The notes below the pieces were generated by a model. It was not told where the DNA came from, did not search any database, and saw only the letters and a list, made by a program, of their open reading frames with translations. Positions 1 to 62,329 of a stretch of DNA of 62,329 nt are shown piece by piece (the stretch's first letter is position 1; every line of letters begins with the position of its first letter). Source of the DNA: an uncultured Flavobacteriales bacterium (lineage in GTDB: Bacteria; Bacteroidota; Bacteroidia; Flavobacteriales_D; Crocinitomicaceae); assembly GCA_913056215.1 (NCBI GenBank), contig CAJXMN010000008.1, forward strand, positions 1 through 62,329, written 5' to 3'. Made by a program: the position numbers and the translations under genes.

Positions 1-644
1 CCGCCACTTAGGTAAAAATTACCCGGTGCCTGGTTGAGGATACGCAGGTCATTCTCATTTTGCATAATTAATCCACCATCCTTCTCGTTGGAACCTGTCG
101 TCGAGTTGGTGATCGCAAAACGACCTGTAGGCCCGTAATCCAGCGTCGACAAAACAACTGGATCTGAAGGATCCTCTGGTTCGAGGCTTACGGAATAATT
201 CGTCGTGCCGTGTATTTGCAGGTGGTGCTTGGGCGTAGAGGTGTTAATACCTGTAAAACCATCGTCGCGATTGATGTGCATACGTTCGATGCCATTGGTG
301 TGCAAACGCAGCGACGCATTGTTGTTACTACCAATCTCTCCTGAGCTTAAGCGGACATCTTTATAAAACACAAAATATGGTCGATTCGTATAAAAACCTG
401 CATTCCCTGAACTGTTTAATCTCAAATCCAGGTTGGTACCCGTAGTGGTCGAGAAACGATACTGATCCGACTGGGTTCCTCCCAGCCATTGATTGGTTTG
501 GGCACCTCCTAAGAGCGGGATGCCCAACGCAAACAAAAGCGCAAGAAACAGCGTTCTGGAACATTTGTTGTTAAAAGATTTCACAAATTCGTACAAGTTC
601 GGTTGATTCGCTCGCTCCCTCGTAGCCCATACTACATTTTTCAT
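1..644 (-). CDS. Secreted tail-fibre-like surface protein, 5' part, cut by the window edge
   Basis: An open frame of about 214 codons begins at the ATG at 642-644 and runs off the left edge with no stop. The first 27 residues are polar and basic. A hydrophobic stretch ending LLGGAQ then follows, which fits a signal peptide cleaved near residue 49. The mature part has the beta-helical signature seen in phage tail-fibre and Bacteroidota surface proteins: a HTNGIERMHIN segment, then a DDGFTGINTSTPKHHLQIHG segment resembling the common form LRIxxDGxxGIGxxxP. The gene at the right edge shares these features. The C-terminus is not visible, so a peptidase S74 chaperone domain can be neither claimed nor excluded. 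Confidence 0.8.
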   Translation of the reverse strand, partial: MKNVVWATRERANQPNLYEFVKSFNNKCSRTLFLALLFALGIPLLGGAQTNQWLGGTQSDQYRFSTTTGTNLDLRLNSSGNAGFYTNRPYFVFYKDVRLSSGEIGSNNNASLRLHTNGIERMHINRDDGFTGINTSTPKHHLQIHGTTNYSVSLEPEDPSDPVVLSTLDYGPTGRFAITNSTTGSNEKDGGLIMQNENDLRILNQAPGNFYLSG

Positions 645-745
645 CGGTTCTTCATTTAGGCTGCTCAAGAGAAAACACCAGTGGCATGCTTGGTTCTATT
701 AATTAAACAGCGGTTCGTTATTTTTAATTAATCTACTGCAAGTCT

Positions 746-761
746 AAAAAAAAAAAAAAAA
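746..761. repeat. A16 homopolymer upstream of a surface-protein gene
   Basis: Sixteen consecutive A residues lie about 100 bp upstream of the start codon at 644. This is the longest single-base run I noticed in the window. Read in the gene's direction it is a T16 tract in the likely promoter region. Such tracts change length by slippage, so it could alter promoter spacing. That role is inference. Confidence 0.9.
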
Positions 762-1089
762 CGACTGCACAAAGCCGATTCAAAAAAAGGTGGAATTTTA
801 ACATTTTGACTTGTTCTTGCAGAAAATTAACATTTGAATGGGAAGGCTCACAATGGGTGTCATTTTCAACTGTCTGGCCGTTTCATCGTCTTGCTTTTTA
901 TTGAATGATCTACTCATCTTCAAGTGGCGAAGCCACTATCATATAGGTTACGCATCCATCAGCGGGGGAAAATCGCTCGCCGATGCAACAGCTGAAACTA
1001 CATTCATTCCTCCCTGGGCATCCAATCATTAAATCTTTATCCGATAAAATAACAGTAGTTCCTAAAAACTGTGTTTCCCAAAAGCGCTC

Positions 1090-1151
1090 GTTTTATTCTT
1101 CCCCTACTGCGAGCCAAAAACAAAGCAGTAGCGCCCGTAGAAGAATAAAAC
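1090..1151. repeat. Two-part intergenic stem-loop
   Basis: Perfect 12-bp arms (GTTTTATTCTTC at 1090-1101, GAAGAATAAAAC at 1140-1151) enclose perfect 7-bp arms (CTACTGC at 1104-1110, GCAGTAG at 1125-1131). The small internal loops are unequal and the terminal loop is 14 nt. It lies downstream of the glycosyltransferase at 1209-2213, which reads towards it. It is not followed by a clean T tract, so a simple intrinsic terminator is only one possibility. The rest of the 645-1208 spacer shows no convincing gene. Confidence 0.75.
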
Positions 1152-1208
1152 CTTTAGCCCTTAGAAAACGTAATCAAGCAGAATTTCTACATGTATCAAG
1201 TAAATGAA

Positions 1209-2213
1209 CTATAATTTCTCCTGCAATTGGTGTCCTGAAATCGATTCAATTTCCTCAAGCGGAGTGGACATTTTTTTTTGAGCCGTGATGATTTGCACAT
1301 TTTTTCCTACTGGTGCCCACCTTCCCGGATGCATGGGGCGCATTTTTGTAAATAATCCGATGGATTGCTTACCCAAAACTGCTGCAATATGTAGGGGTCC
1401 TGTACTGCAAGCGACCAAAGCATCAACGCTGTCAATAAAAGTAATAAACGCACCCAGTTTCATGGTTCCGGAGATATCGATAATTTCTGGATGGCTAGGA
1501 AGCTCACTCCTGAACAGAAGCCCCTCTTTCTCCGTGCCTGAAAAAAACACTCTAAAATGCTTGTCGACTAATTTAATTGCAAGATCTATATACTTTTCAA
1601 TGGGCCATTCTACGGCGGATCCCTGAGATTTTGGATGAAGAATGATCGTCTTTCGATCTGTTTGAAGTAGCTTCTTTTGATCGTTTCCAATCTCTTTAGT
1701 TGGTCTAAAATTCGTTGATAACCAAGTTTGAATGAGGTCCAAACCTGGAACCTGTTCCATTCCGAATATATTGAACAACTTAAAATTTAGTTGTGCTTCA
1801 TGCAGCTCTGAATGCTTGCGTGTAAAGTTTGGTCGGTGATTACACGTCAAAAAATGAAAAGCGCGGTGGGACGTCCCAATGCGCATCGGCACTTTTGCTT
1901 TTCGCACTAATTTAGCAATGCGCTTATTGGGAAACACATGGACAAATGCGTACACGTTCCACGATCGGATTTCACTTATGATGGATTGTTCGGGTTGCTG
2001 CACGATTTCATCCCAAAACTTTATTTCGTCAATCGCAGAAAAAGATTCAAGAATGGGTCGTGTATACTTTTTTCCAAGGAAAATCACCCGGCACTCCGGG
2101 TAGGTCTCCTTAATCCAGGCGCATACGGGTAGTGACAGCATAACGTCTCCTATACTATCTGTACGACTGATGACGATCGTTTTACCGTTCAAGTTATGTT
2201 GCGCTTTGCTCAT
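1209..2213 (-). CDS. Glycosyltransferase family 9 (heptosyltransferase-like)
   Basis: The 334-residue product fits the GT9/ADP-heptose:LPS heptosyltransferase family. It opens with KTIVISRTDSIGDVMLSLPV (residues 11-30), the usual first strand and nucleotide-sugar-binding loop. The C-terminal half has ILHPKSQGSAVEWPIEKY and later CSTGPLHIAAVLGKQSIGLF, the typical GT9 donor-binding region. It should add a sugar, often a heptose, to an outer-membrane glycolipid at the inner face of the inner membrane. It overlaps the upstream glycosyltransferase by 20 nt, so the two are probably translationally coupled. The acceptor and exact sugar cannot be read from the sequence. Confidence 0.88.
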   Translation of the reverse strand: MSKAQHNLNGKTIVISRTDSIGDVMLSLPVCAWIKETYPECRVIFLGKKYTRPILESFSAIDEIKFWDEIVQQPEQSIISEIRSWNVYAFVHVFPNKRIAKLVRKAKVPMRIGTSHRAFHFLTCNHRPNFTRKHSELHEAQLNFKLFNIFGMEQVPGLDLIQTWLSTNFRPTKEIGNDQKKLLQTDRKTIILHPKSQGSAVEWPIEKYIDLAIKLVDKHFRVFFSGTEKEGLLFRSELPSHPEIIDISGTMKLGAFITFIDSVDALVACSTGPLHIAAVLGKQSIGLFTKMRPMHPGRWAPVGKNVQIITAQKKMSTPLEEIESISGHQLQEKL

Positions 2214-2973
2214 GATTTAACCGTCTTAGTTCTTTGTATTTTAAAATATTCGAAAGCGCAGAAATACGTGCGATATGCCATCCCATTCTGCCATCTAAAA
2301 TACCCTTTTTAATAAGGTACATTGATATCCATCTTCCCAATGCACTTAGGTAGGGCTTTATAGCGGATGCTTTTTTTCCACTTGCTGCCATTTTTTGAGC
2401 TGTCAGTCGGGAATATTTATCTGCCCTGGCACGATGCTCCTCAAAGTTATAATATGAAAAATGGTGCAAATGTCCTGGAAGTAGTTGAGGTTGGGGATTG
2501 CCGTCCACAACCAGTTCCTCGTGCACGTATTGTCCTTCCCATCGGCTGTTATCTCGAGGAAATATTCGTGTTTTTATATCGGGATACCACCCAGAATGTT
2601 TAATCCAGGCACCACAGTAATTGGTCAGGCGATTTACCGCATATATACCCTCAAGGCCTTCTTTTTTAATTGCTAACAATGCGCTTTGGAGTTTGGAGTC
2701 CGGAGCTTCGTCTGCATCTACGGAAAAAATATAATTGTGGGTCGCCAGACTATTGAGGTAATTTTTTGACGCGGAATACCCTTGCCACTTGCGTTGTTCA
2801 AAGCGAACGCCTTTCGCTTTGCAAATCGCAGGTGTTCGATCGGTTGAAAATGCATCCAATACAATAATTTCATCGGCTACGGGTAACAAAGCATCAATAC
2901 ACCTTCCTATATTCCGTTCTTCGTTAAGGGTGATAATTGTTGCCGTTATTTGATGTTCCTTTTTCTGCGTCAT
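2194..2973 (-). CDS. Glycosyltransferase family 2 (WaaE/KdtX-like)
   Basis: The 259-residue GT-A fold enzyme begins with ATIITLNEERNIGRCIDALL, then DEIIVLDAFSTDRTPAIC and FSVDADEAPDSKL, the DxD-type metal and nucleotide-sugar site. A later WYPDIKTRIFPRDNSRWEG block resembles the WaaE/KdtX subgroup that decorates LPS core. No membrane spans are evident beyond a weak C-terminal amphipathic region. It is the first gene of a two-gene envelope operon with the GT9 gene and has a good promoter just upstream. Substrates are unknown. Confidence 0.88.
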   Translation of the reverse strand: MTQKKEHQITATIITLNEERNIGRCIDALLPVADEIIVLDAFSTDRTPAICKAKGVRFEQRKWQGYSASKNYLNSLATHNYIFSVDADEAPDSKLQSALLAIKKEGLEGIYAVNRLTNYCGAWIKHSGWYPDIKTRIFPRDNSRWEGQYVHEELVVDGNPQPQLLPGHLHHFSYYNFEEHRARADKYSRLTAQKMAASGKKASAIKPYLSALGRWISMYLIKKGILDGRMGWHIARISALSNILKYKELRRLNHEQSAT

Positions 2974-2983
2974 ACCGATTAGA

Positions 2984-3011
2984 CAAAGTTAGCACAAAAT
3001 TCAAAAAACAA
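2984..3011 (-). promoter_or_regulatory. Bacteroidota-type promoter for the glycosyltransferase pair
   Basis: On the minus strand TTG (3009-3011) is followed after 17 nt by TAACTTTG (2984-2991), matching the TTG-N17-19-TAnnTTTG form. It sits 11 bp upstream of the start codon at 2973, so the leader must be very short. It lies just beyond the terminator of the preceding gene. Confidence 0.6.
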
Positions 3012-3019
3012 TGGCAATA

Positions 3020-3044
3020 AAAAAGTCGCTCCACGCGGAGCGAC
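3020..3044 (-). terminator. Intrinsic terminator of the peptide-binding protein gene
   Basis: Perfect 8-bp arms GTCGCTCC (3025-3032) and GGAGCGAC (3037-3044) surround a 4-nt loop. On the minus strand the stem is followed by TTTTTATTG. It lies 76 bp past the stop of the gene at 3121-4830. Confidence 0.85.
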
Positions 3045-3120
3045 TCTAGAGATTTCCTCTATTTGCAAGCTGAGAGGATTTTTTTTTTAGTTCAACAATA
3101 ATTTATCAATCACTAATTTA

Positions 3121-4830
3121 TTAATCTTTTTTCATTTCCTTGATATAAATCCGTGAGAAATCCAGTTGTTCCATCTCGTTGGTGACAAACTTGCGCACTT
3201 TTAGATTAACCATTGTCACGAAGTCGTCCGTCAAAAGGGGCATCACTACGGCATCATCGATGATCATTTGATCGCATTCTGCCAATAGTTCCATGCGCTT
3301 CTCTTCATTCGTTTCAGCAAGCGCTTTTTCGAATAATGCATCAAATTCAGGGTTCTTGTATTTAAACGGATTGACGTTCACATCATTTTCATCCATATTC
3401 CCTCCATAGAACAAGTTCAAAAAGTTTTCGGGATCTGGGTAATCAGCTACCCAACCTGATCTCCAAAAAATCGCTTCTTCATTACGTATTGCTTCCTCTC
3501 TCTCTTCAATTGTTACCAATTTCACATTGATATCTACGTTCAAATTTTGTTTAAGTGAGAACGCCACTGCTTTTGCTAATTTGTGGGTGCCCGACTCTTC
3601 CAGTCCGTTTACATAGAGGTCCACTTTTGGAAACCCTCTTCCTTTCGGATATCCAGCCGCAGCCATCAACGCTTTCGCTTCATCTGCATTAAATTTAAAA
3701 CCATCCACACTATTGGCAGGATAATCCTTCATCTTAGGCACAAAACCGTTCGTCGCAGCCCAGCCTTCGCCTTCTAGCCAGGTTTCGATAATTGCTTCCC
3801 GGTCAACAGCCAAGTTAAAGGCTTTTCTCACGTTTTTATCAGCAAAAATCTCACTACCATGCGCAAAGCCATAGTAAGAAATACTCATACTTGACTTGCT
3901 ATCAACAATATGCTTGACGTTTTCGCCAGCCTTTGCTTCGCTCAACGTACCGAGTACATTTTCAACTTCTTCCACAGGAATATCCAGCACTAAGTCGATC
4001 TCTTCCGCGCGGAATGAAAGCAACTCATCGGTTTTATCTTCACTATAGGTCATCACTACGCGATCGAGAAACGGAAGTTCATTACCGAAATCATCTTTAC
4101 CCCAATAGTTATCGTTGTCCTCGAGCACAATTTTATCTTCTGATAACGAGCTCAATTCAAAAGCCCCAGTTCCCACTGGGTTCTTGCCAATATCCTCACC
4201 GTACGCTTCCATCGCTTCTTTCGGGAAAACACTCAAGCCAGTATGCGTAATCACTTTTTGAAACCCAGAAAAAGGTGTAGCTAACTCAATTTTAAGTGTG
4301 TAATCATCAACCACTTTGATACCAACAACTTCATCCGCTTCGCCACTGAAGTAAGCATCACCTCCCTTAACCTTATCCTTTAACAACCAAGAAAGGTTAT
4401 TCAACTTGTGATCTGAACAAGCAAACTCCAAAGAATACTTAAAATCATGTGCTGTCACCTTGCGACCTTTCCCATTTTCGAAACAATCATCATCCTGGAA
4501 GAAAACGTCTTCCCGGAGTTCAAATGTAAAGACAGTCGATTGATCGTCGATTGAGAAATCTTTTGCGATACAGGGAACCACCTCAGTACTTGCCGGGTCA
4601 ATCTTTAGCAACCCTTCAAAAATTTGTGAAGCCACGCGATTCGCATAGACATCCGTAATTTTCAACGGAAACAAATTGGTTACTTTTTCACTAGACATGA
4701 AGCGAAATTCTCCACCATATCTCACGCCGCCTTTTGCAAGAATCGTCTCTTCACCGTCGTTATCGTTAGATTCGTTACACCCTAGTAGCAGTGATACACC
4801 TATAAAAAGAAATAGAAATTTTTTAAGCAT
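3121..4830 (-). CDS. Peptide/nickel-type ABC transporter substrate-binding lipoprotein (SBP family 5)
   Basis: The 569-residue protein starts MLKKFLFLFIGVSLLLGCNE, a lipoprotein signal with lipobox LLGC and lipidated Cys18. The body fits the OppA/DppA family: residues near 60 carry the ligand-domain entry, then KNPVGTGAFELSS, VRKAFNLAVDREAIIETWL and a C-terminal WVADYPDPENFLNLFYGG block. It would bind peptides or similar solutes in the periplasm for import. No permease or ATPase gene is next to it, so it is an orphan here and its partner must be elsewhere. It has its own promoter and a terminator, and follows trpS after 125 bp. Confidence 0.9.
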   Translation of the reverse strand: MLKKFLFLFIGVSLLLGCNESNDNDGEETILAKGGVRYGGEFRFMSSEKVTNLFPLKITDVYANRVASQIFEGLLKIDPASTEVVPCIAKDFSIDDQSTVFTFELREDVFFQDDDCFENGKGRKVTAHDFKYSLEFACSDHKLNNLSWLLKDKVKGGDAYFSGEADEVVGIKVVDDYTLKIELATPFSGFQKVITHTGLSVFPKEAMEAYGEDIGKNPVGTGAFELSSLSEDKIVLEDNDNYWGKDDFGNELPFLDRVVMTYSEDKTDELLSFRAEEIDLVLDIPVEEVENVLGTLSEAKAGENVKHIVDSKSSMSISYYGFAHGSEIFADKNVRKAFNLAVDREAIIETWLEGEGWAATNGFVPKMKDYPANSVDGFKFNADEAKALMAAAGYPKGRGFPKVDLYVNGLEESGTHKLAKAVAFSLKQNLNVDINVKLVTIEEREEAIRNEEAIFWRSGWVADYPDPENFLNLFYGGNMDENDVNVNPFKYKNPEFDALFEKALAETNEEKRMELLAECDQMIIDDAVVMPLLTDDFVTMVNLKVRKFVTNEMEQLDFSRIYIKEMKKD

Positions 4831-4860
4831 CGAAGTATTAGTTTATAGTATATAAAGAAC

Positions 4861-4888
4861 AAATATAAAAAATTCGTTGACAAACAAC
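4861..4888 (-). promoter_or_regulatory. Promoter for the substrate-binding protein
   Basis: Minus strand: TTG (4886-4888), 17-nt spacer, then TATATTTG (4861-4868). The -7 box matches TAnnTTTG exactly and lies 30 bp upstream of the start codon. Confidence 0.6.
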
Positions 4889-4955
4889 GCTTCCAACCGG
4901 AAATTAAACTGTCAGCTCAACCCGCAGCCGATCAATAAAACGGTCTTCATAACAT

Positions 4956-5927
4956 CTAATAACCCATTTCTCTTCGCACACGATAAAGGGTTTTATGCGC
5001 CACCTTTCTCGCTTTTTCAGCGCCTTCGGCCAAAATATCATCGACTTCACGCGGATGTTCAATGAAATAATTGAAGTGTTCCCTCGGCTGCTTGAAGCGT
5101 TCTAAAATAAGTTCGTAGAGCGCTTGCTTTGCATGGCCATAACCTAATCCACCCGCTCGGTATTTTTCTGCCAGTTCCGCCGTTTGATCTGAACTCCCTA
5201 GTCGTTTAAAGAGTGCAAAAACATTGCAACTTTCAGGATCTTTTTCAGCCTCCATCGGCAAGCTATCTGTCTCTATCTTCATCACAGCTTTGCGCAATTT
5301 CTTATCTGATTGAAAAATATTGATAGTGTTTTTTCTGGATTTGCTCATTTTTTCGCCATCGGTCCCAGGAATCAACTGAGTCTGCTCTTCAATTCTCGCC
5401 TCCGGTACGACCAACAGTTCTTTATTAGCACTATTGTTGAGCTTTTGAGCCACATCTCTTGTCATTTCAAGGTGCTGCATTTGATCTTTACCCACAGGAA
5501 CCTGGTCAGCATCATACAACAGAATATCTGCAGCCATCAGCATCGGGTAGGTAAACAACCCTGCATTTACATCAGAAAGACGATCTGATTTATCCTTAAA
5601 TGAGTGCGCCAGCGTCAATCGTGAATAGGGAAAATAACACATCAAATACCACGTCAATTCGGTCACTTCAGGTACATCGCTTTGTCGATAAAACACCGTC
5701 TTTCCTGGATCGAGACCACATGCTAGCCAAGCGGCAGCTACAGCGTAGGTGTTCTCACTCAACACTTCACCATCCTTAATCTGAGTCAGTGAATGCATGT
5801 CTGCAATGAAAAGAAATGATTCGCTATCCGTATTATTCGCCATTTTAATTGCTGGCAGGATAGCACCCAGTAAATTACCCAAATGTGGTGTCCCCGTACT
5901 TTGTATCCCAGTCAGTACCCTTGTCAT
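4956..5927 (-). CDS. trpS: Tryptophan-tRNA ligase
   Basis: This 323-residue class I aminoacyl-tRNA synthetase charges tRNA-Trp in the cytoplasm. The HIGH-type motif is GTPHLGNLLG at residues 12-21. The KMSKS motif is intact in DGEKMSKSRKN near residue 195. The intervening MLMAADILLYDADQVPVGKD segment is characteristic of bacterial TrpS. Length matches the usual 320-340 residues. Its start is fixed by the immediate MTRVLTGIQSTG N-terminus and an upstream promoter. Apparently monocistronic. Confidence 0.97.
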   Translation of the reverse strand: MTRVLTGIQSTGTPHLGNLLGAILPAIKMANNTDSESFLFIADMHSLTQIKDGEVLSENTYAVAAAWLACGLDPGKTVFYRQSDVPEVTELTWYLMCYFPYSRLTLAHSFKDKSDRLSDVNAGLFTYPMLMAADILLYDADQVPVGKDQMQHLEMTRDVAQKLNNSANKELLVVPEARIEEQTQLIPGTDGEKMSKSRKNTINIFQSDKKLRKAVMKIETDSLPMEAEKDPESCNVFALFKRLGSSDQTAELAEKYRAGGLGYGHAKQALYELILERFKQPREHFNYFIEHPREVDDILAEGAEKARKVAHKTLYRVRREMGY

Positions 5928-5953
5928 GATGCTTGTTTTAAATTCTTCTCAAG

Positions 5954-5980
5954 CAAAAATAAAATTTTGTTGAACACCAA
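5954..5980 (-). promoter_or_regulatory. Promoter for trpS
   Basis: Minus strand: TTG (5978-5980), 16-nt spacer, TATTTTTG (5954-5961), 26 bp upstream of the trpS start. The -7 box is exact and the spacing slightly short. Confidence 0.45.
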
Positions 5981-6017
5981 TGATACTTTAATTACTTTTA
6001 GCCTAAATTAATTGAAT

Positions 6018-6764
6018 ATGCGCTACATTTTAGCCTTTTTATATAACTTATGGAAGCTCTATATAGGCTTAGTGTTTGCTACAACATTAATTTTATTCTA
6101 TCCCATTTTTATGGTCCTACTTTCCAAACCTCAACTCAAAAAACACACCTTTCCAATGAATATTTTTTGGTCGCGCATCGTTCGTATACTATGCTTTTAT
6201 GCCATAGAAAGGACGTCAGCACCCACAGCTATTCCTGCACCTTTTATTATTTGTGCTAATCACACATCCTATCTCGATATCTTCATCATGTACAGCGTCT
6301 ATCCTGAACACCGTTTTCTTTTTATGGGTAAAAGCGAGATACTCAAATATCCATTAATCAAACGTTTCTTTAAGGACCTCAATATTCCCGTAGATCGCTC
6401 CAATAAAGTACGAGCAGCAAAATCATTTATTCAGGCCAGGAAAGCATTGCGCGAAGGGTGGTGTATCGTCATTTTTCCAGAAGGGGGAATCCCGCACGAA
6501 ACGCCCTATTTGGCACCATTTAAAAATGGCGCTTTCCAGTTGGCTAAATCCGAAAATGTCGGTATCCTTCCTCTCACGTTTCGCGATAATTACTGGCTTT
6601 TCTCAGATCCAGAAAATTATTTAGATGCTGCGCTTCCTGGTTTAGCACGTATTGATTTCCACTCTTACATCAGTGCACAACAAGTAGAAGCACAAAGTTT
6701 TGAAGCGTTGCGGGATCTTACATTTAGCAGCATCAACCATTCATTACCCCAAAAGAATGATTAA
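6018..6764 (+). CDS. 1-acyl-glycerol-3-phosphate acyltransferase family protein
   Basis: The 248-residue protein (ATG at 6018 preferred over TTG at 6012) has a hydrophobic N-terminal anchor at about residues 10-36. The PlsC-type acyltransferase core carries NHTSYLD (catalytic His82 and Asp87) and FPEGG (residues 153-157) for glycerophosphate binding. It should transfer an acyl chain onto lysophosphatidic acid or a related lyso-lipid at the inner membrane. Related Bacteroidota proteins also acylate ornithine or glycine lipids, so the acceptor is open. It is followed by gatC, which has its own promoter box overlapping this gene's stop. Confidence 0.88.
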   Translation: MRYILAFLYNLWKLYIGLVFATTLILFYPIFMVLLSKPQLKKHTFPMNIFWSRIVRILCFYAIERTSAPTAIPAPFIICANHTSYLDIFIMYSVYPEHRFLFMGKSEILKYPLIKRFFKDLNIPVDRSNKVRAAKSFIQARKALREGWCIVIFPEGGIPHETPYLAPFKNGAFQLAKSENVGILPLTFRDNYWLFSDPENYLDAALPGLARIDFHSYISAQQVEAQSFEALRDLTFSSINHSLPQKND

Positions 6765-6769
6765 CTTTG
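6762..6769 (+). promoter_or_regulatory. -7 box upstream of gatC
   Basis: TAACTTTG is an exact TAnnTTTG match, overlaps the acyltransferase stop codon and lies 20 bp before the gatC ATG. No clear -33 TTG is at the right spacing. Confidence 0.45.
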
Positions 6770-6789
6770 CGTTATTAAATTGATGATCC

Positions 6790-7086
6790 ATGAAAATCAA
6801 CGACGAATTATTCGACCATATTGCCTTCTTATCGCGGCTTTCTTTTGAAGGAGAAGATCGAGAGGCGATTAAAAAAGATATGGAAAACATCACTTCTTTC
6901 ATGAATAAGTTAGAGGCGGTTGACACAACTGATGTGGAGCCGCTGATGTTTATTTCTGAAGCAACCAATGTTCTGCGCGAAGACATTCCAAAATCAACAG
7001 TAACGCACGAGGAAGCCCTCAAAAATGCTCCGAAGAAAGACTCTGATTATTTCCGTATTCCTAAAGTACTCGACAAAACTAAATAA
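6790..7086 (+). CDS. gatC: Asp-tRNA(Asn)/Glu-tRNA(Gln) amidotransferase subunit C
   Basis: The 98-residue protein has the full GatC pattern: an N-terminal helix pair DHIAFLSRLSFEGEDREAIKKD, a central VDTTDVEPLMF turn, LREDIP, and a C-terminal APKKDSDYFRIPKVL. GatC wraps between GatA and GatB and is needed to assemble the amidotransferase that converts misacylated Glu-tRNA(Gln) or Asp-tRNA(Asn). gatA and gatB are not here, so the subunits are dispersed. It heads a probable operon with a small lipoprotein (4-nt gap from the stop) and an LtaS/MdoB-like enzyme. Confidence 0.95.
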   Translation: MKINDELFDHIAFLSRLSFEGEDREAIKKDMENITSFMNKLEAVDTTDVEPLMFISEATNVLREDIPKSTVTHEEALKNAPKKDSDYFRIPKVLDKTK

Positions 7087-7089
7087 TTA

Positions 7090-7377
7090 ATGAAGTATTT
7101 TATCTGCTTAGTTATTGTTCTATCTTCAGTTGTAGGTTGCTCAAGTGAGCAAAAGGATATAGAACTTTGCGATTGTGTTGAGGCGGGAAATCGATTGAAT
7201 AAAGTCTCTGCCTCTTTTTTTGATGGAAGCTTTTCTGAAGCCCGAAAAGATAGTCTGGAGCAGGCTAAATCGTATCGCGATAGCATTTGTGCACGTTTTC
7301 AAAACATGGAACCTGAAGCTTTGCAAAAAGCGGCAAAAGATTGTTCAGCGCTGAATATCCAACCAGAGCTCGAATAA
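7090..7377 (+). CDS. Small lipoprotein of unknown function
   Basis: The 95-residue protein starts MKYFICLVIVLSSVVGCSSE, a lipoprotein signal with lipobox VVGC (Cys17). The mature part is short, mostly helical and polar, with four further cysteines (CDC, SICARF, KDCSAL) that could pair as two disulfides in the periplasm. I do not recognise a family. It begins 4 nt after gatC and ends 14 nt before the LtaS/MdoB-like gene, so it belongs to that operon. Confidence 0.8.
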   Translation: MKYFICLVIVLSSVVGCSSEQKDIELCDCVEAGNRLNKVSASFFDGSFSEARKDSLEQAKSYRDSICARFQNMEPEALQKAAKDCSALNIQPELE

Positions 7378-7390
7378 CTCAAAATATTTC

Positions 7391-9271
7391 ATGAAAACAT
7401 TCTTGAACATATTTAAGAGTTTTGTTTTGCTCATATTGTTTTGGATACTGCTTTTTGATTTCCAGCGTCTCCTTTTTTCAATACACAACATTGATAAAGC
7501 CTTTGAAAATGGATTTTGGGAATGGACCTTGGTTTTTTTTCATTCTATCCGTCTTGATACAGCAACAGGGGCCGCGCTTAGTTTTTTACCCCTGATGGCC
7601 TTGGCACTCTATTTTATAACTCGCTGGAGATACGCCTACTTGATTTTTAAACTAATTCTGATTATTGAAGTTGTGGCTGTATCTATGATACACGCTGGTG
7701 AAATTAATGCCTACACAGAATGGAACCACAAACTAACATCCCGCGTTTTTATGCACCTTAGTCATCCCGACGAAGTGTTTAAAACGGCAGACATCGGCAT
7801 GACGGTCTGGTTTGTTTTTTATTTAATCCTAGAGTTTGTTTTTGGTATAAAAATAATGCGTTGGCTTTTTAAAAAAGAGCGCTTTAATCAACTATCAAAC
7901 ACCGTTTTCTCTGGTTTAGTAAATGGTGTTCTAATACTTCCTCTCTTTCTTGGTTTTACATTCATACTTGCGCGAGGAGGATTACAGCAAATTCCGATTA
8001 ATATTGATTCAGCCTATTTTTCAAAAAACTATGTTGTCAATGATATTTCAGTGAATTCACCCTATTTCTTTGCTAAGAGTTATTTACTCTATAACCGATC
8101 CAATATAGATCAACATATAACTGACTACCCACAAGAGAAGGTGGATAAGCATCTTAAAGATTTTTACGAATATCCCAAAAAACACGAGAACCTCATCCTG
8201 AAAAACAAACGCCCCAATTTAGTCTTTGTGATTTTGGAAAGTTGGACATCTACGGTAAGTTCAAAGCTAAGTGGTCAACCTGGAGGTACTCCTGAATTTG
8301 ATCGTATGTCAGAAGATGGTGTTTTATTTACAAATATATATGCCACCGGGAGTACTTCAGAGATTGGAAACGCCAGTATTTTTTCAGGCTACCCAGCACT
8401 TCCTGAAATATCAATTTCGATGCAGCCATTTAAACACAGAAAGTTAACCGCTCTCAATCAGTCGTTAGATTCACTCGATTATTCGTCAGGGTATATTTTC
8501 AGTGGTGACCTTAAATACGGTAATATTGAAGGGTATTTTTCCGATCACGGGTTTGATCGGTTAGAAGATGAGGCAGACTTTCCAAGCGATTTACCCAGGG
8601 GGAAATTAAATTATTATGATGAAGATCTCTACGACCTATTTTTAAATCGCATCAACAATTCATCGGCCCCCTTTCTGGAGTGTGCTTTTACAGGAAGTAC
8701 ACATTCACCTTATGATTACCCATCACATGATAAAAAACGCTGGGAGGGAAGCGAAGAGAACTTCATGAATTCGATTATCTATGCCGATCAATGTCTTGCC
8801 GAATTCATTGATAGCTGTCGAAGTTTTGATTGGTACGATAACACACTCTTTGTACTTGTTGCAGATCACGGTCATGCATCACCTTATGTGAAAAATCCAA
8901 ATGATTCTGAATTCTATAGAATACCCCTTCTTTTTTATGGCGAACCCCTTAATCAAGATGCGCGCGGAAAAGTTGTTACTAAACTAGGCTCTCAGGTAGA
9001 TATTGTGAGTACTCTTCTGTATCAAATGGGTATCCCCCACAAAGGTTATTATCCCTGGAGTAAAGACCTCTTAAATCCAAATTCTCCTGCATTCGCGTTA
9101 CATGCAACAACTCGAGGTTTTGGATGGGTGACGCCTAAAGGTAAATTTACTTACCACCTTGATTACGGTAAGTACCTGATCAATACATTTAGTGAAAAAC
9201 AACTACCCAAAGAAAGAGAACGCTGTAATGCTTTCATGCAAGCTATTTACGAACATTATAAGTCCCTGTAG
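7391..9271 (+). CDS. LtaS/MdoB-type phosphoglycerol transferase (sulfatase fold) membrane protein
   Basis: The 626-residue protein has about five transmembrane helices in residues 1-200 and an alkaline-phosphatase/sulfatase-fold domain from about 275. Visible active-site elements are LVFVILESW (metal ligand Glu), YATGSTSEIGNASIFSGYPALP (nucleophile Thr in the family's T/S-rich loop) and VADHGH (Asp-His metal ligands). Family members transfer phosphoglycerol or phosphoethanolamine from a phospholipid to a periplasmic glycan or glycolipid. In a Gram-negative this points to MdoB-like or lipid-modifying activity, not lipoteichoic acid. It ends 4 nt before the convergent SulP gene. Confidence 0.88.
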   Translation: MKTFLNIFKSFVLLILFWILLFDFQRLLFSIHNIDKAFENGFWEWTLVFFHSIRLDTATGAALSFLPLMALALYFITRWRYAYLIFKLILIIEVVAVSMIHAGEINAYTEWNHKLTSRVFMHLSHPDEVFKTADIGMTVWFVFYLILEFVFGIKIMRWLFKKERFNQLSNTVFSGLVNGVLILPLFLGFTFILARGGLQQIPINIDSAYFSKNYVVNDISVNSPYFFAKSYLLYNRSNIDQHITDYPQEKVDKHLKDFYEYPKKHENLILKNKRPNLVFVILESWTSTVSSKLSGQPGGTPEFDRMSEDGVLFTNIYATGSTSEIGNASIFSGYPALPEISISMQPFKHRKLTALNQSLDSLDYSSGYIFSGDLKYGNIEGYFSDHGFDRLEDEADFPSDLPRGKLNYYDEDLYDLFLNRINNSSAPFLECAFTGSTHSPYDYPSHDKKRWEGSEENFMNSIIYADQCLAEFIDSCRSFDWYDNTLFVLVADHGHASPYVKNPNDSEFYRIPLLFYGEPLNQDARGKVVTKLGSQVDIVSTLLYQMGIPHKGYYPWSKDLLNPNSPAFALHATTRGFGWVTPKGKFTYHLDYGKYLINTFSEKQLPKERERCNAFMQAIYEHYKSL

Positions 9272-9275
9272 CCTC

Positions 9276-10982
9276 TTATTTATTCGATTGAAAGATCAAC
9301 GATTTATCCTGGTCTTCTTCACCTTCTTTGTACGCTTTCAATGCTTCGTAGTCACTGGCGAAAAAATTCTCCTCCCCTATTTCACCAAACATTTCTGATC
9401 GTTTAAATTTATCACGAACAGGTCCTTTTAACGTTGAAATAGCAAAACGTATATTTCGTTTTTTATAATCGTCAGCGATTTCTTTGATCTTTTTCAAGGC
9501 GGTTGAATCAACATAATCGATAGCACTCGCATTCAATAACACAAAAGACAAATCCTTTTTATGATTTTCAAACTGATTTAATTTCGAAATGAACTGAGGC
9601 ACATTAGAAAAGGTCAATGGAGCATCTATTCTGATGATCAAAATATGTTCATCGACCTGGACATCTTCAAAACGATTCACGTTTCTGAGTGTGTTAGTCC
9701 CTTTTACTAGTCCCAACTCCGCAATGTGAGGATAGGATGTATTATATGTCAATGATGCAATAGATAAAACAACACCTGTAATAATTCCTTCTTGAATACC
9801 GATCAAAAATGTGATCAATGCCGTAATAAACAACATCACCAGGTCTCGGGTATCAACTTTTGCGAGATCACGAACATATTTAATGTCGATCAAACCAAAA
9901 ATTGCAACAATAATTATAGCGCCAAGTGCCGCTTTAGGAAGATAATAAAAGTAAGGGGTTAAAAACAATAAAGTCAATATAATCAAAATAATCGTGTATA
10001 TTCCAGCAACATTTGTACGTGTGCCAGCCTCTTTATTCACAGCTGATCTTGAAAAGCTACCCGAGGTTGGGAACGCATAAAAAAAGGCCCCCAAGGTTTT
10101 TCCTAAACCAGTAGCAATTAACTCTTGATTAGGCTCAACATTTGCTGAGTCTCTCTTATCCTCAAGAGAGACTCCAATAGCATATACCTCTATGAAGCTG
10201 ATCAATCCAATAGTAATACTCACGGGAATCAACGACACGATCATATCCCAGCTCATTTCAGGAACTGAGAAGTCAGGTATACCACTAGGAACTTCCCCTA
10301 GGATTTGCACCCCTTCTTGATCCAGTTGAAAATAATAAGTAAGGCCAAGGGTTAGTCCAACCAATATTAATTGCGATGGAATTCTTTTACTCAATGTCTT
10401 CATGAACAATAAAAAGGTGACACCTCCAAGACCTAGTAGAAGCGTGTACAAATCAAGATTCCCCAAATTCATATAAAGCTGCTGTAACACATCAAGGGTC
10501 GCTCTACCCTCTACAGGAATACCGAAAATGTGTTTAACCTGACTAAGAATTATTGTAAAAGCCGCGCCGATTATGAAGCCCTTTAAAACTGGTTGAGATA
10601 TAAAATTGATAATATTTCCCAATTTGAAAAAACCCAGAAGAAGTTGAAACACCCCTGCAATCAATGCAATTACAAAAACTGCATTCAGGTATTCTTGAGG
10701 ATCTGTAATACCAATTTTATCTAAACCTGTAATAATGAGCAATGAGATCAAGGCTGCCGGACCAATGGTCACATAACGGGATGAGCCAAAAACCATATAC
10801 ATTAACAATGGAACAAGTGATGCATACAGTCCATATACAGCAGGGACTCCAGCAAGAAAGGCATAGGCCATTCCTTGAGGAATAAGCATTACTCCAACCG
10901 TTAAACCACCTACTAAGTCGTTTACTATAAATCCTTTATTGTAGGATTTCAATTGTTGTATGAATGGGATCTTAAACTCCAT
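9276..10982 (-). CDS. SulP family inorganic anion transporter with STAS domain
   Basis: The 568-residue protein uses the ATG at 10982 (MEFKIPFIQQL). A longer upstream frame would run through a promoter box and the atp terminator. About 10-12 membrane spans fill residues 20-420, with the SulP signature VGVMLIPQGMAYAFLAGVPAVYGLYASL near residues 32-59. A cytoplasmic STAS domain follows at about 440-550 with FVLLNASAIDYVDSTALKKI. The family carries sulfate, bicarbonate or other anions, often with Na+ or H+. Without a carbonic anhydrase or sulfur genes nearby the substrate is open. Confidence 0.93.
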   Translation of the reverse strand: MEFKIPFIQQLKSYNKGFIVNDLVGGLTVGVMLIPQGMAYAFLAGVPAVYGLYASLVPLLMYMVFGSSRYVTIGPAALISLLIITGLDKIGITDPQEYLNAVFVIALIAGVFQLLLGFFKLGNIINFISQPVLKGFIIGAAFTIILSQVKHIFGIPVEGRATLDVLQQLYMNLGNLDLYTLLLGLGGVTFLLFMKTLSKRIPSQLILVGLTLGLTYYFQLDQEGVQILGEVPSGIPDFSVPEMSWDMIVSLIPVSITIGLISFIEVYAIGVSLEDKRDSANVEPNQELIATGLGKTLGAFFYAFPTSGSFSRSAVNKEAGTRTNVAGIYTIILIILTLLFLTPYFYYLPKAALGAIIIVAIFGLIDIKYVRDLAKVDTRDLVMLFITALITFLIGIQEGIITGVVLSIASLTYNTSYPHIAELGLVKGTNTLRNVNRFEDVQVDEHILIIRIDAPLTFSNVPQFISKLNQFENHKKDLSFVLLNASAIDYVDSTALKKIKEIADDYKKRNIRFAISTLKGPVRDKFKRSEMFGEIGEENFFASDYEALKAYKEGEEDQDKSLIFQSNK

Positions 10983-10992
10983 TTGATGCTTA

Positions 10993-11000
10993 CAAAAGTA
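10993..11000 (-). promoter_or_regulatory. -7 box of the SulP gene
   Basis: TACTTTTG on the minus strand is an exact TAnnTTTG match 10 bp upstream of the ATG at 10982. It supports the shorter start. No TTG is seen at -33. Confidence 0.45.
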
Positions 11001-11033
11001 TGAAGTATCTGAATAGATTCCTACGACAGCAAC

Positions 11034-11059
11034 AAAAAAGGGCACTGACATCAGTGCCC
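11034..11059 (-). terminator. Intrinsic terminator of the atp operon
   Basis: GGGCACTG (11040-11047), loop ACAT, CAGTGCCC (11052-11059) make a perfect 8-bp stem. On the minus strand it is followed by TTTTTTG. It lies 21 bp past the atpG stop. Confidence 0.9.
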
Positions 11060-11080
11060 TTCTCTTAAAATAGAATGATT

Positions 11081-11956
11081 TTATCCGTTCAATGCCTCAG
11101 CACCACCAACAATCTCAAGGATTTCATTAGTAATAGAAGCTTGACGCGCTTTGTTGTATTCCAACGTAAGATCTTTTTTCAGTTCAGAAGCATTATCAGT
11201 CGCCTTATGCATGGCAGTCATCCGAGCTCCGTGTTCAGAAGCATACGAATCCAATATCGCTTTGAACAATTGCAACTTCAGCGTTTTTGGTATAATATCT
11301 CGTACAATTTCTAATTTTGAAGGTTCAAAGATATAATCACTTGTGGTATCTCCTTCATCTGCTGCAGGTTTTATAGGCAGCATCTGTTCCGCACGAATAA
11401 TTTGCGAGGCCGCATTTTTGAACTCGTTGTAAACAATAACGACCTTGTCATATTTGGCTTCAAGGAAACGCTCCATAGCAAAAGTTGCATATTCGGAGAC
11501 ATGTTCAAATGTCAGGTCATTAAATATAGCTTCCGGCGCGCTCAATTCGTCAGGTCGACTCATTAAATGCCCACCATTTTTAAAAGCATCATTGACTTTT
11601 TTACCAATCGAGAGAATTTCGACATTCTTGCCTTTATACTCTTCATTAATCAATGTGGTTATGCGTTTTTTGATGTTGTTATTAAACCCACCACAAAGTC
11701 CTCTATTCGAAGAAACTCCGATCACGAGCACATTTTCGACGTCCCGTTCTTCGGCATAGCGATTCTCGGATAAATCCAACGTGCTACTCACGTTACTCAA
11801 GATATCCTGCATTTTTTCAGCATAAGGTCTCAACTGAGTAATTGCATCCTGAGCGCGCTTCAACTTAGCAGCAGACACCATTTTCATGGCCTGCGTAATC
11901 TGCATAGTCGAAGAGATCGACGTAATCCGGTTCTTTATTTCCTTTAAGTTTGCCAT
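11081..11956 (-). CDS. atpG: F1Fo ATP synthase gamma subunit
   Basis: This 291-residue rotor shaft subunit links the c-ring to the alpha/beta hexamer. The N-terminal coiled-coil arm MANLKEIKNRITSISSTMQI and the C-terminal arm ending YNKARQASITNEILEIVGGA are both present and diagnostic. The middle Rossmann-like part has VSSNRGLCGGFNNNIKK. It is the last gene of atpBEFHAG, 36 bp after atpA, and is followed by a strong terminator. atpD and atpC are absent, as usual in Bacteroidota where they lie elsewhere. Confidence 0.97.
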   Translation of the reverse strand: MANLKEIKNRITSISSTMQITQAMKMVSAAKLKRAQDAITQLRPYAEKMQDILSNVSSTLDLSENRYAEERDVENVLVIGVSSNRGLCGGFNNNIKKRITTLINEEYKGKNVEILSIGKKVNDAFKNGGHLMSRPDELSAPEAIFNDLTFEHVSEYATFAMERFLEAKYDKVVIVYNEFKNAASQIIRAEQMLPIKPAADEGDTTSDYIFEPSKLEIVRDIIPKTLKLQLFKAILDSYASEHGARMTAMHKATDNASELKKDLTLEYNKARQASITNEILEIVGGAEALNG

Positions 11957-11992
11957 TTGTTATCTACAATTAGCACAAGCCTTTACTGGCCA

Positions 11993-13567
11993 TTAGTATT
12001 TTGCTGAGATTTCCTTAGCTACTTTTGCCAAAGTATCCGTTGCTTCTTCCGTTAATTTACCTGACTTGAGCGTATCCATAATGTCTTTATGTTTGGCATC
12101 GAGGTAATTGAGGTATTCTTCTTCAAATTCTTTTACCTTATCAACAGGAACATTTTGGATCAACCCTTTTGTTCCCACGTAAATAATAGCAATCTGTCGT
12201 TCTACAGGGTAAGGATCTCCTTCGTTCTGTTTTAAAATCTCCACGTTTCTCGCACCTTTATCCAAGACTCCTTTCGTAGCCGCATCCAAATCGGAACCGA
12301 ACTTAGCAAACGCCTCGAGTTCGCGATACTGGGCTTGGTCCAATTTTAATGTACCGGCAACTTTCTTCATCGATTTAATCTGTGCAGAACCACCAACACG
12401 TGATACCGAGATACCTACGTTAATCGCTGGACGAATACCAGAGTTAAATAAATCTGACTCCAAGAAAATCTGACCATCCGTAATCGAAATGACGTTCGTA
12501 GGAATATATGCAGAAACGTCTCCTGCTTGTGTTTCAATGATCGGTAGTGCCGTCAATGAACCACCACCTTTTACTTTACCTTTTAAAGACTCGGGAAGAT
12601 CATTCATTTGTTGCGCAATATTGTCATCATTAATGATTTTTGAAGCGCGCTCCAATAATCTTGAGTGCAAATAGAATACATCTCCTGGATATGCTTCACG
12701 ACCTGGAGGACGACGAAGTAAGAGTGAAACCTCTCGGTATGCTACGGCTTGCTTTGACAAGTCATCAAATACAATTAATCCTGGACGCCCCGTATCACGG
12801 AAATATTCTCCGATAGCTGCACCCGTCATAGGCGCAAAATATTGCATTGGAGCAGGATCAGAAGCATTTGCTGCGACGATCGTCGTGTAAGCCATTGCAC
12901 CAGCTTCTTCTAATTTTTTCACGATACCAGCCACCGTCGAACCTTTCTGTCCGATAGCTACGTAAATACAGTGAACAGGTTCACCGCGATCGTAAAATTC
13001 TTTTTGGTTAATAATGGCGTCAATAGCTACGGTTGTTTTACCCGTTTGACGGTCACCAATAATCAACTCCCGCTGACCACGACCAATAGGAATCATCGCA
13101 TCCACCGATTTAATTCCCGTTTGAAGCGGTTCAGTCACCGGTTCTCTATAAATAACTCCTGGTGCCTTTCTTTCAATGGGCATCTCAAAAAGTTCTCCTT
13201 CGATTTTCCCTTTGCCATCAATGGGGTTTCCGAGCGTATCCACGACCCGTCCGACGATTCCTTCACCTACTTGAACAGAGGCGATGATCCCCAAACGTTT
13301 TACCGTATCTCCTTCTTTCACTTCGGAAGAATTCCCCAGTAGTACGGCACCGACATTATCCTCCTCGAGGTTCAATGCGATTCCACGCAATCCCCCTTCG
13401 AATTCGATCAATTCACCGTATTGCACTCCACCGAGTCCATATATACGAGCGATACCATCACCGATTTGGAGAACGGTACCTACTTCCTGAAGTTCTGCTT
13501 CCGATTTAAATCCGGAAAGCTCTTCTCTTAGAATTGCAGAAACTTCTGCTGGTTTTATATCTGCCAT
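11993..13567 (-). CDS. atpA: F1Fo ATP synthase alpha subunit
   Basis: The 524-residue non-catalytic nucleotide-binding subunit of the F1 head has Walker A GDRQTGKT near residue 170 and [20 protein letters not shown] as the Walker B region. The alpha signature [17 protein letters not shown] is also present. The N-terminal beta-barrel starts [16 protein letters not shown], and the C-terminal helical domain is complete. Length is normal for Bacteroidota. It lies between atpH (34-bp gap) and atpG (36-bp gap) in one transcript. Confidence 0.98.
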
Positions 13568-13601
13568 CTTTACAAACTTTTATTAGTGACTCAACACTAA
13601 A

Positions 13602-14135
13602 TTATCTTGTTAAACGTTGTTTCAATTCACTTAGTTGATGTGCGACACTCGCATCTATACGCGTATCACCCATTCTTACAATAAATCCGCCAATGAGGGC
13701 TTCATCTTCTATTTCATTCAGTTCAATTTCTCCTTTGACGGCTTTACCGAGTTTGTCGAGAATTGACTGTTTCACTTCCGGGTTCAATTGTCGGGCCGCA
13801 GTAAGCGTGACCGGTACAATACCACGTGCCGCTTTCACTTTTGCAACAAACTCATCAGCGATCAGCGGTAAAAGCATCTCCCGACGGTTCTTCGTCAATA
13901 ATTGAAAGAATTTAATTGTCATTCCTTGAAAATCAGGAAACACTTTATCTAATACCGCATTCTTTTTATCTGATTTGATAATGGGATTATTTAAAAATGC
14001 CGCAAAATCACGATTCTCATTGGCAACATCAATGAACACTGTCATATCTTTCACCACTGCATCCACCACCTCTTTTTCTTGAGCTAACTCGAGAAGAGAC
14101 TGTGCGTATCGACCTGCTACTTTAAATCCTTTCAT
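13602..14135 (-). CDS. atpH: F1Fo ATP synthase delta subunit
   Basis: The 177-residue subunit sits on top of the F1 head and joins it to the b-subunit stator stalk. The N-terminal six-helix domain begins KVAGRYAQSLLELAQEKEVVD, with FAAFLNNPIIKSDKKNAVLDKVF. The C-terminal part has GEIELNEIEDEALIGGFIVRMGDTRIDASV, the conserved OSCP/delta signature. It starts 4 bp after the atpF stop, so the two are tightly coupled. Confidence 0.96.
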   Translation of the reverse strand: MKGFKVAGRYAQSLLELAQEKEVVDAVVKDMTVFIDVANENRDFAAFLNNPIIKSDKKNAVLDKVFPDFQGMTIKFFQLLTKNRREMLLPLIADEFVAKVKAARGIVPVTLTAARQLNPEVKQSILDKLGKAVKGEIELNEIEDEALIGGFIVRMGDTRIDASVAHQLSELKQRLTR

Positions 14136-14139
14136 CTTC

Positions 14140-14634
14140 CTAATTTAAGCTGATGTCATCTGCCAATTTCGAAGCTAATTGCTTTTGATTTTCATCTGAA
14201 GACAACTCTTCACGAATTACTTTTTCTGCAATCTCGAGTGCCACTGTGGCCACCTGAGTTTTTAACTCTGTGATCGCCGCATTCTTTTCAGACTCAATAG
14301 AAGCTCGTGCATTTTCAATGATTTTATCGGCCTCCGTTTTTGATTTACCTTTAGCATCTTCAATCATCTGATTACTTGTCTCCTTCGCTTCTTTGATCAT
14401 TTGATCACGCTCTACTCGTGCTTCTTTCAGCAAGTTCTCGTTTTTCGTTTGAAGCTCCTGCATTTCTGCTTTCGTTTTCTTGGCCATGTCGAGTGCTTCC
14501 TGAATGTTCTCTTCACGATTATTAACTGCACCCATCAATGGCTTCCAAATAAACTTCGTCAATACGAACATTAATAGAAGGAAGACAAGTCCTGTCCAAA
14601 AAATTAACCCTATGTCTGGAGTAACTAAATCCAT
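14140..14634 (-). CDS. atpF: F1Fo ATP synthase b subunit
   Basis: The 164-residue stator protein has one N-terminal transmembrane helix (LIFWTGLVFLLLMFVLTKFI, about residues 10-29) followed by a long charged coiled coil to the C-terminus. This is the standard topology of the peripheral stalk linking subunit a to delta/alpha. Only one b gene is present, so a homodimeric stalk is expected. It lies 78 bp after atpE. Confidence 0.96.
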   Translation of the reverse strand: MDLVTPDIGLIFWTGLVFLLLMFVLTKFIWKPLMGAVNNREENIQEALDMAKKTKAEMQELQTKNENLLKEARVERDQMIKEAKETSNQMIEDAKGKSKTEADKIIENARASIESEKNAAITELKTQVATVALEIAEKVIREELSSDENQKQLASKLADDISLN

Positions 14635-14712
14635 TTTATAACTATTAAATTATTTTGTTCAAATTTATAAAAAGTGATGCCTAACCAACCGTTAGCGCAC
14701 CACTTTTATAAT

Positions 14713-14937
<225 letters not shown>

Positions 14938-14953
14938 TTATAAAGATTACACA

Positions 14954-16057
14954 TTAATGATGTTCAGACACCGCCGCTCCAATGAACAACGCTGACAACA
15001 TCGTAAAAATAAACGCCTGTAAAAAGGCAACTAACAACTCTAATACATTAATAAACAACGCCATTGGCACTGATAAGAACCCCCAAGCTGCGCTCTGGAA
15101 CGTAAATATTATTCCAACCAATGATAAGATAATGATGTGTCCTGCAGTGATGTTTGCAAATAAACGAACCATTAATGCAAAAGGCTTGGTAAAAACGCCT
15201 AACAACTCAATCGGTGCCATAAATATCTTCATTGGAACCGGAACGCCAGGCATCCAAAAAATATGTCCCCAATAATGTTTGTTTCCGGACACTATTGTTA
15301 GAATCATTGTGAAGAAAGCTAACACTAACGTAAAACTAATATTTCCAGTTAAATTTGCTCCACCGGGAAAAACGGGAATCAATCCTAATAAATTGTTGAC
15401 CCAAATAAAGAAAAACACCGTCAACAAGAAAGGCATAAAGCGCTTATACTTCGCTTCTCCGATATTTTCCTTGGCAATATCATCCCTGATATAAACTACA
15501 AAAGGCTCAATAAACTTTGCCAAGCCTTTGGGCGGAGCCATTCCATCTTTTTTGTACGTATTAACAGCGGCTTTCAAAAGTACAAATAGAAGTATCGCCG
15601 AAAAAATGAGTGCAAAAACATTCTTTGTGATAGAAAAATCGAGTGGTTTCGCATTCGTAGGATGACCGTGTTCAAACGTCAAACGTCCAGCTTGGTTAAG
15701 CTTGTATATTTTTTCGTGGTACAAGCCATAACCGAGATCTTCATTAACAAGGTAATGCTCCTTTTCTCCTTTGGTGTTCGTGAACTCCACATGTTCACCA
15801 TGATACAATTCAGAAGACAGAAAAACTTTTAAGCCACCGTCAATTAAAATAATCGGAAGGGGCACCGAAATATGTTTCTCGTGACCATCATCACCTTCTA
15901 TTGTGAGAATATGCCATTCGTGTGCATCCTTAACGTGATGCATGATCATCTCATTCACATCAGTGGTTTCACCGTCCTCACTCTCACTTGAAAAAACAGG
16001 AGCGGCCACCAATAAAACCAAACTCCAAATGAATGCCTTTAGCGTTGTGTTCAACAT
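14954..16057 (-). CDS. atpB: F1Fo ATP synthase a subunit with N-terminal signal-like extension
   Basis: The 367-residue protein (ATG at 16057 preferred to GTG at 16066) is about 100 residues longer than enterobacterial AtpB. It has a cleavable-looking signal ending APVFSSES and a His-rich periplasmic stretch before the membrane core. This long form is typical of Bacteroidota. The proton-channel helices are clear, including PFALMVRLFANITAGHIIIL with the essential Arg and a final helix VAFLQAFIFTMLSALFIGAA. It is the first gene of the operon and sits behind a near-perfect promoter. Confidence 0.95.
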   Translation of the reverse strand: MLNTTLKAFIWSLVLLVAAPVFSSESEDGETTDVNEMIMHHVKDAHEWHILTIEGDDGHEKHISVPLPIILIDGGLKVFLSSELYHGEHVEFTNTKGEKEHYLVNEDLGYGLYHEKIYKLNQAGRLTFEHGHPTNAKPLDFSITKNVFALIFSAILLFVLLKAAVNTYKKDGMAPPKGLAKFIEPFVVYIRDDIAKENIGEAKYKRFMPFLLTVFFFIWVNNLLGLIPVFPGGANLTGNISFTLVLAFFTMILTIVSGNKHYWGHIFWMPGVPVPMKIFMAPIELLGVFTKPFALMVRLFANITAGHIIILSLVGIIFTFQSAAWGFLSVPMALFINVLELLVAFLQAFIFTMLSALFIGAAVSEHH

Positions 16058-16100
16058 TATTCTCACTTTATAAAAGAATAGTTCTCTTCAAAATTCGGGG

Positions 16101-16130
16101 CAAAGGTATATAATCTTTTACAAAGGTCAA
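16101..16130 (-). promoter_or_regulatory. Promoter of the atp operon
   Basis: Minus strand: TTG (16128-16130), exactly 19 nt, then TACCTTTG (16101-16108). This matches the Bacteroidota consensus at every defined position and lies 43 bp upstream of the atpB ATG. It is the best promoter in the window. The spacer up to 16348 holds nothing else I can support. Confidence 0.8.
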
Positions 16131-16348
16131 TGTTTTTTATTTGGTTTTGAATAAAAATTCATCACAATGCCATAACACGCCAGTAACAAAGCCTTTAAAG
16201 TAGTAAATACAAGTCACTGACCTCACTTTTGAGTAGCTGCACACGTATGGTTTGAAATCAATGTATCACCATTCGTTTCCATTTATTCGTTAAAAATAAA
16301 GATGTAATGGAAAAGAGACAGGTGATCGGCTTTTTAAGGTAGAAAAAA

Positions 16349-17014
16349 TTAATCATGTCCTTCTTTGAGTAAATCGGGAAACTTTTTCTTAAATCGATTT
16401 AACCGGGGGATCGAAACATTTCTGATGTAACTATTGGTCGGATTTCGCGCCTCGTAATTTTGATGGTGGTCCTCTGCTGGATAAAAGGCTTCAAATGAAA
16501 CCACTTCGGTAGTGACTTTTGGATAAACACCCTTCGTTAAGAGCTTATCAATATAATTTTTTGCCAATTGCTGCTCTTTTTCGTTGCGATAAAAGATAGC
16601 GCTTCGGTATTGTTTTCCGCGATCAGGCCCCTGACGATTGAGCGTCGTGGGATCATGAGAACCAAAAAATACTTTCAACAAAGTAGGATAGTCAATTTGT
16701 GTGGAGTCATAATGAACAGCTACTGCCTCAGCATGATTCGTTTTACCTGCGCTCACCATGGAGTAATTTGCTGTGGACTTGCGACCGCCACTATATCCCG
16801 ATATTACGTCACCCACACCAATTACTGATTCGAAAACAGCTTCTACGCACCAAAAGCAACCGCTTGCAAAATAAGCAACGGTGTTCGTTTGTAGATCGGG
16901 CGGTCTTTTTACGGTATGCTCTTTCTGCGGTTTTTCCACGCTATTTTGTTGGTTGGCACTGCAACCAAAAGCTAAAATGGAAACAATCAATAAGTGAACA
17001 ATATTCTTTTGCAT
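16349..17014 (-). CDS. msrA: Peptide-methionine (S)-S-oxide reductase, lipoprotein form
   Basis: The 221-residue protein (ATG at 17014) has a lipoprotein signal ending ILAFGC (Cys18) and then a complete MsrA domain. The catalytic motif is SGCFWC with nucleophile Cys53. GVGDVISGYSGG, NHAEAVAVHYDS, FFGSHDPTTLNRQGPDRGKQ and AEDHHQNY follow. It repairs S-oxidised methionines in proteins, and the signal places it in the periplasm or envelope. It has no msrB partner here. It is transcribed divergently from the glycosyltransferase at 17296. Confidence 0.95.
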   Translation of the reverse strand: MQKNIVHLLIVSILAFGCSANQQNSVEKPQKEHTVKRPPDLQTNTVAYFASGCFWCVEAVFESVIGVGDVISGYSGGRKSTANYSMVSAGKTNHAEAVAVHYDSTQIDYPTLLKVFFGSHDPTTLNRQGPDRGKQYRSAIFYRNEKEQQLAKNYIDKLLTKGVYPKVTTEVVSFEAFYPAEDHHQNYEARNPTNSYIRNVSIPRLNRFKKKFPDLLKEGHD

Positions 17015-17295
17015 GCTTTTTTCTTTTATCAACGTTTGAGAGGTGGATTTAGTTTTTGGATACAGCACAATTCACAATTAACCGAACGCCTTATCTCTTC
17101 TTCGGTGATCAACACGCTCAAGCTAAAAAAGGGCAATTAAAGAGTTTTACATCGCTTTTTTTCGTTGATCGATGACGTAACGTCCAGTAATCATCACCTT
17201 CTTCAGCACTCATAATTGTTGAGGCTCTTGTCATTGTTTTTCGATATTTTGTCTGTTTACAATTTCAATTACTTATTTTTAGCCCTTAATATAAG

Positions 17296-18423
17296 ATGAG
17301 AATAGCTGTAAATACGCGTTTTTTGTTGTCCCACAAAATGGAAGGTTTTGGTTGGTTCACTTACGAAACGATTTCGCGCATCGTGACAAATCATCCAGAA
17401 CACGAGTTTGTGTTCTTTTTCGATCGACCTTTTGACGAAAAATTCGTTTTTGGCGATCACGTAACACCCGTTGTTTTACAGCCTCCAGCGAGACATCCGT
17501 TGCTCTTTAAGATTTGGTTCAATTACTCCGTCACCCGTGCATTAAAAAAATATCACTGCGACGCGTTTATTTCGCCCGACGGATACTTGTCCTTGCGTAC
17601 AAAAACACCTCAGTTGGCAGTTATTCACGATTTAAACTTCGAGCATAACCCTGAAGATTTACCGCGACCGATGCTGAATTATCTGAAACATCACTTCCCT
17701 TTGTTCGCTAAACAAGCAAAACGAATTTGTACGGTTTCTGCTTACTCCAAACGAGACCTCATCAAAACATACGGGATCGATGAAGCAAAAATTGACGTGA
17801 CCCACAATGGCGTGTCTCCAACATTCAGGCCGTTGCAACAAAATGAACTAGCTGGTGCCCGAAAAAAATTTAGTGATGGTCAGCCTTATATTTTCTTTGT
17901 GGGTGCAATCCATAAACGAAAAAACTTGCAACGCCTTATAAAGGCATTTGAAACCCTCAAAAATATTTATGGTATTCCACACAATCTCGTTATTGCGGGA
18001 GAATCAATGTGGAACAGTCAACAGCTCGAATTACCCGAAAACTTGCAGAATGCAATTTTCTTTACTGGTCATCTGGATACTGATTCACTCCGATTTGCTA
18101 TGGGTGGAGCGACCTGTCTCGCTTTCGTTAGTTATTTTGAAGGGTTTGGTATCCCGATCCTCGAAGCGATGGGTTCCGGAGTGCCTGTACTTGCAGGGAA
18201 CAAAACGTCACTCCCCGAAGTAGGTGGAAGTGCTGCTCTCTATTGCGACCCTTTTTCAACTGATGACATCGCTACACAACTTTATAATCTCGTAAGTAAT
18301 GAAGCTTTGCGTAGCTCACTGCGCAAAAAAGGGTTGGAACGCGCTAAATTGTTTTCCTGGGATCACACAGCAGATGCACTTTGGTCAAGTTTTGAAAAAA
18401 TGATGGCAACTAAAGATCAGTAG
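17296..18423 (+). CDS. Glycosyltransferase family 4
   Basis: The 375-residue GT-B enzyme has an N-terminal acceptor domain (MRIAVNTRFLLSHKMEGFGW) with LAVIHDLNFEHNPEDLPR. The C-terminal donor domain shows YIFFVGAIHKRKNLQRLIKA and the EX7E-type block FEGFGIPILEAMGSGVPVLA. These are hallmarks of GT4 enzymes that build surface glycans from nucleotide sugars with retention of configuration. It stands alone between msrA (divergent) and the DSEY-repeat gene (convergent). Sugar and acceptor are unknown. Confidence 0.9.
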   Translation: MRIAVNTRFLLSHKMEGFGWFTYETISRIVTNHPEHEFVFFFDRPFDEKFVFGDHVTPVVLQPPARHPLLFKIWFNYSVTRALKKYHCDAFISPDGYLSLRTKTPQLAVIHDLNFEHNPEDLPRPMLNYLKHHFPLFAKQAKRICTVSAYSKRDLIKTYGIDEAKIDVTHNGVSPTFRPLQQNELAGARKKFSDGQPYIFFVGAIHKRKNLQRLIKAFETLKNIYGIPHNLVIAGESMWNSQQLELPENLQNAIFFTGHLDTDSLRFAMGGATCLAFVSYFEGFGIPILEAMGSGVPVLAGNKTSLPEVGGSAALYCDPFSTDDIATQLYNLVSNEALRSSLRKKGLERAKLFSWDHTADALWSSFEKMMATKDQ

Positions 18424-18519
18424 ATCTGCTGCACCATTAAAATCGCTAGGTATAAATGCAACTGTTAACCTTTCAGTTTCGAGCATGTAACTACCCCGTT
18501 CACGATGATTGAGACTAAT

Positions 18520-18864
18520 TTAATACATTAAGTGTTTTTTATCGTTCTCCTCCCATCCTGCGTCGTACTCACTGTCGGTAAAATAAATCAAAAGATCAGC
18601 ATTATATTCGCTGTCTTCAAAATAGATTGTTTTGTCAGCATTATATTCACTGTCATCAAAATACCACAGTCCTTCGTTGCCATCAGCATCGTATTCTGAG
18701 TCACATTTGTAGACGATCAGGTCAGCATCGTATTCACTGTCAACTACATATACTGTAATATCAGCATTGTATTCGCTATCTTCTGCGTAAACAACCTGAG
18801 CTTGCGGTGCCATTGCTAAAAAGAATGTTGCGGTAAATCCTAAAAGTAACTTTTTGATAATCAT
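18520..18864 (-). CDS. Secreted protein of six DSEY[N/D]AD repeats
   Basis: The 114-residue product has a signal peptide (IIKKLLLGFTATFFLAMAPQ, cleavage near AQA). The mature part is almost wholly six imperfect repeats of about 14-18 residues, each with the core DSEYNAD or DSEYDAD followed by a hydrophobic beta strand (ITVYVV, LIVYKC, KTIYFE, LLIYFT). It is very acidic, with one Cys in repeat 3. The regular strand-turn pattern suggests a small beta-solenoid or a Ca2+-binding fold. It resembles short Bacteroidota secreted proteins filed as DUF6150, but I am not certain of that assignment. Confidence 0.82.
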   Translation of the reverse strand: MIIKKLLLGFTATFFLAMAPQAQVVYAEDSEYNADITVYVVDSEYDADLIVYKCDSEYDADGNEGLWYFDDSEYNADKTIYFEDSEYNADLLIYFTDSEYDAGWEENDKKHLMY

Positions 18865-19188
18865 AAATTAAAAATTTTCGATTTTTCAAGTTTACTGAAT
18901 ATATTTTTGTTCAAAGAATATGTTGACAAACAATATCAACATTAACCATGCCAGTTCGTTCCTTTTTCAGTTTATTAGGTGACTTTATTATTATAGATAA
19001 TAACTACCGATGTTAGATTCATCCAGGCATTGCCACGTGCAAGAAGCCCACTACCCATTGTTGCTAATAAGACCATTCCGTTTCTTGTTGTCCCGCATTT
19101 ATCCAATGCCAAATTATTGCAGGTAAAACGATACACCATCTCCTGGCTTAATCCAGAAAACCAGGTGGTCTTATTATTATACGCAAAG
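18865..19188. other. Spacer with a 6-9-6 inverted repeat
   Basis: This is the upstream region of the DSEY-repeat gene and the downstream region of the RND pump operon. TGTTGA (18921-18926) and TCAACA (18936-18941) form perfect inverted arms around 9 nt, about 60 bp upstream of the DSEY gene start. They could be a regulator site. No convincing gene was found, and an open frame at 19030-19251 has no family features. Confidence 0.5.
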
Positions 19189-22100
19189 CTACACCTTAGA
19201 TCGCAACTTCCATCCCGCCTTTTTATAAACCCAAACTTTAAGGCGCCATAGTGACAAATACATCGCCGGAACGATGACGAGCGTTAAGAATGTCGCGAAT
19301 GTCAACCCATAAATAATGGTCCATGCCATTGGTGAGAAGAACATGTTATTGTCGCCACCGATGAAAATATTCGGGTCGTAATTCGTTATCAAACCTACAA
19401 AATCGATATTCAATCCAACAGCGAGCGGAATTAGTCCAAGTACTGTCGTTATAGCCGTTAATAATACTGGTCGTAAACGCACCTCTCCTCCGCGTATCGT
19501 AGCTTTAACCACTTCTTCATCCGACAAGCTCTGTTCCTCTCCCAGTCCAAGTTCATCTTTGCGGTTTTCACGAATAATATTTGTATAATCAATGAGAACA
19601 ATGGCATTGTTCACAACGACACCTGCGAGGGAAATAATCCCGATCATGGTCATAATAATTACAAAGGTCTGTCCGCTGATCACAAGGCCGAGGAATACAC
19701 CAATCAACGAAAGCACAACAGCAAATAATATAATTGCCGGTGTGGAAAAGGAATTGAATTGCGTAACGATAATCAACAAGATTAAAAATACGGCGATCAT
19801 TAGGGCCTGACTTAAAAACGCCATTTCCTGAGCTTGCTCTTCTTGCTGTCCTGTAAAGGAATATTTGACGTTTTTAGGTAATTGGTCTTCTGTTTTGTAA
19901 TCGAGCATTTTTTCTTTGAGCTCCGCCACGACCTCATTGGCGTTAAAACCTTCGGAGACATCAGAAGAAATCACTACCATCGGTGTTTGGTCTTTACGAA
20001 CCACACCAGTATAAGAGATGTTTTCTTCTGGATCCTTAATCACACTTCGAATCGGTATATTCAATAACTGTCCCGTTTTGTTGCGGAACATCAGTTTTTG
20101 GTCCAGTAAGGCGTCAAGGTTATAGCGGTCCTGACGTTTGAATCGAACCACCATATCGTAATTTTCTTCGTTTTTCGTATATGTTGCCACATCCTGCCCA
20201 AGTAATGCCTTTCTAATAGCCATACCGATCTGACTCGTTGAAGCACTCAATCGTCTTGCTTGAGCACGATCTACTTCGATAGGAATTTCTGGCCGCGTAG
20301 CTTCGACATTCAGCTTTAATTCATCAACTCCTTGAACTTTTTGTCGATCGAGGTACGTTTTAATTTCCGTCGCCGACAAAATGAGTCCTTTATAATCAGG
20401 GTTGCCGATATTCGTTAATTCAATATTAATTGGAGGTTCCTGAGGTGGACCCATGGAGTTTTTCTGAATAGATACTTGCACGTCTGCCGGCAGTGTCCCT
20501 TTAATTTCCCCCTGAAGTTTACGAAGTAAGAAACTTGTTGCATTGACAGAATCACGATACTCAAATTCCGCAAAGTTGACAGTAATTCTTGCCTTGTGCG
20601 GAGAGTCTCCCATACTCGGTCCTTGCGATGGGTCACCTGTACCTTTACCTACCTGAGAAATGATCGATTGAATCATCCATGCATCTTTCGGCTTTCCAAC
20701 TGTATCTTTCAAGTAAGGCTCAAGCACTTCATTGACTTTCTCTTCGAGCACCAATGTCGATTTATTGGTTTCCTTAATATCCGTTCCAATGGGGTGAGTG
20801 ATAAATATATTGACATACTTAGGTTGGTTCTGCGGAAAAAATTCAACTTTTGGCTGAAAGACGTTAATCAACATAATTGAGCCTATCAGCAAGAAAAACG
20901 TACCAACAATAAAGATAACGGGTCGGTGTCCTTTAAGCGCGAAGGTCAGAAAGCGCTTGTAAATGCGTTCCAGGATGGGTAAAAATTTCTGCTGAAAATA
21001 ATGCGTACCTGGAAAGAACAGATAAATATTAGCCAGGGAAATAATACCGATTAAAGCCAAAATATTTCCAAATGCTGTAAAATTCAACACCACGAACACT
21101 ACGCCTACAGCCATAAATGCCAGTGCATAGATTACTCCCTTTCCTTTTTTAGGAGTGCCTTGCTCTACTTTCATATAAAGGGCTGTCAAAGTTGGATTAA
21201 TCACAAGTGCCACGAATAAAGATGATCCTAAAACGATCATCAAAGTGATAGGGAGGTACTTCATGAATTCTCCAAATATACCTGGCCAAAGCGCCAGCGG
21301 AACAAACGCTGCCAAAGTTGTGGCTGTTGAGGCTATAATTGGCCATGCTACTTCACTCACACCAGTAATTGCTGCCTTAAACGGAGGCATGTTTTCTTCA
21401 TCCATGAGTCGGTAGATGTTTTCTACCACTACAATTCCGTTATCGACAAGCATACCGAGTGCTAATACCAATGAAAAGAGCACCATTACATTAAGGGTTA
21501 CCCCCATCGCATCAAGGATCAAAAACGACATCAACATGGAAAGCGGTATTGCTACACCTACGAAGATGGCATTTCGTGCTCCTAAAAAGAAAAGCAAAAC
21601 AAGTGTGACGAGAATTATTCCGAATATGATAGAGTTTTCCAAATTTGCTACCATGTCACGCGTTTGTGTCGACTGATCATTCGTTATAGATACAGAGACA
21701 CCCGAGGGGATCACATTCTCTTCTTTTGCCTCCTGAACAATCTTATCAATATTATCAGCAGCTACCAATAGGTTTTCTCCACCTTGTTTTATGACATCCA
21801 ACATTACAACAGGTTGTCCAAACTCTCTTGCATAAGAAGTCGTGTCACCGTCACCGAAATAGACATCGGCAATGTTTTTCAATTTTACAGGTTTGTAGTC
21901 TTGTTGTTTGACAATAATTTCACCGAGTTCCTGGGCATTTTCGAATTCACCATCAATCATAATGGTTTTGCGCATCCCATTCATCAGAATTTCTCCACCT
22001 GAAATGGTATTGTGCTCAGCGTTAATCGCATTCTCTATGTCAGTGAGTGAGACACGAACAGCTTCTGCTTTAAGTCGATCGACATCAATGCGCATTTCTT

Positions 22101-22668
22101 CCTCCTGAACACCGCGAATATTCACTTCGTTAATTTCAGGTAAATCTTCAATTGTTTCTTTGAGATCTTCACCGATCTCCTTCAACACTTTCGGTCCTTT
22201 TCCACTTAAATTGATGTTCATTATGGGAAAATCACTCGGGTTGATCTCAAAGATGTTGGGTTCTGCAGGAAGTTCTGGGAAATCAGATTCCGATCGCGCC
22301 TGGTCAACGGCATCTTTAACTTTTGTCAGTGCCTCATTAACATCGATGTCAAAATCAAATTTAATGCGAACAGTGGTGTATCCATGCTGCGAATTCGCAT
22401 TGATTTCATCGACCTTTTTAATCGTCGATACCTCTTTTTCTATTGCTTCTGCAATTTTATCCGACATAAACGCCGGAGAAGAACCCGGTTTTGCGATACC
22501 CACATAAATCTCAGGGATCTGTAGCTCCGGAAAGTTTTCCTTCGGCATCGATTGATAGGAAATAATCCCTCCCAGCAATAAAATTGTAATGATCAGAAAG
22601 ACGGTCTTTGAATTCTTCACCGACCAATTGGATATTCCAAAAATCTTTGTGCTTTTATTTTCTGACAT
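19189..22668 (-). CDS. RND efflux pump inner-membrane transporter (AcrB/MdtB type)
   Basis: The 1159-residue protein has the full duplicated RND architecture: TM1 (TVFLIITILLLGGIISY, from about residue 20), a large porter loop, TM2-6 (about 340-490), an extra hydrophobic segment near 515-560, TM7, a second porter loop, and TM8-12 (about 960-1150). The RND segments VLALGMLVDNGIVVVENIYRLM and GVVVNNAIVLIDYTN are clear. It should drive proton-coupled export of drugs or hydrophobic solutes. It is the last gene of a four-gene operon behind tetR, tolC and the adaptor. Confidence 0.93.
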   Translation of the reverse strand: MSENKSTKIFGISNWSVKNSKTVFLIITILLLGGIISYQSMPKENFPELQIPEIYVGIAKPGSSPAFMSDKIAEAIEKEVSTIKKVDEINANSQHGYTTVRIKFDFDIDVNEALTKVKDAVDQARSESDFPELPAEPNIFEINPSDFPIMNINLSGKGPKVLKEIGEDLKETIEDLPEINEVNIRGVQEEEMRIDVDRLKAEAVRVSLTDIENAINAEHNTISGGEILMNGMRKTIMIDGEFENAQELGEIIVKQQDYKPVKLKNIADVYFGDGDTTSYAREFGQPVVMLDVIKQGGENLLVAADNIDKIVQEAKEENVIPSGVSVSITNDQSTQTRDMVANLENSIIFGIILVTLVLLFFLGARNAIFVGVAIPLSMLMSFLILDAMGVTLNVMVLFSLVLALGMLVDNGIVVVENIYRLMDEENMPPFKAAITGVSEVAWPIIASTATTLAAFVPLALWPGIFGEFMKYLPITLMIVLGSSLFVALVINPTLTALYMKVEQGTPKKGKGVIYALAFMAVGVVFVVLNFTAFGNILALIGIISLANIYLFFPGTHYFQQKFLPILERIYKRFLTFALKGHRPVIFIVGTFFLLIGSIMLINVFQPKVEFFPQNQPKYVNIFITHPIGTDIKETNKSTLVLEEKVNEVLEPYLKDTVGKPKDAWMIQSIISQVGKGTGDPSQGPSMGDSPHKARITVNFAEFEYRDSVNATSFLLRKLQGEIKGTLPADVQVSIQKNSMGPPQEPPINIELTNIGNPDYKGLILSATEIKTYLDRQKVQGVDELKLNVEATRPEIPIEVDRAQARRLSASTSQIGMAIRKALLGQDVATYTKNEENYDMVVRFKRQDRYNLDALLDQKLMFRNKTGQLLNIPIRSVIKDPEENISYTGVVRKDQTPMVVISSDVSEGFNANEVVAELKEKMLDYKTEDQLPKNVKYSFTGQQEEQAQEMAFLSQALMIAVFLILLIIVTQFNSFSTPAIILFAVVLSLIGVFLGLVISGQTFVIIMTMIGIISLAGVVVNNAIVLIDYTNIIRENRKDELGLGEEQSLSDEEVVKATIRGGEVRLRPVLLTAITTVLGLIPLAVGLNIDFVGLITNYDPNIFIGGDNNMFFSPMAWTIIYGLTFATFLTLVIVPAMYLSLWRLKVWVYKKAGWKLRSKV

Positions 22669-22677
22669 AATATCGAT

Positions 22678-23802
22678 TTAAAGCGTTCTGACGATGTCGC
22701 CATTTGTAATTCCACGGCCTCCTTCTACAACGATTTGATCTGTATCGCCGACATTTCCTTTAAGCACACGCACCGCTGCTTCATGAGCATGGCGGCTAAT
22801 GACTTCTACGAAGATCTGATGTGCCTTAAAGTGCTCACCTTCCTTCCGAAGCGTGAATATATAATCTTCATTCTTTTGCGATTTCAATAAACCTTTTGCA
22901 GGTACAACCAGTGTTGTGTCAATGGTCAAGTCCGTCACATAAAGGTCGGCCAGCATGTTTGGTAACAACCGTTCATTATCATCAATGCTCGCCTTTACTC
23001 TGAATGTTCTATTCGTTGGATGAATAAAGTTTCCAACTGATGTGATTTCCAGGTCCAGCGTATCATCCAAAGTAGGGAAATAAGCCTTTGCTTGGGTTCC
23101 TTTTTGAACGCGTGTATAATAGTGTTCAGAAATATCCGCACCTACTTCTACCTGATTATTATTAACGAGTCGCAGTAATGGTGATTGCATGCTTGTCATT
23201 TCTCCCTCGTGTGTCATAATTTCATCAACGACCCCACTAAAAGGTGCTTTAACAATAGACTTAGCGCGTTGTGTTTTCAATGTTTTCAGTTGCTTTTGCA
23301 ATGATTTTAGCTGATTAGAGGCCTGTTCCAGTTCGTACTCTGTACCTACACCACGATCAAACAGCTCTTTTTGCTTATTGTAATTGTATTCAGCAAATTC
23401 CAATTGCGTTTTAACTTCCTGGATGTTTGAAGTTAAAATTTCAGTGTCAATCACTGCCAACGTTTGACCTTTAGCAACGTTTTCGCCTTCACTCACCTTC
23501 ATTACATCCAACATTCCGTTAGCCTCCGCATTAATCATCACTGTGCGGTCAGAAGTGACCTCTCCCTGCACATTGATTTGATGGGCAAAAGAACCGACGC
23601 GTGCATTTTTTGTCTTCACGAGTGGGAGCAGCTTCGTTTGGGTAGTGTCGAGTGCACGAATCTGTTCATCCAAATCAGCTACTTGTGATTTCAACTCAGC
23701 TCTTTTCGATTTCAATTTTTCCAAATCGGATTGTGGAGTACATGCAACGATTGTCATACCTATGACTACAGCTCCTATAAAATTATTCGTTCGTTTTTTC
23801 AT
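22678..23802 (-). CDS. RND efflux periplasmic adaptor (HlyD/MFP family) lipoprotein
   Basis: The 374-residue protein has a lipoprotein signal (IVAC, Cys21) followed directly by a coiled coil (LEKLKSKRAELKSQVADLDE). A barrel-sandwich half-motif follows in GMLDVMKVSEGENVAKGQTL. A second hairpin at about residues 120-170 leads to KSIVKAPFSGVVDEIMTHEG, the other lipoyl half. The beta-barrel and membrane-proximal domains complete it. It bridges the RND pump to the TolC channel. Gaps to its neighbours are 9 and 10 bp. Confidence 0.93.
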   Translation of the reverse strand: MKKRTNNFIGAVVIGMTIVACTPQSDLEKLKSKRAELKSQVADLDEQIRALDTTQTKLLPLVKTKNARVGSFAHQINVQGEVTSDRTVMINAEANGMLDVMKVSEGENVAKGQTLAVIDTEILTSNIQEVKTQLEFAEYNYNKQKELFDRGVGTEYELEQASNQLKSLQKQLKTLKTQRAKSIVKAPFSGVVDEIMTHEGEMTSMQSPLLRLVNNNQVEVGADISEHYYTRVQKGTQAKAYFPTLDDTLDLEITSVGNFIHPTNRTFRVKASIDDNERLLPNMLADLYVTDLTIDTTLVVPAKGLLKSQKNEDYIFTLRKEGEHFKAHQIFVEVISRHAHEAAVRVLKGNVGDTDQIVVEGGRGITNGDIVRTL

Positions 23803-23812
23803 TACTGATCGA

Positions 23813-25129
23813 TTATTCTCTTATTAATTGATTGTATAATTCGTCCAAGTCAACTTTTGTTTTGAAAACTTCCATCATCGCGTTGACGTATTCCGATTGC
23901 GCTCCAATAAGTTGATTGTACTTCTGTGTTACTTCAATACTGTTCTCTTTTCCAATTTCAGCACGAACCAAAGCGTTATCATAAATTTTCCGCGCTAGTT
24001 TTACATTTTTTTTCTTGAGCGCGAGTTGTGCGCGAGCAGACCTCAAATCGTTTTTAAGGCGCACTTCCTGACCTTTTAAGTTGCGCTCCATTTCTTGAAT
24101 ATTCAATTCATCTTGTTTGATAGCTATTTTAGCTTTCTGCATTTTCGCCCAACGCTCTCCACTTGAAAAAATCGGTATATTCAGCTGTATACCAACCACC
24201 GTTTGTTCGAACCATTCTTCGTTAGAATCGAAAAAGTTAAACTCATTTCTATAGGCATTATACTGATGATTGAAGAAACCAGACAACCTTGGCAAATTAT
24301 TCATTTTCATGTTTTTATAATCGTATTCAGATAATTCGCGTTGTTGGCGAAGTAAATCGAGTTGAATATTCTCCTCTATGGAGCCAGATAAATCCTTCAT
24401 TTGATCTTCCAGGAGACCATCCAGTTTTTCAGTCAGCACAATGGAATCTCCGATGGGATAAGCCATGGTCATTTTTAGTGCTGTTTTTGCATTTTCACTA
24501 GCTACATTAGCTGCTATGGCATTCGCTTTTACTCGCGCCACTGAATATTCAGTTTGATCGAGCTGTTCCTGCGTAATAAACCCCGTCTCAAATAAATGTT
24601 TTTGTTTCTCGAGCAAGTCTTCAGTAACAATTAGAAGCGTATCGACAAAAGCCTTGTTCTTTTCACTAATGAGGGCCATTTCATAAGCTTGTGTTACTTC
24701 CGCCAAAATATCTTGTTTGGTTTTCTCTTTGTTTGTCTCCATAAATTTGGTGTAAAATTTGGAAACTTGTAGTCCAACGATGTAAGAACCATCGAAGATC
24801 AACTGGTTAAGAGAAACTCCCGCGTTTGCATTGTAATCTGTACCTGCCCGGAAACTGACTAACGTTCCAGGTTGACCAATAAATTCACCATCGACGACTT
24901 GAACAGGAATAGTTAGAAAATTTTGAAAGTCCATCGTGGAGTTAATTTGTGGTAATCCCATCGCCCTTGTTTCGACCACCTGTTTTTCTGCCGATTCAAT
25001 ATCGAGATTCGCACGGGATAATTTTTCAGCATTTTCCAATGCAAACGTTTGCGCATCATACAAGGAAAATTCCTGAGCCCTCACCAGGATCACAGAAAAG
25101 GTTACTATTAAGATTATTAAATATTTCAT
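23813..25129 (-). CDS. TolC family outer-membrane efflux protein
   Basis: The 438-residue protein has a signal peptide (about residues 1-18, cleaved near VRAQ). Two repeats of the TolC helical-barrel pattern follow, for example YDAQTFALENAEKLSRANLDIESAEKQVVE and, in the second half, NIPIFSSGERWAKMQKAKIA. Long alpha-helical arms flank beta segments. It forms the trimeric duct through the outer membrane for the RND pump. The start overlaps the tetR stop by 4 nt, so translation is probably coupled. Confidence 0.93.
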   Translation of the reverse strand: MKYLIILIVTFSVILVRAQEFSLYDAQTFALENAEKLSRANLDIESAEKQVVETRAMGLPQINSTMDFQNFLTIPVQVVDGEFIGQPGTLVSFRAGTDYNANAGVSLNQLIFDGSYIVGLQVSKFYTKFMETNKEKTKQDILAEVTQAYEMALISEKNKAFVDTLLIVTEDLLEKQKHLFETGFITQEQLDQTEYSVARVKANAIAANVASENAKTALKMTMAYPIGDSIVLTEKLDGLLEDQMKDLSGSIEENIQLDLLRQQRELSEYDYKNMKMNNLPRLSGFFNHQYNAYRNEFNFFDSNEEWFEQTVVGIQLNIPIFSSGERWAKMQKAKIAIKQDELNIQEMERNLKGQEVRLKNDLRSARAQLALKKKNVKLARKIYDNALVRAEIGKENSIEVTQKYNQLIGAQSEYVNAMMEVFKTKVDLDELYNQLIRE

Positions 25130-25731
25130 GGTTTCATTCTGTTTTTTAAATAAGCTCTTCCTTTATCACTTGCAAGTCCTCTAATTTGAAACAAAAGGAT
25201 CTCATGGAAAATAGATGCAAAATTAAGTCGATCGAGATCAAACGATTGACCATCAAACAATCCATCCATAATCGAAACATAGGTCGATGCCAACACTTCG
25301 GAATCGATCGTTTCCAAATAAAATCCTTCACGTTGACCGCGCAATATATTCTCCTTAATTTGGGATTTCACAAAGTAGTGTTTGTGCTCTTCCATTACCT
25401 CCCAAGCACTGCGGTGGTATTTTTTTAAATCAAAAAACACCGATGAGTGAACATTACTGAGCATCGAAGAAACGAATTCGCTAATCTGAAATAAGGATTC
25501 AATGGCATTTTCAGCATCGTGTCGGCACTCCTCACAAACCGTACGATCTTGCGCTGTTTTGGTCTTTACAATGCGGGTGATTAAGTCATCTTTATCGTTA
25601 AAATATTTGTAGATCGTTTTCTTCGAAACACCAAGGCCTCGTGCTAAATCATCCATCGTCACAGATTTTATTCCATGTTTCAGAAACATGTCAGACGATT
25701 TTTCAATTATTTCGAGTTTCTTTTTTTCCAT
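25126..25731 (-). CDS. TetR family transcriptional regulator of the efflux operon
   Basis: The 201-residue protein has an N-terminal TetR helix-turn-helix, HGIKSVTMDDLARGLGVSKK followed by TIYKYFNDKDDL (about residues 19-50), and a variable all-helical ligand domain. It contains CEEC in the linker after the DNA-binding domain. As first gene of the tetR-tolC-adaptor-RND operon it probably represses its own promoter and responds to a pump substrate. It is divergent from rnhA. Confidence 0.92.
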   Translation of the reverse strand: MEKKKLEIIEKSSDMFLKHGIKSVTMDDLARGLGVSKKTIYKYFNDKDDLITRIVKTKTAQDRTVCEECRHDAENAIESLFQISEFVSSMLSNVHSSVFFDLKKYHRSAWEVMEEHKHYFVKSQIKENILRGQREGFYLETIDSEVLASTYVSIMDGLFDGQSFDLDRLNFASIFHEILLFQIRGLASDKGRAYLKNRMKP

Positions 25732-25738
25732 TGCGCGG

Positions 25739-25746
25739 CAAATTTA
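25739..25746 (-). promoter_or_regulatory. -7 box of the tetR-efflux operon
   Basis: TAAATTTG on the minus strand is an exact TAnnTTTG box 7 bp upstream of the tetR ATG. Two direct copies of TTGTAAA lie at and just upstream of it on the same strand, starting 13 nt apart. They may be part of the autoregulatory site. Confidence 0.45.
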
Positions 25747-25820
25747 CAACAAAATTTTACAATGGAAACTTTTTATTAGCTCATAGTTTCCTTCGTTTTC
25801 TTAAAAAATGTGAAATATAT

Positions 25821-25828
25821 TATCTTTG
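25821..25828 (+). promoter_or_regulatory. -7 box of rnhA with almost no leader
   Basis: TATCTTTG is an exact TAnnTTTG match ending only 4 nt before the rnhA ATG. If transcription starts about 6-8 nt after the box, the mRNA would be leaderless. This supports the start at 25833. Confidence 0.5.
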
Positions 25829-25832
25829 TCTC

Positions 25833-26303
25833 ATGAGTATAGAAATTTACACGGATGGAGCTGCAAAAGGAAACCCAGGACCGGGAGGGTATGGTGTAGT
25901 GATGCGCTATCGTGGAAAAGAGAAAGAAATTGCTGCGGGGTACCACAAAACCACGAATAACCGCATGGAACTGTTGGCTGTTATTGTCGCCTTAGAACAC
26001 CTAAAAACCGATCAACATGAAGTCACCATTTATTCCGACTCGAAGTACGTAGTAGATGCCGTTGAAAAGGGCTGGGTGTTTAATTGGCAAAGAAAAGGGT
26101 TTAAAAACAAGAAGAACGTTGATTTGTGGTCGCGTTACTTACCGCTGCACAAAAAATTCGAGCCGAAATTTGTTTGGGTGAAAGGGCATTCCGGTCATCC
26201 AGAGAACGAGCGCTGCGACCGATTGGCGGTAAACGCTGCAGAGGGCCCTGACCTTCCCGTCGATAAAGGCTTTGAGCAACGAACCGAAGGTGGTTTGTTT
26301 TAG
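25833..26303 (+). CDS. rnhA: Ribonuclease HI
   Basis: The 156-residue enzyme cuts the RNA strand of RNA:DNA hybrids. All four catalytic acids are visible: Asp8 in IYTDGAAKGNPGPGG, Glu46 in NNRMELLAV, Asp69 in TIYSDSKYVVDA and Asp129 in ENERCDRLA. The basic-protrusion region GWVFNWQRKGFKNKKNVDLW is present, as in the type 1 E. coli enzyme. The frame is open upstream, but those extra residues overlap tetR and lack family similarity, so the ATG at 25833 is chosen. Confidence 0.96.
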   Translation: MSIEIYTDGAAKGNPGPGGYGVVMRYRGKEKEIAAGYHKTTNNRMELLAVIVALEHLKTDQHEVTIYSDSKYVVDAVEKGWVFNWQRKGFKNKKNVDLWSRYLPLHKKFEPKFVWVKGHSGHPENERCDRLAVNAAEGPDLPVDKGFEQRTEGGLF

Positions 26304-26325
26304 CGATTACGTTTTAAACAACGCC

Positions 26326-27018
26326 TTATTTCGCCTTCATTTGCTGCGTCCATTGGGTGGCAAAATTAAAAAAACCACTAATCAGCGGGTGAGGCATTTC
26401 TCTCGTACTACAGATTTGTGGAATGCTCATGGAGGCAACGCAAAAGGGCTGTGATTTCAAACTAAATATTTCAGGTTCTTCAAATTGGTTGATCGCTTCT
26501 ATATCCACTAATTCTTTGCGCAAGTAATCGAGCAGTTGCGGATAAATCGAAAAGCGAGCTGCGGTAAATTCAACGCGGCTGAGGTCATTATAGAGCTTTT
26601 TGAGTTCAACACTCACCGGAACAACTTCAATTTTCTCAAACGTTTCTTTTGGCGCCAGGTTATCAGAAATCAATTTTTCTTGGTTGGGGTTGAGGTTAAA
26701 GGACCTAATGAGGACATCTAGCAGTACGCGTATACCTTCTCCCGTTATAAACAATGGTAATTGAGCATCCATTATATGATGAAAAATACCATTGAGAAAA
26801 AACACATTTTCAAAGGGACCTGGAGCAATCCAAAAGGCATCATAATTTTTAAAATGGGATGCTTTCCAATTTGCTGCTTCATGAATGCGGATCCAGTAAT
26901 AATTGACATCAATATCCAAAAGGCGGGTAGAGTGTTCAATGGCTAAATTAGTGGCATGATGTGCGTTGTACGTAAAATTAAAGTCACCAATAATTGCAAT
27001 TTTCAACGCTTCAGCCAT
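26326..27018 (-). CDS. CTP-synthase C-terminal-like amidotransferase homologue lacking the catalytic residues
   Basis: The 230-residue protein resembles the glutamine amidotransferase half of CTP synthase on its own: KIAIIGDFNFTYNAHHAT, DAFWIAPGPFENV, and near the end PHPLISGFFNFATQW, comparable with PHPLF-GF in PyrG. At the nucleophile elbow the expected G-x-C-x-G is replaced by TGEGIRVLL, so the Cys is missing, and the HPE part of the triad reads SIPQ. It therefore should not hydrolyse glutamine in the usual way. Standalone relatives are often labelled CTP synthase C-terminal region-related (seleno)proteins. The role is unknown. It ends 22 bp from the convergent rnhA stop. Confidence 0.75.
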   Translation of the reverse strand: MAEALKIAIIGDFNFTYNAHHATNLAIEHSTRLLDIDVNYYWIRIHEAANWKASHFKNYDAFWIAPGPFENVFFLNGIFHHIMDAQLPLFITGEGIRVLLDVLIRSFNLNPNQEKLISDNLAPKETFEKIEVVPVSVELKKLYNDLSRVEFTAARFSIYPQLLDYLRKELVDIEAINQFEEPEIFSLKSQPFCVASMSIPQICSTREMPHPLISGFFNFATQWTQQMKAK

Positions 27019-27094
27019 CTTACAATATTCAGTTCTCGGGCATTAAATTCTTTTATAGTTGAGACGCGCAGCCCCTTATTATCTTCAGATCCAT

Positions 27095-27715
27095 TTACCG
27101 CTCAAAATATCCCGAATAAACACCATTTTCAATCAGAAGCGTGTCTGTTGGTTGCTCGAGATCATCAAAAAGGGAAACATTAAATGTTGCAGTAAATTTC
27201 ATGTAGTCTCCTTCTTCGTCAGACTCTTGAACGAGCGAAGTAAATTCAAAATTCTGAACCTCATTGGTCGTATCCATGCTCGTCCAAACCGTTCCCTGTC
27301 CATCACGGAATACAATCTCGATACCTTCATCGGCATTTTCATCAAAATCAGGAAGCGTATTTGAATTAAAGAAAGCAGTAAACTGCTCAACAGTAGGGTC
27401 GATATCTTCGTCTGCATTAAAACTCAAACTTCCCAAACCAATTTTTAAGAAGTCCAACTGCGCATCCGAACGTATTTCGGAAAAATACTTCACATTAGAA
27501 GGCTGTGGAGTTGGTAAGATCTCTTTGGCTTGAGTCGGATTACAGTAATAACCATTCACATCCTGGATCAATTCGTAATCATCTCCTTCAATCGTGGCAG
27601 AAAAAGAACACGTCAAGTCTACCTCCTCTTTGGGTGGTGGGATCACTTCATGCTCAACACAAGAAGCGATTACAGCAACTCCAAACAATCCTACTATTCC
27701 CTTAAATACCTTCAT
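27095..27715 (-). CDS. Lipoprotein of unknown function
   Basis: The 206-residue protein uses the ATG at 27715, giving MKVFKGIVGLFGVAVIASCV, a lipoprotein signal with lipobox IASC (Cys19). A proline-rich linker (PPPKEE) follows. The mature part, SFSATIEGDDYELIQDVNGY onward, looks like a beta-sandwich of the type in Bacteroidota surface or periplasmic lipoproteins. I do not recognise a named family. It lies alone between the CTP-synthase-like gene and RNase D on the same strand. Confidence 0.78.
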   Translation of the reverse strand: MKVFKGIVGLFGVAVIASCVEHEVIPPPKEEVDLTCSFSATIEGDDYELIQDVNGYYCNPTQAKEILPTPQPSNVKYFSEIRSDAQLDFLKIGLGSLSFNADEDIDPTVEQFTAFFNSNTLPDFDENADEGIEIVFRDGQGTVWTSMDTTNEVQNFEFTSLVQESDEEGDYMKFTATFNVSLFDDLEQPTDTLLIENGVYSGYFER

Positions 27716-27790
27716 TTCAATGCATTTTATGTAGCTAATATACGTAAACCGCACGGAAAAGGTTGGGTGTTTGGCGTTTTTTTTATTCTA

Positions 27791-28939
27791 TTAGAGGGAT
27801 TTTGGCCAGTTCAAACCTATTTTTTCAGCGATACTTGAGATGATCTGTTTCTGATAATTCAATAACTCGAGCTCTCCCAATACAAGGTGTTTTACTTTCC
27901 GGTTAGAAAGCACGTAGTTGGTCAATGGGGCTCCGTATAGCGCTTTCATTTCTTCTTTGACCGGGGCCACAAAATCGTCTTTGATACTGTTGAGGCGCTT
28001 TTTGTTGCGCGAGCGCAGCATTTTATCTTCCGCAGTGAGTGGTGTTAAAGCAGGTGCATCATTGGCAAGATTTAATGCTTTAAAATCGGCCGTACTTGCT
28101 TCAATGATAGTTTTAATTTTTTGGATGACTTTTGGGGTGCGCAATTTAGGGTGTAGCTTTTTGTTATTGGACGTCTCGCTCCACCGCTCTGGATGTTTAG
28201 CCAGCTCAAGACAAATCGACTGATCCCAGATGCGGTAAGTCGGTTTGTTCATCTTTGCTGCCAGTGACTCACGATACTCTAACAAATCGATAAACCGCAT
28301 CCATTCTTGTTTCGTGAGCTTCTTTTTTTCCTTCTGAACCTTTGCATTGAATTTACTCGCCGTCCAGTCACGACTTTCAAAAGCATTCATCTCCTCAGCT
28401 AACCAGGTTAATCGATCCATAGACTCTAGCTGTTTCAACAACACCTCTTTTAAATCGAACAAGTGCACGACATCTTCTGCGGCGTAATAGCGCTGCTCAT
28501 CCGTCAATGGACGCTTCACCCAATTACTTCTCTGCTGGCTTTTTTGTGCCTTTTTGTCGAGCACAGTCTCCAGTGTGTTGCTTAAAGATAGCGACTCTTC
28601 ACCCGTTAAAATATGTGCTATTGATAAGTCAAGTAAACCCGTTACATTCACCCCCATTTGAAATAACAAACGCATGTCTTCGTCAAAGGCAAAACAGAGC
28701 TTTTCAATGGCCTCAGACTCTAAAACCGGAAATATCGTTTTAATAGCCACAGCGCCAAACGGATCAATGAGGTAACATGTTTCACCATCGAAAACCTGCA
28801 TCAAGCACAACGTAAAACCGTATTGGTAATGATTTTTATCAAACTCCAGGTCAATGGCAATAGCCGACTTTTTTTGCAACTGCTTTACGCAGTCCTCCAA
28901 ATCAGATTGCCTATTGATATATGCTACTTTTTCCTTCAT
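27791..28939 (-). CDS. rnd: Ribonuclease D
   Basis: The 382-residue protein (ATG at 28939) is a DEDD-family 3'-5' exoribonuclease that trims stable RNA precursors. Active-site acids are seen in AIAIDLEFDKNHYQYG (Asp30, Glu32), FAFDEDMRLLF and RYYAAEDVVHLFDL (with the Tyr of the DEDDy type). C-terminal HRDC-like RNA-binding helices include EYRESLAAKMNKPTYRI. Length is close to the E. coli enzyme. It is last in a probable operon with the MMPL exporter, rfbA and the polyprenyl synthase, starting 4 bp after the synthase stop. Confidence 0.9.
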   Translation of the reverse strand: MKEKVAYINRQSDLEDCVKQLQKKSAIAIDLEFDKNHYQYGFTLCLMQVFDGETCYLIDPFGAVAIKTIFPVLESEAIEKLCFAFDEDMRLLFQMGVNVTGLLDLSIAHILTGEESLSLSNTLETVLDKKAQKSQQRSNWVKRPLTDEQRYYAAEDVVHLFDLKEVLLKQLESMDRLTWLAEEMNAFESRDWTASKFNAKVQKEKKKLTKQEWMRFIDLLEYRESLAAKMNKPTYRIWDQSICLELAKHPERWSETSNNKKLHPKLRTPKVIQKIKTIIEASTADFKALNLANDAPALTPLTAEDKMLRSRNKKRLNSIKDDFVAPVKEEMKALYGAPLTNYVLSNRKVKHLVLGELELLNYQKQIISSIAEKIGLNWPKSL

Positions 28940-28943
28940 TCGT

Positions 28944-29912
28944 TTAATGGTCCCGGGCCATAATGAAATCAGCCAGACCAATCAGCGTTTCTTTCTGTTG
29001 CGAGGGGACATCAATTGCCTCCAGGTGCTTTATTGCTGTTTCGTAAAACCGTTTCTTTTCTCGTTCTGCATCTTCGCGAACATTTAATGCTGCAAACATA
29101 CGTTTTACAGCTGTGATTTTTTCATCACCATTCGCAAGTGCCATGCTATCGCTGAGTATCGTGCGCTGTTCTTCAGAGGCTCGTTCAAAAGCTTTGAGCA
29201 AGAGGTATGTCTTTTTATTGGCTAGAATATCTCCGCCCACTTGTTTGCCAAACTTTTCTGGATCAGCATAGACGTCGAGCAGGTCATCTTGCAGTTGAAA
29301 TGCCAAGCCAATATTGACACCAAAATCATATAAGTTCTGCGTATCCTTTTCACCTGCTTGTGCCACAGTTGCGCCCATCTCTAGTGCAGCGCCCAAAAGC
29401 ACAGAAGTTTTCAATCGAATCATTTCAATATAAGATGGAATACTCACAACATCCTGTGTTTCAAAATCCATGTCGAGTTGCTGACCTTCACAAACTTGCC
29501 GGGCTGTTCGTGAAAAAATGCGCAACAATTGAGGCAACACTTGTCCTTCGTACTTCGACAAGTGATCGTAAGCCTCTACGAATAGCACATCACCTGAAAG
29601 AATACCAATATTTGTGTCCCATTTTTGGTGCACTGTTTGCTGACCTCTACGCAACGGTGCCTCATCCATGATATCGTCATGAATCAATGTAAAGTTGTGA
29701 AACAGTTCGACCGCAAGCGCTGCATTAAAGGCTTTAATACCAGGAACATTGAACAAGCTGCAACCGAGCATCGTCAAGCTTGGACGTGTTCGTTTCCCAC
29801 CGAGCTTCAAAAAGTAACGCAGCGGGTCATACAAATTGGCTGGTTCCTTCGGAAGGTCCAGTTCATGAATCTTGTTTTCAACAATTTTCTGGTATTCCTG
29901 CAGCTCTTTCAT
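28944..29912 (-). CDS. Polyprenyl synthetase family protein
   Basis: The 322-residue all-helical prenyltransferase condenses isopentenyl diphosphate onto allylic diphosphates. The first aspartate-rich motif is DDIMD (79-83) followed by LRRGQ, and the second is DDLLD (209-213). The GGKRTRP motif at 38-44 binds diphosphate. Phe74, five residues before the first motif, would limit chain length and suggests a geranylgeranyl-range product, but length cannot be fixed by eye. It starts 4 bp after rfbA. Confidence 0.92.
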   Translation of the reverse strand: MKELQEYQKIVENKIHELDLPKEPANLYDPLRYFLKLGGKRTRPSLTMLGCSLFNVPGIKAFNAALAVELFHNFTLIHDDIMDEAPLRRGQQTVHQKWDTNIGILSGDVLFVEAYDHLSKYEGQVLPQLLRIFSRTARQVCEGQQLDMDFETQDVVSIPSYIEMIRLKTSVLLGAALEMGATVAQAGEKDTQNLYDFGVNIGLAFQLQDDLLDVYADPEKFGKQVGGDILANKKTYLLLKAFERASEEQRTILSDSMALANGDEKITAVKRMFAALNVREDAEREKKRFYETAIKHLEAIDVPSQQKETLIGLADFIMARDH

Positions 29913-29916
29913 GATG

Positions 29917-30783
29917 CTATTTCGACTGAATTAAATTGAGTAGATAGTTACCATATCCACTTTTAACAAGCGGTTGAGCCAATTGTTTGAGCTGCCTGTC
30001 ATTAATATAACCCTTGCGATAGGCAATTTCCTCAATACATCCAATTTTTAATCCTTGCCGTTCTTCAATTACCTGCACAAATTGACCAGCCTGCATCAAG
30101 GAAGGAAAAGTTCCCGTATCGAGCCAAGCCGTCCCCCTGTTGAGCACAGCAACTTTTAAGTTTCCCCGTTTCAAGTATTCGGCATTTACATCTGTGATCT
30201 CATATTCACCGCGGGCAGAAGGTTCTAGCTCTTTTGCAATGGAAATTACATCGTTATCGTAAAAATAAAGCCCCGGTACCGCATAATTCGATTTTGGAGC
30301 GTCCGGCTTTTCTTCGATTGAAATAGCCTTCATATCATCATCAAATTCGACTACGCCATAGCGTTTAGGATCTGAAACGTGATAAGCATATACCACTCCA
30401 CCTTCAGGGTTATTATTCTCTTGTAACAAATCGTCCATCCCCACACCGTAGAAAATATTATCTCCTAAAATAAGGGCCACCTTATCGTCACCAATGAAAG
30501 ACTCTCCTATGATAAATGCCTGTGCCAACCCTTCTGGTGCCGGCTGTATAGCATATTCGAAACGACATCCGAGCTGACTTCCATCACCCAACAATTTTTT
30601 AAAATGGGGTAAATCGTGTGGGGTAGAGATAATTAAAATTTCTCGGATTCCTGCACTCATTAAAATCGAGAGCGGGTAATAGATCATGGGTTTGTCATAC
30701 ACTGGCATCAGCTGCTTACTCACGGCAAGTGTTAAAGGATGCAATCGCGTACCAGCCCCCCCCGCCAAAATAATTCCTTTCAT
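29917..30783 (-). CDS. rfbA: Glucose-1-phosphate thymidylyltransferase
   Basis: The 288-residue nucleotidyltransferase makes dTDP-glucose, the first step to dTDP-rhamnose and other deoxysugars for surface glycans. The signature is [18 protein letters not shown] followed by [18 protein letters not shown], with [30 protein letters not shown] and [14 protein letters not shown] downstream. Length matches RfbA/RmlA. rfbB, rfbC and rfbD are not adjacent. It is 6 bp from the MMPL exporter upstream. Confidence 0.96.
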
Positions 30784-30789
30784 AATCGT

Positions 30790-33693
30790 TTATTTATCTT
30801 CATCTAAGTCGTTATCTAAGCGCGTTCTCGGGTCTACTTCTAAATCGCTCAAATCAATATCTACCTCTTCATCATACATATTGATAAACGGTTCGCGAAA
30901 AGCTTTTGTGGCAATTCGATTTTCCAAACTCAATAAAAGCGAGGGTAGCACAGCAAGGTTTGTAAGCATAGCAACCAATAAAGTGAGCGAAACCAGCATT
31001 CCCAACGCCTGAGTACCACCAAATTGAGAAAGTGAGAACATGGAGAAACCGAAAAACAGAACGATTGAAGTGTAAAACATACTTAACCCTGTCTCCCGCA
31101 AGGCATTAATAACGCAAGCTTTAATATCCCAACTGCGCACTTTAAGTTCTTGTCGGTACTTGGCCAGAAAATGGATGGTATCATCCACCGAAATTCCGAA
31201 AGCAATGCTGAACACTAAAATTGTCGAAGGCTTAACGGGAATGGCAAAGAAGCCCATCACGCCAGCGGTAACAAGTAACGGTATAAAGTTCGGCACTAGC
31301 GAGATGATCACCATTTTCCAGGATTGGAACAACAAAGCCATCAGAATAGCGATAATGACAACTGCAATTCCCAGGCTGGTGAGCAAGTTTTTGATCAAAT
31401 ATTGCGTTCCCTCGGCAGCTACTACTGATGTACCAGTAATAACGTATTCGATTTTTTCCTTTTCGATGACCGATTCAAGCTTCTCCAGAAACCCATCCTT
31501 TTCATAATAAGAAGATAGCAACTCCGGTTTAAGGTCAAACTGATAAAGTAATGAATCATTTCCATCTGCCAGTTCATAGGTGATATTGCTACGATACGTA
31601 TTGGATAAATCGAAAATTGAATCTACATAGTTGATCTCACCCGATTCAGCGCGTTCCAGATAGTTGATAGCTTCCGGATAATTTGGATTCAACACACTAT
31701 CCATTTTGTTGGAAAGTGAATCAATTTTTGCATCAATTTCATAAGAACCCAAATCCACTATTTGCATGCGAATGCGCATGGTCGTATTTGCTGTATCTAC
31801 CAGTTCTTTGAGTGAATAACCAATTGCTACATCCGGATAGTGTTTTTCGGTAGCAGCCAGCACCTCACTGCGCTCGTAGTTGTTTTGGAGGTATTTTCGA
31901 ACATGATCCTCTTTAAATACGGGATGATTTTCCAACGTGTCTTTCTCGTGATTCGCAAAACGTTTGATCTGAGGGAGTACATCACGAGCTATCTTTGGAA
32001 AATTATACAACAGCGAATCCGCAAAATTATCGTTACCGCTGCGCAATGAGTCGCGGTAACGAAAAGCATTTCTAGTACGTCTCATATCAGCTTGAAAAGC
32101 TTCTATATACTTGCCTAATCGCCGCTTATCTTTCCGCTCAATCAGCTGATACATCTCAGGGTTATTACCGTAATAAGCCATGTTGATCAGCTTCATGAAG
32201 TTTACTGCAGAAATCGATTTACTGAAAACTGTGTCTTTGGCAATCACCTCTTGAACACCCTCTATTTTGCGTAAAAAGTCGTTGTTTAACTTTTTTCCGT
32301 CCTTCTTGTAATTTACCAATATTTCAAAAGGAACTGCACCACCAAAATGCTTTTGAATGAACTCAATATCTTTCAGGATCGGATCTGATTCTGGTAAATC
32401 ACTCGTTAAATTACCAGTAGCTTCCATCCTGGTAATACCCCAGGCACACAATCCAATCACAATCACCGTAAAAATGTAAACCTGCTTGCGCTTTGTGGTC
32501 GCCAATACGACCAGCTTTTCTACTACGCCCTTCGAAAATGTCTTTTCCAGGTGTTTTAAATGGCGTGGTTTAGGTGGTTTGGCCAATGAGAATAAGATGG
32601 GTATAATACAGATCGACAAGAAAAACACCATCATGATGTTTAGTGATGCGCTAATACCAAATTCAGCTAACTTCTCCGAATTGGTAAATACGAATGTAGA
32701 AAATCCTAGCGCTGTTGTCAAGTTTGTTAAAAATGTCGCATTCCCTACCTTTTGAACCACGCGCGATAAAGCCTTCGTTTTATTACCATGCCGCTTGACT
32801 TCGCGGTGGAACTTCGTCAGTAAGAAAATACAGTTGGGGATCCCGATAACAATCATCAGCGGCGGAATGAGCGCCATCATAATAGATAGCCTGAAGCCCA
32901 TTAGACCGATACTGCCAAGTGACCAAATTACGGCGGTGAAAACTACTAAATTACAAAAGGCGACCACCCGGAAGGATCGAAAAAAGAGGTAGAGTAACAA
33001 AGAAGTCACAGCGATAGCCAGGCCAATAAAGATGTACATTTCACTGACCACACGCTTGCTCATCACCACGCGGATGTGCGGCAATCCAGCAAAATGCATT
33101 TCACCAAATGTCTCTTCATAAGAAAGTGCAATCTTTTCAGCGTCCAAAACAACTCCCGATTTTTCCTGATCGCTGAGATAGGATTCATCGATACCAATCA
33201 TCATCAGGGAGACGTTGGTAGAATCATTATATAAAATACCATCGTAAAGCGGAATTTGTCTAATCTGATGTCGGATTTCATCCACTGATTTATCTTCAAA
33301 ATTTTTATCTTCAAAGATGGGTTCAGCTTCAAACTTTTGTTTTTCCGTATTGTTTTTTATCTGAAAAAGATCGGCTTCTGAAAAGACGTTATTCACGCCG
33401 TCTAATTTGCGTATAGAATCTCCTAAGGCCTTCCATTTCAAAAAGTTTTCTTCGGTATAAAGGTTGTCAGTTTTAATCGCAAGCACCAGTGAACCACCGT
33501 CCTCACCGAACATTTCTTTCAGCTTGAGATAACCCGCCTGAGCAGGAGACTTTTTCGGGAGCATATTCCCGTATTTATTGTCAAGTTTCAGGCTCGTAAA
33601 AGCGAAATACCCAAAAAATACAGTTAGTATTCCAATGATCGTCAATATCACCGCACGGTTTCGAAGAATTATTTGAGAAAGTTTAAACCACAT
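30790..33693 (-). CDS. MMPL-domain RND superfamily exporter
   Basis: The 967-residue protein has two MMPL/Patched-like halves, each with one TM helix, a large periplasmic loop and five clustered helices (roughly 14-32, 210-375, 405-425 and 760-925). GFRLSIMMALIPPLMIVIGI and VFSIAFGISVDDTIHFLAKY are typical of helices 4 in this family. The short acidic C-terminus (EEVDIDLSDLEVDPRTRLDN) is cytoplasmic. Relatives export lipids, hopanoids or glycolipids. Sitting in front of a polyprenyl synthase and a sugar-nucleotide enzyme, a lipid or isoprenoid cargo is plausible but unproven. Confidence 0.9.
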   Translation of the reverse strand: MWFKLSQIILRNRAVILTIIGILTVFFGYFAFTSLKLDNKYGNMLPKKSPAQAGYLKLKEMFGEDGGSLVLAIKTDNLYTEENFLKWKALGDSIRKLDGVNNVFSEADLFQIKNNTEKQKFEAEPIFEDKNFEDKSVDEIRHQIRQIPLYDGILYNDSTNVSLMMIGIDESYLSDQEKSGVVLDAEKIALSYEETFGEMHFAGLPHIRVVMSKRVVSEMYIFIGLAIAVTSLLLYLFFRSFRVVAFCNLVVFTAVIWSLGSIGLMGFRLSIMMALIPPLMIVIGIPNCIFLLTKFHREVKRHGNKTKALSRVVQKVGNATFLTNLTTALGFSTFVFTNSEKLAEFGISASLNIMMVFFLSICIIPILFSLAKPPKPRHLKHLEKTFSKGVVEKLVVLATTKRKQVYIFTVIVIGLCAWGITRMEATGNLTSDLPESDPILKDIEFIQKHFGGAVPFEILVNYKKDGKKLNNDFLRKIEGVQEVIAKDTVFSKSISAVNFMKLINMAYYGNNPEMYQLIERKDKRRLGKYIEAFQADMRRTRNAFRYRDSLRSGNDNFADSLLYNFPKIARDVLPQIKRFANHEKDTLENHPVFKEDHVRKYLQNNYERSEVLAATEKHYPDVAIGYSLKELVDTANTTMRIRMQIVDLGSYEIDAKIDSLSNKMDSVLNPNYPEAINYLERAESGEINYVDSIFDLSNTYRSNITYELADGNDSLLYQFDLKPELLSSYYEKDGFLEKLESVIEKEKIEYVITGTSVVAAEGTQYLIKNLLTSLGIAVVIIAILMALLFQSWKMVIISLVPNFIPLLVTAGVMGFFAIPVKPSTILVFSIAFGISVDDTIHFLAKYRQELKVRSWDIKACVINALRETGLSMFYTSIVLFFGFSMFSLSQFGGTQALGMLVSLTLLVAMLTNLAVLPSLLLSLENRIATKAFREPFINMYDEEVDIDLSDLEVDPRTRLDNDLDEDK

Positions 33694-33718
33694 TCAGCCT
33701 GGAAATATAAATAGAAAA

Positions 33719-33726
33719 CAAATGTA
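33719..33726 (-). promoter_or_regulatory. -7 box of the MMPL-rfbA-prenyl-rnd operon
   Basis: TACATTTG on the minus strand matches TAnnTTTG and lies 25 bp upstream of the MMPL start codon. No TTG is at the expected -33 position. Confidence 0.45.
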
Positions 33727-33985
33727 ATCAATTTGTGAGAAAAGAAAACAGAATCCTTATCAATGGTCTTTTCAGAACGATTATCAAATCAAGTATCGCT
33801 TCATCTAATTTCTACGACCTATAAGTTCTCCAGATATATCAGATTTGAACTTGTAATAAATGCCGTACTCTTAGTGAATTGCTGCAGTTCACCAAGAGTA
33901 AATACATTTGATTCGCTTTACGAGGTAGTTATACTTATGAATTACCAACTTTATACGGATTCATAATTCCTATAATATCTGTTAA

Positions 33986-34105
33986 TTTAATATTCATTCC
34001 TTTTATAAAATTGTCGTAGTGTTCTTTATTTTATTGGTCGGATCATTATTTTCCTATCATATTTATGAAAAACCCTTCCTAAAACTCGAAAAGTACTTTC
34101 GGTAA
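33986..34105 (+). pseudogene. 3' relic of an acyltransferase family 3 (OafA-like) gene
   Basis: An open frame after a TAA at 33983 encodes about 39 residues ending VGSLFSYHIYEKPFLKLEKY plus two residues, then a stop at 34103-34105. This is the characteristic last transmembrane helix and tail of membrane acyltransferases of the OafA/WecH type. Nothing upstream to 33727 continues the protein in any frame that I can recognise, so it is a remnant of a deleted gene. There is no start codon at its head. It lies in an 850-bp region otherwise without intact genes. Confidence 0.7.
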
Positions 34106-34213
34106 TACTTATTAAGAAGCAAGAATCAAAGGTTTCTGACTAGAACAGTCAAGTTGAGGTTCGTACAATTACTTGGAATGGACAGGTTGAAGTTCAACTC
34201 TAGAAAATAAACT

Positions 34214-34539
34214 ATGCAATGCGCAGTGCTGATTATATTATTCGCAGTTTTATTTTTTTAATGTAAGCAACAAACTAAATCAAAAAAGACCGATCATGAA
34301 AAAGAAGAATGCTGTAAAATGAAAGCTCAAAGAGTGGTTCTAACACTTCCGAGGTGACCTGTCCGGAATGCGGTCATACAGAAACAGAAGAGTTGCCGAC
34401 TGATGTTTGCTTGATTAAATACAACTTTAAAGGCTGTGGAACCAAACTAACCCCAAAGGAAGGTGATTGCTGTGTGTTTTGTACACATGGTACGCATAAG
34501 TGTCCTTCCATGCAAGAGGGGTTATGCATTTCATTTTAA
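34214..34539 (+). pseudogene. Damaged lipoprotein gene with GDCCVxC domain
   Basis: The 3' part (from 34318) encodes TCPECGHTETEELPTDVCLI, then KYNFKGCGTKL and GDCCVFCTHGTHKCPSMQ. This is the small cysteine-rich protein known as GDCCVxC domain-containing (seleno)protein, often found with metal or mercury handling genes. Upstream in a different frame is a plausible lipoprotein start (MQCAVLIILFAVLFF, then TAA, then CKQQTKSKKTDHEKEECCK). The parts are separated by a nonsense codon just before the lipid-anchor Cys and a frameshift near 34315. A 61-residue core could still be made from the GTG at 34354, so residual function is possible. Confidence 0.65.
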
Positions 34540-34546
34540 GCTGTGC

Positions 34547-35749
34547 TTACAAGTGCAGATCGAACTGAACTCTCCACATTACTCCATCTTCTACAAGGTC
34601 TTTCTGAATATATCCAACGTCAGTTTGTACTTTTAATTTATGACCAACGATAAACTTTGATAGGGCAAGAAAGTAATGGCTTTCATCAACTCCAATAGCG
34701 TTTTCCGTTGGAGACAGACGTGCATATCTACCCGCAATTTCAACGTTGTTTTTAAACATCCACCCGGCTTGAAGGTTTAATGCAGCACCCGTATAGTAAT
34801 ATCCTAATTCATTTTGTCCAGATTCATCCAGGTACACCGAAGTTCTATCCTTCGTATCACGAAGTACATATTCACCCATCATTGAAAATCCACTATACTT
34901 AAACATGAAGTCAACAAATGCCGTCTGCAATGTTTCCAATTCAGCATTTCCTGGTAAAAAAGAGCCCTTATTTCCGCGGGAACGGCCTGCCTGATCATTT
35001 TGATCAACTGTAATTCCAATAGATAATTTTGGCTTCTCTTCTCGGTAAATAGCCGATCCTACATAGTCTCCTTTTTTATGAAATTGACCGAATGGTAAGA
35101 ATTCTGTTCGAAAAGTATATTCATAACCACCCAAGTTTCCAGCAATGACGTTTCTCCCTTCTCCTTGTGAAAAAGTTCCGATCAGTTCTAGTCCAAACTG
35201 TTTTCCGAGCGTCTTCCTATAAATCAGCCCTACTCCAATATCTCGGTCAAGTGTAAACCTGCTGTTCAATATAGAACGATTGACAAACTGCATATTTGCC
35301 GAAGAAATCACTCGTTCACGGTTGCCTGGCAACTTCGTCTGTCCTGCTCTAAGTGAAAAACCTCCATAAAAATTCCAATCTACAAAAGCATCCAACATAA
35401 TATTCGCACCTCCTCCCTCATAGACGGGGTCACTAGTGTTTACATCGCGGTTTGTTAATCCTAACTCCATTTTATATTTCAACTTCGGCGTAAAGGCAAA
35501 GCCCTTAAACTTCAGTCGAGCTCGACGTACTAAAAAATTGGATTGCAGGTTACCAATATTACCCAGATCGTCATTCCGAACATCCCAATCACTTTTAGAA
35601 AGTAACTGAAAACGAAAAGCAGCCTTAATTGAGAAGGTTGTATCTTTTGCTTTATACCGAAACCCGTCACCAAAAGAATAGTCTTCAAGCTGACAATAAG
35701 GGGCCAGGTTAGCGAAAATGATTAGAGATAGTGTTAATAAAAACTTCAT
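34547..35749 (-). CDS. Outer-membrane porin resembling OprO/OprP phosphate-selective porins
   Basis: The 400-residue protein has a signal peptide (KFLLTLSLIIFANLAPYCQ). A regular series of amphipathic beta strands ends in the aromatic VMWRVQFDLHL, as needed for outer-membrane assembly. The segments FSIKAAFRFQLLSKSDWDVR, LVRRARLKFKGFAFTPKLKY and RAGQTKLPGNRERVISSAN fit the porin O/P family common in Bacteroidota. The ATG at about 35749 is preferred over an upstream TTG because it starts the signal. Phosphate specificity is inferred only from the family. Candidate regulatory repeats lie upstream. Confidence 0.85.
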   Translation of the reverse strand: MKFLLTLSLIIFANLAPYCQLEDYSFGDGFRYKAKDTTFSIKAAFRFQLLSKSDWDVRNDDLGNIGNLQSNFLVRRARLKFKGFAFTPKLKYKMELGLTNRDVNTSDPVYEGGGANIMLDAFVDWNFYGGFSLRAGQTKLPGNRERVISSANMQFVNRSILNSRFTLDRDIGVGLIYRKTLGKQFGLELIGTFSQGEGRNVIAGNLGGYEYTFRTEFLPFGQFHKKGDYVGSAIYREEKPKLSIGITVDQNDQAGRSRGNKGSFLPGNAELETLQTAFVDFMFKYSGFSMMGEYVLRDTKDRTSVYLDESGQNELGYYYTGAALNLQAGWMFKNNVEIAGRYARLSPTENAIGVDESHYFLALSKFIVGHKLKVQTDVGYIQKDLVEDGVMWRVQFDLHL

Positions 35750-35862
35750 ACTGCTTTTTTTGGAGTGCAAATATGGCAGGCTTTCATCTCACTATCAAGG
35801 CAAGTGCTATTTCTTAACCTTAAGATAAAGTGTAAGTAATAGGCTCTAAGTCACCCAACCCT

Positions 35863-35932
35863 TTAACATTGTGTTAATCCAATATTTAAACCTTTAATAC
35901 TCCTTTAATGCATCCTTTACAATTATTTAACA
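35863..35932 (-). promoter_or_regulatory. Possible regulator-binding repeats upstream of the porin
   Basis: A perfect palindrome TTAACATTGTGTTAA lies at 35863-35877. Two related hexamers, TTTACA (35916-35921) and TTAACA (35927-35932), start exactly 11 bp apart, the direct-repeat spacing known for PhoB-type sites. They are about 110-180 bp upstream of the porin ATG. Because the gene belongs to a phosphate-porin family, phosphate control is a reasonable guess only. The rest of the 35750-36105 spacer is AT-rich with no gene. Confidence 0.35.
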
Positions 35933-36105
35933 TTATTACCTGAATAGAGGTGATTTTCCCTTTGACAATTTCATCAATTACCTCCAGTTTTTTTCTGGAT
36001 TTTCCAGGGTTCGGATATAATCATAATATCCATTGATGTTTACAGTTTTCTCTTCTAAAGGAAAATTGATGTTTTTAATAATGGATGAATTTGATTGATG
36101 CATCC

Positions 36106-36918
36106 CTACGTATCATTCAACCCCCAACCGTATTCTTTGTATTCCACCTGGGCATCTTCACTGATTTCTAGGTCTGTAAAACGGTTGATGTAATCAATGA
36201 CCGAGGGAGCGACATTTTTAAAATCTCCTGAAAACCACTTGAATAATTTTGACAATTTCAGTGCCTTCTCGCTGATCGTATTTTTAGAACTGTCCAAAAT
36301 AAAACGTTTCATTTGGGCATCTAGCTGAGCATCCAGTTTTTTACCGATATAAGCTCCTTGCATCAGCGCGGGACAGGATACCGAAGCACAGTTAACAGCA
36401 GCGTGGATGCGCGGGTCTTCCCATTCCTTTCGAAGGATGTTGTGTTCGATGTCGTTGAGATCATATTCTTCATCGCCGATCTCAATAAATTTAATATCCC
36501 ACGGTGTGTTGACGCGATAAATGGATCCGCCCAGGTCCTTAATAGACTTAACAGGGTAATTGTCGACGATCAATTCAATCGTGTAGGCATTATATGCATT
36601 GATCCAAAATGCTTTGCGTTCATTAGAAGACCAGTTTTTATTCGGGTGGTTTTTCGATAACTGCTGGAGATATCGCTTCAATTTTGTGGAATCTTTTAAA
36701 AATCCTTTGTAATTAACAAAGCCCTTATCTGTCACATGTTCCTGAGTGAGTTCATCCCACAACTGATGTCCGTGAATGGTGTTTTGAGGTTGCACCTTTT
36801 CTTCAGTAACCTCGACATTTTGTCCGTTGGATGCGGTAGCAACATCCGTATTCACCTGACAGGCGTTAGTAATGAAGGACAAAAGAACAGCAAAAAAAGA
36901 TTGAGATACCATATCCAT
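36106..36918 (-). CDS. DUF547 domain lipoprotein
   Basis: The 270-residue protein has a signal ending ITNACQ (probable lipid-anchor Cys20). A DUF547 domain follows from about residue 75 to 250: NERKAFWINAYNAYTIELIV, then IKDLGGSIYRVNTPWDIKFI, LNDIEHNILRKEWEDPRIH and AAVNCASVSCPALMQGAYIG. The conserved Asn, His and Cys residues resemble a cysteine-protease or transglutaminase-like arrangement, but no activity is established. It is divergent from the glycosyltransferase at 36947 with only 28 bp between. Confidence 0.88.
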   Translation of the reverse strand: MDMVSQSFFAVLLSFITNACQVNTDVATASNGQNVEVTEEKVQPQNTIHGHQLWDELTQEHVTDKGFVNYKGFLKDSTKLKRYLQQLSKNHPNKNWSSNERKAFWINAYNAYTIELIVDNYPVKSIKDLGGSIYRVNTPWDIKFIEIGDEEYDLNDIEHNILRKEWEDPRIHAAVNCASVSCPALMQGAYIGKKLDAQLDAQMKRFILDSSKNTISEKALKLSKLFKWFSGDFKNVAPSVIDYINRFTDLEISEDAQVEYKEYGWGLNDT

Positions 36919-36946
36919 ACTATTTATTTTTTAAATTCGACAATTC

Positions 36947-37633
36947 ATGCAATTATCTATAATTATACCTACGTTAAACGAAGCAGGTCAACTGCCACGA
37001 TTGTTGGACGCATTAATTCCACATACTTACACTTACGACGAAATTATTGTTGTAGATGCACAAAGTACGGATAAAACACAAAACATTGCAAAAAAACACC
37101 CTATAAATTTGATTATCAGTAATAAAGCATGTAGAGCCCACCAAATGAATCTAGGAGCACAGCACGCGAGCGGTGATGTGTATTATTTTGTGCACGCAGA
37201 TGTTCGTCCTCCTGCCACCTTTCGCCAAGACATTGAACAATCCTTAAAGCTAGGAAGTGACGCTGGGTGTTATCGTTTTCAATTCGATCTCAATTCCCCA
37301 ATGTTGAAATTTAACGCCTGGTGGACACGCTTTAACTTTATGTTTTGTCGGGGAGGAGATCAAACGCTTTTTGTCCAACAAAGCGTTTTTCAGGAATTAG
37401 ATGGCTTTGACGAAAAGTATATTATTATGGAGGACTTCGACTTCATACGTAGACTTCGGAGAGCTTATAAATTTTGTATCATGCCAAAATCTGTCCTTGT
37501 TTCTGCTCGAAAGTACGCTAAAAACAGTTATCTAAAAGTCAACCTCGTGAACTTGTGGAGCTACTGGACTTTTATGTTGGGGAAGGACCCCCAAAAAATA
37601 CGCGCCTTTTACAAACGAAACCTCCGATTTTAA
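36947..37633 (+). CDS. Glycosyltransferase family 2 (TIGR04283-like)
   Basis: The 228-residue GT-A enzyme begins MQLSIIIPTLNEAGQLPRLL, then DEIIVVDAQSTDKTQNIAKK, VYYFVHADVRPPATF (DxD-like HADV) and MLKFNAWWTRFNFMFCRGGD followed by QTLFV. The short length and GGDQ block match the TIGR04283 group, often annotated rSAM/selenodomain-associated transferase 2 and linked to carotenoid or lipid glycosylation in some organisms. No radical SAM partner is adjacent. The ATG at 36947 directly precedes the first beta strand. Confidence 0.88.
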   Translation: MQLSIIIPTLNEAGQLPRLLDALIPHTYTYDEIIVVDAQSTDKTQNIAKKHPINLIISNKACRAHQMNLGAQHASGDVYYFVHADVRPPATFRQDIEQSLKLGSDAGCYRFQFDLNSPMLKFNAWWTRFNFMFCRGGDQTLFVQQSVFQELDGFDEKYIIMEDFDFIRRLRRAYKFCIMPKSVLVSARKYAKNSYLKVNLVNLWSYWTFMLGKDPQKIRAFYKRNLRF

Positions 37634-37675
37634 AGGAGTTCGGTATTCGTGTAAAGATTCAATAAATTTGGTTTG

Positions 37676-38233
37676 TCATACCATAACAAACTGTGAATCT
37701 TCCATCAAGGCGCGAATTGTTGGGTCCGGGCCCAAAAACTGGTCGCCAAATCGATCCAACTCCTCTTTTGTTTCGGGTGACAAATGCTCTTGAATTTCTT
37801 CAATCACGCTTTGACCGATCAGAAAAGGGGTTTGCTGCGGCAACAACTGATCACCCTGAAAATGTCCTACAATGTGGTATTCATCATGAACCTGAACTTG
37901 TTCTTCAGAGAAAATACATTGTTTTTTCCATTGCGACTGCCAATCATCTTTCCACATCGCTTGTCGTTTTTCAAAAAACGATTGGTTTCCCATAATGCTA
38001 GCCAGGTATTTGCGCGATGCAACGCTCATTTTATTCGCTTGTTTCTCAGCACAAGGTAAACAAATAGCGACTTCAAATAAGGTCACATCTTCACCTTCTT
38101 CTGAGCGTTTGTAAGCTTTTTCAATGGAATAAGGAACCTCTCCTGTCGACAGATCACATTCACACACTTTGCATTGTCGAAACGGACGATCCTCGCTATC
38201 AGAATAAAACTCTTTTGGTATTTGCTGACTCAT
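37676..38233 (-). CDS. Hypothetical protein with two CxxC pairs
   Basis: I do not recognise this 185-residue family. It has CKVCEC (residues 21-26) and CLPC (58-61), which together could bind one zinc as a treble-clef-like knuckle, followed by a charged, helical C-terminal half. No signal peptide or membrane span is present, so it is probably cytoplasmic. It starts 12 bp downstream of manC on the same strand and may share that transcript. It is convergent with the glycosyltransferase at 36947. Confidence 0.75.
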   Translation of the reverse strand: MSQQIPKEFYSDSEDRPFRQCKVCECDLSTGEVPYSIEKAYKRSEEGEDVTLFEVAICLPCAEKQANKMSVASRKYLASIMGNQSFFEKRQAMWKDDWQSQWKKQCIFSEEQVQVHDEYHIVGHFQGDQLLPQQTPFLIGQSVIEEIQEHLSPETKEELDRFGDQFLGPDPTIRALMEDSQFVMV

Positions 38234-38245
38234 AGTTTAAAGCTA

Positions 38246-39334
38246 TTAATTCTTTTTTTGAGATGAAAGATTTTCCTTCAACAGTTTGAGGTATTTCTTG
38301 ACATTTTGTTCATCAGCCTTATCGAGGATCAATAAGCGATTTTCAGATTCAACTACAATATGATTATTCAACCCCTGGACGATGGCCTCCTTTTCATCCG
38401 GCAAATTGACCAAGCAGTTATTTGAATTAATCATAAATACTTTTTCACCGCGCACATTGTTTCCATTGACGTCTTTCTCCAAATGATCGGATAAACTGCA
38501 CCACGTACCCAGATCACTCCAATCAAAATCCGCTAAAATCACATCCACATTTTTAGCGTTTTCCATAACGGCATAATCGATCGATATATCTTCACACGTA
38601 CGAAATGCATCGTTTACGAAAGTATGTTCTCCTGGAGTGTTGTAAATGGCATAATTGGAACAAAAAGCATTGTAAAGGTCTGGTTTAAACTTTTGCAGGG
38701 CTTTGAGAATTGTTTTTGCCCGCCAAACAAAAATACCAGAGTTCCAATAATAATCACCACTTTTCAAGAATATTTCAGCCATTTCCCGGTTCGGTTTTTC
38801 CGTAAATTGTTTGACTTTGTAAATTTCACCACCAACGATATCACCGTCCTGATGAAATTGAATATATCCATACCCCGTATCAGGTCGATTAGGTTTAACT
38901 CCCAGTGTCACCAAACGATCGTGGTTTTCCGCTTGTTTGATGGCTTTTTCAACAATGCCCACAAATTTATCCTCCTTCATAATTAGGTGATCAGAGGGAG
39001 CCACAACTAAGTTGGCATCTTTGTTTAATGCATATATCTTTGCAGCGGCGTAAGTCACACATGGAGCCGTATTTTTTCGCTCTGGTTCGGTAAGAATCTG
39101 GCCAGCCTGAATTTCAGGTAGCTGTTCTTTCACCAAATGGACGTATTTCTCATTCGTAACTATATAGATCTGCTTTTGAGGTGCTATGTTTTTCAACCGC
39201 TCAAAAGTCATTTGGATCAACGTTTTTCCAATGCCGAGTACATCTAAAAATTGTTTGGGGTGTTCTTCAACGGACATCGGCCAAAACCGACTACCAACTC
39301 CTCCTGCCATTATGACTGCAAAATTATTGCTCAT
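38246..39334 (-). CDS. manC: Mannose-1-phosphate guanylyltransferase
   Basis: The 362-residue enzyme makes GDP-mannose for surface glycans. It starts MSNNFAVIMAGGVGSRFWPM and continues SVEEHPKQFLDVLGIGKTLI, the nucleotide-binding signature. Later LVVAPSDHLIMKE, RPDTGYGYIQF, FTEKPNREMAEIFLKSGDYY and WNSGIFVW are the expected sugar-phosphate and metal-binding segments. It is the shorter monofunctional form without a fused isomerase domain. It overlaps the sprT-like gene by 11 nt, indicating one transcript. Confidence 0.95.
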   Translation of the reverse strand: MSNNFAVIMAGGVGSRFWPMSVEEHPKQFLDVLGIGKTLIQMTFERLKNIAPQKQIYIVTNEKYVHLVKEQLPEIQAGQILTEPERKNTAPCVTYAAAKIYALNKDANLVVAPSDHLIMKEDKFVGIVEKAIKQAENHDRLVTLGVKPNRPDTGYGYIQFHQDGDIVGGEIYKVKQFTEKPNREMAEIFLKSGDYYWNSGIFVWRAKTILKALQKFKPDLYNAFCSNYAIYNTPGEHTFVNDAFRTCEDISIDYAVMENAKNVDVILADFDWSDLGTWCSLSDHLEKDVNGNNVRGEKVFMINSNNCLVNLPDEKEAIVQGLNNHIVVESENRLLILDKADEQNVKKYLKLLKENLSSQKKN

Positions 39335-39959
39335 TTTCCACTTCTTTTAAAGGTTCTACCTCTGCAAGTTTACTCACCAGGTATTTTTTTCCAGTGCTCA
39401 TCTCTTCACAGAGGAATCGCGTTCTGCGCAACACTCCCCGTTTAAATACTTTTTTTCCCAGGCGAAAAATAGCGCCATTTTGTAATTGCTCCAAAAGTAA
39501 CGTCTTTTGTTCTGGGGAGTCAAATTTTTTGAGGGCGCGGTACAATCTCGCATCCGTGCAACTTGATGCCCGCATGTCGTCCAGGTTCAAAGATAGTGCA
39601 TTTTTAATGGATACGGGTAACTGATCGCTCACCAATAAAGGTAATAACAACTCGCGGTACGCTGCCTTCCATTCTTTTCCATGAGCTCTAACGCCATTTC
39701 CGTGGTCTATAAACGTTTTCATGTGTGCGAATTCATGAATCGTCGTAATCAAAAAAGCATAAGGATTGAGATCACCATTTACAGTAATTCGATGCGGTTT
39801 ATTATTCACAGGAGATCGATAATCACCATGTTTCGTTTTACGCGGTTTAGAAACCCTAAAATGGACGGGTTCACTAAACAGCAATTCCGTGACATAATCA
39901 ACGAAAGGTTCGGGCACATACTTTTTTAAAGCTTCAGCTATTTTATGGCGTTCAGTCAT
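39324..39959 (-). CDS. SprT-like zinc metalloprotease domain protein
   Basis: The 211-residue protein has the SprT/Spartan pattern: HEFAH (HExxH zinc site) in LITTIHEFAHMKTFIDHGNG, with the third ligand His in VRAHGKEWKAAYREL. A C-terminal part with several basic residues could bind DNA. There is no clear C-terminal zinc ribbon. Eukaryotic relatives cleave DNA-protein crosslinks, and the bacterial role is mostly undefined. It is the first gene of the sprT-manC pair. Confidence 0.85.
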   Translation of the reverse strand: MTERHKIAEALKKYVPEPFVDYVTELLFSEPVHFRVSKPRKTKHGDYRSPVNNKPHRITVNGDLNPYAFLITTIHEFAHMKTFIDHGNGVRAHGKEWKAAYRELLLPLLVSDQLPVSIKNALSLNLDDMRASSCTDARLYRALKKFDSPEQKTLLLEQLQNGAIFRLGKKVFKRGVLRRTRFLCEEMSTGKKYLVSKLAEVEPLKEVENEQ

Positions 39960-39966
39960 CGCAATG

Positions 39967-39974
39967 CAAAAATA
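39967..39974 (-). promoter_or_regulatory. -7 box of the sprT-manC operon
   Basis: TATTTTTG on the minus strand, an exact TAnnTTTG match, lies 7 bp upstream of the sprT-like start. The leader would be extremely short. Confidence 0.4.
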
Positions 39975-40006
39975 AGGAATCCTTTATTTTTTTAGATTTA
40001 TACGGC

Positions 40007-40033
40007 TTGTTTTAGAATAAGCTGTTAATTTAG
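40007..40033 (+). promoter_or_regulatory. Possible promoter of the mlaEF genes
   Basis: TTG (40007-40009), 16-nt spacer, TAATTTAG (40026-40033). The -7 box has A in place of T in the TTTG part. It lies 9 bp before the ATG at 40043. Confidence 0.35.
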
Positions 40034-40042
40034 CAGAAAGCC

Positions 40043-40783
40043 ATGAATTACGTTGTCAGCATAGGAAAATATTTTGGGATGCTTCGGTATGTTTTTTCGC
40101 GACCGGAACGGCTAAAAGTATACCACACACGCACTTTCACTGAAATTCAAACCATAGGGATCAATTCTCTAGGAATCGTGGCGATTCTCTCTGTATTTAT
40201 GGGTGCTGTCATCGCACTTCAAACAGCATCGAATATGGATAGCCCGCTATTACCGAAATATACGATTGGATATATTACTCGGTCGAGTACAATACTCGAG
40301 TTTTCCCCGACGATTATTTCGTTAATTTTGGCCGGAAAGGTGGGCTCCAATATTGCGTCAGAAGTGGGAACGATGCGTGTAACAGAACAAATTGACGCTT
40401 TGGAAATCATGGGGGTTAATTCGTTGAGCTACCTCGTTCTCCCAAAAGTTGTCGCAGCTGTATTCATCTTTCCATTTCTCATCATTATTTCAATGGGCTT
40501 GAGCATTGTCGGTGGTTATTATGCCGTAACCTCTACATCGCTAGCTTCGCACGAGGAATTTATTTATGGCATCCGCGCTTTCTTTAAAGTGGGTGATGTC
40601 GTGTACGCACTCGTCAAAACCGTGTGCTTTGCTTTTATCATTACGACTGTTTCTTCCTATTTTGGCTATTATACCAAAGGAGGAGCATTAGATGTAGGGC
40701 AATCCTCAACTCGCGCAGTAGTTTGGAGCAGTATCTGTATTTTATTGGCTAATTTTGTGCTCACGCAATTAATTTTACTCTGA
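40043..40783 (+). CDS. MlaE family ABC transporter permease
   Basis: The 246-residue membrane protein has about five or six helices and the MlaE signature: VFMGAVIALQTAS, LEFSPTIISLILAGKVGSNI, ASEVGTMRVTEQIDALEIMG and VNSLSYLVLPKVVAAVFIFP. The family moves phospholipids between inner and outer membranes. It overlaps the ATPase gene by one base (TGATG), so the pair is coupled. The MlaD substrate-binding partner is not directly downstream here. Confidence 0.94.
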   Translation: MNYVVSIGKYFGMLRYVFSRPERLKVYHTRTFTEIQTIGINSLGIVAILSVFMGAVIALQTASNMDSPLLPKYTIGYITRSSTILEFSPTIISLILAGKVGSNIASEVGTMRVTEQIDALEIMGVNSLSYLVLPKVVAAVFIFPFLIIISMGLSIVGGYYAVTSTSLASHEEFIYGIRAFFKVGDVVYALVKTVCFAFIITTVSSYFGYYTKGGALDVGQSSTRAVVWSSICILLANFVLTQLILL

Positions 40784-41538
40784 TGATCCAGGTCAATAAC
40801 GTGAATAAATCATTTGGTGACCTTCATGTTTTGCATGATTTTACTGCAGCATTTGAAGCAGGAAAAGTGAACCTCATCATCGGTCAATCTGGACAGGGAA
40901 AATCTGTGTTGGCAAAGTGCATAGTTGGGTTACTGGAAGTCGATAGCGGTAATATTCTTTACGATAAGCGCGATTTCTCCAAAATGAATCGAAGAGATCG
41001 TAAAAAGATACGGAAAGAAATTGGCATGTTGTTTCAAGGTTCCGCTTTATTTGATTCCATGACCGTGGAGGAAAATATCATGTTTCCATTGAAGATGTTT
41101 ACCGACATGTCTAAGAAAGAAATGCTAAAGCGCGCTGATTTTTGCTTGGAACGCGTAAACCTCTCTGGTCAAAACCATTTATTACCTGCGGAATGTAGTG
41201 GCGGAATGCAAAAAAGAGTTGCTATTGCACGAGCCATATCAATGAACCCGAAATATTTATTTTGCGACGAACCCAATTCTGGACTCGATCCAAGTACGTC
41301 GATTCTAATCGATAATCTTATAAAAGAGCTTACTTACGAATACGATATGACGACGGTTGTCATTACTCATGACATGAATAGCGTTATCGAAATAGGAGAC
41401 CACATCGTCTTCATTCATACAGGTCGCAACTGGTGGCAAGGAACGAAAGAAGAAATTATTGAAACCGATAATCAAGAGATTATTGATTTTGTATACGCTT
41501 CAAAATTCATGAAGAACCTTAAAGGAAAACTTTCATAA
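40783..41538 (+). CDS. ABC transporter ATPase of the MlaF type
   Basis: The 251-residue ATPase has Walker A GQSGQGKS (34-41), a Q-loop in GMLFQGSALFDSMTVEENI, signature ECSGGMQKRVAIARA, Walker B KYLFCDEPNSGLDP and switch VITHDMNS. SGGMQKR is the variant signature typical of MlaF/Mkl lipid transporters. It powers the adjacent MlaE-like permease. The ArsC-like gene follows 11 bp later and may be cotranscribed. Confidence 0.94.
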   Translation: MIQVNNVNKSFGDLHVLHDFTAAFEAGKVNLIIGQSGQGKSVLAKCIVGLLEVDSGNILYDKRDFSKMNRRDRKKIRKEIGMLFQGSALFDSMTVEENIMFPLKMFTDMSKKEMLKRADFCLERVNLSGQNHLLPAECSGGMQKRVAIARAISMNPKYLFCDEPNSGLDPSTSILIDNLIKELTYEYDMTTVVITHDMNSVIEIGDHIVFIHTGRNWWQGTKEEIIETDNQEIIDFVYASKFMKNLKGKLS

Positions 41539-41549
41539 AATGAATTACA

Positions 41550-41888
41550 ATGGAATTATTTCACAATCCCCGATGTGCTAAAAGCAGAGCAACTTTACAG
41601 TTACTGGAAAAGCAAGGTTTTGAACCCTCAATTCGGAAATATTTGGATGACACCCCTTCGAAATCCGAATTAAAAGCTATTATCGATAAACTTCAAATTG
41701 CTCCAAAGTCCTTGGTTCGCAAGGGTGAAAAAATATACAAAGAAGAATATAAAGGAAGCGAACTCAGTGATGAAGCATGGATTCAGGCTATGGTAGATCA
41801 TCCTAAATTAATTGAGCGCCCCATCTTAATTCATGGAGACAAAGCGGCCATTGGACGTCCTCCCGAAGACGTTTTAAAGATTCTTTAG
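41550..41888 (+). CDS. ArsC/Spx family protein (glutaredoxin-type arsenate reductase-like)
   Basis: The 112-residue protein starts MELFHNPRCAKSRATLQLLE with the single catalytic Cys9. It ends with IERPILIHGDKAAIGRPPED, containing the conserved RP and substrate Arg region of ArsC. It fits the YfgD-like branch that reduces arsenate with glutathione or glutaredoxin, but no ars operon surrounds it, so a redox role is as likely. Length is normal. A stem-loop overlaps its stop codon. Confidence 0.88.
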   Translation: MELFHNPRCAKSRATLQLLEKQGFEPSIRKYLDDTPSKSELKAIIDKLQIAPKSLVRKGEKIYKEEYKGSELSDEAWIQAMVDHPKLIERPILIHGDKAAIGRPPEDVLKIL

Positions 41889-41902
41889 TTTTACAAAGAA
41901 TC
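41879..41902 (+). terminator. Possible stem-loop terminator after the mla-arsC genes
   Basis: GATTCTTT (41879-41886) and AAAGAATC (41895-41902) are perfect 8-bp arms around an 8-nt loop that contains the end of the ArsC stop codon. No T tract follows, so intrinsic termination is uncertain. The spacer from here to 42219 (about 320 bp) shows no gene. Confidence 0.4.
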
Positions 41903-42219
41903 AACAGATGACTCGATAAAGAAGAAATCAAAAAACATCTCCATCTCGAAAATTGACAGGGGTTAATACTGCCTTGCTAGACACTCCTCTCGTTCCTAAA
42001 AGCAACACTATGGGAAGAACAACGGTCTGGCGAGTCAATTAAAACCCCACAACTATCAGCGCTTTTTTTAGCCTGTTTACACCATAAACAAATTGAGTTC
42101 AACTTAAAACGCATTTGAATCTTCACAGCTTGAGTTGGACAGAATAATTTTGTTTATCTGTTATTTTTTGTGCACTTTTGAATAATAACTGTTTTTTTTA
42201 AAACGCTAAACTTTTTGAA

Positions 42220-42576
42220 ATGAAAACTGTACTGACACTTCTCCTTTTTCTGGTGAGCTATAGCATTAGTTTTGCCCAGCATCACCCGGATTTATTGAAA
42301 CGTTATTCTACAGAGGAGTTGGATGAATTAGAAACTTCCAACCCTGAGGAATACACGATCTTAAACAATGCATTAGAGCGTGGAACTTTCATTGGCCCTA
42401 TTCCTGAGGAAAAGGCAAAGTCCATTACTTTTGACGGCGAACTAGCGATTAACCCCGATGTGGATCAAAACTTCATTACTATGGGGATCACATTGAAAGA
42501 AAATAAGTACCAGTACTTTCGGATTAAAGGAACCGATCAAATGGTCGGCGTTCTTCCTAAAAGTCTCCTTCACTAA
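42220..42576 (+). CDS. Small secreted protein of unknown function
   Basis: The 118-residue protein has a clear signal peptide (KTVLTLLLFLVSYSISFAQ, cleavage after Gln20). The remaining 98 residues are acidic, with helical STEELDELETSNPEEYTILN and then predicted strands (SITFDGELAINPD, YQYFRIKGTDQMV). I recognise no family. It ends 12 bp before the large type IX-secreted protein gene and probably shares its transcript, so a partner or accessory role is possible. Confidence 0.78.
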   Translation: MKTVLTLLLFLVSYSISFAQHHPDLLKRYSTEELDELETSNPEEYTILNNALERGTFIGPIPEEKAKSITFDGELAINPDVDQNFITMGITLKENKYQYFRIKGTDQMVGVLPKSLLH

Positions 42577-42588
42577 AAACACAACACC

Positions 42589-45342
42589 ATGAAATTCTTT
42601 CATTTAATTTTATTCTCCTTTCTTGTAATCATATCATCTTTGAGCTTCGGCCAGACGGAAATAGCCATGGATGATCCCGACTACGATACATTAAACCCAA
42701 TAGACTGTTCCAACTTTCAGTCTTCAGGTGTCGCAAACTTTCTGGATGACGGCGGAAGTGGCTCAAATTATTCAGGTTCATTCAATGATACGATCACGAT
42801 TTGTCCCGACTTACCCAATGGTCCCAAGTTAACGATTACTTTTGGTATAAATGCTGGGTTGACTTGGGATGTCGATGGCAGTGACTCGATTTACGTTTTC
42901 GACGGACCCAGTGTCAACGCTCCATTTCTCGGCGTTCACAATTCCGATACAGATCCTACAGGGTTCAACTATACTTCGAGTTTTCAGAATAACCCTTCCG
43001 GTTGTCTGACGTTTGTGTTTGTTTCTGATGGCGCAACAGAAGGGACAGGTTGGGTAGCAAACCTAGTATGTACTAACCCCCCTCAACCGATGGGCCCGCA
43101 CATTGAAGCGTACATCAATGGTTCTGGAAGCGACGCCTTAGTTCCAGCTGACACAGGATATGTTGATATATGTCCGGACGATTCCGTTCTATTTGTAGCT
43201 AATCCCGATTTACTTTATGCATTTGAAAACACGGGGTATGGTTACTCACAAAACGTTGAAGACCTCACCTACGAATGGCAATTCAGTGATGGGACGGTAG
43301 GAGCTAACAACGATAGTGTATGGTTTGTTCCACCCAGTAGCAACGGTTATTTAGTAGAACTGTCAATTACCGATGATTTTCCGCAAACCATTTTTATGGA
43401 CTGCAAAGTACGTGTGAGTATTCCTCCAGATTTTACAGGGACGGGATCATTGGAAGACACCGTGTGTTTTGATGAAGAAACTGTTTTACTAGGAGGAGCT
43501 AATAACACAGACACAGTTGGTGTTGATCTTCCGCCAGGTAGTTTTCAGTTTGGTGGTTCTGTGGCAGGATTAACAGCACTACCCGACGGATCAGGAATCA
43601 ACTATTCCACCGATATTACCATGAGCGGTTTTGCACCTGGTGCGACTTTCAGCTCTCCATCGGATCTTCAGGATATTTGTATTACAATGGAGCATAGCTA
43701 TTTAGGTGATTTAGAGATGTGGCTCGAGTGTCCCGATGGTACAGCGGTAACGCTACTTAACTCCTATGGGCCTGGGCAGATTCCTGGTGGTTTTGGCGGT
43801 GGCGGAACCTATCTCGGGGAACCCGTAGATGGCAATCTAGGTACCGCAGGCAATGGCTACGAATATTGTTTTTCTGAAGTCAACAATACGTGGGGTGACT
43901 TCCCTACCGAGTTCGCGAACAACAACTTTGTTAACTTAACGTCTCCTCCTGCTCCATCGGCAGGTAATACCATGAACCCAAACGGCGTCTATTTACCTGA
44001 GGAAACATACGCTAATTTTAATGGATGCCCACTAAATGGTGATTGGACACTGTTCGTTCGTGATAACATTGGTATTGATGACGGTTTTATTTTTGAGTGG
44101 GGACTTTATTTTGATCCAGCACTATTTCCAAATAACGAAACATATCAAACGACGATCACAGACGCTTTTTGGTCACCAGACCCGGCAATTACATCTGGTC
44201 TCAACAACGATACATTAATCACGGTAAACCCTTCTACTCCTGGAGATCATTCTTTTACATTTAATGTAGAGGACAACTACGGGTGTACCTACGACACGAC
44301 AGTTATGATTCATGTTTTAGATACAGTAGCCGTTGTTAACTCTATCGATACAACTGTATTTTGTGCCACTGACTCCGTACCGTTATGGACCTCTGCATCT
44401 GGGTTAGAACCTTTTACTTATGAATGGCAAGACGGGCAAGTTGGGGATACAGCTTACTTCGACATTTCTGATAATGGAACTGAAGAGTACCTGGTAACTA
44501 TTGCTGACGCTTGCGGTGTTGAAACTGTAGACACGGCTTATTTAACTATGGACCAGTCCCTGGCGATTGATTCTGTCACACAAAAAATAGCTGACTGTGG
44601 TATCGATAACGGTGTCGTGCAGGGTTATGGTAGTGGATTCACAGGTACTCCCGATTTTACCTGGACGGGACCTGGATCCACTAATACTGACTTTACGAAC
44701 TCCAGTGTCTGGCCCGATAAACCGTCTGGATGGTACTATTTTTCAATTGAAGATAATGTTTGTAAGGTGGAAGATAGTATTTTCCTTGATCAGACTCCAC
44801 CTCCCACTGCCTCTTTTAATGCTAACCCTCCACAGGGTAATGTTCCCCTGGATGTGACATTTGTCAACACCTCCGACAACGCAGAAACCTATGAGTGGGA
44901 TTTTGGTAATGGCGATTCAAACGTTGTCAACGATTTAAGTAACCAAAACAGCACCTACACAGAAGAGGGTGTTTACACGGTTACGCTAACGATTACTGAT
45001 GGGGCATGCTCGGATCAAGCCACGCAGCAAATCTTTACAGAACTCATTCTGCCACTCATCTATGATTTACCCAATATCTTCACTCCCAACAATGACGATG
45101 CGAATGACGTGTTTACAATCAATGCAAAAAATGCGACTTCACTAGAAATTGTCATACTGAATCGTTGGGGTAATGTTGTTTTTGAAAGTACTGATGTCGA
45201 TTTCGAATGGAATGGTAAAAAGAATAATTCAGGTGCTGAATGTTCTGATGGAACATACTTCTACCGGTTTACAATAACTGGTGATGGAGACCAGGAAGAA
45301 GAAGAGCACGGTTTTGTTCACCTCGTGCGAGACGACAATTAA
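42589..45342 (+). CDS. Type IX-secreted multidomain surface protein (CUB, P-domain, PKD, gliding-motility C-terminal domain)
   Basis: The 917-residue protein has a signal peptide (1-21). A CUB-like domain at about 40-160 contains DSIYVFDGPSVNAPFLG. A PKD-like region with YEWQFSDGTVG lies near 227. A proprotein-convertase P-like domain at about 345-510 contains ICITMEHSYLGDLEMWLECP and WTLFVRDNIGIDDGFIFEWG. A PKD domain is at about 742-810 (YEWDFGNGD). The gliding-motility-associated C-terminal (type B sorting) domain is at 826-917, with LPNIFTPNNDDANDVFTI, VILNRWGNVVFES and WNGKKNNSGAECSDGTYFYR. That tail directs secretion through the type IX system. The modules suggest an adhesin, not an enzyme. 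Confidence 0.92.
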   Translation: MKFFHLILFSFLVIISSLSFGQTEIAMDDPDYDTLNPIDCSNFQSSGVANFLDDGGSGSNYSGSFNDTITICPDLPNGPKLTITFGINAGLTWDVDGSDSIYVFDGPSVNAPFLGVHNSDTDPTGFNYTSSFQNNPSGCLTFVFVSDGATEGTGWVANLVCTNPPQPMGPHIEAYINGSGSDALVPADTGYVDICPDDSVLFVANPDLLYAFENTGYGYSQNVEDLTYEWQFSDGTVGANNDSVWFVPPSSNGYLVELSITDDFPQTIFMDCKVRVSIPPDFTGTGSLEDTVCFDEETVLLGGANNTDTVGVDLPPGSFQFGGSVAGLTALPDGSGINYSTDITMSGFAPGATFSSPSDLQDICITMEHSYLGDLEMWLECPDGTAVTLLNSYGPGQIPGGFGGGGTYLGEPVDGNLGTAGNGYEYCFSEVNNTWGDFPTEFANNNFVNLTSPPAPSAGNTMNPNGVYLPEETYANFNGCPLNGDWTLFVRDNIGIDDGFIFEWGLYFDPALFPNNETYQTTITDAFWSPDPAITSGLNNDTLITVNPSTPGDHSFTFNVEDNYGCTYDTTVMIHVLDTVAVVNSIDTTVFCATDSVPLWTSASGLEPFTYEWQDGQVGDTAYFDISDNGTEEYLVTIADACGVETVDTAYLTMDQSLAIDSVTQKIADCGIDNGVVQGYGSGFTGTPDFTWTGPGSTNTDFTNSSVWPDKPSGWYYFSIEDNVCKVEDSIFLDQTPPPTASFNANPPQGNVPLDVTFVNTSDNAETYEWDFGNGDSNVVNDLSNQNSTYTEEGVYTVTLTITDGACSDQATQQIFTELILPLIYDLPNIFTPNNDDANDVFTINAKNATSLEIVILNRWGNVVFESTDVDFEWNGKKNNSGAECSDGTYFYRFTITGDGDQEEEEHGFVHLVRDDN

Positions 45343-45364
45343 TAAAACCCATATGTCAAGTCCT

Positions 45365-45401
45365 AAAAAAAGCAGTCTTTTTGTCGAAGACTGCTTTTTT
45401 T
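45365..45401 (+). terminator. Intrinsic terminator of the CUB/P-domain gene pair
   Basis: A 15-bp stem (A7GCAGTCTT at 45365-45379, AAGACTGCT7 at 45387-45401) with a 7-nt loop ends in T7. It is symmetrical and could also act on the minus strand for the convergent AI-2E-family gene, though that gene ends 316 bp away. The spacer 45402-45716 holds only a G7 run (45412-45418) and no gene. Confidence 0.9.
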
Positions 45402-45716
45402 ATACCCATCAGGGGGGGCTGAAAAGGTAATTTCATACCAGAGCGTTCTATTTATTCTGCTTTAAAGCATGTATCAGCGACGATGAACAGCAAAGCGATC
45501 GAATAGTTAAGGTAGAAATTCATCCGCTTTCCCATACCTCTACTCAGCATCATAAATCATACTAATTTTTACTGTTCTTTACTCGTTCCAGCATCAGAGT
45601 GTCCCCATCCAAACCCAATCAAGATCAATAAACGTGAGTAGAAGGAATTTGTTGAAGCGGCACCAATTAAGTGATTTCAGCCTATCTCAGTCCTTTTCGC
45701 GCTTCAATTATTGGAA

Positions 45717-46754
45717 TTAAGACATAATTCGAGCGTATACGGCCGTGCCTGGGAATTGCTCCATGATTTTTTTGACGAGCGCCGTAATCGGAATAGAAAG
45801 GATTAGTCCAGGAATACCCCAAATGAAGCCCCAAAGGGCTAGCATAAACAACACCGTAACGGTATTAATTGAAAATGATTTCCCCATCAATATTGGTTCT
45901 AATATTCCTCCAAATAGAATCTGAATACCACTAATAATGAAGATAAAAACAAGTAAGGTTCCAGAAACATTTAACTCCACAAGTGCAAAAGCAGTCAGTA
46001 CGACTACAGAAATTACAGACCCTATCATTTGAACAAAATTGATCAAAAAGGCAAACAAGCCCCAGAAAATAGGAAAGCTCACATCAAATGCATAGCAAGC
46101 AAAACCAAAACTCAAGCCTGTAAATAAACTCAACAAAAATTTAACTACGATAAACTTAAAGATATCGCGCTCTATTTGTCGGAATGTTTTAACGGATGCG
46201 AAGCGCTGTTTAAAAATCAGCAGCTCCATCACTTTTTGAATATTCATCGAACCTGCAAGAAGCAATATCGTAAAGAAAATGGTCATCAGTAGCATACTCA
46301 CGAACTTGCGGGCAAAATTGAGCCCATTCCCCACATTGCCAAACAAGTTTTCGCTGACCTTGTCATTATTCATAAAAGCTTGCAACTTCGTTTCTCCCTG
46401 ATTCGGTGTTATACCCATCAAATCAACCACTGGAGCGACAACGTCATTCAATCGACTATCAAATTTCTGATAGAAATCTTCATTGGCATTGGTGATTTCC
46501 TGACCCGACAAATGCACAATTTCGTAAGCGCCCTTTAGTCCAGCAGAAATTATAATAACAACGAGAATAATACCGACAAAATTGGGTACTCCTTTTTTCA
46601 TCAACCAGCGCATCATCGGCATAAATACCAAGGAGGCAAACAAAGCAAAAACGAGCGGAATAAAAATAATTGAAAGCACATTCAACAAGTAGAGCACAAA
46701 AGGTACTACGAGTATAAGAAGAAGTTTTCGAATGGCTAATAATTCGTTTTGCAT
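45717..46754 (-). CDS. AI-2E family transporter (PF01594 type permease)
   Basis: The 345-residue protein has seven to eight predicted helices. Pairs at about 10-65 are followed by a soluble loop (NEDFYQKFDSRLNDVVAPVV) and clusters at 150-320. FLINFVQMIGSVISVVV, LVFIFIISGIQILFGGILEP and ALWGFIWGIPGLILSIPITA are characteristic. The family includes the supposed AI-2 exporter TqsA and Na+/H+ antiporters, so the substrate is uncertain. The 300-bp region upstream to 47063 has no feature I can support. Confidence 0.9.
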   Translation of the reverse strand: MQNELLAIRKLLLILVVPFVLYLLNVLSIIFIPLVFALFASLVFMPMMRWLMKKGVPNFVGIILVVIIISAGLKGAYEIVHLSGQEITNANEDFYQKFDSRLNDVVAPVVDLMGITPNQGETKLQAFMNNDKVSENLFGNVGNGLNFARKFVSMLLMTIFFTILLLAGSMNIQKVMELLIFKQRFASVKTFRQIERDIFKFIVVKFLLSLFTGLSFGFACYAFDVSFPIFWGLFAFLINFVQMIGSVISVVVLTAFALVELNVSGTLLVFIFIISGIQILFGGILEPILMGKSFSINTVTVLFMLALWGFIWGIPGLILSIPITALVKKIMEQFPGTAVYARIMS

Positions 46755-47063
46755 CGCTTATTTTTAATGAGCTCAATATTAAGAAATAAATACAAATTGA
46801 GACAGTTATTTTTCTTAATGTCTATTAAATTCTTCGAAATATGGTCATTTATTTTCACATTTTTCGTCAATTTGTAAAACCTCCCGACCAGAACCAAGTC
46901 ACAGCCAAATTCATTTAAATCATCTTCCATTAGGTGAATTAATGGCGTGATCAAGACACAAGGAATCCCCAACAACTCAAGTTTTCCAATCTCAATTTCT
47001 ATTCGATGAAGAAAAGCAGATAAACAGATTGTTTTATCTTGTGAAAAATTGAAGATTTACACG

Positions 47064-48284
47064 ATGCGAGTACTTTACATTTCGTATGATGGCATGACCG
47101 ATAATTTAGGTCAATCGCAAGTATTGCCGTACTTGAAAAAACTTAGTGAAAAAGGAGTGGAATTCAATCTCCTCAGTTTAGAAAAGCCAGAGCATTCGTC
47201 GAACGTCAAAAAAATCAACCAAATTTGTAAGGCTGCTAGCATCCATTGGCACCCGTTAACTTATGAGTCAGGTGTTCCCGTTATTTCAGCTCTACGGAAC
47301 TACAGAAAGTTAAAGAATAAAGCACTCGCTCTATCCCAACAGCACACCTTTGACGCGACCCACTGTCGCAGTGACATTCCAGGTTTAATTGGTTATCAAC
47401 TGCAACAGCAATACGGCATTCGTTTTCTATTTGATATGCGCGGATTTTGGGCAGATGAACGCGTTGAAGGAAAGCTATGGAATCTCAAGCACCCCTTGTT
47501 TAAATTGATCTATTCCTACTTTCGCAAAAAAGAAAAGCAATTTTTCGAAAATGCCGATGCGGTAGTTTCACTCACAGAAAAAGGAAAAACAATCATCGAA
47601 ACGGATGATCGTTTTGGAAAATCAACGGCTCCTATTACCGTTATCCCTTGTTGTGTAGATCTCGAAAAATTTAGTCCACATACTGTTTCAGAAGAGGAGC
47701 AAAACAATATTCGGCAACAACACCAATTAACATCCGAAACCTTTGTTTTTGGCTATGTGGGTTCCATTGGAACATGGTATATGCTGGACGAAATGCTCGC
47801 TTTCTACGCCATTCAACGAAAACGCTATACCAATAGTGCGTTCTTTTTTCTATCGGGAGAACCTGCAGAAACCATACATCGGGCAGCACGAAATTTCGGA
47901 ATTCCTGCACGTGAAATTGTTGTGCATCGCGCACCCCATTCAGCGGTTCCCACCTTTTGTTCACTATTTGATGTTGCTGTTTTTTTTATACGACCGACCT
48001 TCTCAAAAAGTGCTTCTTCTCCAACTAAACAGGGTGAACTCATGGCTATGGGAATACCCATTATCTGTAACGCTGGCGTAGGCGACACCGACCACATTAT
48101 ATCATCCACTAATGCAGGGCTGGTGCTTCCCAATCTCGACGAACAAACGATGGAAAATTGCCTTTTCGACCCTTCCGGTTTTTCAGCTGAACAGATTCGT
48201 AACGGAGCCGAAAAATGGTTCAGTCTCGATAAGGGAGCTGAGAAATACTACCAAGTGTACCAGTCGATGTTGCAGAAAGACTAA
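47064..48284 (+). CDS. Glycosyltransferase family 4
   Basis: The 406-residue GT-B enzyme uses the ATG at 47064 (MRVLYISYDGMTDNLGQSQV), where a longer frame would start with TTG. The first domain binds acceptor, and RGFWADERVEGKLW is typical of bacterial exopolysaccharide GT4 enzymes. The second has ETFVFGYVGSIGTWYMLDEM and the donor-site block SASSPTKQGELMAMGIPIIC. It should add a hexose to a surface glycan. Its end overlaps the convergent M42 peptidase gene by 4 nt. No other glycan genes adjoin it. Confidence 0.88.
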   Translation: MRVLYISYDGMTDNLGQSQVLPYLKKLSEKGVEFNLLSLEKPEHSSNVKKINQICKAASIHWHPLTYESGVPVISALRNYRKLKNKALALSQQHTFDATHCRSDIPGLIGYQLQQQYGIRFLFDMRGFWADERVEGKLWNLKHPLFKLIYSYFRKKEKQFFENADAVVSLTEKGKTIIETDDRFGKSTAPITVIPCCVDLEKFSPHTVSEEEQNNIRQQHQLTSETFVFGYVGSIGTWYMLDEMLAFYAIQRKRYTNSAFFFLSGEPAETIHRAARNFGIPAREIVVHRAPHSAVPTFCSLFDVAVFFIRPTFSKSASSPTKQGELMAMGIPIICNAGVGDTDHIISSTNAGLVLPNLDEQTMENCLFDPSGFSAEQIRNGAEKWFSLDKGAEKYYQVYQSMLQKD

Positions 48285-49330
48285 AATTCCCAGTCGTGCT
48301 GATCGACTTCACCAATGCAGTGTGTCAACAGCTCGATACAGGATCCAATATCGTCCTGATGAGCCATTTCAATCACCTGATGCATATGTCTCGTAGGAAT
48401 AGACACAGCTCCTGCGATAGAACCTCCTTCCGTCATGCGCTGTATTCCGGCGGTATCTGTCCCTCCAGCGGTTAACACTTCCGGTTGCCATTTTACATTG
48501 TATCTGGTCGCGGTCTTTTTCATGAACTCTACCATGCGATAGTCACATATTGTTGAAGCGTCCATTATTTTAATTGCTGCACCTTCGCCGAGCGAAGTCA
48601 CTTTTTCGTGATCTGCCGCACCTGGTAAATCGTAGGCAATGGTTGTGTCCAGTCCAAAACCAAAATCAGGCTGCACCCGCATGGCAGAAACATTTGCCCC
48701 GCGGATACCTACCTCCTCCTGTACGGTAAAGACACCATAAACATCGTAGGGCACTTCTTTATCTTTTAGATCACGCAGCGTTTCAATCAAGATATACACT
48801 GCTAAACGATTGTCCAGCGATTTGCTGTTTACACACTCACCCATTTGAATAAATGAACGTTCGCGGGTAATGGGGTCGCCAACTTTAATCAAGTCCTCCA
48901 CCTCTTCTTTGGTTCTTCCTGTATCGATAATAAAATCGGTAGATTTCGGATTCTTTTTGCGTTCTTCCGGAGACATCACGTGAATTGGCTTTGCAGCCAT
49001 AACGCCAATAACATCTTTTTTTCCATGAATCACAACACGTTGTGCAGTCAATGTTTTGGGGTCAAAACCGCCCAACGTATGAAAGCGAATAAAGCCTTTG
49101 TCATCAATATGAGTGACCATGAATCCAATTTCATCCATGTGGGCACCTACCATCACTTTTTTATCAGATTTCCCCTTTTTTATGGCATAAACATTTCCCA
49201 TGTTGTCCGTTTCTACCTCATCAACAAGTGGGCGTACTTCATCGAGAATCAAAGCTCTAATTTTTTGCTCATAACCTGGTGCTCCAGGAGTTTGACAAAC
49301 TTTTTCCAGTAATTCTAAATCTAATTTCAT
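48281..49330 (-). CDS. M42 family metallopeptidase
   Basis: The 349-residue cytoplasmic aminopeptidase of the tetrahedral TET/glutamyl aminopeptidase type has the two-metal site visible as GAHMDEIG (His64, Asp66), LDNRLAVY (bridging Asp), VQEEVGIRGA (Glu-Glu), LDTTIAYD (Asp) and IPTRHMHQ (His). The N-terminal CQTPGAPGYE segment is the family start. It trims N-terminal residues from short peptides. It overlaps pdxA by 4 nt (ATGA), so the two are cotranscribed although their functions seem unrelated. Confidence 0.93.
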   Translation of the reverse strand: MKLDLELLEKVCQTPGAPGYEQKIRALILDEVRPLVDEVETDNMGNVYAIKKGKSDKKVMVGAHMDEIGFMVTHIDDKGFIRFHTLGGFDPKTLTAQRVVIHGKKDVIGVMAAKPIHVMSPEERKKNPKSTDFIIDTGRTKEEVEDLIKVGDPITRERSFIQMGECVNSKSLDNRLAVYILIETLRDLKDKEVPYDVYGVFTVQEEVGIRGANVSAMRVQPDFGFGLDTTIAYDLPGAADHEKVTSLGEGAAIKIMDASTICDYRMVEFMKKTATRYNVKWQPEVLTAGGTDTAGIQRMTEGGSIAGAVSIPTRHMHQVIEMAHQDDIGSCIELLTHCIGEVDQHDWEF

Positions 49331-50433
49331 GATCGTCTTTTTGATTGTCGTTTATCTTTTTTCTCGCTAATTGGAAGTGGGTTTTCATTCATTTCCTTGA
49401 TCCGCTCTCTCGTTCGATAAATATCCATTGCCAAATAAATCGCACTACGCATCGATTGTTCATCAGCGCATCCTTCTCCAGCAATGTCAAAGGCCGTTCC
49501 ATGATCGGGAGATGTTCGGACAATAGGAAGCCCAGCCGTAAAGTTCACGCCATCATTGAAAGCTAATGATTTAAACCCCGTTAAGCCCTGGTCGTGATAC
49601 ATGGCTAAAACACCATCAAAATCAGTATATTGACGACTTCCAAAAAAACCATCCGCTGGATAAGGCCCAAAGGTGAGTAATCCACTTTCTTTGGCTTTTA
49701 AGATCGCTGGATTAATTACGTTAGCTTCTTCTTCCCCCATTTTTCCTTTTTCCCCGGCATGAGGGTTTAAGCCTAAGACTGCAATTCTCGGTCGGATAAT
49801 GCCAAAATCATTTTTCAAGCTCTTTTCGAACTCCTTCAGTTTTTGAATAATCTTTTCTGTCGTTACCTCTTCTACCACATCTTTCAGTGCAATATGAGAG
49901 GTTACCAAGGCCACTCTCAGTTCATCTGCCACCATCATCATCAAGGCCTCTTGCTTTCCCGAAAGATCGGCTAGGTATTCAGTATGGCCTGGAAACTCAA
50001 AACCAGCCATTTGAATGGTTTCTTTTGAAATCGGCGCTGTGACGAGCACATCTACTTTTCCAGCCGCTAAATCATCCGTTGCTGCCTTTAAAGATTCAAA
50101 CGCATATTTCCCTCCAATTTCACTAGGTTCTCCCAATTTCATATCTACGATTTCTTTCCAGCAAGCTACCACATTTATCTTTCGCGGTTGCGCATCAGCC
50201 GCATCCTCGATACGATGATAATTAAAAAACGTATCCTCAATCGCTTTTTTATGATACGCCATCGTTTTTGTTGAACCGTAAATCACAGGAATGCACTCTT
50301 CGAGCATATTCTTGTTTCTCAACGACTTAATGATCACTTCAGGTCCTATGCCGTTCAGATCTCCTGTCGTTATCCCAACGCGTATGGGCTTTCGATTGGA
50401 TTTTAGAATATCTTTTGTTTGTTTCTTTTCCAT
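49327..50433 (-). CDS. pdxA: 4-hydroxythreonine-4-phosphate dehydrogenase
   Basis: The 368-residue enzyme of pyridoxal phosphate synthesis oxidises 4-phosphohydroxy-threonine with NAD. The family start PIRVGITTGDLNGIGPEVII is preceded by a 16-residue tail. Metal and substrate residues appear in PGHTEYLADLSG, VTSHIALKDV, LGLNPHAGEKGKMGEEE and MYHDQGLTGFKSLAFNDGVN. The ATG at 50433 is chosen because a longer frame would run through a promoter box and a hairpin. It heads a two-gene operon with the M42 peptidase. Confidence 0.95.
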   Translation of the reverse strand: MEKKQTKDILKSNRKPIRVGITTGDLNGIGPEVIIKSLRNKNMLEECIPVIYGSTKTMAYHKKAIEDTFFNYHRIEDAADAQPRKINVVACWKEIVDMKLGEPSEIGGKYAFESLKAATDDLAAGKVDVLVTAPISKETIQMAGFEFPGHTEYLADLSGKQEALMMMVADELRVALVTSHIALKDVVEEVTTEKIIQKLKEFEKSLKNDFGIIRPRIAVLGLNPHAGEKGKMGEEEANVINPAILKAKESGLLTFGPYPADGFFGSRQYTDFDGVLAMYHDQGLTGFKSLAFNDGVNFTAGLPIVRTSPDHGTAFDIAGEGCADEQSMRSAIYLAMDIYRTRERIKEMNENPLPISEKKDKRQSKRRS

Positions 50434-50445
50434 AAATCTATTACT

Positions 50446-50471
50446 TTGGGTTATACCCAACAACAAAAGTA
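50446..50471 (-). promoter_or_regulatory. pdxA -7 box with adjacent palindrome
   Basis: TACTTTTG (minus strand, 50464-50471) matches TAnnTTTG. Just downstream, about where transcription should begin, is a perfect 6-3-6 inverted repeat TTGGGT-TAT-ACCCAA (50446-50460), ending 12 bp before the pdxA ATG. It could be an operator or a 5'-end hairpin. Confidence 0.5.
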
Positions 50472-50750
50472 ACAAATGTAAGTGATTTCTGTTGTGTTTA
50501 ACGTTGCCTGCACAGAAGTGCATCAACTCGTTTTTAATTACAGGTGAATCAATGGCTCATCTAAAAAAATAAAATGCTGAGAACCTGTGATTTTCTTATG
50601 CGTTGCGACTTATAATTGAAGGTTATGGCCAAGCTTTTTGAGTAAAAATACTCCCTGACTATTACTCCGAACTCATCTTCACTGATGCACATCGGCTTCA
50701 GTAACCTCAAGGAATCACTGCCCGATGCATCGCGATGAATAACAAAAAGT

Positions 50751-50984
50751 TTCTATCACGAATTTAGTGGGCACAAAAGCATTCAAAACTTCCCCTGAGC
50801 GACTTTTTGTCACGGTTTTTTCCTTCGACATTTTTTTATAAAAGCTCAGGATCCACAAAAACGCGCGCCAAAAAGTATTGCGTCAACATCTTCTATCGCC
50901 ACGGGTTGAAACCCTTGGCGATAGAACCCGTGGCGATAGAACCCGTGACAATAGAACGCGTGGCAATAGAACGCGTGGCAATAG
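50751..50984 (+). mobile_element. Degenerate MITE-like element, copy A
   Basis: Positions 50775-50924 align over about 150 bp with 55685-55837, including GTCACGGTTTTT, AAAGCTCAGGATC, GCGCCAAAAAGTATTG and a hairpin whose arms begin CTATCGCCACGGGTT. At 50751-50773 the sequence TTCTATCACGAATTTAGTGG and onward matches the left inverted repeat of copy B at 18 of 23 positions. No right inverted repeat was found, so the copy is decayed or truncated on that side. Its 3' end is expanded into a 15-bp tandem repeat. An open frame across it (50807-51073) is a by-product of the repeat. Confidence 0.75.
50910..50984 (+). repeat. Five-unit 15-bp minisatellite derived from a hairpin arm
   Basis: Five consecutive 15-bp units begin with AACCCTTGGCGATAG and AACCCGTGGCGATAG and drift to AACGCGTGGCAATAG (two identical copies). 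The unit is the 3' arm of the hairpin at 50893-50924, repeated head to tail. This suggests replication slippage at the hairpin. Units lack spacers, so this is not a CRISPR array. The flanks, 50472-50750 and 50985-51327, show no genes. Confidence 0.9.
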
Positions 50985-51327
50985 AACCAACAAAAAAAAG
51001 ACCCGCACTTTGGCGAGCCTTCAAATCACATTACCAATTTTTCGTACTTTGGACAATTCGAAAAAATTGCTAATGTAGTTGCGCTATTTTGAGTGACAAA
51101 TATAATAAAGTTCCACCAACGTGAGCTACTGAACTCATTCTAAATAACACTCAAACAAGTCATTAGGCAACCAATCTTACAACAAGTGTTATAATCTAAA
51201 TCCCTCAACCCGCATGTATTTCGAATCGAAAAACCGACTTAAAACACGCTTAGCTTTTCAATAATAAACTAGTTATTTTTTGTAACGAGGCAACCATTTA
51301 TACAAATCGCTGATTTTCAGTATTTTT

Positions 51328-51588
51328 TTAACTCACTTCTTTCAACTGATTGTTTAATTCCATCCAGCCACCGCCATTTTCGCATTCAATGCCGTTTCCT
51401 TTTAGAAACTGTACTGCCTGTCCACTTCTATTTCCTGAAGCACAGCACAAAATTGGATGATCCATGTCTTTTATTTCATCCATCCGTTCTGGAATTTCTT
51501 GTAAAGGAATGTTAATACTTCCAGCAATATTTCCACCCATAAACTCTTGTGGGGTTCTCACGTCTATTATTGTTCTTTTATGATCCAT
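51328..51588 (-). CDS. Single-domain rhodanese-like protein
   Basis: The 86-residue protein starts MDHKRTIIDVRTPQEFMGGN, continues IAGSINIPLQEIPERM, and carries the active loop CASGNRSG with persulfide-forming Cys49. The preceding residue Cys48 makes a vicinal pair. It is cytoplasmic, with no signal. Such small rhodaneses carry sulfane sulfur for transfer or detoxification. It stands alone with about 75 bp before serS on the same strand. Confidence 0.9.
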   Translation of the reverse strand: MDHKRTIIDVRTPQEFMGGNIAGSINIPLQEIPERMDEIKDMDHPILCCASGNRSGQAVQFLKGNGIECENGGGWMELNNQLKEVS

Positions 51589-51663
51589 AACATTGTAGTT
51601 TTATAAATTTACTACAAAGTTAAGTGCAAACAGCCTTTATTACAGTGACTTTTGTAACAATGC

Positions 51664-52935
51664 TTAAATGAGATCAAAGCCAACGTAGGTTTGCAACGCT
51701 TCAGGAATTGATATCGTGCCGTCTTCATTTTGATGGTTTTCCATCAATGCAGCAACAATTCGAGGTAACGCTAAAGCACTGCCATTCAAGGTATGACATA
51801 AGCGTGTTTTTTTATCCTCGTCTCTAAACCTCAATTTCAATCGGTTGGCCTGAAACGTCTCAAAAAGTGAAACTGAACTCACTTCCAGCCATTTCTCTTG
51901 GGCCGCTGAAAACACTTCAAAATCATAAGTAATGGCAGCTGTAAAGCCCAAATCCCCGCCACAAAGACGGAGGACTCTATACTCGAGTCCTAACTTCTCC
52001 AGTAAGCCTTTGACGTGATCCACCATTTCCTCAAGTGCTTTTTCACTGCGATCCGGATGCTCTACCCGAACGAGCTCTACTTTGTCAAATTGATGGAGGC
52101 GATTCAGTCCGCGGACATCTTTTCCATAGGAACCTGCTTCCCTGCGAAAGCAAGGCGTGTAACTTGTCATTTTTTCCGAGAAATCCTTTTTTTCAATGAT
52201 TGTATCGCGATAAATGTTCGTAAGTGGAACTTCAGAAGTGGGTATCAGGTATAAATCATCTTCCGTTACATGATACATCTGCCCTTCCTTATCCGGCAAC
52301 TGACCCGTTCCTATTCCACTGTCCTCATTGACGACGAGCGGTGGAATAAATTCTTCATAGCCTCTTTTATTCGCTTCATCCAGAAAGAAGTTTATTAAAC
52401 CGCGCTGCAGTTTTGCTCCTTTTCCTTTGTAAAAGGGGAAACCCGCTCCAGTAACTTTAACGCCTAATTCAAAATCAATTGTCGCTCCAGCTTTTGCCAG
52501 TTCCCAATGTGGTTGTGGATCAAAAGTGTATTCGCGACGCGCACCGTGTTCTTCAACCACTTCATTTTCTTCTTCTGAAGTACCAGCGGGAACAATGTCC
52601 TGGGGTACATTGGGAATTTCATAAAGTGCATTTTGCAATTGCTCTTCCAGCTCCTGCTCATGCTCTTTCAGCTCTTGCTCCTCTGCTTTAAGTGTTTTAG
52701 TGCGCTCCTTAGCTGCTTCGGCCTCATCCGTTTTTCCTTCTTTAAAAAACTGTCCTATTGACTTTGAAAGTTTATTGCTTTCTGCTTTTATTTTTTCGCG
52801 TTTTCCTTTTACTGCCCGCCAGGCTTCATCGAGGCGAATGGTTTCATCGAGTTGCTCACTGTAATCGACCCCTCGTTTTTGAAGTCCCTCTGCAATCGCT
52901 TCTTTTGAAGCTCTAATACGCGTAATTTCTAACAT
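51664..52935 (-). CDS. serS: Serine-tRNA ligase
   Basis: The 423-residue class II synthetase uses the ATG at 52935 (MLEITRIRASKEAIAEGLQK). The N-terminal long antiparallel coiled coil that grips the tRNA-Ser variable arm covers about residues 25-105. The catalytic domain shows GFPFYKGKGAKLQRGLINFF (motif 1), FRREAGSYGKDVRGLNRLHQ followed by FDKVEL (motif 2) and NGSALALPRIVAALMENHQN (motif 3). Length matches bacterial SerS. A -7 box TAAATTTG at 52960-52967 precedes it. Confidence 0.96.
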   Translation of the reverse strand: MLEITRIRASKEAIAEGLQKRGVDYSEQLDETIRLDEAWRAVKGKREKIKAESNKLSKSIGQFFKEGKTDEAEAAKERTKTLKAEEQELKEHEQELEEQLQNALYEIPNVPQDIVPAGTSEEENEVVEEHGARREYTFDPQPHWELAKAGATIDFELGVKVTGAGFPFYKGKGAKLQRGLINFFLDEANKRGYEEFIPPLVVNEDSGIGTGQLPDKEGQMYHVTEDDLYLIPTSEVPLTNIYRDTIIEKKDFSEKMTSYTPCFRREAGSYGKDVRGLNRLHQFDKVELVRVEHPDRSEKALEEMVDHVKGLLEKLGLEYRVLRLCGGDLGFTAAITYDFEVFSAAQEKWLEVSSVSLFETFQANRLKLRFRDEDKKTRLCHTLNGSALALPRIVAALMENHQNEDGTISIPEALQTYVGFDLI

Positions 52936-52959
52936 AATTTCCAATGTATTTTCTCCTTG

Positions 52960-52967
52960 CAAATTTA
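52960..52967 (-). promoter_or_regulatory. -7 box of serS
   Basis: TAAATTTG on the minus strand lies 24 bp upstream of the ATG at 52935. AAGGAG lies just downstream of the box but too far from the start for a normal ribosome site. No -33 TTG was seen. Confidence 0.4.
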
Positions 52968-53012
52968 AAAGAACTTGCTTGAATTCCTTACTTTACTATT
53001 GAAAATGAATAA

Positions 53013-54245
53013 TTACTTGCCTTCTTTACTCAACCGGTTGTGCCGACTAATCAACACTTTTGTGGGCAAGTAAGACACGATGAACCCCAAGACCGCGACG
53101 GAAAAAGTGATAAAGAAAGCATCGGACCAGGTGGTTTTCATGGGAAAAGGCTCTCCAGGTGCGCTGGGCATACCAACCAGTTCAAAGTAAATCTGCACGA
53201 AGCAAACCATATACCCCAAGGTAAGTCCGATCAAGATGCCCCGACTGACAATCATAAGTCCTTCGAAAAAGAAAATTTTAAAGATCGTATTGCGGTCTGC
53301 ACCTAAACTGAACAATGTGCCGATATCATTTTTTTTCTCTACGAAAAGCATTGCAATCGATGCAATTAAATTAAAGGAAGACAGAATAAAAATAAAGACG
53401 AGTATCAGATAGACAATCATTCGTTCAGACTGACTGGTTTTAAAGATGAGCTCGTTCTTTTCAAAACTCGTTTTTACCGTAAAATCTTCACCCAGGAATT
53501 GTTCGATTTTCTTTTTAACCGATTTTTCATTGGCTCCATCTTCAATTCCAACATAATAAGCAGAAATATCATCGTTGTATTCTAACAATTCTTTTGCAAT
53601 ATCATAACCCACTACTACATATTCACTATTCACTTCCCGGTTATAGTTCATACGGGATGAAACTTGAATTTGACGGACGTTAAGTGGTTTTTTACCGGGT
53701 CGCAATTTACCTTCTCGCAAAGGAACATTGAATGTGATTTTTTCTGTTCTTACACCGGAAGTGGGAACATAAGCGTCTAGTTTTCCTAACAAATATGCTC
53801 CAAAGATAGCGTGAGGGGTTTTATTCACATACAAGTAAGAGTTGCCATCGACCAGGTGACCTTCTATGTCTGCCATCTCCACAAAAACAGGATCAACTCC
53901 AATCATTTTGGCGTGCACCCATTTGTTTTCATGTTTGAGAATCACAACCTCTTCCAAAGCTCGAGAAACGTGTTCAACACCTTCCACTTCATAAATTTGA
54001 CTTGTATCTATAAAATGTTGGTTAAAGGTTTTTGCCTTACTGGAACGTATTGTAATGGAAGGGTCAAAGTCGCTGTATAAACGAATAACGAGGTCTTCTA
54101 TACCGTTGAAGGCCGAAAGCAATATCACTAAAGCAGCTGTGGAAATAGTAATACCCACTACACTGATATTCGTAATCAGATTAATGACATTACGGGATTT
54201 TTTTGCCTTAAAATACCGTCGCGCTATGAATCTCGATACATTCAT
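53013..54245 (-). CDS. FtsX-domain ABC transporter permease (LolC/LolE-like)
   Basis: The 410-residue protein has one N-terminal helix (about 22-48, ISVVGITISTAALVILLSAF), a MacB-like periplasmic domain and three C-terminal helices (about 275-400). FIARRYFKAKKSRNVINLIT at the N-terminus and ERMIVYLILVFIFILSSFNL match the lipoprotein-releasing LolC/E family. It would extract lipoproteins from the inner membrane with a LolD ATPase that is not nearby. It begins right after the rbfA stop codon, so the two are cotranscribed. Confidence 0.9.
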   Translation of the reverse strand: MNVSRFIARRYFKAKKSRNVINLITNISVVGITISTAALVILLSAFNGIEDLVIRLYSDFDPSITIRSSKAKTFNQHFIDTSQIYEVEGVEHVSRALEEVVILKHENKWVHAKMIGVDPVFVEMADIEGHLVDGNSYLYVNKTPHAIFGAYLLGKLDAYVPTSGVRTEKITFNVPLREGKLRPGKKPLNVRQIQVSSRMNYNREVNSEYVVVGYDIAKELLEYNDDISAYYVGIEDGANEKSVKKKIEQFLGEDFTVKTSFEKNELIFKTSQSERMIVYLILVFIFILSSFNLIASIAMLFVEKKNDIGTLFSLGADRNTIFKIFFFEGLMIVSRGILIGLTLGYMVCFVQIYFELVGMPSAPGEPFPMKTTWSDAFFITFSVAVLGFIVSYLPTKVLISRHNRLSKEGK

Positions 54246-54581
54246 TTATTGCTTGAGCAATTCATCAATTTTTTCGGCATAATCTAATGAATCATCAATG
54301 TAGAACTCTAAATCTGGGATGTGCTTCATGTTCTTCAAGCGTCTGCCAACATCGCCTCTCACTTTTCCTTTGTTAGCCTGGATGTTTTCGAGAACCTCTT
54401 CTTTCGGAGGTCCGGCAAAGATGCTCAGATACACGCGCGCCAAGCCGAGATCCGGAGTAATACGAACAACTGTCGCGGTAACCATTGCACCCATACACAG
54501 CGAACGGGCGTTTTGTTGGAATACTTTAGAGACCTCTTCCTGTATAACGTTTTCAATTCTATTTTGTCTAATCGAACTCAT
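54246..54581 (-). CDS. rbfA: 30S ribosome-binding factor A
   Basis: The 111-residue KH-type protein starts MSSIRQNRIENVIQEEVSKV and contains LARVYLSIFAGPPKEEVLEN, GDVGRRLKNMKHIPDLEFYI and DDSLDYAEKIDELL. It matures the 16S rRNA 5' end on 30S subunits and helps cold adaptation. The ATG at 54581 is chosen since the upstream extension is not family-like and crosses a promoter box. It lies directly upstream of the LolC/E-like gene. Confidence 0.95.
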   Translation of the reverse strand: MSSIRQNRIENVIQEEVSKVFQQNARSLCMGAMVTATVVRITPDLGLARVYLSIFAGPPKEEVLENIQANKGKVRGDVGRRLKNMKHIPDLEFYIDDSLDYAEKIDELLKQ

Positions 54582-54585
54582 GGTA

Positions 54586-54593
54586 CAAAAATA
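54586..54593 (-). promoter_or_regulatory. -7 box of rbfA with almost no leader
   Basis: TATTTTTG on the minus strand is an exact TAnnTTTG match ending 4 nt before the rbfA ATG. If used, the transcript would be nearly or fully leaderless, as inferred for rnhA. Confidence 0.4.
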
Positions 54594-54710
54594 CAAAAGA
54601 AAAGTGGGTTGATAGACGCCGTATTTATTCAACCCTAGCGGGTCGGTTGGTATACAATAAATCAGAAGTCAAATTGCCTGTAGTTTTTCATCAGAGTATG
54701 AGAGCCTAAC

Positions 54711-55430
54711 TTATGCTATATTCGTGAACACTTGTTGGATATCATCATCGTCTTCGATTTTGTCGAGTAGCTTTTCGACCTCCTCCATTTGATCCTCGCT
54801 CAATTCAATGGGTGAAGTAGCGAAGCGCTTCAGGTTCGATTTAGCGACCGCTATCTTTTTTTCTTCGAGCGCTTCCTGCAAGGAGCCAAAGCTGGTGTAA
54901 TCGCCATAAATAATGATTGTACCGTCTTCCTCTTGTTCAATTTCTTGAAGTCCAGCATCAATCAGTTCCAGCTCTAGCGATTCAATATCCAGTTCTTCGG
55001 TGTTCTCTGGTGCTATTTCAAACACGGCCTTGCGATCAAACATGAACTCAAATGAGCCATTGGGGACCACTTGCCCTCCTGCTTTGTTGAAATACGATTT
55101 CACATTGGCAACTGTTCTGGTGGGGTTGTCTGTGGCGCATTCGACGTAAATCAATGCCCCGTGCGGTCCTTTGCCTTCGTAATTGACGAGTTCATAATTT
55201 TCGACGTCTTTCGATGTGGCTCGTTTGATGGCTTTCTCGATGTTGTCTTTCGGTACGTTTTGCGATTTGGCATTTTGAATTGCCGTTCGCAGTGTCGCGT
55301 TCATTGCCGGATCATCGCCTCCTTCCTTGGCGGCCATGGTAATAGCCTTCAACAACTTCGGAAAGACTTTCGACATCTTGCTCCACCGTTTTTCTTTCGC
55401 TGTTCTCCTTGCCTCAAATGCTCTACCCAT
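54711..55430 (-). CDS. YebC/PmpR family protein
   Basis: The 239-residue three-domain protein starts [20 protein letters not shown] with [35 protein letters not shown] and [36 protein letters not shown] and [14 protein letters not shown] follow. The family was described as DNA-binding regulators, and more recent work links members to relief of ribosome stalling at proline runs. The sequence cannot decide between these. Its upstream 75 bp is repeated at 56087-56160. Confidence 0.93.
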
Positions 55431-55451
55431 ACTATTTCCGTTTTGCAGTCT

Positions 55452-55525
55452 AAAACGACCTCGGTTTTTCCTGGTAAATATACAAATTAGCCCGAAAAAT
55501 CATTGATTTTATAATTGAACGCATG
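55452..55525. repeat. Direct repeat R1 (yebC upstream region)
   Basis: AAAACGACCTCGGTTTTTCC and the following bases to 55490 match R2 (56087-56125) at 36 of 39 positions. Weaker similarity continues for about 30 bp, ending GAACGC in both. R1 is immediately upstream of yebC and R2 immediately downstream of an intact membrane-protein gene. This pattern fits a local tandem duplication. Confidence 0.8.
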
Positions 55526-55641
55526 TATTAGTAAGTGGTTTTCTTTAAAGATTTTCTTATAGTATGAGAATCATACCAACGTAAATCAGCACACATACTC
55601 ATTTCTCTTTCTACCCATAAGAGTGCGAGTTGAACTAATAT

Positions 55642-55914
55642 AGCGAGAGGGTTCTACCACCAAATTAATGGGTAAGTACAGGATAAAAGCATTTAAAATA
55701 TCACTTAAGCGGCTTTTTGTCACGGTTTTTGTTCTACGACATTTTTTAATTTAAAAGCTCAGGATCAACAAAAACACGCGCCAAAAAGTATTGCTCCATA
55801 ACCTTCTATCGCCACGGGTTGAAACCCGCGGCGATAGACACCATAATTTTACTTTCCTATATGAAGTTGTTCGTTTTATACTACCCATTAAATTGGTGGT
55901 AGAACCAGCGAGAG
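55642..55914. mobile_element. MITE-like element, copy B, with target duplication
   Basis: The element is 55650-55906 (257 bp). Left end 55650-55674 begins GGTTCTACCACCAAATTAAT, and right end 55882-55906 is its inverted complement at 24 of 25 positions. The 8-bp sequence AGCGAGAG is directly repeated outside both ends (55642-55649 and 55907-55914), the mark of transposition. The interior has no coding capacity. It has the conserved core and a 15-bp-arm hairpin at 55806-55837 with one mismatch. An 8-bp duplication fits the IS1595 family among others, but the ends do not match the nearby IS. It needs a transposase supplied elsewhere. Confidence 0.85.
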
Positions 55915-55920
55915 AAACGC

Positions 55921-56085
55921 TCAATTGTTAATGATCAGAATCATATAAATCACAAAGAGTTCAACGCGAAGATGGCGGAAAAGATGTGCCCTATCCTCTT
56001 TTTTTGTTCTGTCTTTGCGTTCAAACAGTTTAATTGTTATTAATGAAGCGAGAAACACAATTGCGGGTATACCTGTCGCGAGGGT
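55921..56085 (-). pseudogene. Truncated duplicate of the adjacent membrane-protein gene
   Basis: The frame reads AIVFLASLITIKLFERKDRT followed by KKEDRAHLFRHLR and a final hydrophobic helix to a TGA at 55921-55923. The intact gene at 56173 has VLYFASFLGLKLFERKAMTE followed by EDKKKR and a final helix. They are clearly paralogous, but only about 50 C-terminal residues remain and the 5' end runs directly into repeat R2. There is no start codon context. A MITE has inserted 14 bp beyond its stop. Confidence 0.75.
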
Positions 56086-56086
56086 C

Positions 56087-56160
56087 AAAACGACCTCAGT
56101 TTTTCCTGGTAAACATACAAACTAGGTACGAAATGATCGGTTTTTATCACTGAACGCCAA
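56087..56160. repeat. Direct repeat R2
   Basis: This is the second copy of the yebC upstream region (see R1), lying between the stop of the membrane-protein gene and its truncated duplicate. It no longer precedes any intact gene. Confidence 0.8.
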
Positions 56161-56172
56161 AGGGCAAGTGCG

Positions 56173-57364
56173 TTAAAACAAGAAAACAACCCCAAAAGCT
56201 ATTAAAAAAAAACTTATCGGGATCGACAAAGTAATAAGTGCAGCCCACCAATATCTTTTCTTTTTGTCCTCCTCGGTCATTGCTTTACGTTCAAATAGTT
56301 TTAAGCCCAGAAATGAGGCAAAGTAAAGAACTCCCAGTCCACCAATTATAAGAACCAGCGTACCAAGTAGTTCAGATGAGTTACACGATATAGTACAGGA
56401 AAGATAGCCAATTAACCCCAATGCTGCACCAGTACAGATTATCAGGATAAACATGGACGCTATAATATAAACAGGGTCGTGCACCATCTCGCCTGGACTG
56501 TTGGCAGAAGCGTCCAGCAACCCATTCACCCAGGACCACTGGGAAAAGTCAAACCCATTGCTCAGCATTCCCCCCAGAGAGAAAAAGCCAAAACTTGTTG
56601 AGGCATTCAACACCCCGAACAGCCCGAGTTTTTTCCTGTTGGTCAATTTTCCGTTTCGCTTCCAGTGTTCTGAAGTAAATATACTCACAGTGATAAGGCC
56701 AAGAGAAAGGAGCAGTAGCGGCAAGGAAAAAGGAGCACCCAGCAACAAACCAAGGCCCGTTGACGATGCGGCGAGCACTATCTTTGCAGCAACCAGCAAG
56801 ACCCTGGACTTTGATTTATTGCGCGCTGCCCAGCGCTGCACTTTGTTGGGTCTGTTCTTGCTGAAAAAGAAGGGAAAAAGCAGCAAAAGAAAAAAGTAAG
56901 CACCATTCATTTGCCAACCTTTACGCGATTGTTCAACGTTTTTTATCGACGTTTCTCCTGTTGTATTCGATACTGGTGTAGATGGATCATACGCGCCATT
57001 GATATCCTTTGTGTTTTGAGGACTTTCCTGAGGATTACCCGCTTTTCTTATTGAACGAATCGCCACCAGTTCGCGCTCAACTTTGGGTAATTTTATTTGT
57101 TTCGACTTACGAATAGTAACGTTGTTCCTGTTTTTCAAATACGATGCTGATGGGTCATTGCTTATTACATCACGCTTTTGAATCTCCATGTCTCTCTCTG
57201 CTGCTACTCCATCGTAAAAAAACACTTTGCTTTTTATGAAAATGCCAACCTTTGCGGTGTTTTCGCTTTTCGAACAACCCTCGCGAATTCGTGCTGCACG
57301 ACTCTGAGAAGATGAACAAGAGCAGCAGTGTAAAAAGAGTGTATGTGGTTTTTGGGTGTTTCAT
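56173..57364 (-). pseudogene. Lipoprotein/multi-pass membrane protein split by a one-base frameshift
   Basis: Two overlapping frames make one protein. The first (57364-57170) starts MKHPKTTYTLFTLLLLFIFS with ESC (lipid-anchor Cys23) and LFEKRKHRKGWHF, a short basic motif found after the Cys in a Bacteroidota envelope protein family. The second (56173 up to at least 57225) continues GVAAERDMEIQKRDV and ends with about six or seven membrane helices. They are joined by removing one base from the A7 run at 57216-57222 (T7 on the coding strand). The repaired length is about 396 residues. This may be an assembly error, a null mutation or slippage. Function is unknown. Confidence 0.72.
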
Positions 57365-57449
57365 GTATTACTATAGTTTACTTATCTGACCAAACAAATA
57401 CGCTTCATTACGTTTCAATATTTCCCTGAGAATTCCGCTTTAAAGCTAT

Positions 57450-58502
57450 AATGCCTATCGGGTACTTTACCAGTAGAACGTAATTACTTTACGTAATGAG
57501 ACATGATCTTTGTACAAAAATAGCAGTATGAAGTTAATAGATTTTTCTAAACATTACCCAGATGAGGCCAGCTGTAAAGCAGAGTTTAAGTTGTATCGCG
57601 AGAGTCAAGGAGTCGTTTGTAAGAAATGTACGGCCAAAGATCAATACTGGTGGCTTGACTCTAAAGAGCAATATGAGTGTAAAAAATGTGGGTGCAGAAT
57701 GAGTTTAAAGTCTGGAACAGTTATGGAAAACTCAAAGTTACCTTACCAGTTTTGGTTTATAGCATTTCATTTGATGACATCTACAAAAAAGACGATTTCC
57801 GCATTTGAACTTCAACGTCAAATAGGTCTCCGATATTATGAACCAATTTGGGCAATGATGCATAAAATCAGGTTAGTGATGAGTAAAAGAGACGATCTTT
57901 ATGAATTAACAGCAGATGTTGAGACCGATGAATCGTATTATTCAACACGTTACATACAAGAGGAGGATGAATTTACAGGTCAGAAAGAAAAGCTGAAAAA
58001 AGGTAAGGGATCCCAGAGAAAAACAAGTGTTTTAGTAATGGCTAGTCAGCAACGAAAGATGCATTCAAAACTAACCAAAAAAAGAGGGGCAAGTTACTCA
58101 CAACCAAAACATTTAAAAATGAAGGTTGTTGAAAATGGAACCTCCTCTGAAATTAAAAGTACAGCTCAAAAAAATATAGATGAAGAAGTGTCTGTAAAGT
58201 CTGATAAAGCAAAGGCATATCCAAAAGCTTTTAAGAACTTTAAAAAACTTGAAATGTTCGACATGTCAACGTTCGATCCTGGTAAAATATTACCATGGAG
58301 TAGCAATGCTATTACCAACTCTAAGAATTTGATAAAAGCCATGCATCATGGAGTTGAAGAGAAGTATTTACAGAATTATCTTAATGAGTTTTGCTATAAA
58401 TACAATAGAAGATATTTTGGTGACAAAGTCTTTAAAAGGCTCCTAATATGCGCTGTAACCCCGGTTTGGTTTTAAATGCTGGTAAAGTATCCGATATTCA
58501 TT
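57450..58502 (+). mobile_element. IS1595-like insertion sequence
   Basis: It is a 1053-bp element. Imperfect 24-bp inverted ends lie at 57450-57473 and 58479-58502, both with CTGGTAAAGTA on the inner side and CATT at the outer edge, matching at about 21 of 24 positions. The single transposase fills most of the interior. Outside the ends AAAGCTAT (left) and AAAGTTAA (right) share 6 of 8 bases and may be a decayed 8-bp target duplication. It sits between the split membrane-protein gene and the surface-protein operon. Confidence 0.75.
57528..58475 (+). CDS. IS1595 family (ISXO2-like) transposase
   Basis: The 315-residue protein uses the ATG at 57528 (MKLIDFSKHYPDEASCKAEF). The N-terminal zinc ribbon is CKKC (about 30-33) with CKKCGC (about 50-55). 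DDE-type catalytic acids are seen in DVETDESYYSTRY and VKSDKAKAYPKAF. The C-terminal block ITNSKNLIKAMHHGVEEKYL and QNYLNEFCYKYNRRYFGDK matches the family's third catalytic region and tail. The frame is intact and of normal length, so it may be active. It shows no obvious composition contrast with its neighbours. Confidence 0.9.
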   Translation: MKLIDFSKHYPDEASCKAEFKLYRESQGVVCKKCTAKDQYWWLDSKEQYECKKCGCRMSLKSGTVMENSKLPYQFWFIAFHLMTSTKKTISAFELQRQIGLRYYEPIWAMMHKIRLVMSKRDDLYELTADVETDESYYSTRYIQEEDEFTGQKEKLKKGKGSQRKTSVLVMASQQRKMHSKLTKKRGASYSQPKHLKMKVVENGTSSEIKSTAQKNIDEEVSVKSDKAKAYPKAFKNFKKLEMFDMSTFDPGKILPWSSNAITNSKNLIKAMHHGVEEKYLQNYLNEFCYKYNRRYFGDKVFKRLLICAVTPVWF

Positions 58503-58515
58503 AAAGTTAATAATC

Positions 58516-59055
58516 TTAAAAGGAATAAATGCATCTTAAACCAACATATGGATCTATTCTCAATTTATTATCAGAAACCCCAAAAAAACCATAGAACCTT
58601 GGTGATAAGGAAAGTCTGCGCAATCTGAAAGCCCATCCTGCATGGAAACTAGGTGACAATCTTAATGGAGATACACAATCCCCCGCAGGACAATTAAAAT
58701 ATTTGTCCTGATCAATGATTGACCAGATATTAATATAGTTACCCATTGTCAATCCAAAATCGACACCATGATAACCACAAAACTTTAAACGATTATTCAA
58801 AGAAATAGGGAAACCAAAACTAAATTTAGGTTTTCTAAAATGCAAGGTAGTTATTCCAATGGATGCGGATAATTCAAACCTCTCAGTATCAAGCAAGGTT
58901 CTTTCATACCCAATACTGTAATACCCCCCTCCTCCGAGAACTTCTAAGAATACTGCATTCTTGCTATTTTCCAAAGAGTCTTTTTCCTGAGTAAAAGAAC
59001 TGAAGATACTTCCGGCAAGTATCACCAAAAATATAAAATGTTTTGAACAATTCAT
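58516..59055 (-). CDS. Outer-membrane beta-barrel protein, small
   Basis: The 179-residue protein (ATG at 59055) has a signal peptide (HFIFLVILAGSIFSSFTQ). Alternating amphipathic strands follow: AVFLEVLGGGGYYSIGYERT, FELSASIGITTLHF, SFGFPISLNNRL, and a final DPYVGLRCIYSF ending in Phe as expected for outer-membrane insertion. An eight-strand barrel is plausible. Two cysteines in NCPAGDC could form an extracellular disulfide. It is the last gene of the right-edge operon, 39 bp after the lipocalin-like gene. Confidence 0.8.
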   Translation of the reverse strand: MNCSKHFIFLVILAGSIFSSFTQEKDSLENSKNAVFLEVLGGGGYYSIGYERTLLDTERFELSASIGITTLHFRKPKFSFGFPISLNNRLKFCGYHGVDFGLTMGNYINIWSIIDQDKYFNCPAGDCVSPLRLSPSFHAGWAFRLRRLSLSPRFYGFFGVSDNKLRIDPYVGLRCIYSF

Positions 59056-59094
59056 ATTGTCTTTATTCTTGAACAATCGCTTTCAATCTATCAA

Positions 59095-59547
59095 TTATTC
59101 CCGATGCATATAATGAATTGTACTGCAGTTATTAATACTCGCTTTGAACCAAAACTCTGAATTAGTTAAACGAAGAATTTCTTTTTGTATCATCTGAATG
59201 TTACCATCGCTATCTGTATAACTAACTTCAATTTTATTTTTGCTATCTATAAAATTCCAATTTCCTCTGAACTCAATTAACGTTGTTGCCCCACCCTGAA
59301 GCAATCTTTTTTGGTAAACGTAATATCTGTTATCGGTAAATAGACATTGCTCAATAATACAATCAAATTTATTTGAATCTTCAACCGTGTAAGGCTGATT
59401 ATCAATCGTTACTTCTTGGAGTTGCCAATCACCATTGGTTAATCGATTTTTCTTCGTTCTAAGAGAAATTGCTGGACCATCTTCATACTTGCACGAAGAG
59501 AAAAAGAATAAGACGAATAAGGTAAAATAGACTAATTTCAAATTCAT
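59095..59547 (-). CDS. Lipocalin-like lipoprotein
   Basis: The 150-residue protein has a lipoprotein signal (LFVLFFFSSC, Cys19) followed by KYEDGPAISLRTKKNRLTNG and DWQLQEV. This start is common to Bacteroidota lipocalin-like lipoproteins. The rest is predicted beta-barrel strands with a few cysteines (CIIEQC, NNCSTIHY). Ligand is unknown. It overlaps the upstream type IX-secreted protein gene by 4 nt, so the two are coupled. Confidence 0.82.
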   Translation of the reverse strand: MNLKLVYFTLFVLFFFSSCKYEDGPAISLRTKKNRLTNGDWQLQEVTIDNQPYTVEDSNKFDCIIEQCLFTDNRYYVYQKRLLQGGATTLIEFRGNWNFIDSKNKIEVSYTDSDGNIQMIQKEILRLTNSEFWFKASINNCSTIHYMHRE

Positions 59548-61172
59548 TGCACAATCATTTTTGATCTAAATTTTCGAGTACCTTCAGAGGTAATAAAAGT
59601 TACCATATAGAGTCCAGACGCAATGTCTCGGATCTGATATTTTTTTTCTGCCACTGGGGAATTTATTGCTTTAACTTCAAAACCTTTAGTATCATGAATT
59701 TTAACCCTTGATACATCTTTTGGAATATAAGAAATATGAAAAGAACCTTTATTTGGGTTGGGGGCAATGACCACGTCCTCCTCTTCTGATTTAAATTGAG
59801 TTCTTGCCCTCCTCCGAATTGAGTCATAGAAAGTGTAATCATTTGATAAAAAAAGACTTTTGCCTGATGATGCCCCGCAGGGCTCAATTTGGCTTGTCCA
59901 GATTGCACCTGGCTCAGTATAAAAGCCTGTTTCAATAATGACTTGTTGACCAGCTCTATACTCGACGGAGCTTCCTGCTTGAACCACAACGTTCCCGTAT
60001 GGTGCTGTAGTAACATTTGACCCAGCAGCAATAAAATTATCAACTGACTCTATCTTATCAGAAGTGTAGGTGTAATTCTGAACAAATTTATATTCTTCGC
60101 AACAATTATCCACAGTCTTAACCTTTGTTTCAGGATAAATGATTGCAGGTGGGTTTTGAATGCCAATACAATTAATAATACCGTCATGCTGTATAGTTAT
60201 TCCTTCGCAAGACTTTGCTCTTATCCTAAAAGGATAGGCATCACTATCACATATGAAGTCATTGCCTGTTAGGGTTGAATATCCATTCCAAACAATTGCA
60301 AAGTCATTGTAACCTGGATCAGATAATCCATTAGGATCATAACTGTTAAATACGAAAGCTTCCTCCCCAAATCGGTTCCATATAATCATTTCTACCTCAT
60401 TTGCTCCTTCAACAAGGGCCAGAAAATTCGATCCTGAATTTCCAACAACCCCATATAGGTCATCTGGAATATAATTAAATTTTGGCTGACCCCCTGAGGT
60501 ACAAAGATGAGAGCAGAAATCAAAAATCTCAACAGAAACATCATCGATGAATACATAATTGGGGTCCCCTAAGACTCCAACAATATTTTCTCCTTTCACT
60601 GCAAGTCCATTAAATTCGGACCCTTCTACTAGAATTGTTTCCGAAAAATAATGCCATTCTCCAGGGGGATTCTCACTTGCACCAAGAACCTCAGCAACAT
60701 ATTTCGTCTCATACTCAATTTCTGGGTTAAAGCAATCATCTAGCGCAAAATCTCCATCCACTTCATCAGCTATAAGGTAAACGTTGATCTCTGTATTTAA
60801 AGCGTTTTGTGGCATATACCAAAAAGATACTGTTACCCAAGACTTCTCTGGTATTGTTTGTGTGAATTCAACTTGTGCGCCCTCACACGGCCCAAAACCC
60901 AATACCTTGTCTCCCGATTTTGCCGAAAGGGGTATACTTGCCCCATAGAAAGGTATATAGTTAGGTCCGTAAACATCTGATGTTTCAAAATTTTTCCAAT
61001 ATTTTAAAAACTCCACCTGTCCAGCACCATCGGGTTTATTACTATGACCTGATTCCATTTCTTCAAACGATTGATTAGGTACTATGTTATTTTGACACAA
61101 GAAACTCGCAGGTATGAAAAACAATAATACGACAAGCGAATGGTAGACAGATTTTTTACAATTTAAACGCAT
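59544..61172 (-). CDS. Type IX-secreted protein with 3-coathanger stack and type A sorting domain
   Basis: The 542-residue protein has a signal peptide (1-26, ending ASFLC). An N-terminal carbohydrate-binding-like sandwich (IVPNQSFEEMESGHSNKPDG to about residue 210, with VFIDDVSVEIFDFC) is followed by a region with EVEMIIWNRFGEEAFVFN and DFAIVWNGYSTLTG, reminiscent of gliding-motility domains. A repeat at about 374-429 (GSNVTTAPYGNVVVQAGSSV then ETGFYTEPGAIW) fits the 3-coathanger stack. A type A sorting domain fills 465-542 with APNPNKGSFHISY and IASGLYMVTF. It should be anchored at the cell surface. It starts 39 bp after the tail-fibre-like gene. Confidence 0.88.
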   Translation of the reverse strand: MRLNCKKSVYHSLVVLLFFIPASFLCQNNIVPNQSFEEMESGHSNKPDGAGQVEFLKYWKNFETSDVYGPNYIPFYGASIPLSAKSGDKVLGFGPCEGAQVEFTQTIPEKSWVTVSFWYMPQNALNTEINVYLIADEVDGDFALDDCFNPEIEYETKYVAEVLGASENPPGEWHYFSETILVEGSEFNGLAVKGENIVGVLGDPNYVFIDDVSVEIFDFCSHLCTSGGQPKFNYIPDDLYGVVGNSGSNFLALVEGANEVEMIIWNRFGEEAFVFNSYDPNGLSDPGYNDFAIVWNGYSTLTGNDFICDSDAYPFRIRAKSCEGITIQHDGIINCIGIQNPPAIIYPETKVKTVDNCCEEYKFVQNYTYTSDKIESVDNFIAAGSNVTTAPYGNVVVQAGSSVEYRAGQQVIIETGFYTEPGAIWTSQIEPCGASSGKSLFLSNDYTFYDSIRRRARTQFKSEEEDVVIAPNPNKGSFHISYIPKDVSRVKIHDTKGFEVKAINSPVAEKKYQIRDIASGLYMVTFITSEGTRKFRSKMIVQ

Positions 61173-61211
61173 TATTTATGTCTTTTCTAATAATTAATTT
61201 GCAACGAACAA

Positions 61212-62329
61212 TTATTTCAATTCAGAAATTTCCTTTTTTAAAGTTTCAATTTCTTTTGTAAGTTCTGCTGATTTCTCATCCTGCTCAATCAGGTAAAGTG
61301 TAAGTTCTTCTATTTTTTTTTAACAATAATTCGTTCATCTGAGCTAAATCTAACCCTTCATTAGCAATTTTGTTCTCGCTTGGAATTCCGGGTAAATGCT
61401 TATTTTCATAAACAAAAGTTTTCAAATCTCTTAAAGACATTAAAGGGTAATTGTCTTGAAAAACATAATCCGCCCAAGTTTGCTGATCCACAACTATTCT
61501 TCGTGCATATAGCGTTTCATTGGATGCTTTTAAGTAGACTAATTTACGATTTTCATCTGATATTGTAAATATCTTTTCTGTTGCCCCTTGCAAAGAAGAG
61601 TTGTAGTTTAGATTGAATTCTCCAGCTGAACTTACCGCTAAAACTTTATTCTCTACTTGTGCCTGGGAATCATATTGCCCCAAAGTTAATAGCGGCTGGC
61701 TAGTTACACCCGTTCTAAAGCCACTTATCAATGAGTAGGGGCTATAATCTCGACCAACTTCTAAAATTTCTGTTTGCGTTGTTCCTCTTACATCTAAAAG
61801 TTTTTCAGGAGTATCCGTCCCTATTCCAACTTTAACTTGAGGGCATCGGCTGAATATCTTATTCGTCCCATTTGCCCATGTAGGATTTTGAAAGGGAGCT
61901 GCTTCGACACAAGATACTTTACCTATTTCATCGTCATATATCCCATCTACGATCTGTTCTATAGCAGCGGGATGGGTTCGACCATCTTTATCTACCATTA
62001 ACAACTTCCCAATCGTGTCATTCACATCCGCATAATCTGAAAAGATGATATCCGATGAAAGTTTTAAATTACCTGCTAACTCAAACTTTTCGAGGGGATT
62101 AGAAACACCGATGCCTACCTTACCATCTTCAGTAATTCGCAGTCGCTCTACATCATTTGTCCGAAACTTTAAGGCTGTAGCGTTCTTTGTTCCCATAAAG
62201 TCAGTGGAATCCGCAATATCACCATGCCTATCCCATTTGGATGCTCCTCCATTAGCAGTGGGTTCCATTGTTATGGTTTGGTTGGATATGCCCGATCCTT
62301 GTATTTGCAGGTCAATTGAATTGCAGTCA
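61212..62329 (-). CDS. Tail-fibre-like surface protein, 3' part, with an A9 frameshift
   Basis: The frame is open to the right edge, so the start is outside the window. Repeated beta-helix signatures include LRITEDGKVGIGVSNPLEKF and VGIGTDTPEKLLDVRGTTQT. Near the end NKHLPGIPSENKIANEGLDL is typical of Bacteroidota tail-fibre-like proteins. At 61313-61321 the coding strand has nine A residues, which throws the frame to a stop at 61285. With eight A residues it continues IEELTLYLIEQDEKSAELTK and a short coiled coil to a TAA at 61212-61214, the usual ending of this family. The native end is therefore taken as 61212. Confidence 0.82.

Follow-up and report, generated by a model that had tools for sequence, protein, structure and literature searches.

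ISL3 MITEs are an already known kind of element, since a 187-nt, ISL3-associated example with 8-nt direct repeats has been published for Microcystis aeruginosa PCC 7806; its ends match ISL3-family elements of the same genome, GGCTCTTCG (PMC11448079). Two further systems bear comparison: the REP/BIME repeats with their RAYT (TnpA-REP) transposases, for which a subclass, 2.6, has been described that is dominated by Bacteroidetes and shows "atypical secondary structures" (PMC6006769), and the Acido-Lenti-1 RNA (RF01687).

The element considered here is 257 bp long and lies in a window of 62,329 nucleotides, which is the whole stretch of DNA that was analysed and forms contig C8 of a 3.2-Mb draft assembly, in 192 contigs, of the host genome, which belongs to the Brumimicrobium group. 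This element and the Microcystis MITE are both short, lack a transposase, have ISL3-type ends and 8-nt repeats and possess stem-loop potential. The window element differs in its ends, GGTTCTAC...TTTARTGG, in the phylum of its host, in a host genome where no cognate transposase was found and in an interior that is an independently dispersed two-hairpin repeat. With autonomous ISL3 elements of Bacteroidota, it shares the terminal layout and, in one case, the 8-bp duplication; in contrast to these elements, which are 1260-1283 bp long and contain a transposase, it carries two left-type ends. The interior resembles REP/BIME sequences in being intergenic, multi-copy and palindromic; unlike these, it is built from two hairpins that are coupled and contain a fixed mismatch, and it rides in a DDE-type element. 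With a probability of roughly 0.93, the 257-bp element would be a MITE moved by ISL3-family transposition, the interior of which is a cargo that exists independently. In the open-licence PMC literature, as represented largely by titles and the beginnings of abstracts, neither these ends nor the interior module were found to be described.

The element and its copies in the host genome

The element (Table 1) is intergenic, located between a minus-strand ORF (54711-55430) that we take to be yebC from reading its protein and an uncharacterised, membrane-like ORF, also on the minus strand (56173-57225). The yebC neighbour is present in nine of nine genus relatives, whereas the intergenic DNA flanking the element is not conserved in them, finding matches of chance size only, and no empty site was found there. 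The intergenic region is bracketed by a 71-bp direct repeat (55452-55522 and 56087-56157; 81% identical, 635 bp apart). Further along, an IS1595-family (ISXO2-like) ORF at 57510-58475 has no obvious target duplication, as judged by eye.

Table 1. Coordinates in the window of the two insertions and of their parts.
Feature	Position	Strand	Remarks
Non-autonomous element, probably ISL3-type (MITE), copy 1	55650..55906	.	257 bp
Left terminal inverted repeat, copy 1	55650..55674	+	25 bp
Right terminal inverted repeat, copy 1	55882..55906	-	24/25 complementary to left
Left target duplication, copy 1	55642..55649	.	8 bp, AGCGAGAG
Right target duplication, copy 1	55907..55914	.	8 bp, AGCGAGAG, exact
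Two-hairpin module (putative cargo), copy 1	55711..55849	-	model R1, 97.3 bits; copy in training set
Hairpin 1 of module	55805..55838	-	hairpin noted earlier with 15-bp arms
Hairpin 2 of module	55713..55788	-	arms 55713-55730 / 55771-55788; G.A mismatch and G.U pair both conserved
Probable second insertion of this family, diverged, copy 2	50749..50988	.	240 bp
Left target duplication, copy 2	50741..50748	.	AACAAAAA, A-rich
Right target duplication, copy 2	50989..50996	.	AACAAAAA, A-rich
Two-hairpin module, copy 2	50801..50936	-	model R1, 90.1 bits; copy in training set
Tandem ~15-bp half-hairpin units replacing right inverted repeat, copy 2	50926..50988	.	read from sequence

The original prediction, a non-autonomous element transposed with an 8-bp target duplication, was built on 25-bp inverted ends with a single mismatch, the same octamer directly outside both ends and an absence of coding capacity, and it further noted an interior hairpin. 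All of this stands: the ends and octamers are as listed in Table 1, all ORFs of at least 80 aa in the ORF list lie outside the 257 bp, and the hairpin is present, its arms measuring 16 nt at 94%. The inverted pair exceeds chance; the window holds a single 25-bp pair with at most one mismatch and a spacing of 60-700 bp, and 50 single-base shuffles of the window, which served as the control, hold no such pair.

A search for additional copies with conserved ends, as had been proposed, finds them in the host genome and elsewhere. A second full-length copy, 95% identical to the window element, is located at C40:18074-18330; the last base of this copy is altered, and its flanks, CATTACGA and CATTACAA, agree in seven of eight positions. 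The transposition had been thought to be recent, a qualification that is dropped because the two full copies are ~5% apart and the cognate transposase was not found at the thresholds given below.

A core of ~150 bp had also been reported to be shared with a second locus. This core is real (50775-50925, 86% identity), but it is not specific to the 257-bp element; the locus probably belongs to a third member of this family inserted in the host genome, copy 2 of the window. This copy starts with GTTTCTATCACGAATTTAGTGGG and finishes with ...ATAGAACC; its left end is recognisable, whereas its right end is rebuilt from tandem units in which one hairpin-1 arm recurs. The right-hand octamer is the only exact copy within ~430 bp downstream. 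Of the three insertions, this is the weakest case, since its octamer is A-rich and only ~8 bases of the right end are left. The octamer duplications at the three places in the host genome thus agree in 8/8 (window element), 7/8 (C40) and 8/8 (A-rich, copy 2) positions. Two additional single ends are found on C42 (L012) and C54 (L089), and no convincing partner end was seen for either. Tandem arrays with a period of 15-16 bp, made of one arm of the CCACGGGTTGAAACCCGTGG hairpin, occur at 50926-50988 and at positions 1501-1630 of another locus (L009).

Assignment to the ISL3 family

The mobilising transposase had been considered not identifiable. It can, however, be placed in the ISL3 family, because autonomous ISL3 elements in other Bacteroidota carry the same ends. 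These relatives were located by TBLASTN with ISL3 proteins, as transposases directly inside the same kind of ends. The best-defined one, L272 (JAFEAI010000006.1, 4590-5863), is 1274 bp long, has ends matching in 19 of 22 positions and is flanked by an 8/8 duplication, GATCAGTT; its frame stays open as far as a stop located within the right inverted repeat, and its protein shares ~61% identity, over the full length, with the L207 and L232 proteins. Ends of this kind also bound the other three, L207 (1260 bp), L232 (1283 bp) and L281 from Algoriphagus antarcticus (1272 bp), and the transposases of all four comprise ~395-400 aa. A duplication is demonstrable in L272 only, one of the four copies: the flanks of L232 and L281 agree in 3/8 and 1/8 positions, and L207 lacks a left flank at its contig end. 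The domain DDE_Tnp_ISL3 (PF01610) is matched by seven of seven proteins or fragments tested (L232, L207, L222, L234, L142, L272, L281), with E-values of 1.7e-68 for L272 and of 1.7e-67, 2.7e-65 and 1.4e-61 for L207, L232 and L281, respectively. In Lishizhenia, of the same family as the host, the same end is followed by an ISL3 frame that shares 72% identity with L232 across 121 aa and is then interrupted by stops (L070).

Within each of the four autonomous elements, the left and right ends match in 16-19 of 22 positions. The ends of the window element agree with the left ends of the four in 19-21 of 22 positions and with their right ends in 16-18. Both ends are thus closer to the left ends of the parents, and the window element is therefore not a simple internal deletion; beyond the terminal repeats, its interior has no similarity to the autonomous elements that is visible by eye.

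With the L232 protein as query and E <= 1e-60, a cognate ISL3 gene was found in none of ten genus genomes (the host and nine relatives), and a sample of the order yielded a match in one of 299 genomes (G021), at 35% identity and with different ends. The host does have ISL3 genes of its own, on C43 and as a piece on C14; these fall into a 330-aa group that has GGATCA...-type ends and are ruled out as the partner on that account. The mobilising family is thus clear, and its gene is absent, or unassembled, in the host. An ISL3-derived MITE need not share its genome with the cognate transposase, whose presence bears on current mobility. The element looks stranded, since the matching transposase was not found in the genome as assembled, and it was probably left so after loss of its partner.

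The most likely course of mobilisation is the following: an ISL3 DDE transposase acting in trans, either formerly resident or arriving on incoming DNA, would recognise the ~22-25 bp ends, GGTTCTAC....TTTARTGG. The element would be cut out or copied, by a presumed cut-and-paste or copy route, and its insertion at an 8-bp staggered cut would leave 8 bp duplicated; the partner transposase would later have been lost. The ends, the duplications and the autonomous relatives, all of which are observed, form the basis for this mechanism, and from them we infer that an ISL3 enzyme acts on these ends.

Ends and duplications beyond the host

When up to three mismatches are allowed, 17 of the 200 family genomes contain the end pattern, and that of Brumimicrobium glaciale (G002), a genus relative of the host, has 21 occurrences. 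A contig scan with GGTTCTACCAYNAWTTTARTGG returned at least 118 stretches; among the matches listed, most titles are of Bacteroidota, some of Chlorobiota and Balneolaceae, and single MAGs are titled Proteobacteria, Gracilibacteria and Anaerolineaceae.

All DNA fetched contains 60 distinct inverted end pairs. Their flanks match in 8/8 positions at 38 and in 7/8 at six, compared with 0.43 and 0.14 expected by offset flanks, and fall below 7/8 at the remaining 16. Small elements with inverted ends and matching octamers number 48 (158-525 bp), 40 with octamers identical in 8/8 and eight in 7/8 positions; they form 24 clusters by shared 8-mers, so that some are near copies of each other. One of the 48, a 525-bp element of B. 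glaciale (L134, 1873-2397), has related ends, GGTTCTATATGA...GTGGGTA, and an exact CAAATTAT duplication. Similar ends are seen in another ISL3 group (L140, contig end GGCTCTATATGAATAAGTGTGGGTA). A set of short Bacteroidota elements, 158-525 bp long among those examined, is thereby assigned to a transposase family, and the ends together with the 8-bp duplication provide a search handle for annotating them.

Other candidate movers

Two other enzymes could be held responsible for the movement of the element. The nearest is the IS1595-family transposase encoded 1.6 kb away at 57510-58475: an ISXO2-like transposase domain is recognised in its product (PF12762, E 1e-16), and the IS1595 family also makes 8-bp duplications. 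However, the putative ends around this ORF, GGGTACTTTACCAG and GGATACTTTACCAG (by eye), do not match those of the element, which ISL3 elements, unlike the IS1595 neighbour, carry directly. With its different ends, the neighbouring transposase is ruled out as the partner, and mobilisation by it is highly improbable. Equally slight is the chance that the whole 257 bp represents a REP/BIME-type repeat moved by a Y1 (RAYT/IS200-like) transposase, the outer repeats and octamers being incidental. The interior is indeed palindromic and repeated, Y1 transposases are present in 12 of 12 genomes examined, and weak matches resembling hairpin 1 adjoin some Y1 genes (L046, L052, L304, L307); in addition, the one-ended element on C42 (L012) contains a palindrome, 72 bp of which are 89% identical to palindromic DNA that adjoins one of the host's Y1 genes (L046). 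Against this, Y1 enzymes are not known to make a target duplication, whereas duplications at this element family are far above chance. Moreover, the full interior module lies beside none of 38 Y1 loci, a survey that covers part of the Y1 genes listed; the best score there is 30.8 bits, as opposed to 37.9-97.3 bits for 50 module matches. RAYT was ruled out as the mover of the module on the same survey.

The L046 locus, on C34, has palindromic repeats on either side of its Y1 (IS200-like) transposase gene.

The interior module

The interior of the element is best read on the minus strand, in the order hairpin 1, linker, hairpin 2. A covariance model, R1, was built from 17 genus sequences and comprises 104 positions and 27 pairs. 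At E <= 0.01, it has 62 matches in six of ten genus genomes, training copies included; matches were also obtained in 17 of 150 family genomes at 1e-5, with up to 22 per genome, and, at 1e-6, in 20 of 399 order genomes, 19 from Crocinitomicaceae, which we take to be the family of the host, and one from another family. A few of the R1 matches are mirror hits of the palindrome on the opposite strand.

Among 50 aligned module matches (47 distinct), 92.3% of the cells pair and both sides change in 17 of the 27 pairs. The covariation score is 0.387, in comparison to 0.150 for shuffled alignments (0 of 500 reach the observed score) and at most 0.124 for slid structures, in an alignment that was fitted to the R1 model and leans towards it. 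In hairpin 2, the G.A mismatch is kept in 47 of the 48 rows with letters there, and the G.U pair in 43 of 48. Rfam 15 has no match in the window at gathering score. When 14 related loci were compared with Rfam at E <= 1, two sub-threshold matches were obtained, both to the Acido-Lenti-1 RNA: two loci of G007, L031 and L033, score 34.2 and 24.1 bits around the hairpin-1 region, but both scores are below the gathering value of 37 and hairpin 2 is uncovered. Strongly covarying and, in the window, unmatched by Rfam, the cargo module is a candidate new structured element.

In other Crocinitomicaceae genomes, the module occurs without the ends of the window element. In the test used, none of 80 further module copies is enclosed by ISL3-type ends within 400 bp, and the module is therefore independent of the element. 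The interior of such an element can thus be an independent, structurally conserved repeat, element and cargo having separate histories.

Relative to shuffled sequences (30 shuffles each), folding is stronger in the interiors of the 48 small elements, where the median z is -4.4 and 35 of 48 lie below -3, than in neighbouring flanks, where the median is -0.85 and seven of 47 lie below -3; several interiors, for example the L184/L213/L225/L249 copies and L189, do not have this excess. In B. glaciale, the element interiors contain palindromes other than the Brumimicrobium module, as seen by eye, and R1 has no match in that genome at E <= 0.01. These results, together with the palindrome in L012, suggest that the palindromic repeats inside ISL3-type shells differ from host to host.

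Orientation and possible role of the module

The position of the module relative to genes was examined in two sets, with ORFs called mechanically rather than taken from annotation. The first set consists of 43 copies (the 50 module matches minus seven secondary or duplicate ones), 42 of them intergenic; with the flanking genes read along the module, 25 are ++, 11 +-, five -- and one -+, one copy being without a neighbour. The second set consists of 80 further copies drawn from the R1 genus and family matches, as a part of these, and includes five that failed a crude letter check and were retained; 79 are intergenic, and the 77 with both neighbours divide into 39 ++, 13 --, 12 +- and 13 -+. The strand bias with the neighbouring genes, ++ versus --, is 25:5 in the first and 39:13 in the second set (P 4e-4 for the latter, by a statistic that ignores the relatedness of copies). 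While this bias did repeat, the excess downstream of genes in the first set, where 36 of 42 copies have a co-directional upstream gene, did not, and a pure 3'-UTR reading was rejected for this reason.

What the folded strand might do can be weighed in two ways. The module may be a REP-like single-strand DNA element, the folded strand with its fixed G.A mismatch being recognised by an HUH/Y1 or other putative enzyme. The near-invariant mismatch inside a covarying stem points in this direction, as do the intergenic position of 121 of the 123 copies in both sets (by the mechanical ORF caller), the number of up to 22 matches per genome and the Bacteroidetes-dominated TnpA-REP subclass with atypical structures (PMC6006769). 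The Y1 survey, in which no locus is flanked by the full module, argues against it, and neither unit boundaries nor insertion sites are defined; on balance, the odds of this reading are about even. Alternatively, the module may be an RNA element that is kept in transcripts, for example as a processing, stabilising or partial termination structure. The covariation and the high proportion of paired cells favour an RNA, as do the strand bias in both sets and the finding that the strand co-directional with the genes has G.U, not A.C. However, the second set has no excess 3' of genes, with 12 convergent and 13 divergent copies, a U-run after hairpin 2 is absent (by eye), and the window has no Rfam match; copy number and scatter resemble those of a mobile repeat, and replication direction could underlie the strand bias. 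An RNA element is hence possible, with the odds leaning against it. As a tentative synthesis that we hold at somewhat less than even odds, the interior may be an undescribed, largely Crocinitomicaceae-specific two-hairpin element, a candidate for single-stranded RNA or DNA activity on one strand, with a near-invariant G.A and a conserved G.U in a covarying stem. ISL3-type MITE shells would repeatedly have taken up such palindromic repeats, different ones per host, and would have acted as vehicles for their spreading.

The module also varies in form and setting. In L025, L031, L032, L033 and the window elements, hairpin 2 takes a long form that includes an additional arm (TCCTGAGC...GTCGAAGGA), which is absent in other copies. 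The module copies at L014 (1470-1660), L029 and L032 lie inside a different inverted repeat (GCAAACGCATTTAAA...), as seen by eye, perhaps a second kind of shell.
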